DNA of 47,405 nucleotides from Oscillospiraceae bacterium (GTDB lineage Bacteria; Bacillota; Clostridia; Oscillospirales; CAG-272), in contig SVQV01000004.1 of assembly GCA_015065175.1 (NCBI GenBank), positions 1 to 47,405 on the forward strand, read 5' to 3'. Of the stretch, positions 1 through 47,405 are shown one piece after another. Both the position numbers and the translations under genes were made by a program. The notes under the pieces were generated by a model, which saw only the letters and a list, made by a program, of their open reading frames with translations, searched no databases and had not been told where the DNA came from. Position 1 is the stretch's first letter. Each line of letters opens with the position of its first letter.

Positions 1-12
1 AACAAATAAAGC

Positions 13-1377
13 ATGGATTCCACTTCCTACTGCGGAAGAAAGCTTATCGGTATATTTGAGGATATGAACGACGCAATAGACGCGGCAAGCGCAGGCTATC
101 GCGCTATCCGTTCTATGAGAGTAGAGCAGAGAGAAAAGCTCATAACCTCTATCCGTGAGCTTGCACGCGCGGAAGCTCCTATAATGGCGGCGCTCGGCGT
201 GGCGGAAACAAAGATGGGACGCGTAGACCACAAGACCGCTAAGCACATTCTCGTAGCCGATAAAACTCCCGGCACAGAGGATATAGTTTCTGCCGTTAAG
301 ACAGGCGACTGCGGACTTACACTTACCGAAATGGCGCCCTTCGGCGTAGTCGGAAGCATTACTCCCAGCACCAACCCGAGCGAAACGGTGATCTGTAACA
401 GCATAGGTATGATAGCGGCAGGAAACGGAGTTGTATTCAACCCCCATCCTAATGCAATTGCTACATCGAACTATGCGGTAGACCTCGTAAACAGAGCATG
501 CGCCGCTGCGGGCGGACCCAAGGTGCTTGTTGCCTCTGTGGCAAAGCCCACACTTGATACAGCTAACATTATGTATAAGCATTCCGCTATCCGTCTTCTC
601 GTATGCACAGGCGGTCCCGGCGTTGTAAAGGCAGTTCTTTCCTCGGGTAAGAAGGCTATCGGCGCAGGTGCGGGAAATCCCCCTGTTATTGTTGACAATA
701 CAGCGGATATCGCAAAGGCTTCAAAGGACATCATAGACGGATGCACCTTTGACAATAACCTCCCCTGCATTGCGGAAAAGGAAGTATTCGCTTTTGCTGA
801 TATTGCGGATGAGCTTATCTCCGGAATGCTTAAAAACGGAGCGTATCTCATAACGAGAGAGCAGGCAGACGCGCTTGCGCAGATCGTTCTTGTAGATACA
901 AAGAATCCCAAGACAGGCATAGTCAAGAAGACCGTAAACCGTGACTGCGTAGGCAGAGACGCGGCAGTGCTTCTTGAGAAAATAGGTGTTAAGGTAGGAC
1001 CCGAAGTAAGATGCATTATATGCGAGACCCCCTTCGAGCATTTGTTCGTTCAGGAGGAGCTTATGATGCCTATTCTTCCTATCGTCAGAGTAAATAACAT
1101 CGACGAGGCTATAGAGCTTGCAGTTAAGGCAGAGCACGGAAACCGCCACACCGCACATATGCATTCCAAGAATATCGACAACCTCACACGCTTCGCACGT
1201 GCGGTTGAAACAACGATATTCGTTAAAAACGCTCCTTCCTATGCGGGCATAGGCTTTGGCGGAGAGGGACACACCACCTTCACCATTGCAGGTCCTACAG
1301 GAGAGGGAATTACCTCGGCAAAGAGCTTTACAAGACTTCGCCGCTGTGTAATGGCGGATAACTTCCGTATTATATAA
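13..1377 (+). CDS. pduP: CoA-acylating aldehyde dehydrogenase (EutE/PduP family)
   Basis: Oxidises an aldehyde, probably propionaldehyde, to its acyl-CoA with NAD+ inside the microcompartment. The 454 residues align from memory with E. coli EutE almost end to end. The motif FDNNLPC places the catalytic cysteine at residue 252, and ITPSTNPSE and the C-terminal TGEGITSAKSFTRLRRC are family hallmarks. An in-frame TAA at 7-9 fixes the start at ATG 13; the ribosome binding site lies off the window. Compared with EutE/PduP it lacks the N-terminal encapsulation helix of about 20 residues, and it has no C-terminal extension either, so how it enters the shell is unclear. It is 16 bp from the alcohol dehydrogenase gene and clearly in the same operon. 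Acetaldehyde cannot be excluded as substrate, but the diol dehydratase downstream favours propionaldehyde. Confidence 0.93.
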   Translation: MDSTSYCGRKLIGIFEDMNDAIDAASAGYRAIRSMRVEQREKLITSIRELARAEAPIMAALGVAETKMGRVDHKTAKHILVADKTPGTEDIVSAVKTGDCGLTLTEMAPFGVVGSITPSTNPSETVICNSIGMIAAGNGVVFNPHPNAIATSNYAVDLVNRACAAAGGPKVLVASVAKPTLDTANIMYKHSAIRLLVCTGGPGVVKAVLSSGKKAIGAGAGNPPVIVDNTADIAKASKDIIDGCTFDNNLPCIAEKEVFAFADIADELISGMLKNGAYLITREQADALAQIVLVDTKNPKTGIVKKTVNRDCVGRDAAVLLEKIGVKVGPEVRCIICETPFEHLFVQEELMMPILPIVRVNNIDEAIELAVKAEHGNRHTAHMHSKNIDNLTRFARAVETTIFVKNAPSYAGIGFGGEGHTTFTIAGPTGEGITSAKSFTRLRRCVMADNFRII

Positions 1378-1393
1378 TGAAAGGAATAAAGCA

Positions 1394-2590
1394 ATGGATT
1401 TGAGTGCTTCACAGGTTGAAAGCATTGTACGTAAGCTTCTCAGCGAAATGTCCGCTCCCGCTTGCGCGCAGGGCGAAATTCCCAAGACCGCAAAGGTCGC
1501 AATGCTCACCTCTCAAAAGAAAATAGAAGTAAAAGAATATCCCATTCCCGCTTTGGAGGATGATGACATTCTCGTTAAAGTAGAGGGATGCGGCGTGTGC
1601 GGTACAGACGTACACGAATGGAAGGGCGACCCCTTCGGACTTATCCCCGTTGTTCTCGGTCACGAGGGCACAGGCGAGATAATCGCTATGGGTAAAAATG
1701 TAAAATGCGATACAGCAGGCGTTCCCTTGAAGGTAGGCGACAAGATCGTTACCTCGGTTATAAGCTGCGGCGAGTGTCATATCTGCCGTATGCATCCCGC
1801 AAACACAAACCTCTGTGACAAACAGGGCGTATTCGGACTTATCGGTCACAATGACGCTCAGCCCTTGAACGGTTGGTTTGCCAGCCACCTCCTTATCAGA
1901 TCTAAGGGCGCTACATATTTCCAGGTAAATGACCTTAACTTGAACGAAAGAATGCTTCTCGAGCTTGCAACTGTTGCCGTTCACGCGTACAACAGAGGCG
2001 CATCTACAGGACTTCTTAACTTCAACAGCAAGGTTCTCGTACAGGGCTTAGGTCCTGTAGGACTTATGATGATATCTGTATTGAGAGCCGCAGGTATCAA
2101 CCACATCATCGCGATAGACGGAACTCCCAAGCGTCTTGAAATGGCTAAAAAGCTTGGCGCAAAGACTCTTATCAACTTCCGTGAGTGCGACACGCTCGAT
2201 AAGCGTATAGCGGCAGTTAAAGAGGTAGCAAACGGTGTAGGTGCTGACTTCGTATATCAGTGCACAGGCGCACCCGCTGCGGCATCCGACGCATATAGCT
2301 ATGTACGCAGAGGCGGCGGCTTCTGCGAAATGGGCTTCTTTGTAAACAACGGAGAATTTTCTATCAATCCTCACTTTGCTATGTGTAACAAGGAGATCAA
2401 CCTTGTAGGCTCATGGGACTACAGTGCTGAGGATTATCCCACAACTATGGCGTTCTTGCGTCAGGCAAAGGAAATGAAGATTCCGATAGAGGAGCTTATC
2501 ACACATTCTTATCCTCTCGAGCAGCTTAACGAGGCTATGGAGATGAATGTTTCTCAGCAGGGTATCAAGATCTGCTACAAGGCTGAATAA
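1394..2590 (+). CDS. Zinc-dependent medium-chain alcohol dehydrogenase with encapsulation peptide
   Basis: Probably reduces propionaldehyde to 1-propanol and so regenerates NAD+ inside the compartment, the role filled by iron-type PduQ elsewhere. Residues 1-19 form a short amphipathic helix (LSASQVESIVRKLLSEM) followed by a Pro/Ala-rich linker to about residue 33. This is the classic layout of a microcompartment encapsulation peptide. The catalytic domain has Cys69 in CGVCGTD, His90-Glu91 in GHEGTGEI, and structural zinc cysteines at 125, 128, 131 and 141. The nucleotide-binding motif is GLGPVG. A clear AAGGAA ribosome binding site precedes ATG 1394. The family also includes sorbitol and threonine dehydrogenases, so the substrate is inferred from the operon. 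Confidence 0.9.
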   Translation: MDLSASQVESIVRKLLSEMSAPACAQGEIPKTAKVAMLTSQKKIEVKEYPIPALEDDDILVKVEGCGVCGTDVHEWKGDPFGLIPVVLGHEGTGEIIAMGKNVKCDTAGVPLKVGDKIVTSVISCGECHICRMHPANTNLCDKQGVFGLIGHNDAQPLNGWFASHLLIRSKGATYFQVNDLNLNERMLLELATVAVHAYNRGASTGLLNFNSKVLVQGLGPVGLMMISVLRAAGINHIIAIDGTPKRLEMAKKLGAKTLINFRECDTLDKRIAAVKEVANGVGADFVYQCTGAPAAASDAYSYVRRGGGFCEMGFFVNNGEFSINPHFAMCNKEINLVGSWDYSAEDYPTTMAFLRQAKEMKIPIEELITHSYPLEQLNEAMEMNVSQQGIKICYKAE

Positions 2591-2612
2591 TTCATAAAAA
2601 GGAGCAGAGCCT

Positions 2613-2954
2613 ATGGCACTTGGTATGATTGAGGTCTACGGATTTACTACCGCTATCATTGTAGCCGACAAGGTTGCAAAGACAGCAGATGTCAAGGTAG
2701 TCGCTATCGATAAAAACAAACCCGCAAACGGCGACAGCGCAGAGGTGCCGCTTGTTATGATAGTAAAATTCGAGGGCGAGACCGCTGAGGTCGAGTCGGC
2801 GCTCGAAGCCGGCAAGGCTGAGGCTCAGAAGAGAAATCTGTATATCACCTCAAAGATTATTTCCAGACAGTCGGAGGACATTGAGTGGTTCGCTCACCTC
2901 TCGGCTTTGGGAAAAGACAAACTGCGCAAAGTAGATAAACCAACAAATAAATAA
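2613..2954 (+). CDS. BMC-H shell protein with extended pore loop and basic tail
   Basis: A hexamer-forming microcompartment shell protein of 113 residues. It starts with the typical MALGMIEVYGFTTAIIVADK strand-helix pattern of the BMC fold. Where its neighbours carry a short pore loop (KIGSG), it has a longer insertion around residues 33-46 (KNKPANGDSAEV). It also has a C-terminal tail of about 20 residues rich in lysine (DKLRKVDKPTNK). It lacks the IPRPH motif of the PduA-like shell proteins. A GGAG ribosome binding site lies before ATG 2613, 23 bp after the alcohol dehydrogenase. The longer pore loop suggests a pore with different selectivity or a closed pore; this is inference. Confidence 0.85.
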   Translation: MALGMIEVYGFTTAIIVADKVAKTADVKVVAIDKNKPANGDSAEVPLVMIVKFEGETAEVESALEAGKAEAQKRNLYITSKIISRQSEDIEWFAHLSALGKDKLRKVDKPTNK

Positions 2955-2984
2955 AAATAATTAATATAATTTAAGGAGAATGTT

Positions 2985-3263
2985 ATGATGAAAGAAGCAT
3001 TGGGTATGATCGAAACCAGAGGTCTTGTTGCGGCAATCGAAGCAGCAGATGCAATGGTAAAGGCAGCAAACGTTGAGCTTATCGGCAGCGAGAAGATCGG
3101 TAGCGGATTGGTAAGCGTTATGGTTCGCGGAGACGTAGGAGCTGTTAAGGCTGCTGTTGAAGCAGGCGGCGCGGCTGCATCTTCTCTCGGAGAGGTTATC
3201 GCTACTCACGTTATTCCTCGTCCTCATGCAGATGTTGAAAAGATCTTGCCTGCATTGAAGTAA
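2985..3263 (+). CDS. pduA: BMC-H shell protein, PduA/PduJ type (copy 1)
   Basis: A canonical 92-residue hexameric shell protein that should tile the facets of the compartment. The sequence [21 protein letters not shown], the pore loop KIGSG and the C-terminal [11 protein letters not shown] are standard for PduA, PduJ and EutM. The gene has a strong AAGGAG site and two adjacent ATGs, at 2985 and 2988. It is almost identical to the gene at 3596-3868, including most synonymous positions, so the two are recent duplicates or are being homogenised. Its conserved pore probably admits the diol substrate and releases product. Confidence 0.95.
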
Positions 3264-3271
3264 GATAAAGT

Positions 3272-3547
3272 ATGGAAAAAGCAATAGCGTTACTCGAGGT
3301 TCAGGCTATGGTTGCCGCCATAGCCGGACTTGACGCCATGGTAAAGGCGGCAGATGTGGAGCTTATTCATGTCGAGAAGCGCTTGGGCGGAAGACTTGTT
3401 ACAGTAGTAGTAGAAGGCACTGTTTCTGCGGTAGAAGCTGCCGCAAGAGTTGGCGCCGTCGAAGCCGCAAAGGTGGGAAAGGTCAAGCTGTGCGAAGTAA
3501 TAGCTCGCCCTCACCCCGACATTATGAAGTTCTTGAAATCAGAATAA
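3272..3547 (+). CDS. BMC-H shell protein, divergent (third paralogue)
   Basis: A 91-residue hexameric shell protein, clearly BMC-H but diverged from its two near-identical neighbours. It has MEKAIALLEVQAMVAAIAGLD, a pore-loop variant RLGGRL in place of KIGSGL, and a modified C-terminal ARPHPDIMKF. The gene starts only 8 bp after the previous stop and has no strong Shine-Dalgarno sequence, which suggests translational coupling to copy 1. The extra arginine in the pore loop may give a more positive pore. Confidence 0.92.
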   Translation: MEKAIALLEVQAMVAAIAGLDAMVKAADVELIHVEKRLGGRLVTVVVEGTVSAVEAAARVGAVEAAKVGKVKLCEVIARPHPDIMKFLKSE

Positions 3548-3595
3548 AAAAACAAATAAAATAATAAAAAACATTTTTTAATGGAGGAAATTAAA

Positions 3596-3868
3596 ATGGA
3601 AGCATTGGGAATGGTTGAAACCAGAGGTCTTGTTGCGGCAATCGAAGCAGCAGATGCTATGGTAAAGGCAGCAAACGTTATTCTTATCGGTAGCGAGAAG
3701 ATCGGTAGCGGTTTGGTAAGCGTTATGGTTCGCGGAGACGTAGGAGCTGTTAAGGCTGCTGTTGAAGCAGGCGGTGCGGCTGCATCTTCTCTCGGAGAGG
3801 TTATTGCAACTCACGTTATTCCTCGTCCTCACGCAGATGTTGAAAAGCTTCTTCCGAAGCTCAACTAA
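3596..3868 (+). CDS. pduJ: BMC-H shell protein, PduA/PduJ type (copy 2)
   Basis: A 90-residue hexameric shell protein nearly identical to the product of 2985-3263, differing at only a handful of residues near the ends and one internal Glu-to-Ile change. An upstream in-frame ATG at 3581 overlaps the ribosome binding site GGAGG (3583-3587), so ATG 3596 is the real start, at normal spacing. It is the last gene before the hairpin array at 3898-4082. PduA and PduJ of other species are likewise near-identical and abundant; which copy matches which cannot be decided here. Confidence 0.93.
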
Positions 3869-3897
3869 GCAAAAAGCCTAAGCTGAAAAAGCAAAGC

Positions 3898-4082
3898 AGG
3901 TATCGGGAATTATTCCCGATACCTCTCCCGCAAGGGGGAGGCAACGCAAGCGTTGCAGTGAAATATTTCGCCTTTGGCGAAATGTGAAATCTTGCTTCGC
4001 AAGGTGAAATTCGCGCTTTGTGCGAGTGAAATCTTTCGATTTCATCGAAAGGTTATGGTATAAATTTGCTTTGGCAAATTTA
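3898..4082 (+). repeat. Array of eight hairpins, several joined by a constant GTGAAAT linker
   Basis: This intercistronic stretch of the operon (3869-4183) holds no gene. It contains consecutive hairpins at 3898-3924 (13-bp arms), 3925-3940, 3941-3956 (7 bp), 3965-3983 (8 bp), 3991-4003 (5 bp), 4011-4025 (6 bp with one G-U), 4033-4051 (8 bp) and 4061-4082 (9 bp). The middle units are joined by the identical heptamer GTGAAAT at 3958, 3984, 4004 and 4026, and have TTT or TTC loops. Stem sequences all differ but are always self-complementary. There is no T-tract after the array, so it looks like an mRNA-structure element or dispersed repeat and not a plain terminator. Confidence 0.85.
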
Positions 4083-4183
4083 AATTTTATCAGTATTTTT
4101 CGAGTTAATAAAATCAGTAAAGTTGTAAACAATTCCGAGTTTTCGGATAGACATATATAAAATTTGGCATAGGAGTGTAGAAA

Positions 4184-4840
4184 ATGGAAATTAACAGCGC
4201 AGATATCGCCGCATTGGTGAAAAAGGTATTGAATCAGATGGAAAACGGCGCACATAGCACAGACGACGGAGATATTCCCGTAGGTGTTTCCAACAGACAT
4301 ATTCATTTGACAAAGGAGCATCTTGAAATCCTTTTCGGTGCAGGCTACGAGCTTACACACTTAAAGGACCTTTCTCAGCCCGGTCAGTATGCTTGTAAGG
4401 AGCTGCTTACCATAGTAGGACCTTCCTTGCGTCCTATTGAAAACGTAAGAGTTCTCGGCCCGCTTCGTTCCAGTTCTCAGGTTGAAATTTCCATGACCGA
4501 CTCTTATCAGCTCAAGGTAAAGCCTCCTGTAAGAGAATCGGGAAGCCTTGCAGGCTCCGCGCCTATCACTATATTAGGTCCTAAGGGAGTCGTAACACTT
4601 AAAGAGGGCTGTATAATAGCGAACCGCCATATCCATATGCATACAAGCGATGCAGCTCGCTTCGGGGTTTCGGACGGCGACTATGTTACAGTTGACGTAA
4701 ACGGAAAGAAACGTACAAGATGGTACGATGTTCAGATAAGAGTAAGCGACAAGTTCGCTCTTGAAATGCACGTTGATACAGATGACGCAAATGCGGCAGG
4801 TATCGGAAACGGCAGCAAGGTTAAGTTAATTAAAGAATAA
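4184..4840 (+). CDS. pduL: Phosphate propanoyltransferase PduL
   Basis: Converts propionyl-CoA and phosphate to propionyl phosphate, recycling CoA inside the shell. The 218-residue protein starts with an encapsulation helix (INSADIAALVKKVLNQM, residues 3-19) and a short acidic linker. Two PduL domains follow. The zinc-binding histidines are visible in the motifs SNRHIHLT (about residues 36-43), ANRHIHMH (about 146-153) and EMHVDTD (about 193-199). An AGGAG site precedes ATG 4184. No propionate kinase is seen downstream in the window, so the ATP-yielding step is encoded elsewhere or upstream. Confidence 0.96.
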   Translation: MEINSADIAALVKKVLNQMENGAHSTDDGDIPVGVSNRHIHLTKEHLEILFGAGYELTHLKDLSQPGQYACKELLTIVGPSLRPIENVRVLGPLRSSSQVEISMTDSYQLKVKPPVRESGSLAGSAPITILGPKGVVTLKEGCIIANRHIHMHTSDAARFGVSDGDYVTVDVNGKKRTRWYDVQIRVSDKFALEMHVDTDDANAAGIGNGSKVKLIKE

Positions 4841-4855
4841 AACGGAGAATAAGCT

Positions 4856-5104
4856 ATGTTAAAGGGAATCGTTGTCGGACATATTGTTTCCACGAGAAAG
4901 CAGGAAACCTTGGTAGGAAGTAAATTCCTCGAGGTCAATTTAATTGAAAACGGAAAAGAGACCGATAAATACATAATTGCCGTTGACAGTGTCGGAGCGG
5001 GTATTGGCGAGACGGTTCTCGTTACCACAGGCAGTCCCGCAAGACTTGCGCTCCGTGAGCAGAACGCTCCCGTGGATGCGGTCGTTGTAGGTATTGTAGA
5101 TTAG
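4856..5104 (+). CDS. pduN: BMC-P pentameric vertex protein (EutN/PduN/CcmL family)
   Basis: An 82-residue protein that caps the vertices of the polyhedral shell. It starts MLKGIVVGHIVSTRKQETLVG and has the DSVGAGIGETVLVTTGSPAR core typical of EutN, PduN and CcmL; AVVVGIVD closes the beta-barrel. Length is close to the family norm of 80-100 residues. A GGAG site lies just upstream and the gene is 15 bp from pduL and 14 bp from pduS, so it is co-transcribed. Confidence 0.96.
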   Translation: MLKGIVVGHIVSTRKQETLVGSKFLEVNLIENGKETDKYIIAVDSVGAGIGETVLVTTGSPARLALREQNAPVDAVVVGIVD

Positions 5105-5118
5105 TTTCGGAGATAGAT

Positions 5119-6438
5119 ATGTTTTCACAATTAAGAGAAAAAATGCGGCAAGCGGGAATTGTCGGCGCAGGCGGCGCAGGCTTTCCTTCTTATGCCAAGC
5201 TGACCGAAGACATAGATACCCTGATAATAAACGGCGCGGAATGTGAGCCTCTGCTCTATACCGATTATATAATCATGCGTGAGCAGATGCCGAAGGTTTG
5301 TCAGGGCATAAAGGAAATTGCCGATGCTATAGGTGTGAAAAGAGCCTTCCTTTCAATCAAGGCACACACGGCAAAAAAGCTTTCTCTCTCGGACGGAGAA
5401 AAGCTTTCGGACGATGTAACGGTCAGAGTTTTGCCCGACGTTTATCCTATGGGCGACGAGATAATTCTTATCTATCAGACTATAGGCAAGGTGGTAGCTC
5501 CCGGCAAGCTCCCTTCAAGCGTCGGAGTAATAGTATATAACCTTGAAACAGTTTTAAATACATATAATGTTGTTTTTGAGAACAGAGGTGTGACCGAGAA
5601 AACACTCACGGTCGGTGGAGACATCGAAACGCCCTGCGTTATAAAGGTTCCGCTCGGTGCGAGAGTTTCCGACATCTTTTCCTCACTCGGTATCAAGGTG
5701 GATGAGGATCATTCGGTCCTTGACGGCGGCCCTTCTATGGGCGCTATCATAAACCCGAACACCGCTATAGTGAAAAAGACAACAAAGGCGCTTCTCGTAT
5801 TGCCCAATACGTCGGAGGCGATAAAATCCAAGAGCATTACAATGGATGTACAGCTCAAGCGTGCGTCCTCGGCTTGCTGTCAGTGCACACGTTGCACCGA
5901 TATGTGTCCGAGAGCATTGCTCGGATATCCGCTCGAGCCTCACAGGCTTGTCCGTGTGGCTACCTCGAGCGAGGTCATAGACCCGTCACTCTTTACGAGC
6001 GCATCTATTTGCAGTAGCTGCGGAATTTGTACGACCGCCGCTTGCAGTCAGGGCATTTCCCCCAAGGATGTAATATTGAAGCTCAAATCCGAGCTTGCGA
6101 AAAACAAGCTCAGATTTTCGGAAAACGTAAATCCTGTTCCGTCGCCTCAGCGTGATTACAGACTTATCCCGAGTGAGCGTTGGAAAACACTTCTTGACGT
6201 TTCGGCTTTTGATAAGGAGATTGAGCTTTACACAAAAAATATAGAGATAAACAGAGTGGAAATTCCTATGCAGAGCCATATCGGCGCACCCTCCGTTCCG
6301 AAAGTAAAGGTAGGAGACAAGGTCGTTTGCGGAGATATGATAGCGGATGCATTTGACGGACTTTCCGTTCCGCAGTATGCATCTATTGACGGCAGGGTAA
6401 CCTTTGTCGATAATACAAGAATTTTGATAGAGAAATAA
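5119..6438 (+). CDS. pduS: PduS-like RnfC-type electron-transfer flavoprotein
   Basis: A 439-residue iron-sulfur flavoprotein thought to move electrons between the cytosol and the compartment interior through the shell. The N-terminal half has the RnfC/NuoF-type GIVGAGGAGFPSYAKL motif and NGAECEPLL for FMN and NADH binding. Two cysteine clusters follow: CCQCTRCTDMCP (about residues 253-264) and CSSCGICTTAAC (about 295-306). Both suit [4Fe-4S] centres, although the second has four residues before its last cysteine instead of the usual three. The C-terminal part has an RnfC-like biotinyl-type fold (HIGAPSVPKVKVGDKV). The gene is followed 12 bp later by pduT, its known partner. It is a paralogue of rnfC at 27150-28463. 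Confidence 0.94.
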   Translation: MFSQLREKMRQAGIVGAGGAGFPSYAKLTEDIDTLIINGAECEPLLYTDYIIMREQMPKVCQGIKEIADAIGVKRAFLSIKAHTAKKLSLSDGEKLSDDVTVRVLPDVYPMGDEIILIYQTIGKVVAPGKLPSSVGVIVYNLETVLNTYNVVFENRGVTEKTLTVGGDIETPCVIKVPLGARVSDIFSSLGIKVDEDHSVLDGGPSMGAIINPNTAIVKKTTKALLVLPNTSEAIKSKSITMDVQLKRASSACCQCTRCTDMCPRALLGYPLEPHRLVRVATSSEVIDPSLFTSASICSSCGICTTAACSQGISPKDVILKLKSELAKNKLRFSENVNPVPSPQRDYRLIPSERWKTLLDVSAFDKEIELYTKNIEINRVEIPMQSHIGAPSVPKVKVGDKVVCGDMIADAFDGLSVPQYASIDGRVTFVDNTRILIEK

Positions 6439-6450
6439 GGATAATTTATT

Positions 6451-6996
6451 ATGTATCAATCTGTTGGTGTAATTGAAATAAAAAGCATAGCAAAGGGCAT
6501 CGAAGCCTGTGACGCGGCACTTAAAAGCGCAGGTATAACGCTCGTTTCGGCGCATCCCGCCTGCCCGGGTAAGTATGAGATAATCATAACGGGCAGTATT
6601 TCGGACGTTACAGCCGCGCGCGACCACGTAAAAGGCAAGTACGGCTCCGCTTTGGTAGATGACTCCGTTATGGGACGTATAGATCCCCGTGTCATTTCCG
6701 CGCTATTCGGCACACAGACGGCAAAAAAAGAGGGAAGCATAGGAATAATAGAGACCTTCTCTGCTTCGAGCGCAATAAAAGCCGCCGATATTGCTGTCAA
6801 GACCGCGAGAGTGGAAATATATGACCTCAGAGTATCGAGAGGTATGGGCGGTAAGGGCATCGTGCTGGTAACAGGAGAGATAGGAGATGTTACCGCGTCG
6901 GTCGAGGCAGGCGCAAAGCATGCGCAGGATAACGGACTTCTGGCTAACACCTCGGTAATTCCCGCACCTCACGCAGAGCTGTGGGAGCAGATATAA
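6451..6996 (+). CDS. pduT: Tandem-BMC trimeric shell protein PduT, Fe-S type
   Basis: A 181-residue shell protein with two BMC domains (about residues 1-90 and 94-181) that forms pseudohexameric trimers. The loop ACPGK places a cysteine at residue 38, exactly the position that in Salmonella PduT binds a [4Fe-4S] cluster in the central pore. The C-terminal motif VIPAPHAELWEQI matches PduT as well. Together with PduS it should form the redox conduit through the shell. A short AT-rich gap separates it from the glycyl radical enzyme gene 27 bp downstream. Confidence 0.94.
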   Translation: MYQSVGVIEIKSIAKGIEACDAALKSAGITLVSAHPACPGKYEIIITGSISDVTAARDHVKGKYGSALVDDSVMGRIDPRVISALFGTQTAKKEGSIGIIETFSASSAIKAADIAVKTARVEIYDLRVSRGMGGKGIVLVTGEIGDVTASVEAGAKHAQDNGLLANTSVIPAPHAELWEQI

Positions 6997-7023
6997 TTAT
7001 AAAATATTTGATGGAGCAATGCT

Positions 7024-9552
7024 ATGGAGAGAATAAAGTTTGTCATAGAAAAAAGCGAGCGTATAGAAAAGCTCAAAAGTGATCTGTATGCGAAAATGCC
7101 CGAAATAGAGGCAGACAGAGGTGTTCTCGTTACAGAGAGCTATATGGCTACAGAGAATTTGCCTATCGTACTCAGAAGAAGTGCGGCTTTTGCGCATATT
7201 CTCCGTAATATTCCGATAATCATCCGTGACGGAGAGCTTATAGTAGGCTCAAACTCAATAGCCCCCAGAGGCTGTCAGGTTTTCCCTGAGTATTCTTATG
7301 AGTGGCTCGAGGCAGAGTTCGATACTGTCGAGCATAGAGAAGCCGACCCCTTCTATATTTCCGAGGAAACAAAGGACAGACTCCGTAAGGTCTATCCTTA
7401 CTGGAAGGGCAAGACCACGAGTGACTTAGCTAAAGCAAACATGTCGCCCGAAGCCTATGCCGCTTTTACAAAGCACAATATGTTTACCGTCGGTAACTAT
7501 TTCTATAACGGCGTAGGTCATATCTGTGTAGATTATAAAAAGGTAATTACATACGGCTACGAGTCTATTATTGAGGAAGCCAAAGCCGCTCTCGCAAAGC
7601 TCAACAAGGGACAGGGCGACTATATTTCGAGAAGCAATTTCCTCTATGCCGTAATAGAGAGCTGTGAGGCGGTAATAGAATACGCTCACAGATATGCGAG
7701 CCTTGCGCGTGAAATGGCGGCAAAGGAGACAGACGCTGTAAGAAAGAGTGAGCTTCTTCTCATTGCCGAGAACTGTACCCGTGTACCCGCAAAGGGCGCG
7801 AGAAGCTTCTACGAGGCTTGCCAGTCCTTCTGGTTCGTACAGCAGCTCTTGCAGATGGAGTCGAGCGGTCACTCTATCTCTCCCGGACGCTTTGACCGTT
7901 ATATGTATCCCTTCTATAAGAAGGATATTGACGAGAAGAAAATTACAGTTGAGTTCGCTCAGGAGCTTCTTGACTGTATCTGGGTAAAATTGAACGATCT
8001 TAACAAGGTACGTGATGCCGCATCTGCCGAGGGCTTTGCGGGCTACGGTCTGTTCCAGAACCTCATTGTAGGCGGACAGGACGAGGATGGCCGTGATATG
8101 ACCAACGACCTTTCGTTTATGTGTATTGAAGCATCAATGCACGTAAGACTTCCTCAGCCCTCACTTACTATCCGAGTATGGAACGGCTCGTCATACGACC
8201 TTCTGCTTAAGGCGGTAGCGCTCACCCGTGAAGGGCTTGGCATTCCCGCATTCTATAACGATGAAGTGATTATTCCCGCTCTTATGTCGAGAGGTCTTAC
8301 TCTTGAAGAAGCCAGAGATTACTGTATCATCGGTTGTGTTGAGCCTCAGAAGGGCGGAAAAACAGACGGCTGGCATGATGCCGCATTCTTCAATATGTGC
8401 CGTCCTATGGAGCTTGTTTTCTCTAACGGCTACGATCAGGGAGTGCAGATAGGTCTGCCGACAGGCGACGTGCTAAAGATGAAGACCTTTGAAGAATTTT
8501 ATGATGCTTATAAGGCTCAGCAGGAATATATGGTTGAACTGCTCTGCAATGCCGACAACGCAGTTGACGCGGCTCACGCAGCTCGCTGTCCCTTGCCCTT
8601 TGAATCCTGTATGGTAGAGGATTGTATCGGCAGAGGAAAGAGCATTCAGGAGGGCGGTGCCGTATATAACTTTACAGGTCCTCAGGGCTTCGGTATTGCG
8701 AATATGACCGATGCTCTCTTAGCTGTAAAAGAGCTTGTATTTGACAAAAAGCTTGTTACAATGCAGGAATACAAGGAAGCGCTCGAAGCTAACTTCGGAC
8801 GCGGATTTAAGGGCAAGAAGGCTGAAGAAATGACAGTACAGATCGCCACAGCTCTTGCAAAGAGCGGAATTGAAGTAAATGACGCTCAGATAAAGGCTAT
8901 CTATAAGGAAGTTACCGAAAACGGCGGCGTTTCCGCTGAGAAGAAGGCAAGATATGACGAAATTCTCAAGATGATAGAAGCGCTTCCCAAATACGGAAAC
9001 GATATTCCCGAGGTTGACGCTATGGCGAGGTCGGTCGCATATACCTATACTCGCCCGGTTGAAAAATATACTAACCCCAGAGGCGGCAGATATCAGGCAG
9101 GACTTTACCCCGTATCCGCTAACGTTCCGCTCGGCGCGCAGACAGGCGCGACACCCGACGGCAGACTTGCGTTTACTCCTATTGCCGACGGCGTAGGACC
9201 TGCTTCGGGCAGAGACGTAAAGGGACCGACAGCGGCGGCAAATTCGGTTGCTAAGCTTGACCATCTGATTGCCTCAAACGGAACACTCTTCAATCAGAAA
9301 TTCCACCCCTCTGCGCTCAGCGGTATGGAAGGTCTCACTAAGTTTGTTTCGTATATAAGAGCATTCTTCGACCAGAAGGGTATGCATATGCAGTTCAACG
9401 TAATAAGCAGAGAAACACTTCTGGACGCGCAGGCTAATCCCGAAAAGTATAAGACACTTGTCGTGCGAGTTGCGGGCTACAGCGCGTTGTTTACGACACT
9501 TTCGAAGTCCTTGCAGGACGATATCATAAACAGAACCGAGCAGGGCTTCTGA
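7024..9552 (+). CDS. B12-independent glycyl radical diol (1,2-propanediol/glycerol) dehydratase
   Basis: The signature enzyme of the compartment: a glycyl radical dehydratase that converts a vicinal diol, most likely (S)-1,2-propanediol, to the aldehyde. The 842-residue protein has IIGCVEPQ with the thiyl radical cysteine at residue 438 and the general base Glu440, and RVAGYSALF with the glycyl radical at Gly818. Long stretches match, from memory, the glycerol dehydratase DhaB1 of Clostridium butyricum and the propanediol dehydratase of Roseburia inulinivorans, such as PLPFESCMVEDCIGRGKS. It is longer than DhaB1 because of an insertion at about residues 590-650. No encapsulation peptide is seen. 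A choline lyase is less likely given the diol-dehydratase-like C-terminal half. Confidence 0.93.
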   Translation: MERIKFVIEKSERIEKLKSDLYAKMPEIEADRGVLVTESYMATENLPIVLRRSAAFAHILRNIPIIIRDGELIVGSNSIAPRGCQVFPEYSYEWLEAEFDTVEHREADPFYISEETKDRLRKVYPYWKGKTTSDLAKANMSPEAYAAFTKHNMFTVGNYFYNGVGHICVDYKKVITYGYESIIEEAKAALAKLNKGQGDYISRSNFLYAVIESCEAVIEYAHRYASLAREMAAKETDAVRKSELLLIAENCTRVPAKGARSFYEACQSFWFVQQLLQMESSGHSISPGRFDRYMYPFYKKDIDEKKITVEFAQELLDCIWVKLNDLNKVRDAASAEGFAGYGLFQNLIVGGQDEDGRDMTNDLSFMCIEASMHVRLPQPSLTIRVWNGSSYDLLLKAVALTREGLGIPAFYNDEVIIPALMSRGLTLEEARDYCIIGCVEPQKGGKTDGWHDAAFFNMCRPMELVFSNGYDQGVQIGLPTGDVLKMKTFEEFYDAYKAQQEYMVELLCNADNAVDAAHAARCPLPFESCMVEDCIGRGKSIQEGGAVYNFTGPQGFGIANMTDALLAVKELVFDKKLVTMQEYKEALEANFGRGFKGKKAEEMTVQIATALAKSGIEVNDAQIKAIYKEVTENGGVSAEKKARYDEILKMIEALPKYGNDIPEVDAMARSVAYTYTRPVEKYTNPRGGRYQAGLYPVSANVPLGAQTGATPDGRLAFTPIADGVGPASGRDVKGPTAAANSVAKLDHLIASNGTLFNQKFHPSALSGMEGLTKFVSYIRAFFDQKGMHMQFNVISRETLLDAQANPEKYKTLVVRVAGYSALFTTLSKSLQDDIINRTEQGF

Positions 9553-9580
9553 TAAAAAATTCTAAGAAAGGACGCTGTAT

Positions 9581-10369
9581 ATGGACAGTTTAAATGACGT
9601 AAAGGGCAGAATATTCGATATACAGCGTTTTTCTGTTCACGACGGACCGGGAATACGTACCATAGTATTTTTGAAGGGCTGCCTTCTCAGATGCCGCTGG
9701 TGCTGTAATCCCGAGTCGCAGGAGTGGGATATTCAGCAGATGAATACCAAAAACGGTATTAAGACCGTAGGCGAGGATACCACAGTCGGCAAGGTCATGG
9801 AGGAGGTCGTAAAGGACGTTCCCTTCTATCTGCGCTCGGGCGGAGGACTTACTCTGTCGGGCGGCGAGGCTATGTGTCAGAGTGATTTTGCCATAGCGCT
9901 TTGCAAAGCCGCTCACGAATACGGCATAAATACCGCTATAGAGACAACGGCGGCTCTGCCGCAGGATGTTGTCGCGCGTGTGATTCCGCATATAGATTAC
10001 GTTATGCTTGACATCAAGCATATGAATTCGGATAAGCACAAGGAATTTACGGGCAGAGCGAATGAGCTGATTTTAGAGAACGCAAAATATATTGACGCTC
10101 ACGCCAAAAAGCTCATAATCCGTATTCCCGTCATTCCGACCTTTAACGATACACCGCAGGAGATATTGGATATTGCGAAATTCGCAAATTCCTTGCCGCA
10201 CGTTACAGACTTGCATTTGTTGCCGTATCACCGTTTGGGACAGGATAAATATGCGGGTCTTAACCGTGAATATCTTATGGGTGATATTCCCACTATACCA
10301 AACGAGAAAATGCAGTATTTGCTTGAGGTCGCTCAGCAGAGCGGCTTGAACTGCCGTATAGGCGGCTGA
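9581..10369 (+). CDS. Glycyl radical enzyme activase (radical SAM), short form
   Basis: Generates the glycyl radical on the upstream dehydratase using S-adenosylmethionine. The 262-residue protein has the radical SAM cluster motif with Cys34, Cys38 and Cys41 (CLLRCRWC), an extra Cys42, and the SGGE SAM-binding motif at about 93-96. Most activases paired with dehydratases carry a ferredoxin-like insertion with eight cysteines between NPES and the SGGG motif. Here that insertion is absent and residues 43-98 contain no cysteine, so the protein resembles pyruvate formate-lyase activase in size. A GGA-rich site precedes ATG 9581. The pairing with the upstream gene (28 bp away) makes the function secure. 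Confidence 0.95.
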   Translation: MDSLNDVKGRIFDIQRFSVHDGPGIRTIVFLKGCLLRCRWCCNPESQEWDIQQMNTKNGIKTVGEDTTVGKVMEEVVKDVPFYLRSGGGLTLSGGEAMCQSDFAIALCKAAHEYGINTAIETTAALPQDVVARVIPHIDYVMLDIKHMNSDKHKEFTGRANELILENAKYIDAHAKKLIIRIPVIPTFNDTPQEILDIAKFANSLPHVTDLHLLPYHRLGQDKYAGLNREYLMGDIPTIPNEKMQYLLEVAQQSGLNCRIGG

Positions 10370-10382
10370 TTTGGAGGAAATT

Positions 10383-10748
10383 ATGGAATTTTCTATGCAG
10401 GATAAAATGCGAATTATTCAGGAGCTTGTTCCGGGTAAGCAGGTAACTCTTGCGCATATTATCGCTAACCCCGACCAATCTCTTTACTATAAATTAGGAC
10501 TTGACCCCGCAGTCGAATATAAGAGAACGGCTATAGGTATTCTTACGGTAAGCCCCGCAGAGACCGCCGTTATTGCAGCCGACATCGCTATGAAGGCGTC
10601 GGGCGCTAACGTGGAGTTTGTTGACAGATTTACGGGTACGGTCATCATGACGGGAACGGTATCCGAGGTCGAAGCATCTACCGTCGCTATCGTTTCCTAC
10701 GTAAAGGATAAACTCGGCTATTCGGTCTGCGATATTACAAGAACATGA
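10383..10748 (+). CDS. pduU: Circularly permuted BMC-H shell protein (PduU/EutS family)
   Basis: A 121-residue shell protein matching EutS and PduU: RIIQELVPGKQVTLAHIIANPD at the start, GILTVSPAETAVIAADIAMK in the middle and GYSVCDITRT at the end. The family has a permuted BMC fold with a small beta-barrel that plugs the pore. The reading frame is open from a TTG at 10371, but GGAGG at 10373-10377 sits inside that extension, so ATG 10383 is the true start. It overlaps the next gene by 4 bp (ATGA). PduU is known to bind PduV, encoded next. Confidence 0.95.
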   Translation: MEFSMQDKMRIIQELVPGKQVTLAHIIANPDQSLYYKLGLDPAVEYKRTAIGILTVSPAETAVIAADIAMKASGANVEFVDRFTGTVIMTGTVSEVEASTVAIVSYVKDKLGYSVCDITRT

Positions 10749-11176
10749 AAAAGCTTATTCTTATCGGTCGTGTGGCGGCGGGTAAGACCACACTTACGCA
10801 GGCTCTCAGAGGAGAAGAATTACACTATTTTAAAACACAGTACATTCAGTACGGTGAGGCTATAATAGATACTCCGGGTGAATATACGGAGCTGAGGCAG
10901 CTAAGCGGCGCGCTTGCGTTATACGCTTACGAAGCCGATATAGTAGGTCTCGTAATAAGCGCGGATGACCCGTATTCTATATTCAGCCCGAATATAACCT
11001 GCTTAGTCAACAACCGAGAGGTAGTGGGAATCATTACGGGAATAGATAAGCCGAGAGCAAGACCCGACAGAGCGGAGCAGTGGCTTCGTATATCGGGATG
11101 CAAAAAGGTATTTCACGTCAGCTCTTACACGGGAGAGGGCGTTAAAGAGATATTGGATTACTTGAATAAAGACTAA
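10745..11176 (+). CDS. pduV: PduV/EutP-like small GTPase
   Basis: A 143-residue P-loop protein of the EutP/PduV family. The Walker A motif GRVAAGKTT starts at about residue 8, DTPGEY gives the G3 element, and TGIDKP near residue 98 resembles the TKxD guanine-specificity element, with Gly in place of Lys. PduV has been linked to movement and positioning of Pdu compartments and binds PduU. The translational overlap with pduU (ATGA) implies tight coupling. Its position directly before a ParA-type ATPase gene is notable. Confidence 0.9.
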   Translation: MKKLILIGRVAAGKTTLTQALRGEELHYFKTQYIQYGEAIIDTPGEYTELRQLSGALALYAYEADIVGLVISADDPYSIFSPNITCLVNNREVVGIITGIDKPRARPDRAEQWLRISGCKKVFHVSSYTGEGVKEILDYLNKD

Positions 11177-11191
11177 AAACGGGAGGAATTT

Positions 11192-11983
11192 ATGCCTGTA
11201 ACTAAAGTCATAGCCTTTGCTAACAATAAAGGCGGAAGCGGAAAATCAACTACCTGCTCGAATGTCGGCTATTGCCTCGCATCTCTTGGAAAAAAGGTGC
11301 TTCTTATCGACGGTGATATGCAGATGAATCTGACTCTCTCATTCTTTTCGGAGGATGAAGCTCTTGAATACGCAAAGGGCGGAAACAACCTGTATATTGC
11401 GGTAAAGGAGCAGAAGGATATCTCGGATTTTATAGCTAAAACCAACTACGAAAACCTCGACATCGTTCCGTCATCAACTCTTATGAGCTCGATAGAGGTT
11501 GACCTGTTTACAAAGTGGCAGAGAGAGTTTATTCTCCGCCGAGGGCTTGAAAATGTAAAGAAAAGTGGTCATTATGACTACATTCTGATAGATTCTCCGC
11601 CTACACTCGGCGGTTGGGTGATGAATATTCTTTGTGCCTCCGACCATCTGATAATTCCCGTCGAGGCAAGCCCGTGGGGACTCTTCGGTCTTGCAAATAT
11701 GTTTGATTTTTATTCTCAGGTAAAGACTATGTCTCCCGAGCTTGATTTGCTCGGCATAGTTATTACCAAGGCAGACGAGAGAAAGAACTATTTCAAGCAG
11801 GCACTGGACAGTCTTGGTTCAATTGAAGGTGTCCGTCTTTTTGAAAACATTATACGCGTAGACAGCGCAGTCGAGTGGGCGCAGGATAACAGTCAGCCTG
11901 TCGCTTCCTATAAGAAAAATTCGCGCAGTGCGAAGGAATATATCGAACTTGCAAAGGAGATAGATAAATATGTCAATAGGTAA
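11192..11983 (+). CDS. ParA/MinD-family ATPase, candidate microcompartment-positioning protein
   Basis: A 263-residue cytoplasmic P-loop ATPase of the ParA type. The deviant Walker A motif KGGSGKST has the signature Lys13 and catalytic Lys18. DGDMQMN (about 40-46) is the switch I region, and DSPPTLGG (about 131-138) the Walker B. ParA proteins bind nucleoid DNA as ATP dimers and move cargo through a partner that stimulates ATP hydrolysis. The gene follows pduV by 15 bp with a GGAGG site and overlaps the next gene by 14 bp, so it belongs to the microcompartment operon. No parB-like gene is adjacent. McdA does this job for carboxysomes; here the role is inferred from position only. Confidence 0.9.
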   Translation: MPVTKVIAFANNKGGSGKSTTCSNVGYCLASLGKKVLLIDGDMQMNLTLSFFSEDEALEYAKGGNNLYIAVKEQKDISDFIAKTNYENLDIVPSSTLMSSIEVDLFTKWQREFILRRGLENVKKSGHYDYILIDSPPTLGGWVMNILCASDHLIIPVEASPWGLFGLANMFDFYSQVKTMSPELDLLGIVITKADERKNYFKQALDSLGSIEGVRLFENIIRVDSAVEWAQDNSQPVASYKKNSRSAKEYIELAKEIDKYVNR

Positions 11984-12338
11984 GAATAGTATAAACCGTG
12001 TGTTTGTCGCTACAGGCGGCACGAAAGCAGAGCCCGAAGCAGTAGCAGAGGTAAAAGCTGAAACAGCTTCCGAAGAAAAGGCTGTAAAGAAAGCGCCCGA
12101 AGCGAAAAAGACCGAGAGCGCAAAAAAGACGCCTGCAAAGAAAGCTCCCGCCAAAAAAGCTCCTGCTAAAAAAGCGCCCGCAAAGAAAAAAGCAGACGTT
12201 GTAAAGGAAGTTATAACCGAGGTAAGAGCCGAGACTAATGTCTCCCCGAAAAAGCCCGCTTCGAAGAAATCTCCCAAAAAAGAAGAAAAGAAAGCCTACG
12301 TAAATATAGGCGACAAAATGCCCGAATATTTGCTTTAA
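11970..12338 (+). CDS. Disordered Lys/Ala/Pro-rich protein, putative ParA partner
   Basis: A 122-residue protein with no recognisable globular domain. Residues 1-17 (MSIGKNSINRVFVATGG) are a short basic segment. Residues 18-50 are Ala/Glu/Lys rich, and residues 54-73 are histone H1-like PAKKA repeats. The tail YVNIGDKMPEYLL has a non-repetitive, possibly structured, character. The PAKKA codons vary between repeats, so the repeat is kept at the protein level. AAAGGAGA at 11952-11959 and a 14-bp overlap with parA show translational coupling. Basic N-terminal peptides on ParA partners often trigger ATP hydrolysis, so this may be a McdB-like adaptor between shell and ATPase, or a DNA-binding linker. 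Family assignment is not possible by eye. Confidence 0.8.
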   Translation: MSIGKNSINRVFVATGGTKAEPEAVAEVKAETASEEKAVKKAPEAKKTESAKKTPAKKAPAKKAPAKKAPAKKKADVVKEVITEVRAETNVSPKKPASKKSPKKEEKKAYVNIGDKMPEYLL

Positions 12339-12346
12339 TTAATACT

Positions 12347-12391
12347 AAAAACCTCTTGCTGTAGAGATGATTTCTGCAACAAGAGGTTTTT
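12347..12391. terminator. Bidirectional terminator between convergent operons
   Basis: Arms at 12347-12358 and 12380-12391 (AAAAACCTCTTG and its complement) form a 12-bp stem with an A-run on one side and a T-run on the other. It ends the microcompartment operon on the + strand and the amidotransferase pair on the - strand. Confidence 0.88.
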
Positions 12392-12394
12392 GCT

Positions 12395-13096
12395 TTATTT
12401 GGTTCTTTTTGCTTCGCAGCGGGCGAAGAAATTTACGAAGAAATTCTGCTCGACAGGGTCAAGAGGAGCGCCGCGGTGGAAGGTCTGCTCGGGGTGCCAC
12501 TGGGTGGCGTAGATATCCGCTTCGCGCCATTCGATAGCTTCCACAATTCCGTCATCTGTCCAAGCGACCGATTTGAAATCGGGAGCGAGGACATTTGTGT
12601 GCCAAGCGTGATGCGAGTTGACTAATGCGCGTGTCTTGCCGAACACGTCATAAACAAAGGAGTTTTCGGCAATATTTATCATATGAGTATAAGTTTCTTT
12701 GTCCTTGTGATTGGGAAGGTCGGGAACCTTTGCCATTTTACCGCCGAAGAATACGTTCAGCGCCTGATGACCTCCGCAAATTCCGAAGATAGGCTTGCCT
12801 GCCTCATAGAAGGCTTTGATTATCTTAGAGTCCAAGGCGTATTCGTCGATAGCCTGAGGAGGATCAAAGGGTGCGCCGCCATAGTAGCTGGGGTCGATGT
12901 TTGCAGCAGAGCCGGGCACTAAAAGTCCGTCACAAACCGAGACTGCCGCATTTATCATCTGCTCGCTCATAATAGCCATCATACCGATGCCGTATTTATC
13001 TGCCATAAGCTTATAGTCATTCATTATATAATACCGCTGCTCGAAGAAAGGAGCCTTTTCCGTATCCATATAACGAAGAATGGTAGCAATATTCAT
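12395..13096 (-). CDS. Class-I glutamine amidotransferase-like hydrolase (peptidase C26), copy 2
   Basis: A 233-residue enzyme of the gamma-glutamyl hydrolase/PuuD type, which cleaves gamma-glutamyl amides such as gamma-glutamyl-GABA. The nucleophile is Cys107 in GICGGHQ and the catalytic pair is His201 and Glu203 in QWHPE. It is second in a tandem pair on the - strand, 27 bp after its paralogue; the C-terminal halves are much more alike than the N-terminal halves. No polyamine or glutamate gene is adjacent, so the natural substrate is open. Its convergent orientation separates it from the microcompartment operon. Confidence 0.87.
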   Translation of the reverse strand: MNIATILRYMDTEKAPFFEQRYYIMNDYKLMADKYGIGMMAIMSEQMINAAVSVCDGLLVPGSAANIDPSYYGGAPFDPPQAIDEYALDSKIIKAFYEAGKPIFGICGGHQALNVFFGGKMAKVPDLPNHKDKETYTHMINIAENSFVYDVFGKTRALVNSHHAWHTNVLAPDFKSVAWTDDGIVEAIEWREADIYATQWHPEQTFHRGAPLDPVEQNFFVNFFARCEAKRTK

Positions 13097-13123
13097 CGTC
13101 TTTTATCTCTTTTCTGTGTTTTT

Positions 13124-13825
13124 CTATTTTGTTCTTCTTGCTTCACAGCGGGAAAGGAAGTTCTCAAAGAATTTATGCTCGATAGGATCGAGCGGCTCGC
13201 CGCGGTGGAAGGTCTGTTCGGGGTGCCATTGAGTTGCGTAAATGTCGGCTTCGCGCCATTCGATAGCTTCCACAATTCCGTCGTCTGTCCAGGCTACAGG
13301 CTTGAAATCGGGGGCGAGGACGTTGGTATGGCGTGCGTGGTGTGAGTTGACTAACGCGCGTGTTTTGCCGAATACGTCATATACGAAAGAGTCTTCGGCA
13401 ATATTTATCATATGAGTATAGCTTTTTGAATCCTTGTGGTTGGGAAGGTCGGGAACCATTCCTAACGTACCGCCGAAAAAGACATTTAAATACTGCTGAC
13501 CGCCGCAAATACCGAAAATAGGCTTGCCTGCTTCGTAAAAAGCTTTGATGACCTTCGAGTCCAAGGCGTATTCGTCTACGGGCAATGGTGGATCTGCGGG
13601 CGCTCCTCCATAGTAGGAGGGATCTACACCTACGGCAGTACCGGGAAGTATGAGTCCGTCACACGCATCTACCGTAGCTTTGATAGCTTCTTCACTCATA
13701 ACGGCAAGCATTCCTATACCGTACTTGTCAGCCATCAGCTTATAGTCCTGCATGATAAAATATTTGTAGTCGAAAAGGCCTCCCTTTTTCATATCCATAT
13801 AACGCAGAGTTGTAGCAATATTCAC
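13124..13825 (-). CDS. Class-I glutamine amidotransferase-like hydrolase (peptidase C26), copy 1
   Basis: A 233-residue paralogue of the downstream gene with Cys107 in GICGGQQ and the QWHPE His-Glu pair at 201 and 203. It starts with GTG (complement of CAC at 13823-13825), preceded by an AGAGG site. The aligned N-terminus of the paralogue uses ATG at the same place, which supports this start. A near-consensus promoter lies at 13881-13909. The two genes form a small operon. The predicted reaction is hydrolysis of a gamma-glutamyl bond; the physiological substrate cannot be read from the sequence. Confidence 0.87.
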   Translation of the reverse strand: MNIATTLRYMDMKKGGLFDYKYFIMQDYKLMADKYGIGMLAVMSEEAIKATVDACDGLILPGTAVGVDPSYYGGAPADPPLPVDEYALDSKVIKAFYEAGKPIFGICGGQQYLNVFFGGTLGMVPDLPNHKDSKSYTHMINIAEDSFVYDVFGKTRALVNSHHARHTNVLAPDFKPVAWTDDGIVEAIEWREADIYATQWHPEQTFHRGEPLDPIEHKFFENFLSRCEARRTK

Positions 13826-13880
13826 TGTCTTTTGCCTCTTTTTTGAAAAATTCTGTGCGGCTGCGAACGCACACAGTCTT

Positions 13881-13909
13881 ATTATAAAGCCTTATTTTGT
13901 GTTTGTCAA
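13881..13909 (-). promoter_or_regulatory. Sigma-A promoter for the amidotransferase pair
   Basis: On the - strand, TTGACA (complement of 13904-13909) and TATAAT (complement of 13881-13886) are perfect consensus boxes separated by exactly 17 bp. The start codon lies about 55 bp downstream. Confidence 0.9.
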
Positions 13910-14188
13910 TACTTTTCGGGTTTATTCTGAAGATTTGCTTTCTCTCTTTTGTGATGCTCCCTCTCCCGACTTCATTTCGGTATGCGCTCGGTTTGGCACT
14001 GTGGGGTCAGGCGCTGTCGTCGTTGGCTCGCCGCCGTTGTTTTTTCTTTTTTTGTCTACTTTTTTGTCGTTCATTTTTTATCACCTCACATTTAGTATTT
14101 CCGCTTTGCACATCCTTTATCCTTTTCTTTTCTCATACGGTGATATTGATAAATTGCAATTTATCGGTCGGGCAACATCACAAATTCG
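13910..14188. other. Non-coding stretch without recognised gene
   Basis: Open frames here are T-rich, with low-complexity translations (runs of Phe, Leu and Ser) and no ribosome binding site. I see no convincing gene. It is the left part of an 818-bp gene-free interval (13826-14643) whose right part is packed with palindromes. Confidence 0.6.
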
Positions 14189-14350
14189 GTAGGGCGTGGG
14201 CTTGTCTCCCGCCGAAAACCTTTCAATTTAAGTACACGACGTGTCTGTGAGGTAATGAAAAGTTTGTATTTTAGGGACAGGCGTTCACGGCAGACCTTAA
14301 TGAATACCGAAATTTGTTTTTTTTCGGCGGGAGATAAACCCCTGCCCTAC
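14189..14350. repeat. MITE-like element with 30-bp imperfect terminal inverted repeats
   Basis: The 30 bases at 14189-14218 and 14321-14350 are inverted copies with four mismatches, beginning GTAGGGC and ending in CGCCGAAAA. A further inverted pair (ACAAATTCGGTA at 14180-14191 and TACCGAAATTTGT at 14305-14317) overlaps the arms. The 160-bp span encodes nothing. Size and structure suit a non-autonomous mobile repeat or a structured intergenic element. Confidence 0.65.
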
Positions 14351-14402
14351 GAATAAAAAGGCGTCGCCCACACCGACAAGTCAAATTTTGAAAGCGACTC
14401 CC

Positions 14403-14445
14403 TCCGCCGCTGTCATCCTCGAGCGAAGCGAAGGATCTCGGCGGA
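14403..14445. repeat. Palindromic intergenic repeat with GAGCGAAGCGAAGGAT core
   Basis: Outer arms TCCGCCG (14403-14409) and CGGCGGA (14439-14445) enclose inner arms ATCCT and AGGAT around GAGCGAAGCGA. I recall this core as a common dispersed intergenic repeat of gut Bacillota; its copy number here cannot be judged from one window. Confidence 0.6.
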
Positions 14446-14496
14446 ATACCAGACATTTAAATCTAAAAATATTTCTTCAAGAGTTTTTTGAAGAGT

Positions 14497-14528
14497 TTGA
14501 GGGACTTTTTTGCAAAAAAGTCCCTCAA
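14497..14528. repeat. Perfect 15-bp inverted repeat hairpin
   Basis: TTGAGGGACTTTTTT at 14497-14511 is exactly complementary to 14514-14528, with only two bases between. A smaller hairpin (CTTCAA/TTGAAG, 14475-14493) lies just before it. It has no adjacent gene on the + strand to terminate, so it is best seen as another member of the palindromic repeat cluster. Confidence 0.75.
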
Positions 14529-14590
14529 GAAAAAGACCGACAAATCAAAATTTGAAGCGACGAAAAAAATTTTTAAGAGGTCAAAAAGTT

Positions 14591-14623
14591 GGGACCGAGT
14601 CAAATCAAAATTGGCTCAGTCCC
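14591..14623 (-). terminator. Probable terminator hairpin of the fucosidase gene
   Basis: Arms at 14591-14603 and 14611-14623 pair over 13 positions with two mismatches. Read on the - strand, the hairpin follows the fucosidase stop by 20 bases. The trailing sequence is only moderately T-rich (AACTTTTTG), so its strength is uncertain. Confidence 0.5.
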
Positions 14624-14643
14624 ATAAAATTTAATTGTTATAA

Positions 14644-15648
14644 TCAGATATAGAGGTCATCGAATATGTTGAGGACGGGAACAGGGAAGCGTCCGAGGCC
14701 GTCGGGACCTACGTTCAATAGGTAGTTTACGCCCATGGCGTTAAGTCTGTCTCTTGTCGCCTTGATATCCTCGGATTTTTTGTATGTGTCATATGAAGCA
14801 TATCCCCAGGATTTTCCTGTCGTTGCGGGGCACTCGTAAAGACCTGTGCGTGAGCCTACGAGATATTCAAGAGAACGTGCGTTGATGACATCGGGCTTGG
14901 CTTCAAGCTTCGCACGGTCTACTTCCGTGAAGTTGTCTCCGCAGGAGCGATAGTCTCCTATGCCGTTTCCTATTCTTGAGTTTACAAGACAGTCGGGCTG
15001 ATAGTGCTTTATCATATTGTAAAGCTCGATGCTCTGCGCTTCGGTCGACTGTACGGGGTTGTCACACCAGATAAGGCAGATGTCACCGTAATTTGTGAGC
15101 AATTCCTTTATCTGCGTCTTAATTTTGCCTTCAAAGCATCTTGAAAAATCCTTTTTATCTTCGTCGGGGAAGTCCCAATAGTTATTGGTTCGTCCCGCAT
15201 ATCCGCCGCCGTCTCTCTCGTGCCAGTCCATTTCCTGAGAATAGTACAAGCCTAATTTTAAGCCGTACTTAGCGCAGGAATTGGCTATTTCGCCTACGAT
15301 ATCACGCTTGAAGGGGGAGCCCGAAACGCAGTTGTAGTTGTCCCACTTACTGTCAAACAGAGCGAAGCCGTCGTGATGCTTACTCGTAACTACAAAATAG
15401 TTCATTCCCGCATCCTTAGCCCTCTTTACCCATTCGTCAGAGTTGAAGTAGATAGGATTGAAAACAGTAGCAAGTCTCTCGTATTCCGCATTGGGAATTT
15501 GTGCGCGGTGCTGTATCCATTCACTGTGGTAGGTGGAGTCGTTTCCCGTGCCCTGCTTACCGTTATGCTCGCCCGCAAGGAGAGAATAAAGACCGAAATG
15601 TATCATCATTCCGAAGTTACCCTGCGCAAACCAGGTCTTATTATCCAT
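14644..15648 (-). CDS. Alpha-L-fucosidase (GH29), catalytic domain only
   Basis: Hydrolyses alpha-L-fucosyl residues from oligosaccharides or mucin-like glycans. GH29 hallmarks are FGMMIHFGLYSL near residue 15 and VVTSKHHDGFALFDS, both typical of the (beta/alpha)8 barrel. An aspartate in LIWCDNP sits where the nucleophile normally lies in WFDG. At 334 residues it is shorter than most family members (about 430-480) and lacks their C-terminal beta-sandwich. ATG 15648 follows a GGAGG site that overlaps an upstream TTG, so the shorter start is right. No signal peptide is seen, so it probably acts in the cytoplasm on imported glycans. Fucose could feed the propanediol compartment upstream. Confidence 0.88.
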   Translation of the reverse strand: MDNKTWFAQGNFGMMIHFGLYSLLAGEHNGKQGTGNDSTYHSEWIQHRAQIPNAEYERLATVFNPIYFNSDEWVKRAKDAGMNYFVVTSKHHDGFALFDSKWDNYNCVSGSPFKRDIVGEIANSCAKYGLKLGLYYSQEMDWHERDGGGYAGRTNNYWDFPDEDKKDFSRCFEGKIKTQIKELLTNYGDICLIWCDNPVQSTEAQSIELYNMIKHYQPDCLVNSRIGNGIGDYRSCGDNFTEVDRAKLEAKPDVINARSLEYLVGSRTGLYECPATTGKSWGYASYDTYKKSEDIKATRDRLNAMGVNYLLNVGPDGLGRFPVPVLNIFDDLYI

Positions 15649-15681
15649 AGTAATAACCTCCAAAATAAAGCTTTCATTCTT

Positions 15682-15710
15682 ATGATATAACGAAATGTGA
15701 GTTTCTTCAA
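15682..15710 (-). promoter_or_regulatory. Promoter of the fucosidase gene
   Basis: On the - strand, TTGAAG (complement of 15705-15710) and TATCAT (complement of 15682-15687) are separated by 17 bp, about 35 bp before the start codon. It is divergent from the AraC promoter at 15783, so the regulator may act on the 70 bp between them. Confidence 0.6.
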
Positions 15711-15782
15711 TGATAATAATTGCAGAAATACAATCAATAAATGATTAAAATTGAATTTTTCACACAAAAACAGCCTTTTTTA

Positions 15783-15811
15783 TTGACTTGAATTGACCGA
15801 TGTGATATAAT
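15783..15811 (+). promoter_or_regulatory. Sigma-A promoter of the AraC-family gene
   Basis: TTGACT (15783-15788) and TATAAT (15806-15811) are spaced by 17 bp. An AAAGGAGAG ribosome binding site and ATG 15840 follow. Confidence 0.85.
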
Positions 15812-15839
15812 TTGTATATAAAACAAAGGAGAGAAGCAA

Positions 15840-16604
15840 ATGAAACAGTCAATGGTTTTTGCAGTTTACGGATGTACATACGTACCGCAAATGTGGGAGA
15901 AGCATTTTTGTTCAAGCTCAATAAACAGACTATATTATATCCATTCGGGAAGCGGCGGATATATGCTGCACGGAAAAAAATATCCCTTTGAAAAAGGGAA
16001 GATATATTTCATTTCTTCAAGCGCGGATGCAGTCGCCTATTCCGAGGAAAGCGATCCAATATTTCATTCGTATTGCGATTTTGAAATTCTCCCGACTATC
16101 ATAACTCCGAAGGTCCTCTGCTTTTCTCCCGAGGAAAATTCCATGGACAGAGTCGCCGCAGAGGTTTTTAACGAGGGATGCCGAAGGGCTACGGAAAGAC
16201 GTGAGAACGGTCTTTCCTTCGTCTTGCAGGAGAAGGAAGAGGCTCTTTTTCGCTCGGCAGTCCTCTATCTTACCGAGCGGGCAAAGGAAATTATGTCGGA
16301 GGATATCATAGACGATGAGGAAATATTGAAAGCCATTGAATATATGCATAAAAATATAGACAAGAAGATCACCGTCGAAAAAATAGCCGCCGACAGCTTT
16401 ATGTCCGACGGAGGCTTTATTAAAAAATTCAAAAAATGCGTTGGTGTTACTCCGTATGTATATCTGCGAAACATAAGGCTGAACATGGCAGATTATCTTA
16501 AAGAGTTGGGATACACCCTCGAATATATAGCCGAAAAGGTCGGTTATTCGGACGCTGTCTCCTTAAATCACGCGATGAGACGAAACAAAAGCAGAAAAGA
16601 CTGA
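15840..16604 (+). CDS. AraC-family transcriptional regulator
   Basis: A 254-residue DNA-binding regulator, divergent from the fucosidase gene and so the likely controller of it. The N-terminal 150 residues have a cupin-like sensing domain (the segment with HSGSGGYMLHGKKYPFEKGK is typical). From about residue 165 comes the paired helix-turn-helix: IDKKITVEKIAADSFMSDGGFIKKFKK, then TLEYIAEKVGYSDAVSLNHAMRR. The protein stops soon after the second helix-turn-helix, without the usual FGxTPxxYR tail, so about 10 residues seem lost. Ligand is probably a sugar, perhaps fucose or a fucosylated glycan (inference). Confidence 0.88.
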   Translation: MKQSMVFAVYGCTYVPQMWEKHFCSSSINRLYYIHSGSGGYMLHGKKYPFEKGKIYFISSSADAVAYSEESDPIFHSYCDFEILPTIITPKVLCFSPEENSMDRVAAEVFNEGCRRATERRENGLSFVLQEKEEALFRSAVLYLTERAKEIMSEDIIDDEEILKAIEYMHKNIDKKITVEKIAADSFMSDGGFIKKFKKCVGVTPYVYLRNIRLNMADYLKELGYTLEYIAEKVGYSDAVSLNHAMRRNKSRKD

Positions 16605-16624
16605 TTTTGTAAACTAAAGTTGTC

Positions 16625-17788
16625 TTAATTGCAAATGGAGGAAATGTCAAGCTCCACTATATCACGTCTGTTTCTGAAAGTAGTGTCAAAGGTTATAGCG
16701 CGTCCGTCTCTGCCAAAGCGGTCGTGGAGATCGCAACGGATATCGATTATATCCGGAGTAACAGAGCCGACTTCTGCTATCGGCTTTATTTCTTCGTCAT
16801 TTCTCAGATCCTTGAACATTATCTGGTGTCCGTAGTTGTCGCCTATCATGAAGTGGTGTGTACAGTCGATAGTACAGTGAATATCATGGGTGTATTCGGG
16901 ACAAATGCGTTTGAAGCTGCCTGTGTCGGTGTCTATGATGTGCAAGCCGAAGGGGTTGCCGTTCGGATCCTTTGATGCCGCAACTACTGTATTGTCATCA
17001 TCCCACCAGTAGTGCGAGAATATGCTGTCGGTGAAAATTCGTTTTAGGTTGCCTTTCATATCTCCGATATATACGCTTGTACCCCAAGGTGCTTTGCTGA
17101 CACTCTGCTTTTCGGGATCGGGGAAGTCGCGCACGAGCATTAAATATTTGTCACCCGACGGATTGAGATTGATGTGATTTATGACAAATTTTGCGTCATT
17201 CTTTCCTTCTATGGGGAAGTTCTTTATAATGCTTGCGTAGTCGCAGAGCATCGTTGCCTTTCCCGTTTTGAAGTCAACGTAGAAAACGCCGTCATCTGCA
17301 GGCGAGGGGATATCCTTGTATTTATCGGGGATAGAGCAATAGCCGTAGCCCGGACGGAAATCGTAAATTCGTGAGAAGTTCGCGGCGAGCCCATGAGTGC
17401 CGTCACGGGATATTGTGGCGGTCGCGCGTTCTGTCACCGTCTTTTTGCCCGTGAGCGTGTCAAGACAAACCGTGCGGTAAGCTCCGTCCTGCTCGATATT
17501 ATAGAAAATAAGGTTTGGATTTTCCCAACCGTATTGAAGCAATGCGCCTTGCTGGAAGTTCCAAGCGGTAGTTTCGGCAATTTTAGTGAATTTACCGCCC
17601 TCAAGATATCCGAGCTCGGCTATATCGTCTTTTGTGGGTAAACGATCCATAAACTGTACCTTGTGGCAAAGATGCCTTTTTCCGTCCGCGCTGAACGGCA
17701 TAAGATCGTAATATCCGTAAAAATAATGCGCATCATCGGGATTGAGTATTTTATGGGGAAATTCAGAATAAAACTTCTGTTTATCCAT
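16625..17788 (-). CDS. Beta-propeller protein of unknown function (oligogalacturonide lyase/TolB-like)
   Basis: A 387-residue protein that I do not recognise with certainty. Repeated blocks of the type WDDDNTVVAAS, HINLNPSGDKYLMLVRD and GRDGRAITFDTTFRNRRDIVELD are typical beta-propeller blades. The pattern resembles TolB-like propellers and PL22 oligogalacturonide lyases, which use clustered histidines; histidines are frequent here (for example HDIHCTIDCTHH). No signal peptide is visible, and a GGAG site precedes ATG 17788. Its place beside a fucosidase and regulator suggests carbohydrate processing, but a lyase activity is not shown by the sequence. Confidence 0.6.
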   Translation of the reverse strand: MDKQKFYSEFPHKILNPDDAHYFYGYYDLMPFSADGKRHLCHKVQFMDRLPTKDDIAELGYLEGGKFTKIAETTAWNFQQGALLQYGWENPNLIFYNIEQDGAYRTVCLDTLTGKKTVTERATATISRDGTHGLAANFSRIYDFRPGYGYCSIPDKYKDIPSPADDGVFYVDFKTGKATMLCDYASIIKNFPIEGKNDAKFVINHINLNPSGDKYLMLVRDFPDPEKQSVSKAPWGTSVYIGDMKGNLKRIFTDSIFSHYWWDDDNTVVAASKDPNGNPFGLHIIDTDTGSFKRICPEYTHDIHCTIDCTHHFMIGDNYGHQIMFKDLRNDEEIKPIAEVGSVTPDIIDIRCDLHDRFGRDGRAITFDTTFRNRRDIVELDISSICN

Positions 17789-17869
17789 TTCAGTCTCCTT
17801 TTTGTTTTCAAATAAATTTTATTTAACTTAGGGCTTTTTCGGTTTTACCGAATGCGACAACCCATTTTC

Positions 17870-18418
17870 TTATTCGCGCCAGAGCGCACGTTTTCCCGTG
17901 GATACGGCATCCGCACCTGCGTTTATAGCGGATATTATTTCTGATTTGCTTTCTATAAGTCCACCCGCTATTATCGGTATGCGGACTTCTTTTTTTATCT
18001 GTGTAATAACCTTAGTAAGTAAGCCCGGCATAAGCTCTACCATGTCGGGCTTTGAGCTTTTTACCGCATCGATAGTGGTGTCTATGGAATGAGAGTCCAC
18101 AATAAAAAAGCGCTGAACGGTAGAAAGTCCCAGCTCTCTTGCCGTTTTTATAAGATTTACTCTCGTGCTTATAATTCCGTCGGTGGAAAGAGCTTTCATG
18201 TAAGAAATTCCCGACGCATCCTTGCCTATGCCCTCGGCTAAGTCTATATGCACGAATATCTTCTTGCCGTGACTGTGAGCTTTTTCTATGTCCGCTTTAA
18301 GTGTGAGGATATCTGATGCGAGGTGGAATATAATATCCGCATCCGACTCAAGAGCATATTCCAGATCCTCGTCATTTCGTATTGCGGCGATAACAGGATA
18401 AAAATCGGAAATTTCCAT
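17870..18418 (-). CDS. glpP: GlpP-type glycerol-3-phosphate responsive antiterminator
   Basis: A 182-residue TIM-barrel protein of the GlpP family, which binds glycerol-3-phosphate and prevents early termination in glycerol-utilisation transcripts. Matching features are KIFVHIDLAEGI, DGIISTRVNLIKTARELG, QRFFIVDSHS, KPDMVELMPGL and PIIAGGLIES. The frame stays open upstream, but ATG 18418 with a GGAGAG site is the natural start, giving the family's usual length of about 180-190. No glpF, glpK or glpD is nearby, so it is an orphan and must act in trans. Confidence 0.92.
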   Translation of the reverse strand: MEISDFYPVIAAIRNDEDLEYALESDADIIFHLASDILTLKADIEKAHSHGKKIFVHIDLAEGIGKDASGISYMKALSTDGIISTRVNLIKTARELGLSTVQRFFIVDSHSIDTTIDAVKSSKPDMVELMPGLLTKVITQIKKEVRIPIIAGGLIESKSEIISAINAGADAVSTGKRALWRE

Positions 18419-18449
18419 AAAACTCTCCTTTAAGGATTTTCTTAATTCA

Positions 18450-18478
18450 AGTTTACTATGTTTAAAGCAATTTGTCAA
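18450..18478 (-). promoter_or_regulatory. Promoter of glpP
   Basis: On the - strand, TTGACA (complement of 18473-18478) and TAAACT (complement of 18450-18455) are spaced by 17 bp, about 30 bp before the start codon. It lies back to back with the GntR promoter. Confidence 0.7.
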
Positions 18479-18513
18479 GCGTTTGTTTATAAAATATTTT
18501 TTTCCAAAAACTA

Positions 18514-18553
18514 TTGACAAAACAAAAAAACGGTGCTATACTGTATTACAGTA
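18514..18553 (+). promoter_or_regulatory. Sigma-A promoter with overlapping palindromic operator of the GntR-ABC operon
   Basis: TTGACA (18514-18519) and TATACT (18537-18542) are spaced by 17 bp. The 15-bp palindrome TACTGTATTACAGTA at 18539-18553 is perfect apart from its central base and covers the -10 box. A partial copy (GTAATACAG) follows before the GntR start. This is the classic layout of a self-repressed YtrA-type operon. Confidence 0.85.
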
Positions 18554-18593
18554 AATAGTACAGATAGCACACGTAATACAGAAAGGAGAAAAA

Positions 18594-18983
18594 ATGAGTC
18601 TTATAAGCGTAGATCTGAGAAGCAGAACTCCTATTTTTGAGCAGATCGTTACCTGTGTAGAGGAGCTTGTGCTTCGCGGAATAATGAAGCCCGACGAGCA
18701 GCTTCCGTCGGTGAGAAGCTTAGCGTCCGAGCTGGGAATAAACCCGAACACTATTCAGAAGGCATATGCCGAGCTTGAAAACCGAGGGATCATCTATTCG
18801 CTCAACGCGAGAGGAAGCTTTGTTTCCTCCGAGATAGGAGAGCTGAGAGAGAGAAGCCGAGCGCAGCTTTTAAAAACCGTAAAGGAAAATTTTCAGGAAG
18901 CCTTGAAGCGCAAAATAAGCAAAAGCGATATAGAGGCGCTATTAAATGAAGTATGGGGGGACAAAGATGATACAAATTCTTAA
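18594..18983 (+). CDS. GntR-family repressor, YtrA subfamily
   Basis: A 129-residue regulator with an N-terminal winged helix (PIFEQIVTCVEELVLRGIMKPDEQLPSVRSLASELGINPNTIQKAYAELENRG pattern, about residues 13-68) and a short C-terminal helical dimerisation tail. This is typical of the YtrA subfamily, which controls ABC transporter operons. An AAAGGAG site precedes ATG 18594. It overlaps the downstream ATPase start by 17 bp, so the three genes are translated together. The palindrome in its own promoter is the probable binding site. Confidence 0.93.
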   Translation: MSLISVDLRSRTPIFEQIVTCVEELVLRGIMKPDEQLPSVRSLASELGINPNTIQKAYAELENRGIIYSLNARGSFVSSEIGELRERSRAQLLKTVKENFQEALKRKISKSDIEALLNEVWGDKDDTNS

Positions 18984-19866
18984 TGTAGATAAATATTATG
19001 ACAAATATCTGTCTCTTGATTCAGCGAATGCCGAAATAAAGGACGGAACTATCTTCGGACTTGTCGGCAGCAACGGAAGCGGAAAAAGTACGCTTCTGCG
19101 AATTATGAGCGGAGTTTTCAAGCCCGAAAAGGGAAGTGTTCTATATGACGGCAAGGACGTTTTCGAAAATCCCGAGGTAAAAAAGAGAGTGCTTTATCTC
19201 TCGGATGAGCAGTATTATTTCCAGTATGCTACACTTAATGATATGAGGGACCTTTACAAAAGCGTCTATGAGAGCTTTGATACCGAGAAGTATAAAAAGC
19301 TCTGTAACCTTTTCGCTCTTAATCCCTCACGCAAGATAAGCACCTTTTCAAAGGGAATGAAAAAGCAGGCGGCATTTTTGCTCGCTCTTTCCTGCCGTCC
19401 CGACTATCTTCTCTGTGACGAGACCTTTGACGGACTCGATCCTGTTATGAGAAATTTAGTAAAGAGAATAGTTGCCGATGAGGCGGCAGAGCGTGGAATG
19501 ACTACCATTATAGCCTCTCATAACCTTCGTGAGCTTGAGGACATATGCGATCATATCGCCTTGATACATAAGGCGAGAGTCGTCTTTGTAAGCGATATAG
19601 ACACGATGAAGGATAATATGCACACCGTGCAGGCGGTAGTTTCCGAGAGCTTTACGCCCGAAGCGCTGTCGGGTATTAAATTTACAGGCTATAAGCGCAG
19701 AGGAAGCATGGTAAGCTTCGTCTGCCGAGGAAGCAAAGAGGAGATTACGGAATATATGGAGAAGCTTTCTCCCGAGTTCTATGAGCTTATCCCCTTGACG
19801 CTTGAAGAAATATTTATAAGTGAAATGGAGGAAAGAGGCTATGACAGTTCTAAATCGGATATCTGA
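18967..19866 (+). CDS. ABC transporter ATP-binding protein
   Basis: A 299-residue ATPase subunit. Walker A is GSNGSGKST (about residues 34-42), the signature is reduced to STFSKGMKKQ, Walker B is YLLCDETFDGLD, and the switch histidine is in IASHNLRE. The C-terminal third (after residue 215) is an extra domain common in ABC-2 exporter ATPases. The frame extends upstream to 18946, but GGGGGG at 18955-18960 marks ATG 18967 as the start. It partners with the permease encoded next, which begins 26 bp before this gene ends. Confidence 0.94.
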   Translation: MIQILNVDKYYDKYLSLDSANAEIKDGTIFGLVGSNGSGKSTLLRIMSGVFKPEKGSVLYDGKDVFENPEVKKRVLYLSDEQYYFQYATLNDMRDLYKSVYESFDTEKYKKLCNLFALNPSRKISTFSKGMKKQAAFLLALSCRPDYLLCDETFDGLDPVMRNLVKRIVADEAAERGMTTIIASHNLRELEDICDHIALIHKARVVFVSDIDTMKDNMHTVQAVVSESFTPEALSGIKFTGYKRRGSMVSFVCRGSKEEITEYMEKLSPEFYELIPLTLEEIFISEMEERGYDSSKSDI

Positions 19867-21829
19867 GTTGTTTTCGCCTACGTATTATAAAAATTTAATG
19901 AAGCGAAGTTGGTCGCATTCGTTTATCTGCGCCATAGTGCTTTTCCTTGCTATGCCCGTGGCAACGCTCATAAATGTAAACAATATTATGGATAGCTTTT
20001 TGGCGTATGATAAAAAGCTCGGAAGAATAACAGATGCAATAACCGAGGGCTTTCAGTTTATATGGATAGCCCTGGCGGTAGCGGCGGCGGTATTTGGCGG
20101 CATTTTGCTTATGAATTTCCTGTCCGACAGAAAAAAGGCATATCTTTATCACAGCTTTCCCATAAAGAGAAAGACACATTATTTCTGCCATATTGCAGCC
20201 TGTGTAAGTGACTTTCTTATCGCATTTTTGTTCAATGTATTGCTGACTCTGTGCATCTTTATGGTAACGGGAGTCGCATATTCGGAGATAATTTCAGCCT
20301 TCTTTACATCGGTATCGATAGCCTTTGTATATTATATCCTCGCACTTTCGCTTACCGTGCTTGCGCTTACGCTCACAGGTCAGACGAGCGCAGTATTTCT
20401 TGTATTGCTCGCCATTGCTTTTCTGCCTGTAGGAATTTACTTCTCGGCGGTACAGCTTTTTGACTTCCACGAAAATTATTTCTATTTCGAGCATTTCTTA
20501 CGTCCCGAAATAGTGACTCGTCTCTCGGCACCGATAAGATACATTTATCTGGTCTCGAACGAGACATCCTACAGCGCAAGAGAGGGAATAATTACCCTGC
20601 TCGTTTCCTGTGTCGTCTTTATAGGAGCATATTATATCTATAAGCGCAGAAAAATAGAGAGCGCGGGAACGCCCGTAGTCTCCTTCGCATTCGGCGAGGT
20701 CTTGAAATATATGTTCCTTTTTCCCGGCACCTTCTTCCTTGGCTGGATGTTCTATTCCTTGGGAAATGAAAGCTTCTTCTGGCTGATATTCGGATTTTTG
20801 TTCGGCGCATTTCTTGTTTTTCTGTTCTTCAATCTGTTCCTCTACAGAAGCCCGAGAAAGATGTTCTATGGCTGGAAATGGCTCTGCGTATTTGTCGCGC
20901 TGTTCCTTATTTTCTTCGCGCTTACGTTTTTAGCGACAGGTGAAAATATTCCCGATCCCGAAAAGTTAGACAGCGTGGATATCTATATAAGCGGAAACGA
21001 ATATAGCTTCGAGGATGAAGAAAACAAAAAGGCTATTGTGGATTTCTCCCGAGATATGATAGCAGGGGCGAAGAACTACGGATTTTACAGCTACAGGCAG
21101 AGAATAATATTCAACAGAAATATGCTTTTCTCCGCTTCACGTTATATTCCTACGGCACGCACCGAGAGCGAAAGTAAACTTTTGTTGACATTGATGTATA
21201 GCACGGAGTATATTGCCCAGCTTGAAAAGCTTCTCAAGGAGGAGTACAAGTATACGCTTCCCGACTCGGATATGCAGTACGTGAGCTTTGAGGATGCGGG
21301 CTACTATTATGAATACAGGCTTGACCGAGGAGACATTATAGTAGACCGAGACGCTTTTATAACAGCAGCCCTGAAGGATATAAGAAATCCCAACAGATAC
21401 GACGGACAGTATCTGGGATGCGTTCATCTTCACAACGTGAGCTTTGAGCTTTATTCTACGGATATAAACTGTCTTACAATGAATATTAACCCCGAATTCG
21501 GCGCACCGTATACCATCAAGGATATACTTGATGAAATAGACGAAAAGAAAAAGGATTCTATAAATAAGATAACCGTGACCGACACAAAGACAGGCAATGT
21601 CAAGTCCTATACGGGAAAAGAGGCGTGGGAGATATATAATTCCTGTATTTCACGCTCGCATTATAACATCTATAACCTTGCCGTGCATCCGAATTGCGAT
21701 TACAGATACGAGATAGAGGTATTCTATACGGGTAATAAAGGATACGAGGGCGAGAGCTATGAGGCAAGCTACGAAAACCGTTTTATAAACGGAAAAATTC
21801 CTCTGTTCGTTTTAAATGATTTTGAATAA
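19841..21829 (+). CDS. ABC-2 type permease with large extracytoplasmic C-terminal region
   Basis: A 662-residue membrane protein. The N-terminal 360 residues contain about ten hydrophobic segments, beginning with SFICAIVLFLAMPVATLI. A hydrophobic helix near residue 350 leads to a soluble region of about 300 residues rich in charged and aromatic residues. GGAGG at 19827-19831 points to ATG 19841, not the in-frame ATG at 19820. Together with the GntR regulator and ATPase this forms a YtrABC-like exporter; such systems often respond to cell-wall-active compounds, but the substrate is unknown. Confidence 0.85.
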   Translation: MTVLNRISELFSPTYYKNLMKRSWSHSFICAIVLFLAMPVATLINVNNIMDSFLAYDKKLGRITDAITEGFQFIWIALAVAAAVFGGILLMNFLSDRKKAYLYHSFPIKRKTHYFCHIAACVSDFLIAFLFNVLLTLCIFMVTGVAYSEIISAFFTSVSIAFVYYILALSLTVLALTLTGQTSAVFLVLLAIAFLPVGIYFSAVQLFDFHENYFYFEHFLRPEIVTRLSAPIRYIYLVSNETSYSAREGIITLLVSCVVFIGAYYIYKRRKIESAGTPVVSFAFGEVLKYMFLFPGTFFLGWMFYSLGNESFFWLIFGFLFGAFLVFLFFNLFLYRSPRKMFYGWKWLCVFVALFLIFFALTFLATGENIPDPEKLDSVDIYISGNEYSFEDEENKKAIVDFSRDMIAGAKNYGFYSYRQRIIFNRNMLFSASRYIPTARTESESKLLLTLMYSTEYIAQLEKLLKEEYKYTLPDSDMQYVSFEDAGYYYEYRLDRGDIIVDRDAFITAALKDIRNPNRYDGQYLGCVHLHNVSFELYSTDINCLTMNINPEFGAPYTIKDILDEIDEKKKDSINKITVTDTKTGNVKSYTGKEAWEIYNSCISRSHYNIYNLAVHPNCDYRYEIEVFYTGNKGYEGESYEASYENRFINGKIPLFVLNDFE

Positions 21830-21905
21830 AAGCCGCACACATTCTGTTTCGGCGCATAGTATGATAGCGTAGGGCAAAGCCCACAAAAAAACGGAGGAAT
21901 ACATT

Positions 21906-22004
21906 ATGAATAACAATTGTCTTTGCCATCTTTTTGATGATAACTGCACCTGGATCATCATTATAGCGCTCATCATTCTCTTTTGCTGCTGCTGCGGCTG
22001 CTAA
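21906..22004 (+). CDS. 32-residue cysteine-rich single-pass membrane peptide
   Basis: A small gene with a strong GGAGG site 9 bp before ATG. The product MNNNCLCHLFDDNCTW has three cysteines, followed by a hydrophobic helix (IIIIALIILF) and a terminal CCCCGC. Nine of 32 residues are cysteine, clustered on both sides of one membrane span. Such short Cys/Gly-ended peptides occur in Clostridia and have been named high-cysteine chorion-like proteins by automated pipelines, with no function known to me. It follows the permease by 76 bp and is bounded by a hairpin and a terminator. Confidence 0.75.
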   Translation: MNNNCLCHLFDDNCTWIIIIALIILFCCCCGC

Positions 22005-22012
22005 ACAGAGCG

Positions 22013-22031
22013 ACGGCTATTTTTTAGCCGT
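22013..22031 (+). terminator. Short hairpin after the cysteine-rich peptide gene
   Basis: ACGGCTA (22013-22019) and TAGCCGT (22025-22031) form a 7-bp stem with a T-rich loop, 8 bp after the stop codon. It may be an attenuating hairpin ahead of the stronger terminator at 22049. Confidence 0.5.
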
Positions 22032-22048
22032 ATGACGCATATGAGAAG

Positions 22049-22095
22049 AACCGATTATGAAGCTAAAAAAGCGACATAGTCGGTTTTTCTTTTTT
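22049..22095 (+). terminator. Rho-independent terminator
   Basis: AACCGATTATG (22049-22059) and CATAGTCGGTT (22075-22085) form an 11-bp stem with one G-U pair, followed by TTTTCTTTTTT. It ends the GntR-ABC-peptide transcription unit. Confidence 0.85.
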
Positions 22096-22158
22096 ACATA
22101 TTTTTATCCTCTGTCGCATATTATTGAATAACAAAATTAAAATATGGGGGATTTTTAT

Positions 22159-22641
22159 ATGTTTATTTGTTCTGTAAGAGCCGCTACGTTAAAATTTTTC
22201 GGCGCTGTTGCTCTTTCTCTTGTGGTACTTATCGCGCTTTTTGCTCTGCTTGAGCCTGCGAGCGTTGTAGCGGGCGGCGAGGTATATACCGAGGCGGCGA
22301 ATTATTCGGGAATAAAAACAGAGGATGACAGAGTTTCATTCCTTTCACGCTACGGCTGGGAGGTAAGCGGCGCGCCTGTTTCCGAAAAGACCTTTACTAT
22401 GCCCGAAAGCTTTGACAGAGTCCTTATCGGCTATAACGAGCTTCAGAAGGAGCAGGGACTCGACCTCTCCAAGTATAAAAAGAAAAAGGTAACAAGATAT
22501 ACCTATGAAATTACGAACTATGCCGATTATGAGGGCAAGGTTTACGCCAATCTCATAATTTATAAAAACAAGGTGATCTCAGCCGATATCTGTTCCGCCG
22601 ATCCCGATGGCTTCGTACACGGACTCAAAAAGGAAAAATAA
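22159..22641 (+). CDS. DUF4830-like membrane-anchored protein
   Basis: A 160-residue protein with one N-terminal membrane segment (FFGAVALSLVVLIALFALL, about residues 13-31) and an extracytoplasmic domain of about 125 residues. The block DRVSFLSRYGWEVSGAPV and the later YTYEITNYADYEGKVYANLIIYKNKVI resemble DUF4830 proteins of Clostridia, whose function is unknown. GGGGGA at 22146-22151 supports ATG 22159 instead of the ATG at 22144. It lies 18 bp before the flippase gene and is likely co-transcribed. Confidence 0.75.
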   Translation: MFICSVRAATLKFFGAVALSLVVLIALFALLEPASVVAGGEVYTEAANYSGIKTEDDRVSFLSRYGWEVSGAPVSEKTFTMPESFDRVLIGYNELQKEQGLDLSKYKKKKVTRYTYEITNYADYEGKVYANLIIYKNKVISADICSADPDGFVHGLKKEK

Positions 22642-22659
22642 TTTTTCGGATAAAAGACA

Positions 22660-24201
22660 ATGAAGAATAAAAGACTTCTGAAATTTATCTATAACGGTCT
22701 CGTTCTGACGGCAGCCGCCATAATCATGCGCACCGTTTCGGTTTCTTTCAACGCCTATGTAACCTCAAGAGTGGGGGCTGAGGGGATAGGGCTTTTTACG
22801 CTCACACTCAGTATTTACGGCTTTGCTGTGACCTTTGCCACGTCGGGCGTAAATTTGGCGGCTACCAGACTTATAGCGGAGGCTATGGCAAGAGATGACG
22901 AAAAAGGCGCAAAAAAAGCTCTGAGAGCCTGCCTTCTTTATTCCGCAATTTTTGGCTCGGCTGCCTCGCTCTGCCTTTTTTTCGGCGCGGATTTCATAGG
23001 AAAAACTCTGCTTTCTGATATAAGAACAATTCCGTCCCTGCGCTTGCTTTCACTCAGCCTCGTTCCTATCTCGCTTTCCTCAAGCCTGAACGGATATTTT
23101 ACCGCGGTGCGCAGAGTGTCAAAAAATGCCGCCTGTCAGCTTTTTGAGCAGGCGGTAAAAATTACGGTTACCGCATATGCGCTGTCACTGTTTTTGCCTA
23201 AAGGAATAACATATTCCTGTATGGCGCTTGTAGGCGGCGGCGCTATATCCGAATTTGCCTCCTTCTTTTTTCTGCTTGCGGAATATATAGCCGACAGGCA
23301 TATTCACGCAAAAAAGCTTTCAGCCGAGTCGGGCACTAAAACAAAAAAAGGAGCGCTCGCCAAGGCTCTGCTCGGAATTTCTGTTCCCGTGGCGCTCAGC
23401 GCATACGTGCGCTCGGCACTTGTGACCGTAGAGCATATCCTGATACCGAAAACACTTTCCGAGAGCGGTGCCTCTAAGGGAAGCGCGCTCGCCTCATACG
23501 GCAGACTGCACAGCATGGCGCTTCCAATAGTGCTTTATCCCATGGCGGCGCTCACGGCATTTGCGGGACTGCTCATACCCGAATTTGCCGAGAAGACCGC
23601 CGCAAATGACAAAAATGCGGTGTCGGACATGGCGGAAAACGCCATACATTATACATTGCTTTTTTCTGTGGGATGCGCGGGGGTGTTAGCCGTGTTTGGC
23701 AATTCTCTCGGCGCTCTCATATATAATTCAGGTGAGGCGGGCGTGTATATCACTCTGCTTGCGCCTGTTGTTCCAATAATGTACCTTGATCACGTGACCG
23801 ACGCTATGCTGAAGGGCATAGGAAAACAGGTATACTCTATGGTGGTGAATATTTCCGACTCTGTCTTAAGCATTCTGCTCGTTCTGCTCATTCTGCCGAA
23901 AATGGGGGCGGTCGGTTATGTTTTAGTCATAATAATAGCCGAGGTCTTTAATTTCTCACTAAGCATTACGGGACTGACGGGTGCCGTTTCCTTTCGTTTT
24001 GCGCCCTTACGCTCTTTATTTCCTCCGCTTGCTTCGGCTTTCATATCGGGGAGCCTGTGCAAGACCTTGCCATTCGGAGAAAACGCTATCGGGCTTTGCG
24101 TGAAGATACTCCTTTGCGTAGCTTTGTACCTCGTTTTTGTTATTGTTTGTGAAAAATTCATCTGCCAAAGAAATAGCAAAGAAAGAAAAATTTCTGCTTA
24201 A
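22660..24201 (+). CDS. MOP-superfamily flippase, SpoVB/polysaccharide exporter type
   Basis: A 513-residue integral membrane protein with about 14 hydrophobic segments. The start (GLVLTAAAIIMRTVSVSFNAYVTSRVGAEGIGLFTL) and the spacing of charged loops match the SpoVB/Wzx branch of the MOP flippases. SpoVB-type proteins act in spore cortex peptidoglycan synthesis, and related proteins flip lipid-linked sugars. SpoVB in the strict sense cannot be told from its vegetative relatives by eye. The ribosome binding site is weak, which suggests coupling to the preceding gene. Confidence 0.85.
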   Translation: MKNKRLLKFIYNGLVLTAAAIIMRTVSVSFNAYVTSRVGAEGIGLFTLTLSIYGFAVTFATSGVNLAATRLIAEAMARDDEKGAKKALRACLLYSAIFGSAASLCLFFGADFIGKTLLSDIRTIPSLRLLSLSLVPISLSSSLNGYFTAVRRVSKNAACQLFEQAVKITVTAYALSLFLPKGITYSCMALVGGGAISEFASFFFLLAEYIADRHIHAKKLSAESGTKTKKGALAKALLGISVPVALSAYVRSALVTVEHILIPKTLSESGASKGSALASYGRLHSMALPIVLYPMAALTAFAGLLIPEFAEKTAANDKNAVSDMAENAIHYTLLFSVGCAGVLAVFGNSLGALIYNSGEAGVYITLLAPVVPIMYLDHVTDAMLKGIGKQVYSMVVNISDSVLSILLVLLILPKMGAVGYVLVIIIAEVFNFSLSITGLTGAVSFRFAPLRSLFPPLASAFISGSLCKTLPFGENAIGLCVKILLCVALYLVFVIVCEKFICQRNSKERKISA

Positions 24202-24220
24202 AAAACACATTTTGCATCTT

Positions 24221-24262
24221 TTTACAGTCTTTTATTTTGTGTTTACAGTCTTTTATTTTGTG
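24221..24262. repeat. Perfect 21-bp tandem duplication upstream of a promoter
   Basis: TTTACAGTCTTTTATTTTGTG occurs twice without a gap at 24221-24241 and 24242-24262. It ends 7 bp before the -35 box at 24270 and could alter promoter activity through its T-tracts. Confidence 0.9.
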
Positions 24263-24269
24263 TTTTCTA

Positions 24270-24298
24270 TTGACTTTTGTTGAAATTTGCTGTATAAT
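24270..24298 (+). promoter_or_regulatory. Sigma-A promoter of the CNNM/CorC pair
   Basis: TTGACT (24270-24275) and TATAAT (24293-24298) are spaced by 17 bp. Transcription would begin near 24305, which rules out the longer open frame from 24237 as the coding start. Confidence 0.9.
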
Positions 24299-24362
24299 AC
24301 CATATATGCTATGCTACCCGAAGCATATATTTCACAAAATAAAGGAGTGTGGTTTACAACTC

Positions 24363-25733
24363 ATGGGTACTGATGGGTGGTTGCTAACCATCATTTATAT
24401 TCTGCTCGTTGTGCTTTCCGCATATTTCTCGGCAGTTGAGAGTGCTTTTGCGGGAATGAACAGAATAAGAATCAAAAATCTTGCCGAAAACGGAGACCGA
24501 CGTTCAAAGTCTGCACTGTACATATCCGAGCACTTTGACAGAACGCTTTCCACTATTCTTATCTGCAATAACCTTTGCAACATAGGCGGCGCGTCTATCG
24601 CGACAGTCATTTCGTTTAAGGTCTTTGCAATACTTAAGGAGAGCGCAAATGTCAGTCTGAGCGAAGCGGCGGAAACAGCTATCGCTACCGCAGTTACTAC
24701 TATAATTGTTTGTATAGCCGGTGAAATTCTGCCGAAAAACTACGCAAACGTAAATAGCGATAAGGTTGTCCTTGCGACAGCGCCTTCGCTTCGATTCGTT
24801 ATGGTAATCACTTTCCCTGTCGCTATAATTTTTGTGGGTATTACCCGACTTTTGACTTCCTTCTTCAAGACAGAGGAGGAGCCGACAGTGACAGAGGAGG
24901 AGTTATCCACTATTATCGAAAATGTCGAGGATGAGGGCATTATCGACGAGGAGCAGAGTGACCTGCTTCAGTCTGCGCTCGAATTTTCCGAGACTAATGT
25001 AGCAGACGTTCTTACAGTTCGCGACGATATAGTGAGCGTTGACGTTTCTATGTCGAACGAAGAAATTCTTAACATTATAAGTAATAATAAGTATTCCCGT
25101 ATGCCGGTTACCGACGGCGACCTTGACAATATTGTCGGAATACTTATAGTTAAAAAGTTCCTTCGTAAATATATTTCAAAAGAGAATTTTTCTGTACGTG
25201 ATATAATGGCTGAGCCGTATTTCGTTCCGCTTGAAGCGATAATCGATGACGAGCTTAAGAAAATGAGTCACGAGAAGAATTACATGGCAGTAGCTAAAGA
25301 TAAGTCAGGTAAGACCTTAGGCATCATAACCATTGAGGACTTCCTTGAAGAGCTGGTAGGAGAGATCTGGGACGAGGATGACGTCGTAAACGATAACTTC
25401 ATAAAGCTCGGCGGCAATCGCTTTAAGGTGAGCGGAAGCTTCTCCTTTGCCGAGATGATAAAGAATATCGGATACGAGATAGACGTTTCTCATTATGAGA
25501 ACAAGTCGGTGCAATCCTGGGTTCTGGAAATTCTTGCGCATATGCCCGAGGAGGAAGAGGAGTTCGAGTGGAATGACTTGACAGTCACAATTCTCGAGCT
25601 TGATGAGAACCGCATTAAAAAGATCGAAGTAAAGCTGAATACGCCCGAGCTTGACGTTTCCTCCGACGAGGACGGAGAAAAAGCCGAAGAGGAAACCGAA
25701 GGCAAAGAGCAGAAGGAGGCGGCTTCGATATGA
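24363..25733 (+). CDS. CNNM/CorC (HlyC/CorC) family membrane protein, copy 1
   Basis: A 456-residue protein of the family linked to magnesium and cobalt export. An N-terminal DUF21/CNNM membrane domain with about four spans (LLTIIYILLVVLSAYFSAVESAF onward) is followed by paired CBS domains (about residues 210-330) and a C-terminal CorC_HlyC domain. The acidic tail (SSDEDGEKAEEETEGKEQKE) is unusual. ATG 24363 is the first usable start after the promoter at 24270; its GGAG lies 15 bp away, an unusually long spacing. It overlaps the next gene by 4 bp, and the two are paralogues. Confidence 0.9.
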   Translation: MGTDGWLLTIIYILLVVLSAYFSAVESAFAGMNRIRIKNLAENGDRRSKSALYISEHFDRTLSTILICNNLCNIGGASIATVISFKVFAILKESANVSLSEAAETAIATAVTTIIVCIAGEILPKNYANVNSDKVVLATAPSLRFVMVITFPVAIIFVGITRLLTSFFKTEEEPTVTEEELSTIIENVEDEGIIDEEQSDLLQSALEFSETNVADVLTVRDDIVSVDVSMSNEEILNIISNNKYSRMPVTDGDLDNIVGILIVKKFLRKYISKENFSVRDIMAEPYFVPLEAIIDDELKKMSHEKNYMAVAKDKSGKTLGIITIEDFLEELVGEIWDEDDVVNDNFIKLGGNRFKVSGSFSFAEMIKNIGYEIDVSHYENKSVQSWVLEILAHMPEEEEEFEWNDLTVTILELDENRIKKIEVKLNTPELDVSSDEDGEKAEEETEGKEQKEAASI

Positions 25734-26992
25734 CAGTAATTATATTTTTAATTGTTTTGATTTTGCTTTCCGCATTCTTTTCGGGTACGGAAATCGCATA
25801 CACCTCGGTAAACAAGCTCCGTTTGGACTCGCTTGCCGAGAACGGAAAAAAGAGTGCTTCGCTTGCAAAGAGAATAACAGAGGACTTTTCCCGTGCCCTC
25901 GGCACTATACTTGTCGGAAACAATATAGTAAATATTACTATATCCACGGTTTCCACAATGCTTGTCACACGTCTTTTAGGGGATGCCGCAAAAGCGGTAG
26001 CTATCGTTACGGGTATAGTCACGCTGATTATTCTTATCTTCGGCGAAATATTGCCGAAAACGTTGGCAAAACGCTTTTCCTTAGCAATTTCCTGTGCGGT
26101 CGCGCTCCCGCTCAGAATAATTATGATAATCCTTGCTCCCGTATCCGCGCCCTTTAACGCTATAGCGAGAGGGGCGATCAGACATTGGACAAAGGAGGAG
26201 GACAAGCTCCCGACCGTTACAGAAGAAGAACTTTCGGGCATTATCGAGACGGTCGAAGAGGAGGGCGTTATAGACGAGGACAAGGGTGACCTGCTCCAGT
26301 CTGCGCTCGAATTTTCGGATATCAGTGTCGGCGAGATACTTACCCCGAGAATAGATATGACGGCTATAGACGTAGATGCGGATATAGAGGATACCATAAA
26401 GGTTGCATTAGAGTCTCCGTTCTCACGCTTGCCCGTTTATGAGGGAGATATTGACCACATAATAGGCGTTCTGTATGTAAACAGACTGCTCAAGCGTGTA
26501 GCTACAAACAAGGAATTTGCTTTGCGCGATATCCTTTTTGAGCCTTGCTTCTTCCATAAAACAATGAAGCTTCCCGTAGTCCTTTCGGAAATGCGCAGAC
26601 TTCATATTCATATTGCCGTTGTAATAGACGAGTACGGCGGTACTATGGGTGTCGTTACTATGGAGGATATCTTAGAGGAAATAGTCGGAGATATCTGGGA
26701 CGAAAGCGATGAGATAAAGGTCGATTTCGTCGAAAAATCCGAAGGCAATTATGAGGTCAACGGCTCTGCAAACATCTATGACTTCCTTGAATTTATCGAG
26801 GTTGACAGCCGTGATTTCGAAAGTGAATATACCACCGTCGGCGGTTGGATAGTTGAAATGCTTCAGGCAAATCCCGCCGAGGGCGACAGCTTCGAATACA
26901 AAAACATTTATGTAATTGTAACCGAGGTAAAGGACAATATAGTAAACAAGGCGACGGTTGTAGTAAAACAGGAGCAGCCTGAAGAAGAATAA
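25730..26992 (+). CDS. CNNM/CorC (HlyC/CorC) family membrane protein, copy 2
   Basis: A 420-residue paralogue of the upstream gene with the same order: CNNM membrane domain (residues 1-180), two CBS domains and CorC_HlyC. Shared motifs include TVTEEELSGIIETVEEEGVIDEDKGDLLQSALEFSD and VVIDEYGGTMGVVTMEDILEEIVG, the latter the typical second CBS motif. Copy 1 has MAVAKDKSGKTLGIITIEDFLEELVG there and lacks the DEYGG form. The ATGA overlap implies equal expression, possibly as a heterodimer. Confidence 0.92.
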   Translation: MTVIIFLIVLILLSAFFSGTEIAYTSVNKLRLDSLAENGKKSASLAKRITEDFSRALGTILVGNNIVNITISTVSTMLVTRLLGDAAKAVAIVTGIVTLIILIFGEILPKTLAKRFSLAISCAVALPLRIIMIILAPVSAPFNAIARGAIRHWTKEEDKLPTVTEEELSGIIETVEEEGVIDEDKGDLLQSALEFSDISVGEILTPRIDMTAIDVDADIEDTIKVALESPFSRLPVYEGDIDHIIGVLYVNRLLKRVATNKEFALRDILFEPCFFHKTMKLPVVLSEMRRLHIHIAVVIDEYGGTMGVVTMEDILEEIVGDIWDESDEIKVDFVEKSEGNYEVNGSANIYDFLEFIEVDSRDFESEYTTVGGWIVEMLQANPAEGDSFEYKNIYVIVTEVKDNIVNKATVVVKQEQPEEE

Positions 26993-27077
26993 AAATTGAG
27001 GTAATTTAGTAAATGAAAGCACGAAAAAACAAAATAATATCAAAAGGCTTTTATAAATCTAATATACCCTTTATTAG

Positions 27078-27109
27078 GGGATAGCGAGCAGCTATCCCTT
27101 TTCTTTTTT
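27078..27109 (+). terminator. Rho-independent terminator before rnfC
   Basis: GGGATAGC (27078-27085) and GCTATCCC (27091-27098) form an 8-bp stem with a five-base loop, followed by TTTTCTTTTTT. It ends the CNNM/CorC operon. Confidence 0.9.
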
Positions 27110-27149
27110 AAATAAGTTAACTTTTTAACAATATTATAGAGGTGAAAAA

Positions 27150-28463
27150 ATGTCATATACGTTTAAAGGCGGTGTTCATGTTACAGAGCATAAGAACACG
27201 GCAAGAAAACAGGTAGAACAGCTACCGAGCCCCAAGACCGTCTCTATTCCGCTTTCTCAGCACATAGGCGCTCCCTGTAAGTGTCTTGTAAAGGTCGGAG
27301 ATAAGGTGTTGAAGGGTCAGATGATAGGTAATGTCGAGAGCGGTCTCGGCTGTCCCGTGCACAGCAGTGTTTCGGGTACTGTAAAGGAGATAGTGTTCAA
27401 GCGGAACGCTATGGGCGCAAACGTTGAAAATGTCGTTATAGAAAATGACGGCGAGGATATATATGCTCCCGAAATAACCTATGCTGACAGAACTCTTGAG
27501 GAAACTTCTCCCGAGGAGCTGATAGAAATAGTAAGAGCGGCAGGAATTTCGGGTATGGGAGGCGCATCCTTCCCGACCTATGCAAAGATTTCTTCCGCAA
27601 GAGGCAAGGTTGATACGATGATAATAAACGCCGCAGAATGCGAGCCGTTCATTACCGCTAACAACCGCCTGCTCATAGAGCATCCCGAATCTGTAATAAA
27701 GGGAACAAAGGTATTGCTCCACGCTCTCTCTCTTTCAAAGGCTATCATAGCGATAGAGGACAACAAGCCGACAGCTATAAAAATTATGGACGGTCTTACA
27801 GAGGAAAGCGAGGAGATAGATGTAAGGGTCGTAAAGACCAAGTATCCTCAGGGCGACGAGCGCCAGCTCATATTCGCTTTGACAGGCAGAGAGCTTCCTC
27901 AGGGCAAGCTTCCCGCAGACGTGGGCTGTGTAGTGTTTAATGCCGAGACTGCGTCGAAGGTGTTCCGTGCGTATAACAGTAATATGCCGCTTATTGAGAG
28001 AATAGTAACTGTAGACGGAGACTGTATCAAGGAGCCTAAAAATATAATGGTTCCGATAGGTACATCCTACCGTGACTTGATAGAATTTTGCGGAGGCTTT
28101 GTAAAAACTCCCAAGACTATAATAAACGGCGGCCCTATGATGGGCTTCGCTCAGTGGGATATAGATGCTCCCGTAACTAAGGGAACATCCGCTATACTTG
28201 TCCTCTCGGAGGATATGAACAAGTCATATGACCAGCCGCACGAGTGCATTCGATGCGGAAGATGTGTAAAGGGCTGTCCTATGCATCTTATGCCTAACTA
28301 CATGGCGGCGTTCTCCCGCAAGGGTATGTATCTGGAAGCTGAGGACTTCGGAGTCATGAGCTGTGTTGAATGCGGCTCCTGCTCCTTCGTTTGCCCTGCG
28401 CACGTTCCGATAGTTCAGTATATACGTGTGGCAAAGACCGCATTAAGAGCAATAAAGAAGTGA
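27150..28463 (+). CDS. rnfC: Rnf complex subunit RnfC
   Basis: A 437-residue peripheral subunit of the ion-pumping ferredoxin:NAD+ oxidoreductase. It binds NADH and FMN (GISGMGGASFPTYAK and NAAECEPF) and holds two [4Fe-4S] clusters (CIRCGRCVKGCP and CVECGSCSFVCP, about residues 365-415). An AGAGGTG site precedes ATG 27150. First gene of the rnfCDGEAB operon, the order usual in Clostridia. A paralogue, pduS, lies in the microcompartment operon. Confidence 0.97.
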   Translation: MSYTFKGGVHVTEHKNTARKQVEQLPSPKTVSIPLSQHIGAPCKCLVKVGDKVLKGQMIGNVESGLGCPVHSSVSGTVKEIVFKRNAMGANVENVVIENDGEDIYAPEITYADRTLEETSPEELIEIVRAAGISGMGGASFPTYAKISSARGKVDTMIINAAECEPFITANNRLLIEHPESVIKGTKVLLHALSLSKAIIAIEDNKPTAIKIMDGLTEESEEIDVRVVKTKYPQGDERQLIFALTGRELPQGKLPADVGCVVFNAETASKVFRAYNSNMPLIERIVTVDGDCIKEPKNIMVPIGTSYRDLIEFCGGFVKTPKTIINGGPMMGFAQWDIDAPVTKGTSAILVLSEDMNKSYDQPHECIRCGRCVKGCPMHLMPNYMAAFSRKGMYLEAEDFGVMSCVECGSCSFVCPAHVPIVQYIRVAKTALRAIKK

Positions 28464-28473
28464 GGTTTTTATA

Positions 28474-29502
28474 ATGGATACAAATGTTGAATACAAAGCA
28501 GAGGGTGTAGAAGCCGAGCAGGATATGCTTTCACTGCTTCCCGATAAGCTCACCGTCTCCACCTCTCCTCATATAAAGCACAAGGACAATACAGGCAGAC
28601 TTATGCTCGATGTGATCATTGCGCTGCTGCCCGCGCTTGTGTTTGGAATTTATTATGCATTTTCAAATGACGTGAAATACGGACTCAATTCCGTGTTTCT
28701 CACGCTCGTATCGGTCGCTGCCTGCGTATTCTTTGAGTGGGGCTTCCAGAAGCTTAACCGCAGACCTGTGACTGTAGGCGATTTCTCAGCGGCGCTTACA
28801 GGTGTTCTGCTCGCTATGAACGTGCCCGCAACGCTTCCTGTATGGATGATAATAATAGGCGCGTTCTTCGCTATAGTTGTTGTAAAGCAGCTCTTCGGCG
28901 GTATAGGAAAGAATATAGTCAATCCCGCGCTTGCCGCAAGAGTAGTGCTGTTTATGTCCTTTGCCGATTATATGAGCGGAAGCGCTTATGCGCTCGATGC
29001 GGAAGCGTCGGCTACCCCCTTGGTCTCTCTTAAGGCAGGTGACCTTTCGGGGATTGACATTCTCGATTTGTTTATCGGTAAGACAGATGGCTGTATAGGT
29101 GAGCTTTCCGCACTCTTGCTCATACTCGGCGCACTCTACCTCTTTATCCGCCGTGTAATAACCTGGCATATTCCTGTCGCTTACATCGGCACTGTCGCTA
29201 TTTTATGTGTCCTTTTCCCTATAGGCGGAGCAGACAGAGTTACGTTTATGTTAGCCGAGCTTCTCTCGGGCGGCCTTATGCTTGGAGCGCTCTTTATGGC
29301 TACCGATTACGCGACATCTCCCGTAACACCTAAGGGAAGAATAATCTACGGTGTGATAGCAGGTCTTATTACGGTATTTATCCGCTTCTTCTGCGGGAAT
29401 CCCGAGGGCGTATCCTTCGCTATTCTTATTTCCAATCTTCTCGTTTGGTACCTCGATAAATTCACACGCCCCAAAAAGTTCGGAGGTGTAAAAAGATCAT
29501 GA
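28474..29502 (+). CDS. rnfD: Rnf complex subunit RnfD
   Basis: A 342-residue integral membrane subunit with about nine spans, which carries a covalently bound flavin and forms part of the ion channel. It starts with LTVSTSPHIKHKDNTGRLMLDVI, a highly conserved RnfD opening. The block FMATDYATSPVTPKGRIIYG near residue 275 is the conserved RnfD/NqrB motif. It begins 10 bp after rnfC and overlaps rnfG by 4 bp. Confidence 0.97.
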   Translation: MDTNVEYKAEGVEAEQDMLSLLPDKLTVSTSPHIKHKDNTGRLMLDVIIALLPALVFGIYYAFSNDVKYGLNSVFLTLVSVAACVFFEWGFQKLNRRPVTVGDFSAALTGVLLAMNVPATLPVWMIIIGAFFAIVVVKQLFGGIGKNIVNPALAARVVLFMSFADYMSGSAYALDAEASATPLVSLKAGDLSGIDILDLFIGKTDGCIGELSALLLILGALYLFIRRVITWHIPVAYIGTVAILCVLFPIGGADRVTFMLAELLSGGLMLGALFMATDYATSPVTPKGRIIYGVIAGLITVFIRFFCGNPEGVSFAILISNLLVWYLDKFTRPKKFGGVKRS

Positions 29503-30047
29503 CAACTAAACTTAACATCTTTTATTACATCAAAATAGGCGGAGCACTTCTGCTCATCTGTGCCGTTATGGCAGGTCTCGTCGCGGGAGTTCACACTCTG
29601 ACAGAGGGCAGAATTGCCGAGTATAACGAGAACAAGCGCTCTGCGGCTTTCCGTGAATTCTTTCCCGAAACCGCAAGCAGTAAGCTTTCCGAAAAGACAT
29701 CCGACACGGTAAACGGCATATATGAGCTTTATAACGCGGAAAACGCTCTTATAGGGTATGCGGTGGACGTTTCGGCGGCTGGCTACGGCGGTCTTATTAA
29801 GCTTATGGTAGGTATAGCTGATGACGGCTCGGTGCAGGGTGTAAGCGTTATTTCCCATGCGGAAACAAAGGGCTTGACATCAAGTGAGACGGCGGGCGCA
29901 TACTTTGCGCAGTTCGAAGGCAAAAAGGGCGAGCTTAAGCTCGGTAGTGATATCGATGCTATGAGTGGTGCGACAATAAGCTCCAAGGCGGTACTTAAGG
30001 CAGTACAAACGGCTTTGGCACTCAATTTGGGAGAGGAGGCAGAATGA
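29499..30047 (+). CDS. rnfG: Rnf complex subunit RnfG
   Basis: A 182-residue subunit with one N-terminal membrane span (ALLLICAVMAGLVAGV) and an extracytoplasmic FMN-binding domain. The covalent flavin attachment motif SGATIS has its threonine at residue 159. SHAETKGLTS is also conserved. ATGA overlaps on both sides couple it to rnfD and rnfE. Confidence 0.97.
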   Translation: MTTKLNIFYYIKIGGALLLICAVMAGLVAGVHTLTEGRIAEYNENKRSAAFREFFPETASSKLSEKTSDTVNGIYELYNAENALIGYAVDVSAAGYGGLIKLMVGIADDGSVQGVSVISHAETKGLTSSETAGAYFAQFEGKKGELKLGSDIDAMSGATISSKAVLKAVQTALALNLGEEAE

Positions 30048-30724
30048 TGAAGAAAAAAGGCTTTTTCCTTTCACATCTTAAGGAAGGTATTCTTGATAAA
30101 AACCCTGTTCTTGTTCAGCTTATCGGTATGTGTCCTACGCTTGCGACCACCGACAGTGTGAGTAAGGCGATAGGTATGGGACTTGCCGCAACCGCGGTTT
30201 TGGCATTCTCCAATCTCTTTATTTCTCTTTTGAGAAAATTCATTCCCAAGCAGGTAAGAATTGCTTCTTACATAGTAATCATCTCGGGATTTGTTACTGC
30301 GGTAGAAATGCTTATGAACGCATATCTGCCCTCACTTTATGAATCTCTCGGAATATTCATTCCGCTTATAGTTGTAAACTGTATAATTCTTGCCCGCGCG
30401 GAATCCTTTGCGTCAAAAAATCCCGCGCTCCCGTCTCTTTGGGATGGTGTATGTATGGGACTCGGATTTACCTTTGCGCTCATTCTGCTCGCCACAGTCC
30501 GTGAAGTATTCGGATACGGCACCTTCTGCGGAGTTTCGATTTTCGGCAGCTCTTATACACCTATTTCCTTTCTTGTTTCCGCACCGGGCGCGTTTATCAT
30601 GCTCGGTACGCTTATCGCAACCGTGGGTAAGATAAGAAGCATGTCGGAAAAGAAGGCAAGACAAAAGGCAAAGCCTGAAAAAACAGTTGAATGTGAAAAA
30701 AAGGAGGTTGAGATAAATGGCTGA
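30044..30724 (+). CDS. rnfE: Rnf complex subunit RnfE
   Basis: A 226-residue membrane subunit with six spans, homologous to RnfA and forming with it the iron-sulfur-binding core of the pump. NPVLVQLIGMCPTLATTDSV near residue 19 holds the conserved cysteine of this pair, and a second lies in VNCIILARAE. The C-terminal 25 residues form an extra lysine/glutamate-rich tail. It overlaps rnfG by 4 bp and rnfA by 8 bp. Confidence 0.97.
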   Translation: MMKKKGFFLSHLKEGILDKNPVLVQLIGMCPTLATTDSVSKAIGMGLAATAVLAFSNLFISLLRKFIPKQVRIASYIVIISGFVTAVEMLMNAYLPSLYESLGIFIPLIVVNCIILARAESFASKNPALPSLWDGVCMGLGFTFALILLATVREVFGYGTFCGVSIFGSSYTPISFLVSAPGAFIMLGTLIATVGKIRSMSEKKARQKAKPEKTVECEKKEVEING

Positions 30725-31298
30725 TATTTTTGTAATGATGCTGACAGCCGTTCTTATCGAAAACTTTATTTTCTATAAGTTTATGGGCTGCTGTCCCTTC
30801 CTCGGTGTTTCGGATAAGCCATCGACTGCGCTCGGTATGGGCTGTGCTGTCATTTTCGTAATGACACTTTCCTCTGCCGTTACGTATGCGGTATATGAGT
30901 ATATCCTGACTCCCTTTAAGCTCGAATATCTCAAGACGGTCGCTTTCATTCTCGTTATTGCGGCATTGGTTCAATTTATTGAGATGTTCTTGCAGAGATA
31001 TTTACCGGCACTCTACGGCGCATTGGGAATTTTTCTTCCTCTTATAACTACCAACTGCGCGGTTCTCGGTGCGGCTCTTCAGAATATCGACAACGGATAT
31101 AACTTCCTTGAGTCTGTCATTTTCGGCTTTTCGGCGGCGCTCGGCTTTACTCTTGCTATAGTAATATTTGCGGGCGTAAGACAAAAGATGACCTTTGCTA
31201 ATCCCCCCAAGGCGTTTGCGGGATTTCCTATCACGCTTGTTGCGGCAGGACTTGTCGCTATGGCTTTTGCGGGCTTCTCGGGCTTTAGCTTCGGTTGA
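30717..31298 (+). CDS. rnfA: Rnf complex subunit RnfA
   Basis: A 193-residue membrane subunit with six spans. NFIFYKFMGCCPFLGVSDK at residues 15-33 and TTNCAVLGAAL near residue 110 are the conserved cysteine-bearing segments thought to hold an intramembrane iron-sulfur centre with RnfE. GGAGG lies inside the end of rnfE just before ATG 30717. Confidence 0.97.
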   Translation: MADIFVMMLTAVLIENFIFYKFMGCCPFLGVSDKPSTALGMGCAVIFVMTLSSAVTYAVYEYILTPFKLEYLKTVAFILVIAALVQFIEMFLQRYLPALYGALGIFLPLITTNCAVLGAALQNIDNGYNFLESVIFGFSAALGFTLAIVIFAGVRQKMTFANPPKAFAGFPITLVAAGLVAMAFAGFSGFSFG

Positions 31299-31316
31299 GG
31301 ATAAGGAGAAAAGCAT

Positions 31317-32138
31317 ATGGATAATATTTTGATTTCAGTTTTGTGGTTTGCATTGCTCGGACTCGTTTTCGGACTTATTCTTGCCATAGCATCTAAGGTG
31401 CTTGCCATAAAGCGCGACGAGCGAATAGAACAGATAGAAGAATGTCTTCCCGGCGCTAACTGCGGTGCCTGCGGTTATCCCGGATGCTCGGGATATGCTT
31501 CGGCAGTCGTTAAGGGCGAGGCGAAAATAGGCGGATGCCTTGCCGGCGGAAACGCCTGCGCTCAGGCAATAGCGAAAATTATGGGTGCCGAAGCGGAGAA
31601 TATGGTAGAGCGTCGCGCTCAGGTGCTTTGCTGCGGAACTCACGATCAGTCAGAGCGCAAGTATATCTATGACGGCGCTCCCGACTGTCTTTCGGCTGCC
31701 AAGCTTGGCGGTGGAGATAAGCTCTGCCCCTACGGCTGTCTCGGTCTCGGAAGCTGCGCCAACGTTTGTAAATTCGATGCTATAACAGTTGAAAACGGCG
31801 TGGCAGCGATAGACAGAGACAAATGTACAGGCTGCGGCGAATGTACCAAGGTCTGCCCCAAGCATATAATCCAGCTCGTTCCCGTAGATAAGATATACAG
31901 AGTTGAATGTATGTCCGAGGACAACGGAAAGCTTACGCGCTCCTACTGTAACGTGGGTTGTATAGGCTGCCGCATCTGTGAAAAGAATTGCGAAAGTGAT
32001 GCTATCCATGTAGTCGGCTCAAAGGCTACCATAGATTATGATAAATGTACAAACTGCGGTGTCTGTGCCGAGAAATGTCCGAGAAAGATAATCCGTACAA
32101 TAGATAGCGCGAACAACCGTGTTTACGTAAAAGAATAA
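31317..32138 (+). CDS. rnfB: Rnf complex subunit RnfB
   Basis: A 273-residue polyferredoxin that accepts electrons from reduced ferredoxin. After one membrane helix (residues 4-24) comes the cluster CPGANCGACGYPGC (about residues 43-56), then CPYGCLGLGSCANVC and ferredoxin motifs CTGCGECTKVCP, CIGCRICEKNC and CTNCGVCAEKCP. Last gene of the operon; a strong terminator follows 4 bp later. Confidence 0.97.
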   Translation: MDNILISVLWFALLGLVFGLILAIASKVLAIKRDERIEQIEECLPGANCGACGYPGCSGYASAVVKGEAKIGGCLAGGNACAQAIAKIMGAEAENMVERRAQVLCCGTHDQSERKYIYDGAPDCLSAAKLGGGDKLCPYGCLGLGSCANVCKFDAITVENGVAAIDRDKCTGCGECTKVCPKHIIQLVPVDKIYRVECMSEDNGKLTRSYCNVGCIGCRICEKNCESDAIHVVGSKATIDYDKCTNCGVCAEKCPRKIIRTIDSANNRVYVKE

Positions 32139-32142
32139 GCTT

Positions 32143-32185
32143 ATATAGCGTGTTTTTCTCGCAGAAAACACGCTATATTTTGTTT
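32143..32185 (+). terminator. Rho-independent terminator of the rnf operon
   Basis: Arms at 32144-32156 and 32165-32177 form a perfect 13-bp stem (TATAGCGTGTTTT) with an 8-base loop, followed by TTTTGTTT. Confidence 0.92.
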
Positions 32186-32216
32186 CATAATAAAAGTCAA
32201 AATTTATTATATTTTT

Positions 32217-32301
32217 TTGCACAATAAACATATGAAAAAATTGTGCAAGTATACAAATTTTATGCAAGCATATTGACATGACTATAATAATAATGTAAAA
32301 T
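32217..32301 (+). promoter_or_regulatory. Promoter of the first giant gene with paired TTGCACAA/TTGTGCAA boxes
   Basis: TTGACA (32273-32278) and TAAAAT (32296-32301) are spaced by 17 bp. Upstream, TTGCACAA (32217-32224) and TTGTGCAA (32241-32248) form an inverted pair. TGTGCAA begins exactly 31 bp before the -35 box, as it does at the second giant gene. Confidence 0.7.
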
Positions 32302-32362
32302 ATATATTATACAATGGACATATTATAATGTACATAAATAAAAAGCAAAGGGGATTTTAATT

Positions 32363-35300
32363 ATGAAAACTCGAATTCTTTCATTTTTCCTCGCTGTGCT
32401 GATGATAATGACATCGGCACCTCTGTTCGTTATACAGAGCGGAGCGGAGGAAGCGTCTCAGGCGACTGACGAAGCATACGATTATGATGCTCTGTACGTT
32501 CCGGGCGCTGTGATCAAATATGACTTCTATGATTTTACTGATGACGGCTCGGTTATTACTACCGCTGACGGCTACGGCGGTGTGTATAAAATCGAAAAGG
32601 CAGGATACACTTATGGCGGCGTCGGTGTTTATAAGAGAGACCGACATGTTCGTTTTTACGATCAGGAGGAGACCGAAAACGGTAAGATGTATGCGGTAAG
32701 CTATATGCAACCGACAAAACCCGATCTCACCGCTTCGAAGGGAAAGACATATACCTTCCAGTTCGTTGTTAAGTATGCAAAAAATGCAGGACATCTCGAT
32801 CTTCCTCATGCCAGAATGACCTTTAAGAATAACGGCGGCTATATCGATATGGCTTCTGCAACACAGCTCTTGCAGAAAAAAGTGAATGACGCTAATGCGT
32901 GGATTTCCACATCTACCTTTACAAATGAGTCGGGAGCCGCAAACTCGGGAGTTTTGGTAGGGGATACCAACTATATCAGCTGCTTCGCTTTGTACGACAG
33001 CGAGAACCTGAATCCTTATTCGGGCGCAGGTACTGTAAAGGTCGCTGTTGAGATAGGTGATATGAAAAAATCCTTCGAGTATTCCTATACTGCGGATAAT
33101 CCGATAAGTGCGGGATATGTGGGATTAGGCGGATACGGCAAAAGCGGAGAATTCTACGCTTACCGCGTATACGACAGAGAGCTTACCGAAGCAGAAATAA
33201 AGCAGAATCACTTCGCAGACCTTGCAAAGTTCTACAGATTCGATCCGAGTGATATAGAAACACTCTTTGATATGCCCGACTACCTGTTTGAACCTGCATA
33301 TACCAATACTCTGAAGCTTAGAGTAGACGCCGATATAACCGTTGCGGAAGGACAGGCGGCGTTCAAAAAGATTCTTAATGAAGCTGTAGAAAACGCTTTG
33401 GCAACGCTCAGAGATTCCTATTACGTAACAGACGGACTTGTTTTCCGTGCCGATTTCTTTGATGCTACGACAGATGATTATCTTGTAGGTAATACAGCAT
33501 TGCTTACCGCTACGAAAAAGTATGCGGGAACAAAAGCCGATTACGAGAAATTCATAAAATATGCATCATCTGCAAATATGTATCTTTCAGCAGGATATTC
33601 GGCTACGAAGGATACAAGCTGGCTCTTCGAGGACGTTACACGTAATTACAAGGTGAATACAGGTAGTGCAGAGCTTCGTTATGTGCGCTCCGAGTTTGCA
33701 TTGCTCCTGGATGCCGCTTGTGAGGGCAAGGAGATAACGATAGATTATTCTCAGGCAAAGCCTGTCGTTACATATAAGCAAGACGGTCAAGTGGTTGGAA
33801 CGGTGACATATGAAAAATATGCTCAGAGCTCGACTCCAAGCCTTAACGCAAAGGCACGTAAAACTTTCCTCGATGAGCTTAAGCAGATGTTAGTGGATGC
33901 TTATGCTAACCTTCCCGCATATCCTAAGACACGTATGGGAGCAGCGACTACCGCAGGCGCTGAGAACCTTATAACCGAAAACGATGACGGAAGCGTTGGT
34001 GTAATTTACGGTGGAGCGACAGAAGCAGATAAGCTTGTATATACTTTCAAGCCCATTACCGCTAATAAAACCTCGGCATTTAATATATATCTTTTCTATG
34101 CTTACACCGAGGTAGAGACCGAGTGGTTCAGATCCAAGTACGGATATGACGGATTTTTCCTTGACGGAATCTGGTCGCAGACTGTAACCTCATCTACCTT
34201 CCGTAACGGCTCACTTTCACTCGGATATAAGACATCTATAACTCTTAACGGTATGATAGCCGGTAACGGCTCGGCATTGAGTGATATGTCTATCCAGTAC
34301 GTTTACAGCAACTCACCCAAAATGGGCTCTATAGCCAACCAGAACAGTGTTCAGTGGTATATGCCGCTTTCACGATTGACCGTTGGAACGACATCAAACG
34401 GACTCACGCTCAGCAATGCTGAGCAATACTGTGCAATTCAAGGATTTAACGCTACCACTGTCAGCGAAATGAAGCTTTCGAACACAGATGTTACAGATTT
34501 TGTATTCTGGTTTGACCGCACCGAAGGAAATGCGGGTACAGGCGCAGGCAGAGCACTCTTTGGCGGTATTATAAACGGCACAGATATCCCTCGCAAATAT
34601 TTTCCCGGCGATGCCGAGGATGGTGCATATACCTTGGTAAACAGGGCGCAGGGCATCAACTTAGGTACAGGCGGAAATATCAATCTTTACGCTATGCGTG
34701 TATATGACAGAGTAATCAACGCAGACGAAGTAAAGAGCAATCATATTTCGGATATGATGAATTATTATGATTTCAGCGTGCTTTCCTTCCTCTCACTTAC
34801 GGATGAGCAGAAGGAGTGGGTCATTTCCGAAATCTCAAAATTGACATTTGAAAGCTTCAAAGTAGCAGACGTTTTCCCTGCATCTCCCGATAAAGAAGCG
34901 GCTAATGCCTATTTTGAAAACCTCGTTGCATGGTCGAAGCTTGAATTCAAGACCCCGACAGGACTCAGTGGTACTCTTGCCGAAGAGCTTCAGACCTTGG
35001 TAGACAGCTTGACTTGGGATAACTACAAGGATAAAGCTGACCCTGCCGCGGAGGCACAGGCTGCTTATGACAAGTTTGTAAATGAGAATATACAGAACGG
35101 CTTTTATAACACCATGTATACGACCGACGGTCTTATATTCCGCGCAGACTTCTTCGATGCGACCGAAAGTGATTATCTCACGGGAAATCCCACTCAAACA
35201 TTGGCAACCTTGAAGTATGCGGGTCAGAAATCCGACTATACCAAGTTTATCAAGTATGCCGCACGAAGCACCTTCACTCTCGACGGTTGCTATACCACAT

Positions 35301-38300
35301 CTCCCGAAACAAGCTGGTTCTTCGAGGACTTTAACAGAGATTACCTTAAAAACACCGGAACACCTTCTGTACAGTGGGCGAGAAATGAGTTCACTTTGCG
35401 CTTGGAGGCTGCCTGCGAAGGCAAAGGCATTGATATTAAAATATCCGACGATCAGAAGAGTGCTACGGTAACCTATACCAAGGCAGGAGAAGCCGACGTT
35501 GTAAAGACCTACAATTATTATACGAACTATGCAAGCGGCTCTCTTAACAATTTAGCAAGAGCAAATGTTCTTTCGGGAATAAAGGCACTCTTGGTTGAGT
35601 TTTACGACAGACTTCCCGCATATCCTAAGACTCTTATGACATCTGCAAAAATTGATGCTGCCGCAAATCTTATAACCGAGAATGATGACGGAAGTATAGA
35701 CGTAATTTACGGCGGCGCTACCGAGGCTGATAAGCTCGTATATACATTTACACCTAAAGCTCCCAATAAAGAGTCGAATTTCAATATATGTCCTTTCTCT
35801 CAGATTACCGAGATCACCAGAGAATATTATATAAATAAGCACGGCTTTGACGGATATTATCAGAACGTTATCTGGACTAACAAATTTGCTGCTTCAAAAT
35901 TCAATAACGGCTCTTACTCTCTTGGCGCGGGTAGCCCCTTGAATGTAAATGTCACAAGAGATGCGGAAGGCAATTACTTCACCGATGCATCGGTTCAGTA
36001 TATTTACAGTAATAAGGTTGCAAGCGGCGCGGCTACGTGGTACGTTCCCTTTGCGAGATGGTCTACAACCACTAACGGAGTACTCAAATTTGGTCTTTCG
36101 GACGCATCCTTGAGCCCTCTTAAGAATTTTGCTACCGCAACGACCGATATTGAAGCTTATGCAAGTGATATAAATGACTTTGTATTCTCATTCTCACGCC
36201 CTGACGGAACTAATGCTTCTCAGTCGGGAAGAATGAAGGTCAGTGCTATTTTCAACGGCACAAAGGTAGACGATAAGTATTTCCCCGGTGAAGCAGGTGC
36301 AACCGACGGCACTTATACAACGAATCCCAGTACCGACGGCTTCAATATAGGCGTTAACGGAGACCTTACAATGTACGCTATACGTGTATATGACAAGGTC
36401 GTAACCGAAGCTGAGGTGAAGCAGAACCACTTAGCCGATATGTATGGCTATTATAAGCTTCCGGTTATCAATTACCTTGATCTTCAGCCTTATCAGAGAC
36501 AGGCGGTAGATAATGAGGTTTCAATGTGGAACTTTGACACCTATGAAACTAAGGAAGAAGCTCAGGCGGCATATGAGGAGCTTGTTTTGGAGGCATCTGA
36601 GATGAATCTCCCCGAGCTTACCGAGCTTGTTGACTTCCTTGGCTATTCCACACGTATTAATTCTTATCCCGGCATACGTGCTCAGTTCACTATGAACGAA
36701 GAAAATTTAGCCGCACTTGAAGAGCAGGGATACAATGTCGAGGTCGGCGTGATCATGGCTATAAGCGACGGAAAGGAATATTCCGATCTTACAGTCTATA
36801 ACAACGAGGGAAGCTATGAGACAGTAGCCGAAAAAGCATTGTGCCGCGCGGTTTACAAAACAGGCGAGGGCGAAGACGGCTATGTTGCTAATTCCTTCAT
36901 AAAGGACGGAAAGCATAATTTTGTATACGCTATAGTCTATGAAAAAGAAGCTGTACAGACCGCTGAATACTACACTACCAACTGTATGTACAGAGGTTAC
37001 GCTGTAGCAAAGAAGGAAGGCAGCATAGATATCGTTGTATATTTTGACTGTGGCTCTGACCTCTTTGGCAAAGATATTTCTATCTATGAGCTTACGGCAT
37101 ACCATGCATATGAAGAAGGCACGAAGGCAACCGACGATACCTTCCTCGATGTTATTGAAAAGGCAGGATATACTACAGATATGAAGGACGCTATAGCACT
37201 TCTTAACGATTGTAATACCAAGTTTGCCGCGGGCGAGGAAATAACCTTCAGCGATCTTAACAAGCTTTATAACTATCAGCTTAAAGCCAATAAGGATTCC
37301 TGTTTCAGAGCGCAGATGAAGTATTACGAGCCGAACGGTACACTCACACTTGAGAAAGGCTCGAATGATGACCTTTATGACCTCATAGATACATTCTGGG
37401 GAATTTATAATACAAAGCTTGGCGTTGACATAAGAGATTCGCTCTATGAGATAGGCTCAGGCTCTGTTGAGGTTTACTTCGAAGATATTTCGGATACAGT
37501 AGAAGGAAATAAAAAGGCTTACGAGTACGTAACAGGCGATGATGTTGTCTTCAAGCTTGCGCTTCGTCAGAAGGGTACAAACATACTCTTCCCCTGCACG
37601 TCCTTCACTTATAAGTACAGAATTGACGGTGTAGTGGATGCGAACGGCAAAACTATAGAATATACAGGAACTCAGGCTGATGATGACGGTATATTTGAGC
37701 TTACGATACCCGCAAGTAAAATAGCTGAATCTACAACCCTCACGGCAAACAAGGGCGCTCTTATAGAGCTTCTTGTAAATGCGTCTTCCGAAGAAGCATC
37801 GCTTCTATGCGAGGGCGGTGCTACCAATAAGGGTTATGCGGGCAGTGTTGTCATCAACTTTGACGACCTTAAGCCTACACAGCCTAAGCCCGATGATTAC
37901 GAAAGTTTCTGGGCAGAGCAGATAGAGAGACTGGAGAACACAGATCCTACAGACTCGACCGTTCCGACAGAGTCGACAAGATATTCGGCTACAACCCATG
38001 AGGATATCGTTATCGCTCATGACGTTGACCTTACTAACTATTTCCATATAACGAAGTTCGATAAGGCATTGCTTGCCTCTTACAGAGAGAAGGGACTCAG
38101 CTCGGCGTCAGACACTTATCTCGACAGCTATGATGTTTATGAGATATCCTTGAATGCTCCGGGTCCTAACCCCACAACAGGAATTCTTACTATTCCTAAG
38201 AACAAGACAAATCTTAATGCATCTCTCAGCTTTGCGGGCTACGGAGTTTCCTCACCTGCCCCCTCGTTCAGTAGCAGTTCTATAATCTTCAACGTAACAC

Positions 38301-39019
38301 ATCACGGTTATCCCATCGGTCAGGCTAAGGATTATTACGATCAACTGTTCAAAAACGGCGGAATTCTTGGTTCTTACGGCTTAGGCAAAAACAAGCCCAA
38401 CAGCACGTATATAAACAAGGATGACTGCTACATTCTCTATATGTTCTTACGTAATTTGCAGGCGGTACGCTTTATAGACGAGTGCCTTGACAAGGATACT
38501 ACAGGACTTGCGGCAGATGCACAGGAGCTTTATGCTAACCTCAAGAGAGCTTATAGCGGAAAAATAACCCTTGCGGGCGGAAGCATGGGCGGATATCAGA
38601 CTATAGGAACGGCGTCTCTCGCATCTATGGCGGGATATAACGTAATTAAGGCATCTCCCTCCGTTCCTGCATTGTGTAACGCTGCGGGATATACGCTCGA
38701 GGGCAGAGTAAATAACATTTTCGGCTTCGGTTATGAAATTACCGATAACGGTAAGGACTATAACAATATGGACTACTTCGACGGCGCATTCTTCGCTGAA
38801 TATATCGAATGTGAGACTGTATTCACAAAGGTAGGTCTCGGAGACTATACATGTCCTCCTTCGGGTATCATAATCGCATACAATGCGCTGAAATGCAAGA
38901 AGAGCATGAATCTTTATCAGAATGCTCAGCACGACTACTGGCCTACACGTGTTGTTGGCGGTGTGACAGAAGATACAAATCCTGTTTATACATTTGCATC
39001 CGAGGCTGTTACAGAATAA
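32363..39019 (+). CDS. Giant secreted multimodular LamG-like/CE7 acetyl esterase protein (2218 aa)
   Basis: A very large exported protein. Residues 1-28 are a signal peptide (MKTRILSFFLAVLMIMTSAP). A LamG-like module spans about 45-285, and two longer modules begin at about 352 and 917 with TDGL(V/I)FRADFFDAT and end in RVYD(R/K)V...NH, the typical last strand of LamG domains. Helical linkers (for example SLTDEQKEWVISEISKL) follow the modules. A central segment (about 1418-1832) is nearly identical in the second giant. The C-terminal domain (about 1840-2218) is a CE7 acetyl xylan esterase/cephalosporin deacetylase type: Ser2074 in GGSMGG, Asp2161 in GLGDYTCPPS and His2190 in QHDYW. There is no sortase or dockerin motif. 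It likely binds and deacetylates plant or mucin glycans; the substrate is inferred. Confidence 0.88.
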   Translation: MKTRILSFFLAVLMIMTSAPLFVIQSGAEEASQATDEAYDYDALYVPGAVIKYDFYDFTDDGSVITTADGYGGVYKIEKAGYTYGGVGVYKRDRHVRFYDQEETENGKMYAVSYMQPTKPDLTASKGKTYTFQFVVKYAKNAGHLDLPHARMTFKNNGGYIDMASATQLLQKKVNDANAWISTSTFTNESGAANSGVLVGDTNYISCFALYDSENLNPYSGAGTVKVAVEIGDMKKSFEYSYTADNPISAGYVGLGGYGKSGEFYAYRVYDRELTEAEIKQNHFADLAKFYRFDPSDIETLFDMPDYLFEPAYTNTLKLRVDADITVAEGQAAFKKILNEAVENALATLRDSYYVTDGLVFRADFFDATTDDYLVGNTALLTATKKYAGTKADYEKFIKYASSANMYLSAGYSATKDTSWLFEDVTRNYKVNTGSAELRYVRSEFALLLDAACEGKEITIDYSQAKPVVTYKQDGQVVGTVTYEKYAQSSTPSLNAKARKTFLDELKQMLVDAYANLPAYPKTRMGAATTAGAENLITENDDGSVGVIYGGATEADKLVYTFKPITANKTSAFNIYLFYAYTEVETEWFRSKYGYDGFFLDGIWSQTVTSSTFRNGSLSLGYKTSITLNGMIAGNGSALSDMSIQYVYSNSPKMGSIANQNSVQWYMPLSRLTVGTTSNGLTLSNAEQYCAIQGFNATTVSEMKLSNTDVTDFVFWFDRTEGNAGTGAGRALFGGIINGTDIPRKYFPGDAEDGAYTLVNRAQGINLGTGGNINLYAMRVYDRVINADEVKSNHISDMMNYYDFSVLSFLSLTDEQKEWVISEISKLTFESFKVADVFPASPDKEAANAYFENLVAWSKLEFKTPTGLSGTLAEELQTLVDSLTWDNYKDKADPAAEAQAAYDKFVNENIQNGFYNTMYTTDGLIFRADFFDATESDYLTGNPTQTLATLKYAGQKSDYTKFIKYAARSTFTLDGCYTTSPETSWFFEDFNRDYLKNTGTPSVQWARNEFTLRLEAACEGKGIDIKISDDQKSATVTYTKAGEADVVKTYNYYTNYASGSLNNLARANVLSGIKALLVEFYDRLPAYPKTLMTSAKIDAAANLITENDDGSIDVIYGGATEADKLVYTFTPKAPNKESNFNICPFSQITEITREYYINKHGFDGYYQNVIWTNKFAASKFNNGSYSLGAGSPLNVNVTRDAEGNYFTDASVQYIYSNKVASGAATWYVPFARWSTTTNGVLKFGLSDASLSPLKNFATATTDIEAYASDINDFVFSFSRPDGTNASQSGRMKVSAIFNGTKVDDKYFPGEAGATDGTYTTNPSTDGFNIGVNGDLTMYAIRVYDKVVTEAEVKQNHLADMYGYYKLPVINYLDLQPYQRQAVDNEVSMWNFDTYETKEEAQAAYEELVLEASEMNLPELTELVDFLGYSTRINSYPGIRAQFTMNEENLAALEEQGYNVEVGVIMAISDGKEYSDLTVYNNEGSYETVAEKALCRAVYKTGEGEDGYVANSFIKDGKHNFVYAIVYEKEAVQTAEYYTTNCMYRGYAVAKKEGSIDIVVYFDCGSDLFGKDISIYELTAYHAYEEGTKATDDTFLDVIEKAGYTTDMKDAIALLNDCNTKFAAGEEITFSDLNKLYNYQLKANKDSCFRAQMKYYEPNGTLTLEKGSNDDLYDLIDTFWGIYNTKLGVDIRDSLYEIGSGSVEVYFEDISDTVEGNKKAYEYVTGDDVVFKLALRQKGTNILFPCTSFTYKYRIDGVVDANGKTIEYTGTQADDDGIFELTIPASKIAESTTLTANKGALIELLVNASSEEASLLCEGGATNKGYAGSVVINFDDLKPTQPKPDDYESFWAEQIERLENTDPTDSTVPTESTRYSATTHEDIVIAHDVDLTNYFHITKFDKALLASYREKGLSSASDTYLDSYDVYEISLNAPGPNPTTGILTIPKNKTNLNASLSFAGYGVSSPAPSFSSSSIIFNVTHHGYPIGQAKDYYDQLFKNGGILGSYGLGKNKPNSTYINKDDCYILYMFLRNLQAVRFIDECLDKDTTGLAADAQELYANLKRAYSGKITLAGGSMGGYQTIGTASLASMAGYNVIKASPSVPALCNAAGYTLEGRVNNIFGFGYEITDNGKDYNNMDYFDGAFFAEYIECETVFTKVGLGDYTCPPSGIIIAYNALKCKKSMNLYQNAQHDYWPTRVVGGVTEDTNPVYTFASEAVTE

Positions 39020-39028
39020 TAAAACCAA

Positions 39029-39061
39029 TTCCGAAAACCGCATAAACTGCGGTTTTCGGAA
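39029..39061 (+). terminator. Hairpin after the first giant gene
   Basis: TTCCGAAAACCGCA (39029-39042) and its exact complement (39048-39061) give a 14-bp stem with a five-base loop, 10 bp after the stop codon. It lacks a good T-tract, so it may act mainly as a 3' end stabiliser. Confidence 0.7.
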
Positions 39062-39088
39062 AAATAATAAGCAGTATTATATTTAACA

Positions 39089-39117
39089 TTGATTTTTTGA
39101 CACTTTTGTGTTATACT
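39089..39117 (+). promoter_or_regulatory. Promoter of the MutS-family gene
   Basis: TTGATT (39089-39094) and TATACT (39112-39117) are 17 bp apart. A closer TTGACA at 39097 is only 9 bp from the -10 box and is too near to be its partner. Confidence 0.6.
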
Positions 39118-39148
39118 GTTCCATTATCAGTAAAGGCAGGTAAAACTT

Positions 39149-40759
39149 TTGGAAAATTCTTTTTTGAGCTTGATATATCCGAGTGAGCAGACAAAGACAT
39201 CTCATTCTGTCGCTTCTGCTTTGCCCAACATAAGCGCGGAGGTTTGCGAGGAGTTGGGGCTTTCCCGTATTTTTTCATTGAAAAACAGCGATATAAGATA
39301 TTTCTTTACCTGCGACAGAGAAGTGATAGAGTACAGGCAGGAGGCTCTTACGGATATTATGAACATTTCCGAGCTTTCGGAGACGTTAAACAGAGCATTG
39401 CCAATACTTTTTGACATTACCGAATTAAGACGCCTTGATAATTCAAGAGCGCTTTCGGCGGGGGATTCTTATCTCTACAGTATAACCGAAATAGAGCTTT
39501 ATGTAAGCTGCGTCGATACTCTGTACGAGGGGCTTTCCTCGGTGTCGGACAGACTGAAAAGCAGGGCGTTTGTTCACTTCTGCGAGGTTATCACCGAGCT
39601 TGCGCAGAGCAGCTACTACAAGGAGCTTAATGAAAAGCTTTCGGCTCTTGCCTCCCGTGTTCACGAGGTAAAAAGCATTACGGTCGGTGTCAATCTTGAT
39701 GCTCAGCTCCGTCCTTACGAAGCAGGTGTCATCTCTATAAATGCCGAGAATTTCAAGTCGGGAAAGATGCTCGATAAAATTCTCCGCATGAGCTTTAAAA
39801 ACGATTCTATGACCTGTATAGCTCCGCTCCTTCCTTTCGGAAAAGGTCAGTCTGATAACCGCAAGGAAGCGCTTATAGGCGCTTTCAACTCGGCGGTAGA
39901 GGAAGTTTTTCGTTCATCAGTGCGTGCTTGGCGCACTATAGTTGACGAATACGTTCTTGATAATACCGATTTTCTCCTGAAGATTTTGCCCGAGATAGAG
40001 TTTGTCACAAAGGCGGGCGAGCTTATGAGAAGCTTGAAAAACAAGAATTGTCCTCTTTGCATACCCGAGATATTGCCTATGTCTGAAAAATGCTTTGAGG
40101 CAAAGGGACTTTATAACCCCGATGTCGCAATGCAGATAGACGATGATATAGTCGATAACGATTTTGCTTTCGATGATAACGGTAGATTTTTCGTGCTTAC
40201 AGGTCCTAACAGAGGCGGTAAATCTGTTATCACCTGTGCGCTCGGTATTGCTCAGGCGATGGTTCAGCTCGGTCTTTATTTGCCTGCGGTAAGCGCAAAA
40301 ATAAGTCCGGTCGATGCTATTTTTACCCATTTTCCCGACGGCGCGGATACTACTATAGACAAGGGTAGACTCGGTGAGGAATGTGCGAGATTGCACGAGA
40401 TCTTCACATCTGTCAGCGAGCATAGCTTGGTTTTGCTTGACGAGTCGCTTTCTTCTACAGGCTCGTACGAAGCTTCATATATAGCCGCTGAAATGTTAGC
40501 GGGGCTTGGAGTTTGCGGTTGCCGCGGAATTTTTTCAACTCACCTTCACGAATTGGCGGCGGCAATAGACTCGATAAACGAGCGTTCGCTGTCAGAGGGC
40601 GGTATCAGAATAGATACTCTTGTGGCAGGTATAGAGGAAGGGAAGCGTTCCTTTAAGATAACTCGCGCAAAGCCGGACGGAAAGAGCTATGCGAGAGATA
40701 TCGCAGAAAAATACGGTCTTTCCTTTGATGAGATCAAAAGAACGGTTACGAAGAATTAA
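39149..40759 (+). CDS. Stand-alone MutS-family ATPase (no mismatch-binding domain)
   Basis: A 536-residue protein with the MutS core and clamp helices (about residues 60-320) and the MutS ATPase domain. Walker A is GPNRGGKS at about 352-359, LVLLDESLSSTG carries the Walker B, and FSTHLHEL the conserved histidine motif. The N-terminal mismatch-recognition domain with its Phe-x-Glu motif is absent, and there is no C-terminal Smr domain as in MutS2. The start is TTG 39149, supported by AGGCAGG 8 bp upstream; the next in-frame ATG would remove about 70 residues of core. Its role is unknown: ATPase-only MutS relatives occur widely in Clostridia. It sits between two giant paralogues without clear functional link. 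Confidence 0.85.
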   Translation: MENSFLSLIYPSEQTKTSHSVASALPNISAEVCEELGLSRIFSLKNSDIRYFFTCDREVIEYRQEALTDIMNISELSETLNRALPILFDITELRRLDNSRALSAGDSYLYSITEIELYVSCVDTLYEGLSSVSDRLKSRAFVHFCEVITELAQSSYYKELNEKLSALASRVHEVKSITVGVNLDAQLRPYEAGVISINAENFKSGKMLDKILRMSFKNDSMTCIAPLLPFGKGQSDNRKEALIGAFNSAVEEVFRSSVRAWRTIVDEYVLDNTDFLLKILPEIEFVTKAGELMRSLKNKNCPLCIPEILPMSEKCFEAKGLYNPDVAMQIDDDIVDNDFAFDDNGRFFVLTGPNRGGKSVITCALGIAQAMVQLGLYLPAVSAKISPVDAIFTHFPDGADTTIDKGRLGEECARLHEIFTSVSEHSLVLLDESLSSTGSYEASYIAAEMLAGLGVCGCRGIFSTHLHELAAAIDSINERSLSEGGIRIDTLVAGIEEGKRSFKITRAKPDGKSYARDIAEKYGLSFDEIKRTVTKN

Positions 40760-40811
40760 AAATATAACGAGGCGCATTTGTTAAGCAAATGCGAAACTTG
40801 TGGCATAGCAG

Positions 40812-40860
40812 AAAGAGAGAACAAGGTGGAATTGATAGAACCACTTGATTCTCTCTTTTT
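40812..40860 (+). terminator. Rho-independent terminator of the MutS-family gene
   Basis: AAAGAGAGAA plus CAAGGTGG (40812-40829) pairs with CCACTTG plus TTCTCTCTTT (40841-40858), with two small bulges, and ends in TTTTT. A smaller hairpin, CGCATTTG/CAAATGCG (40773-40793), lies before it. Confidence 0.8.
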
Positions 40861-40861
40861 C

Positions 40862-40942
40862 TGTACAATAATAGCCAAAATCTGTGCAAATTTATCAGAA
40901 TGTTGCGGTTTTATTGACAGAAAAATTATGATAGTGTAGAAT
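40862..40942 (+). promoter_or_regulatory. Promoter of the second giant gene with shared upstream boxes
   Basis: TTGACA (40914-40919) and TAGAAT (40937-40942) are spaced by 17 bp. TGTACAATAA (40862-40871) matches TGCACAATAA at 32218-32227 at nine of ten bases. TGTGCAA (40883-40889) again starts 31 bp before the -35 box, as in front of the first giant gene. Confidence 0.7.
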
Positions 40943-40991
40943 GAAATTGTATTAAGTTATAATTTCGATAACAAGAAAGGAAATTTTTGTC

Positions 40992-43900
40992 ATGAAAAAA
41001 ACACGTATATTCTCATTTTTCCTCGCTATAATGATGATAATAACATCGATGCCGCTGTTCTTCGTTCAGAGCGGAGCTTCGGAATCGCCACAGGCGGCGG
41101 AAGCGTATGATTACGATGCTCTGTATGCAGAGGGGGCTTTGATAAAATATGACTTTTATGATTTTATAGATGACGGAACTACTCTTACCGCAGATGACGG
41201 ATACGGAAGCGTAACCGGTGATGTCTATAAAAGAGACCGCCATGTGCGCTTTTACAAGGCGGGCGAAAAAGAAAATGGTAATACATATACATTAAGCTAT
41301 ATGAATCCAACGGAACCCGTCCTTACTGCTTCTCAGGGCAAGACCTACACCTTTCAGTTTGTTGTTAAGTCTTTGTCGGGCTCAGGCTATCTCTATGTCC
41401 CTCAATCCAGAATAGAATTGAAGAGAGATGCGGAGGGCTATGTTGATATGTCCGAGGCGTTACAACTCTTGCAGAAGAACGGTGCTTTAGTTAAAGCTGA
41501 AAGCTTTACAAACGAATCGGGAGCTTTGAGCTCGGGCGTTAAGCCAGGCGAGACGTATCATGCGACTGTTTTTGGTAAATATGACAGTGTTTCCGGCGGT
41601 GTGGACGCTAACGTCAATAACCCTTATGTGGGAGACGGTGCTGTAAAAGCCGCCGTTATGATAGGCGATATGAAAAAATCCTTTGAGTACAGCTATACCA
41701 AGGATAATCCGATAAGCACGGGATACGTAGCTGTAGGCGGTGCAGGTCAAAGCGGAGAGTTTTATGCTTACCGTGTATATGACAGAGAGCTTACCGAAGC
41801 CGAAATAAAGCAGAATCATTTTGCCGATCTCGCTAAATTCTACAGATTTGAGCCGAGTGATATCGAAAAGCTTTTTGATTTGCCTGAGTATCTGTTTGAT
41901 GCGGCATACGAAAACACCTTGGAGCTTAAAGTAGACGCTGCTGTGTCTGTCGCGGGCGGACAGGCGGCTTTCAAAAAGATTGTTGACGATGCTTGGATCG
42001 TATTCAGAGATTCCTATTACGTGACCGACGGACTCGTTTTCCGTGCCGATTTCTTTGATGCAAAGGCAAGCGATAAGCTTTCTGCCGAAACAGGAGTGGA
42101 GTCCGACTACGATAAGTTCATAAAATACCGTGCGAATAGCGATATGAGCATTACGGGCGGAAATTCATCCGTTTCTCTTTTCAACAACGCTTCTTTTTCA
42201 GTCGGCTATAATAAGGTTATAGGAATAAATAATATAAAGGCAAGCGACGGCTCGGAACTGAGCGATATGTCTTTCCAGTATGTATATAGCAACACAGGAA
42301 GCTATAATAGCATCAGATGGTGTATGCCGCTTTCGTTTATGAACGTATACACTACCACGACAGGTGTCGGATTTGAAAACGAGCCCTCTCTCAGTGCTTT
42401 TCAAAACTTGGCGTATGTAAAGAATACCGCGATAGTGGTTCCTTTTACAGACGTTACCGACTTTACGCTTTGGTTTGACCGCACTGTAGGAGATGCGGGA
42501 ACGGGTGCGGGCAGAGCAAGGTTAGGCGCCATTATAAACGGTACCGCATTTCCCGATAGTTATTTCTCGGGTGATGCTGACGGAACTGCCGACGGCTCTT
42601 ATACGTTAATAAGCGGAAAGGGAAACAACATAACATTCGGTGCGACAGGAAGCGCTAATCTATACGCTGTGCGTATATATGACAAAGCTATCACTGCAGA
42701 CGATGTCAATAAAAATCATATTTCGGATATGCTTAATTACTATGAGTTTAGTGTTGATGCTTTCTTCTCTCTTTCTGATGAGCAGAAAGCATGGGTAATT
42801 TCCGAAATAGCAAAATTGAACTTTGAGAGCTTTAAGATAGCCGACACTTTTCCTGCTGCTCCCGATAAAGAGGCGGCAAATACCTATTTCGAAAACCTTG
42901 TAAAATGGGCGAAGCTTGATTTTGCTCCTCCCGCAGAATTTGCAGACGAGATTGTCGAGGAGCTTGAGCCATTGACAGCTTCATTGACATGGGAGAATTA
43001 TAAGGACGAGGCAGATCCCGCCGCAAAGGCGCAGGAAGATTTTGGAAAATTGCTTGATAAAGCTGCCGAAAATGCTTTGATAAAGCTCAGGAATTCCTAT
43101 TACGTGACCGACGGACTTGTATTCCGCGCCGACTTCTTTGATGCGAAGGCAAGCGACGTGCTTTCTGCCGAGGCAGGAGTGGAGTCCGACTACGAAAAGT
43201 TTATAAAATACCGCGCGAATAACGAGATGAGCATTACGGGCGGAAAGTTATTCGTTTCTGCTTTCAATAACGGTTCATTTTCAATCGGAGACAATAAGGT
43301 TATAACATTCAATAACATAAAAGCAGGAAATGGCTCGGAATTGAGCGATATGTCTTTCCAGTATGTGTATAGCAACACTACCAAAAACTATGTCCAGTGG
43401 TACACCCCTCTTTCGAGAATGAACGTGTATACAAGCCCAAGCGGAGTAGGCTTCGAAAATGCGCCTACAGTAAGCGCTTTACAGCTTGCGGATTTAGTAA
43501 GAGTTACCGAAACGGTAATAGATAAAACAGCAGTTACAGATTTCGTACTGTATTTTGACCGCACTGAAGGTAATGCGGGTGCGAGCGTCGGTAGAGCAAA
43601 GGTCGGAGGTATCATAAACAGCACAAAGATTCCCGACGCATATTTCCCGGGTGACGATGCCGACGGTGCTTATACCTTGATGGGAGGAAAAGGAAATGGT
43701 ATCAGTTTGGGTACAGCCGGTACCGTAAACCTCTATGCCGCACGTATATACGACAGAGTTATCACAGCAGATGAGGCAATGCTGAATCATATTTCGGATA
43801 TGCTCAATTATTATGATTTCAGCGTCCTTTCTTTCTTCTCTCTTACCGATGAGCAGAAGAAATGGGTGATTTCCGAAATTTCAAAATTGAATTTTGAGAG

Positions 43901-46361
43901 CTTCACAATAGCAGATGTTTACCCTGCTTCGCCCGATAAAGCGGCGGCTAATACATATTTTGAAAATCTTGTGGCGCAGTCTGAAATAGAATTACCTGAG
44001 GCTCCCGAGCTTACCGAGCTTGTTGACTTCCTTGGCTATTCCACACGTATTAATTCTTATCCCGGCATACGTGCTCAGTTCACTATGAACGAAGAAAATT
44101 TAGCTGCACTTGAAGAGCAGGGATACAATGTCGAGGTCGGTGTAATTATGGCTATAAGCGACGGAAAGAAATATTCCGATCTTACGGTCTATAATAATGA
44201 GGGCATATATGTAACCTCGGCAGGCAAGGCGCTCAACAAGGTGGTTTATAAAACGGGTGAGGGCGAAAACGGATATATAGCTAATTACTTTACAGAGGAC
44301 GGAAAGACGAATTTTGTGTATGCTATAGTTTACGAAAAAGAAGCCACACAGACCGCCGAATATTATGCGACCGATTGTATGTACAGAGCTTACGCTATAG
44401 CGAAGAAGGAAGGCAGAGCCGATATCGTCACATATTTCGACTGTAAATCTGACCTCTTCGGTGAGGATGTTTCTATCTACGAGCTTACGGCATACCATGC
44501 ATATGAAGAAGGCACGAAGGCAACCGACGATACCTTCCTCGATGTTATTGAAAAGGCAGGATATACCACAGATATTAAGGACGCTATAGCACTTCTTAAC
44601 GATTGTAATACCAAGTTTGCCGCAGGCGAGGAAATAACCTTCGGCGATCTTAACAAGCTTTATAACTATCAGCTTAAAGCCAATAAGGATTCCTATTTCA
44701 GAGAACAGATGAAGTATTACGAGCCGAATGACGGCACTCTCACTCTTGAGAAGGGGTCGAACGACGACCTCTATGAGCTTATAAATACCTTCTGGGGAAT
44801 TTATAATACAAAGCTTGGCGTTGACATAAGAGATTCGCTTTACGAGATAGGCACGGGCTCGGTCGAGGTTTACTTCGAAGATATTTCGGATACCGTAGAA
44901 GGAAATAAAAAGGCTTACGAGTACAAAACAGGTGATGACGTTGTCTTCAAGCTTGCGCTTCGTCAGAAGGGTACAAACATACTCTTCCCCTGCACGTCCT
45001 TCACTTATAAGTACAGAATTGACGGTGTAGTGGATGAAAACGGAAGAGCTGTAGAATATACAGGAACTCAGACAGACGATGACGGTATATTTGAGCTTAC
45101 GATACCTGCAAGCGAGATAGCTAAATCAACAACCCTCACTGCAAACAAGGGGGCTGTAATAGAGCTTCTTGTAAATGCAACTTCAGACGAAGCAACAATT
45201 CTGTGCGAGGGCGGTGCTACAAACAAGGGCTACGCAGGCGGCGCTGTAGTAAACTTTGACAGTATTAAAGCGACACAGACAAAACCCGAAGGATATGACG
45301 CCTTCTGGGCAGAGCAGATAGCTATACTTAAGAGCGTAGATCCCACAGATTCTACTGTTCCGACAGAGGATACAAGGTATTCAGCGACATCTCACCCTGA
45401 CATCCTCATTTATGATGACATAGATCTTACAAACTATTTTCATATAAAGAAATTTGATGCCGCCCTGCTTGCTACGTATAAGGCAAACGGTATTTCGTCA
45501 TTAGATGCATCCGTACTTGACTCATACGATATATACGAGGTATCTTTAAAAGCGCCCGGACCTAATCCTACGACAGGAATTCTGTCTATTCCTAAAGGTA
45601 AGACCGACCTTACAGTCTCGTTCAGCTATGACGGGTACGGTGTTTCCGCCCCCTCAATTGAGCTTGACAGTGATGCTATATGCTTCCACGTGACACATCA
45701 TGGCTATAAAAGCGGTCAGGCAAGAGCATATTATACGAATTTGTTTGAAAATGTTATAGGTCCGTACGGACAGTCATCCGACGGGCAGAAAAACAGCACA
45801 TACACAAACAAGGATGATTGTTATATCCTTTATATGTTCCTTCGTAATTTACAGGCAGTGCGCTTTATAAGCGAGTGCAAGACGGTAAACACAAGCACGC
45901 TTTCAGCAGATGCTCAGGAGCTTTATTCGAAGCTCGCAGTCGCATACGGAGAAAAAATAACTCTAACAGGCGGAAGCATGGGAGGTTATCAGGCGCTTGG
46001 TGTTGCTGCTCTTGCGGCTAAGGCAGGCTATGAGATAGAGCAGGCAAGCGTTTCGGTTCCCGCTTTCTGTAACACCTCGGGTTATAAGAAGGAGGGAAGA
46101 ATAAACAACATCTTCGGTATAGGCTATGAAGCTAATATGGACTATTTCGACGGTGTATTCTTCGCTGAATATATCGAATGTAAGACGGCATTTACTAAAG
46201 TGGGTCTTGGAGACTATACTTGTCCTCCGTCAGGTGTTATAGCCGCTTATAATGCCCTGAAATGTGATAAGAGCATGAATCTTCATCAGAATTCACAGCA
46301 CGATTATTGGTCTGATGCAAATCCGATTTATACATTTTCGGAATATGCTGAGACTGAATAA
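40992..46361 (+). CDS. Giant secreted multimodular LamG-like/CE7 acetyl esterase protein, paralogue (1789 aa)
   Basis: A shorter paralogue of the 2218-residue protein. It has a signal peptide (residues 1-28), a first LamG-like module (about 45-280), and two further modules starting near 341 and 702 with YYVTDGLVFRADFFDAKASD. These two are very similar to each other and are shorter than the matching modules of the first giant. The conserved central segment covers about 1005-1420. The CE7-type esterase has Ser1662 in GGSMGG, Asp1741 in GLGDYTCPPS and His1770 in QHDYW. An AAGGAAA site precedes ATG 40992. It is secreted, with no anchor motif. Both esterases look active; the differing binding modules suggest related but different glycan targets. 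Confidence 0.88.
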   Translation: MKKTRIFSFFLAIMMIITSMPLFFVQSGASESPQAAEAYDYDALYAEGALIKYDFYDFIDDGTTLTADDGYGSVTGDVYKRDRHVRFYKAGEKENGNTYTLSYMNPTEPVLTASQGKTYTFQFVVKSLSGSGYLYVPQSRIELKRDAEGYVDMSEALQLLQKNGALVKAESFTNESGALSSGVKPGETYHATVFGKYDSVSGGVDANVNNPYVGDGAVKAAVMIGDMKKSFEYSYTKDNPISTGYVAVGGAGQSGEFYAYRVYDRELTEAEIKQNHFADLAKFYRFEPSDIEKLFDLPEYLFDAAYENTLELKVDAAVSVAGGQAAFKKIVDDAWIVFRDSYYVTDGLVFRADFFDAKASDKLSAETGVESDYDKFIKYRANSDMSITGGNSSVSLFNNASFSVGYNKVIGINNIKASDGSELSDMSFQYVYSNTGSYNSIRWCMPLSFMNVYTTTTGVGFENEPSLSAFQNLAYVKNTAIVVPFTDVTDFTLWFDRTVGDAGTGAGRARLGAIINGTAFPDSYFSGDADGTADGSYTLISGKGNNITFGATGSANLYAVRIYDKAITADDVNKNHISDMLNYYEFSVDAFFSLSDEQKAWVISEIAKLNFESFKIADTFPAAPDKEAANTYFENLVKWAKLDFAPPAEFADEIVEELEPLTASLTWENYKDEADPAAKAQEDFGKLLDKAAENALIKLRNSYYVTDGLVFRADFFDAKASDVLSAEAGVESDYEKFIKYRANNEMSITGGKLFVSAFNNGSFSIGDNKVITFNNIKAGNGSELSDMSFQYVYSNTTKNYVQWYTPLSRMNVYTSPSGVGFENAPTVSALQLADLVRVTETVIDKTAVTDFVLYFDRTEGNAGASVGRAKVGGIINSTKIPDAYFPGDDADGAYTLMGGKGNGISLGTAGTVNLYAARIYDRVITADEAMLNHISDMLNYYDFSVLSFFSLTDEQKKWVISEISKLNFESFTIADVYPASPDKAAANTYFENLVAQSEIELPEAPELTELVDFLGYSTRINSYPGIRAQFTMNEENLAALEEQGYNVEVGVIMAISDGKKYSDLTVYNNEGIYVTSAGKALNKVVYKTGEGENGYIANYFTEDGKTNFVYAIVYEKEATQTAEYYATDCMYRAYAIAKKEGRADIVTYFDCKSDLFGEDVSIYELTAYHAYEEGTKATDDTFLDVIEKAGYTTDIKDAIALLNDCNTKFAAGEEITFGDLNKLYNYQLKANKDSYFREQMKYYEPNDGTLTLEKGSNDDLYELINTFWGIYNTKLGVDIRDSLYEIGTGSVEVYFEDISDTVEGNKKAYEYKTGDDVVFKLALRQKGTNILFPCTSFTYKYRIDGVVDENGRAVEYTGTQTDDDGIFELTIPASEIAKSTTLTANKGAVIELLVNATSDEATILCEGGATNKGYAGGAVVNFDSIKATQTKPEGYDAFWAEQIAILKSVDPTDSTVPTEDTRYSATSHPDILIYDDIDLTNYFHIKKFDAALLATYKANGISSLDASVLDSYDIYEVSLKAPGPNPTTGILSIPKGKTDLTVSFSYDGYGVSAPSIELDSDAICFHVTHHGYKSGQARAYYTNLFENVIGPYGQSSDGQKNSTYTNKDDCYILYMFLRNLQAVRFISECKTVNTSTLSADAQELYSKLAVAYGEKITLTGGSMGGYQALGVAALAAKAGYEIEQASVSVPAFCNTSGYKKEGRINNIFGIGYEANMDYFDGVFFAEYIECKTAFTKVGLGDYTCPPSGVIAAYNALKCDKSMNLHQNSQHDYWSDANPIYTFSEYAETE

Positions 46362-46372
46362 TAATATTCATA

Positions 46373-46403
46373 CCGAGAGTCGTGATGGTGCCGCGGCTCT
46401 CGG
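46373..46403 (+). terminator. Hairpin after the second giant gene
   Basis: CCGAGAGTCG (46373-46382) and CGGCTCTCGG (46394-46403) pair over 10 bp with one G-U. It lies 11 bp after the stop codon and has no direct T-tract. Confidence 0.6.
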
Positions 46404-46457
46404 GAAAAGCATGTTTAAAAAAAATTTAAATTTTTCGATAAAAAAACAAAAAAAGTA

Positions 46458-46486
46458 TTGACAAACAGGAATAATTGATATATAAT
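46458..46486 (+). promoter_or_regulatory. Consensus sigma-A promoter of the small peptide gene
   Basis: TTGACA (46458-46463) and TATAAT (46481-46486) are perfect boxes with a 17-bp spacer, 58 bp before the start codon. Confidence 0.92.
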
Positions 46487-46544
46487 ATGTATGTAATTTA
46501 TATTTGTATATGTTTTGTTAGATTTTATATATTTGGAGGGTATT

Positions 46545-46682
46545 ATGTTTATCAAGGAAAAGGAGTACAACAAGCCTCAGTTTGAATTGGTTGTTATCAA
46601 TTCTGTCGATATAATGGTAGGCTCTGATAACAATGTAGGCATTGATGAGTTGTTTGGTAGCTTGAGAGACGATAACGTATAA
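46545..46682 (+). CDS. 45-residue peptide of the KPxxE...VD type, unknown function
   Basis: A short gene with a perfect promoter and a GGAGGG site 5 bp before ATG 46545. The product starts MFIKEKEYNKPQFELVVINS, continues with VDIMVGSDNN and ends in an acidic, glycine-containing segment (GIDELFGSLRDDNV). The Y-x-KP-x-x-E...V-D opening is a pattern I know from many small clostridial peptides of unknown function, some of which resemble leader-core precursors of modified peptides. No modifying enzyme is visible in this window, so a precursor role is only a possibility. Confidence 0.7.
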   Translation: MFIKEKEYNKPQFELVVINSVDIMVGSDNNVGIDELFGSLRDDNV

Positions 46683-46829
46683 GTTGTTCGTTTTAAACAC
46701 ATACTTGCGTTAAAATTTCGCATCATACATAGTAAAAGGATGTGCAATGCTTTTTTGTACACTCTTTTGCTCGTTGTATTGGAAAAGGATTTTTTGCTTC
46801 ACCAAGGTATAATATAATGAATATGAAAA

Positions 46830-46858
46830 CAGCCTGCTGATTTTTAGTCAGCAGGCTG
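46830..46858. terminator. Bidirectional terminator between the peptide gene and serA
   Basis: CAGCCTGCTGA (46830-46840) and TCAGCAGGCTG (46848-46858) form a perfect 11-bp stem. It lies 16 bp from the serA stop on the - strand and about 150 bp after the peptide gene on the + strand. Confidence 0.8.
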
Positions 46859-46873
46859 AATGTTTATCTTGAC

Positions 46874-47405
46874 TTATGCAAAGACACGTAATTTTATGAG
46901 ACCGTTAATGTTCTTCAAAGCATCAATCGCTTTGTCAGAGGGAAGCGTGCAAAGCTCTACTATTGTATAAGCGTATTCTCCCTTGGAGCCGTTTGAAAGA
47001 TTTTCAATGTTCAGACCCTCTTCGGAAATAACAGAGGTGATGTTATTAAGAACATTGGGGATGTTTTTGTGGAGCAGACAAATTCTTGCCGCACCGTTGT
47101 GAGGAATAGAAACAGAGGGGTAATTTACACTGTTTTTGATATTACCGTTCTGCATATATTCGTCAAGCTCGTGAGCAGCCATAACAGCGCAGTTGTCCTC
47201 AGACTCATAGGTGGAAGCGCCGAGGTGAGGAATGTTGATGATTCCTTCAACTCCGACAGTAGCTTCGGTCGGGAAGTCTGTAACGTAGGAAGCAACCTTG
47301 CCGGATGCGAGAGCCGCCTTCATATCATCGGCGTTGACAAGATCCGCACGTGAGAGGTTTATGATTCTTACGCCGTCCTTCATCATTGAAAGTGTCTTTT
47401 CGCAG
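46874..47405 (-). CDS. serA: D-3-phosphoglycerate dehydrogenase, C-terminal part (cut by window edge)
   Basis: The 3' part of a serine-biosynthesis gene; the frame stays open through the right edge (CEKTLSMMKDGVRIINLSR), so the true start lies outside. The visible part contains the end of the NAD-binding domain, with the catalytic histidine in IPHLGASTYESEDN, and a C-terminal ACT domain (ARICLLHKNIPNVLNNITSVISEEGLNIENL), which usually binds serine for feedback control. An ATG at 47386 is internal, not the start. The enzyme oxidises 3-phosphoglycerate as the first step to serine. Confidence 0.93.
   Translation of the reverse strand, partial: CEKTLSMMKDGVRIINLSRADLVNADDMKAALASGKVASYVTDFPTEATVGVEGIINIPHLGASTYESEDNCAVMAAHELDEYMQNGNIKNSVNYPSVSIPHNGAARICLLHKNIPNVLNNITSVISEEGLNIENLSNGSKGEYAYTIVELCTLPSDKAIDALKNINGLIKLRVFA

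Follow-up and report, generated by a model that had tools for sequence, protein, structure and literature searches.

A ParA-type ATPase and a small lysine-rich protein encoded at the end of a glycyl radical microcompartment operon probably constitute an McdAB-like positioning pair for a propanediol bacterial microcompartment (BMC). From the sequence comparisons, the probability of this reading is put at about 0.8. Its observed basis is the conserved gene pair, the conserved ends of the small protein, co-occurrence with one BMC type whether or not the genes are linked, the ParA fold, and a similar tail on some PduV proteins. An earlier note on this DNA had proposed an McdAB-like pair for a fermentative microcompartment, and the gene pair, the two ends and the BMC co-occurrence favor that proposal.

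The microcompartment operon and its ParA gene

The window, the whole 47,405-nucleotide stretch analyzed, opens inside a BMC operon on the plus strand. An acylating-type aldehyde dehydrogenase gene stands at the head, and genes for a Zn-ADH, four single-BMC-domain shell proteins, PduL, EutN, an RnfC/PduS-like protein and BMC-T complete the segment from 13 to 6996. These are followed by genes for a glycyl radical diol dehydratase (7024-9552), its activase (9581-10369; TIGR02494, 3.9e-86, above cut-off), an EutS/PduU-like shell protein (10386-10748) and a pduV/eutP-like GTPase (10745-11176; PF10662, PduV-EutP, 1.1e-46). Intergenic gaps are shorter than 35 bp, save one of 315 bp. The glycyl radical enzyme (GRE), activase, aldehyde dehydrogenase, ADH, PduL and shell genes all lie in one locus, the gene content of a B12-independent propanediol BMC (GRM). 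Among the 31 PDB sequences listed, the GRE matches the diol dehydratase 5i2a best (1244 bits, runner-up 1013), so the predicted substrate of the compartment is most likely 1,2-propanediol. A Gut-1 RNA (3956-4037, plus strand; RF01706, 67.2 bits, gathering threshold 50) occupies part of the 315-bp gap, which separates pduL from the preceding single-domain shell genes.

The ParA gene (11192-11983, plus strand) encodes 263 residues, starts 15 bp past pduV and is preceded by GGGAGGAATT. The gene for the small protein, here called the adaptor (11970-12338, plus strand; 122 residues), starts 14 bp inside ParA. A hairpin with a U tail at 12346-12392 (plus strand) is a probable terminator; its folding energy of -24.8 kcal/mol (z -7.2) was reached by 0 of 200 shuffles, and the hairpin is absent from the list of a simple terminator scan. 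The overlap, the operon spacing after pduV and the terminator had all been described in the earlier note and are borne out.

Just beyond the operon, tandem Peptidase_C26 genes (12398-13096 and 13127-13825, minus strand) are 79% identical and probably reflect a duplication. An alpha-L-fucosidase gene (PF01120, 14644-15660, minus strand) lies nearby and is adjoined by a gene with an AraC-type HTH (15840-16601, plus strand). The fucosidase would fit propanediol derived from fucose.

The proposed nucleoid-bound motor matches AAA_31 (PF13614, 4e-53). Its deviant Walker A motif is complete, as had been claimed, and reads NKGGSGKST; KGGSGK is invariant across 34 aligned orthologues. The fold is nearest Soj/ParA, and with Cyanothece McdA as the McdA compared, the protein also ranks nearer Soj/ParA. 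In PHROGs it matches a ParA-like family and, weakly, a second family that has no known function. The same genome encodes a separate Soj with its own ParB.

The adaptor, its variants and the PduV tail

The window's small protein has zero Pfam matches at E 0.01 and none in a PHROGs scan, and the NCBIfam histone H1-like model, whose cut-off is 80, scores 22 bits. Its composition suggests that it is probably disordered. It starts with MSIGKNSINR (11970-11999), the proposed ParA contact, carries TPAKKAPAKKAPAKKAPAKKK and ends in GDKMPEYLL, of which MPEYLL (12318-12335) is the proposed shell dock. ParA orthologues above 200 bits define 135 loci with 115 distinct ParA sequences. An ORF with both end motifs lies directly 3' of ParA in 124 of these loci (106 distinct sequences) and is missing there in 11 (10 distinct ParA sequences). 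The offset between the two genes is -14 in 86 of the 106 distinct adaptors. This downstream rate and the recurring offset show that the small ORF is not a chance occurrence.

The adaptors begin with GKx[SA]IxR and end with (L/M)Px(Y/H/F/W)LL. Among the 106 distinct sequences, the aligned N-terminal places hold K in 101, I in 94 and R in 94, the R not being a selection criterion; conserved K and R/K among the ten N-terminal residues make this end basic. Tail position -3 is Y in 73, H in 20, F in 8 and W in 5, which gives an aromatic Y, F or W in 86 with Tyr in the window, and L occupies -2 in 105 and -1 in 99. Conservation at these positions is partly by construction because the rows were partly picked by both end motifs; the 124/135 rate and the fixed -14 offset are independent facts. 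In a reverse count across the loci examined, the tail motif closes 145 ORF segments of at least 60 residues, 139 of which have the N-terminal motif within their first 60 residues. The other six are two adaptors read from farther upstream, two PduV proteins and two unrelated ORFs.

The 98 linker-type adaptors range from 69 to 202 residues, and their middles are rich in K, A, T, E and P. At least three AKK/PAKKA-like repeats occur in 72 of the 98 and in none of the eight remaining adaptors, which carry a ParB domain. The basic N-terminus and distinct tail reported earlier for the small protein hold across the family, but the PAKKA repeats are not universal; the parts that appear conserved are the two ends, and the PAKKA middle is common and variable. 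The role of adaptor that had been given to the lysine-rich protein is supported with two amendments: its lysine-rich middle is a variable linker for which a ParB N-terminal domain (ParB_N) can substitute, and an AraC gene takes the place of the whole adaptor in seven loci.

Those seven AraC genes lie directly 3' of ParA and were identified by Pfam in L106 and L109 and by plain similarity in L128, L129, L130, L134 and L135. Nothing recognizable as an adaptor follows ParA in L113 and L126/L173, and in L022 the adaptor's N-terminal start is present and the ORF ends early. No adaptor was found near ParA in the adaptor-less loci within stretches of 3.8 to 20.8 kb, and a genome-wide DNA pattern of limited sensitivity likewise gave none. 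Short ORFs of L126, L129, L130 and L173 were considered as adaptors and rejected under the rule that both end motifs be present.

ParB_N lies between both end motifs in 8 of the 106 adaptors, which come from at least two families (f49 and f71). All six ParB_N adaptors tested scored above the Pfam cut-off for PF02195, and both of the two compared with the NCBIfam ParB and Noc models matched below the cut-offs. A profile of all eight matches Noc, Spo0J and ParB structures, with Noc 7nfu the best (6.5e-18). The HTH and C-terminal domain of ParB are absent from all eight aligned sequences. In this alignment the G and R of the GERR motif are kept, and the QPR and ENLQR motifs are missing. A structure prediction for the L110 adaptor from a two-sequence alignment gave a pLDDT of 42 and was set aside, so the ParB assignment rests on the profile matches. 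On the ParA tree the ParB_N form requires three changes; one ParB_N group branches first, the support for the rest being modest (82). On this tree the domain may equally be ancestral and repeatedly lost or gained more than once.

A tentative reading, which we hold to be somewhat improbable as it stands, is that the Clostridia BMC adaptors descend from ParB. They would have kept an N-terminal ParA-activating peptide, lost the DNA-binding half, gained an Lxx(aromatic)LL shell-docking tail, and mostly replaced ParB_N by a disordered Lys/Ala linker. If this is true, the ParB_N adaptors are surviving intermediates on the way from DNA segregation to organelle positioning, and it is on the origin of organelle positioning that these forms bear. 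The literature searched gave no paper linking a ParB domain with a bacterial microcompartment, and the main text of a ParB-fold survey contains none of the words 'microcompartment', 'carboxysome' and 'McdB' (PMC12704722). McdB of S. elongatus is reported, in the excerpt used, to lack similarity to ParB (PMC6328274).

A Lys-rich C-terminal extension with an Lxx(W/H)LL end is also found on 10 of 93 distinct PduV sequences (L039, L051, L054, L058, L059, L060, L073, L080, L082 and L111), which are near relatives of one another. The adaptor is present at all 10 loci. The PduV of the window lacks the tail. Among the remaining 14 operon proteins, with ParA counted among them, 0 of 1293 distinct sequences have it. 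If the tail served as a common shell-docking tag, two different BMC proteins would be expected to share a basic linker with Lxx(aromatic)LL; the arrangement fits such a tag and does not prove it.

Co-occurrence with one compartment type

Among the best 80 of 279 ParA relatives, 55 have pduV at most 1.3 kb upstream and three have a different BMC gene or genes there; the stretch analyzed around the other 22 is free of BMC genes. The earlier note had regarded homologues lying mostly away from BMC loci as evidence against the pair; 58 of these 80 sit behind BMC genes, and all 22 genomes with unlinked genes have BMC shell genes elsewhere. Within the window's genus (22 loci, seven of them on the minus strand), the count of neighbors covers the 15 plus-strand loci, all of which lie behind pduV. 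The ParA orthologue and the BMC occur in the identical 23 of 60 same-genus genomes (Fisher 4e-17). The other 38 same-order genomes of the genus sample have no ParA orthologue. BMCs are present without a ParA orthologue in the same-order genomes G091 and G093, and the ParA match of G082 is below cut-off.

Family f49 was sampled as 180 genomes, one per genus; it is termed Lachnospiraceae-like since G484 shares its coordinates with the Blautia schinkii genome of L105. ParA is present in 22 and a BMC in 52, with all 22 ParA carriers among the 52 (3e-14, in a test that, like the others here, treats genomes as independent, kinship being lessened and not removed by one genome per genus). In 13 of the 22 carriers the surroundings of ParA, mostly about 9 kb on each side, contain no BMC gene; the listed shell genes of these 13 are on another contig or more than 80 kb away, apart from G536, which has a ParA contig of only 8.5 kb and a single shell match of unplaced position. 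The window's BMC type is found in 20 of the 22 carriers, the exceptions being G536, with no BMC locus for comparison, and G567, with another type. The Zn-ADH marker of the window's BMC type is present in 20 of 22 ParA-positive versus 16 of 158 ParA-negative genomes (8e-15). Among the 52 BMC genomes, 20 of the 35 that bear the marker have ParA, compared with 2 of the 17 that lack it (Fisher 0.0025).

The 15 of 35 marker-bearing BMC genomes that have no ParA indicate that the pair is dispensable. A DNA pattern for the adaptor N-terminus gave an orphan adaptor in 0 of 30 ParA-negative f49 BMC genomes; where f49 genomes have a known adaptor the pattern recovered it in 10 of 16, so this miss counts for little, and half of the 20 matches fell on unrelated ORFs. 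In G567, a ParA of the BMC-associated type (L200) has a BMC locus about 5-7 kb away that is of another, possibly Eut-like type, perhaps a cargo switch.

The class sample has ParA in 7 of 393 genomes, all seven among the 103 with a BMC. ParA and BMC are both present, again unlinked, in 5 of 5 genomes of the small family f71, which offers no contrast since all five have both; the marker enzymes are in the BMC locus of four, and the fifth locus is incomplete. Six pduV-linked loci (L046, L053, L057, L065, L066 and L078) have no GRE or activase between BMC-T and EutS and keep the shell genes, PduV and the ParA pair, so the pair follows the shell and PduV. Only some of the unlinked ParA genes have neighbors that suggest the pathway. 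In L106 and L109, ParA is beside an AraC gene and a rhamnulokinase gene (TIGR02627, above cut-off), and the rhamnose pathway with rhamnulokinase yields propanediol (PMC5322786, in excerpt). Others adjoin genes with no such connection, for example those for aspartate kinase (L107) and beta-aspartyl-peptidase (L085). Cultured carriers of the pair include Blautia and Robinsoniella.

Positioning model, alternatives and known systems

In the proposed mechanism, ATP-bound ParA dimers would coat the nucleoid while the (L/M)Px(Y/H/F/W)LL tail of the adaptor docks onto the shell. The variable linker would present the GKx[SA]IxR peptide, which would bind ParA, trigger ATP hydrolysis and strip ParA from DNA. 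The compartment may then follow the ParA gradient, and compartments would be spaced and inherited. Docking, activation and movement are predictions of this model. Several results count against it: the loci where ParA is followed by an AraC gene or by no recognizable adaptor, the 15 marker-bearing genomes and the same-order G091 and G093 that have a BMC without a ParA orthologue, the His in 20 of 106 tails, the different BMC type of G567, and the Salmonella Pdu compartments described below. The model bears on how non-carboxysome BMCs are positioned by defining a family associated with one BMC type, and it offers two short testable motifs, a tail common to the adaptor and some PduV proteins, and natural adaptor-less variants.

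Control of BMC assembly, number or expression, not of position, is a quite improbable role for the pair. ParA lies beside a regulator gene in seven loci, and positioning is not the role of every ParA/MinD relative, BcsQ being an example, but ParA and the adaptor carry no regulatory domain and the two-ended anatomy of the adaptor matches McdB-type positioning partners. Least probable of all is that these are ordinary ParAB partition genes of a plasmid or chromosome that lie near BMC genes by happenstance. The Soj/ParA-like fold and the ParB_N of some adaptors would suit partition; against it stand the strict BMC co-occurrence and the separate Soj and ParB of the genome. The ParB with HTH and parS binding that marks ParABS is not seen, the window's adaptor being free of Pfam domains and the eight aligned ParB_N relatives lacking HTH and C-terminal domain.

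A nucleoid tether, in which the H1-like Lys-rich middle binds DNA in the manner of PhaM or AlgP, the tail holds the shell and ParA only tunes the process, is unlikely, if less so than these two. Net positive middles in 95 of 98 linker-type adaptors (median +8) and the repeats in 72 speak for a tether, and there is precedent in PhaM, PhaF and AlgP, which attach granules to the nucleoid (PMC13052382, in excerpt). However, the middles of three linker-type adaptors are negative, those of the eight ParB_N adaptors range from -6 to +5 with no repeat arrays, and ParA is retained even where the adaptor is not found. Positioning by an McdAB-like pair remains the preferred reading.

The adaptors share with the ParB/Noc family the N-terminal domain present in 8 of 106, and differ from it in that the ParB_N forms have no HTH or C-terminal dimer domain and have degraded CTP motifs. 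PadC likewise has a ParB fold and brings ParA to a structure made of protein, but its cargo is the bactofilin cytoskeleton and the proposed cargo here is the BMC shell (PMC12704722, in excerpt). ParA is listed among ancillary BMC genes in the part of PMC4207490 used, and reviews mention McdAB-like genes near some BMC operons and no more (PMC13052382, PMC8262871). The distribution of Salmonella Pdu compartments is unchanged without ParA or MinD (PMC12866334, partial text). Within the parts of the literature covered, we did not come across the co-occurrence without linkage, either end motif of the adaptor, the tail on PduV or the adaptors with ParB_N.

McdB-like proteins with Y or F among the last five residues have been predicted for several BMC types, including PDU and GRM (PMC11321042, PMC8262871), so this kind of pair was predicted before. 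The putative McdB-like proteins of PDU/GRM loci share the predicted role and BMC class of the adaptor, a comparison made on their published descriptions. With McdAB of alpha- and beta-carboxysomes the pair has in common a ParA-type ATPase, a small downstream partner and a BMC cargo, and the partner has a basic N-terminus and, in 86 of 106 adaptors, an aromatic near the C-terminus, His standing there in the other 20. For H. neapolitanus McdB, a stretch of 20 N-terminal residues is enough to bind McdA (excerpt of PMC12204374), and the C-terminal aromatic of McdB is required for carboxysome association (PMC11321042). That aromatic is a C-terminal Trp in carboxysome McdB and Tyr at -3 in the window's adaptor.
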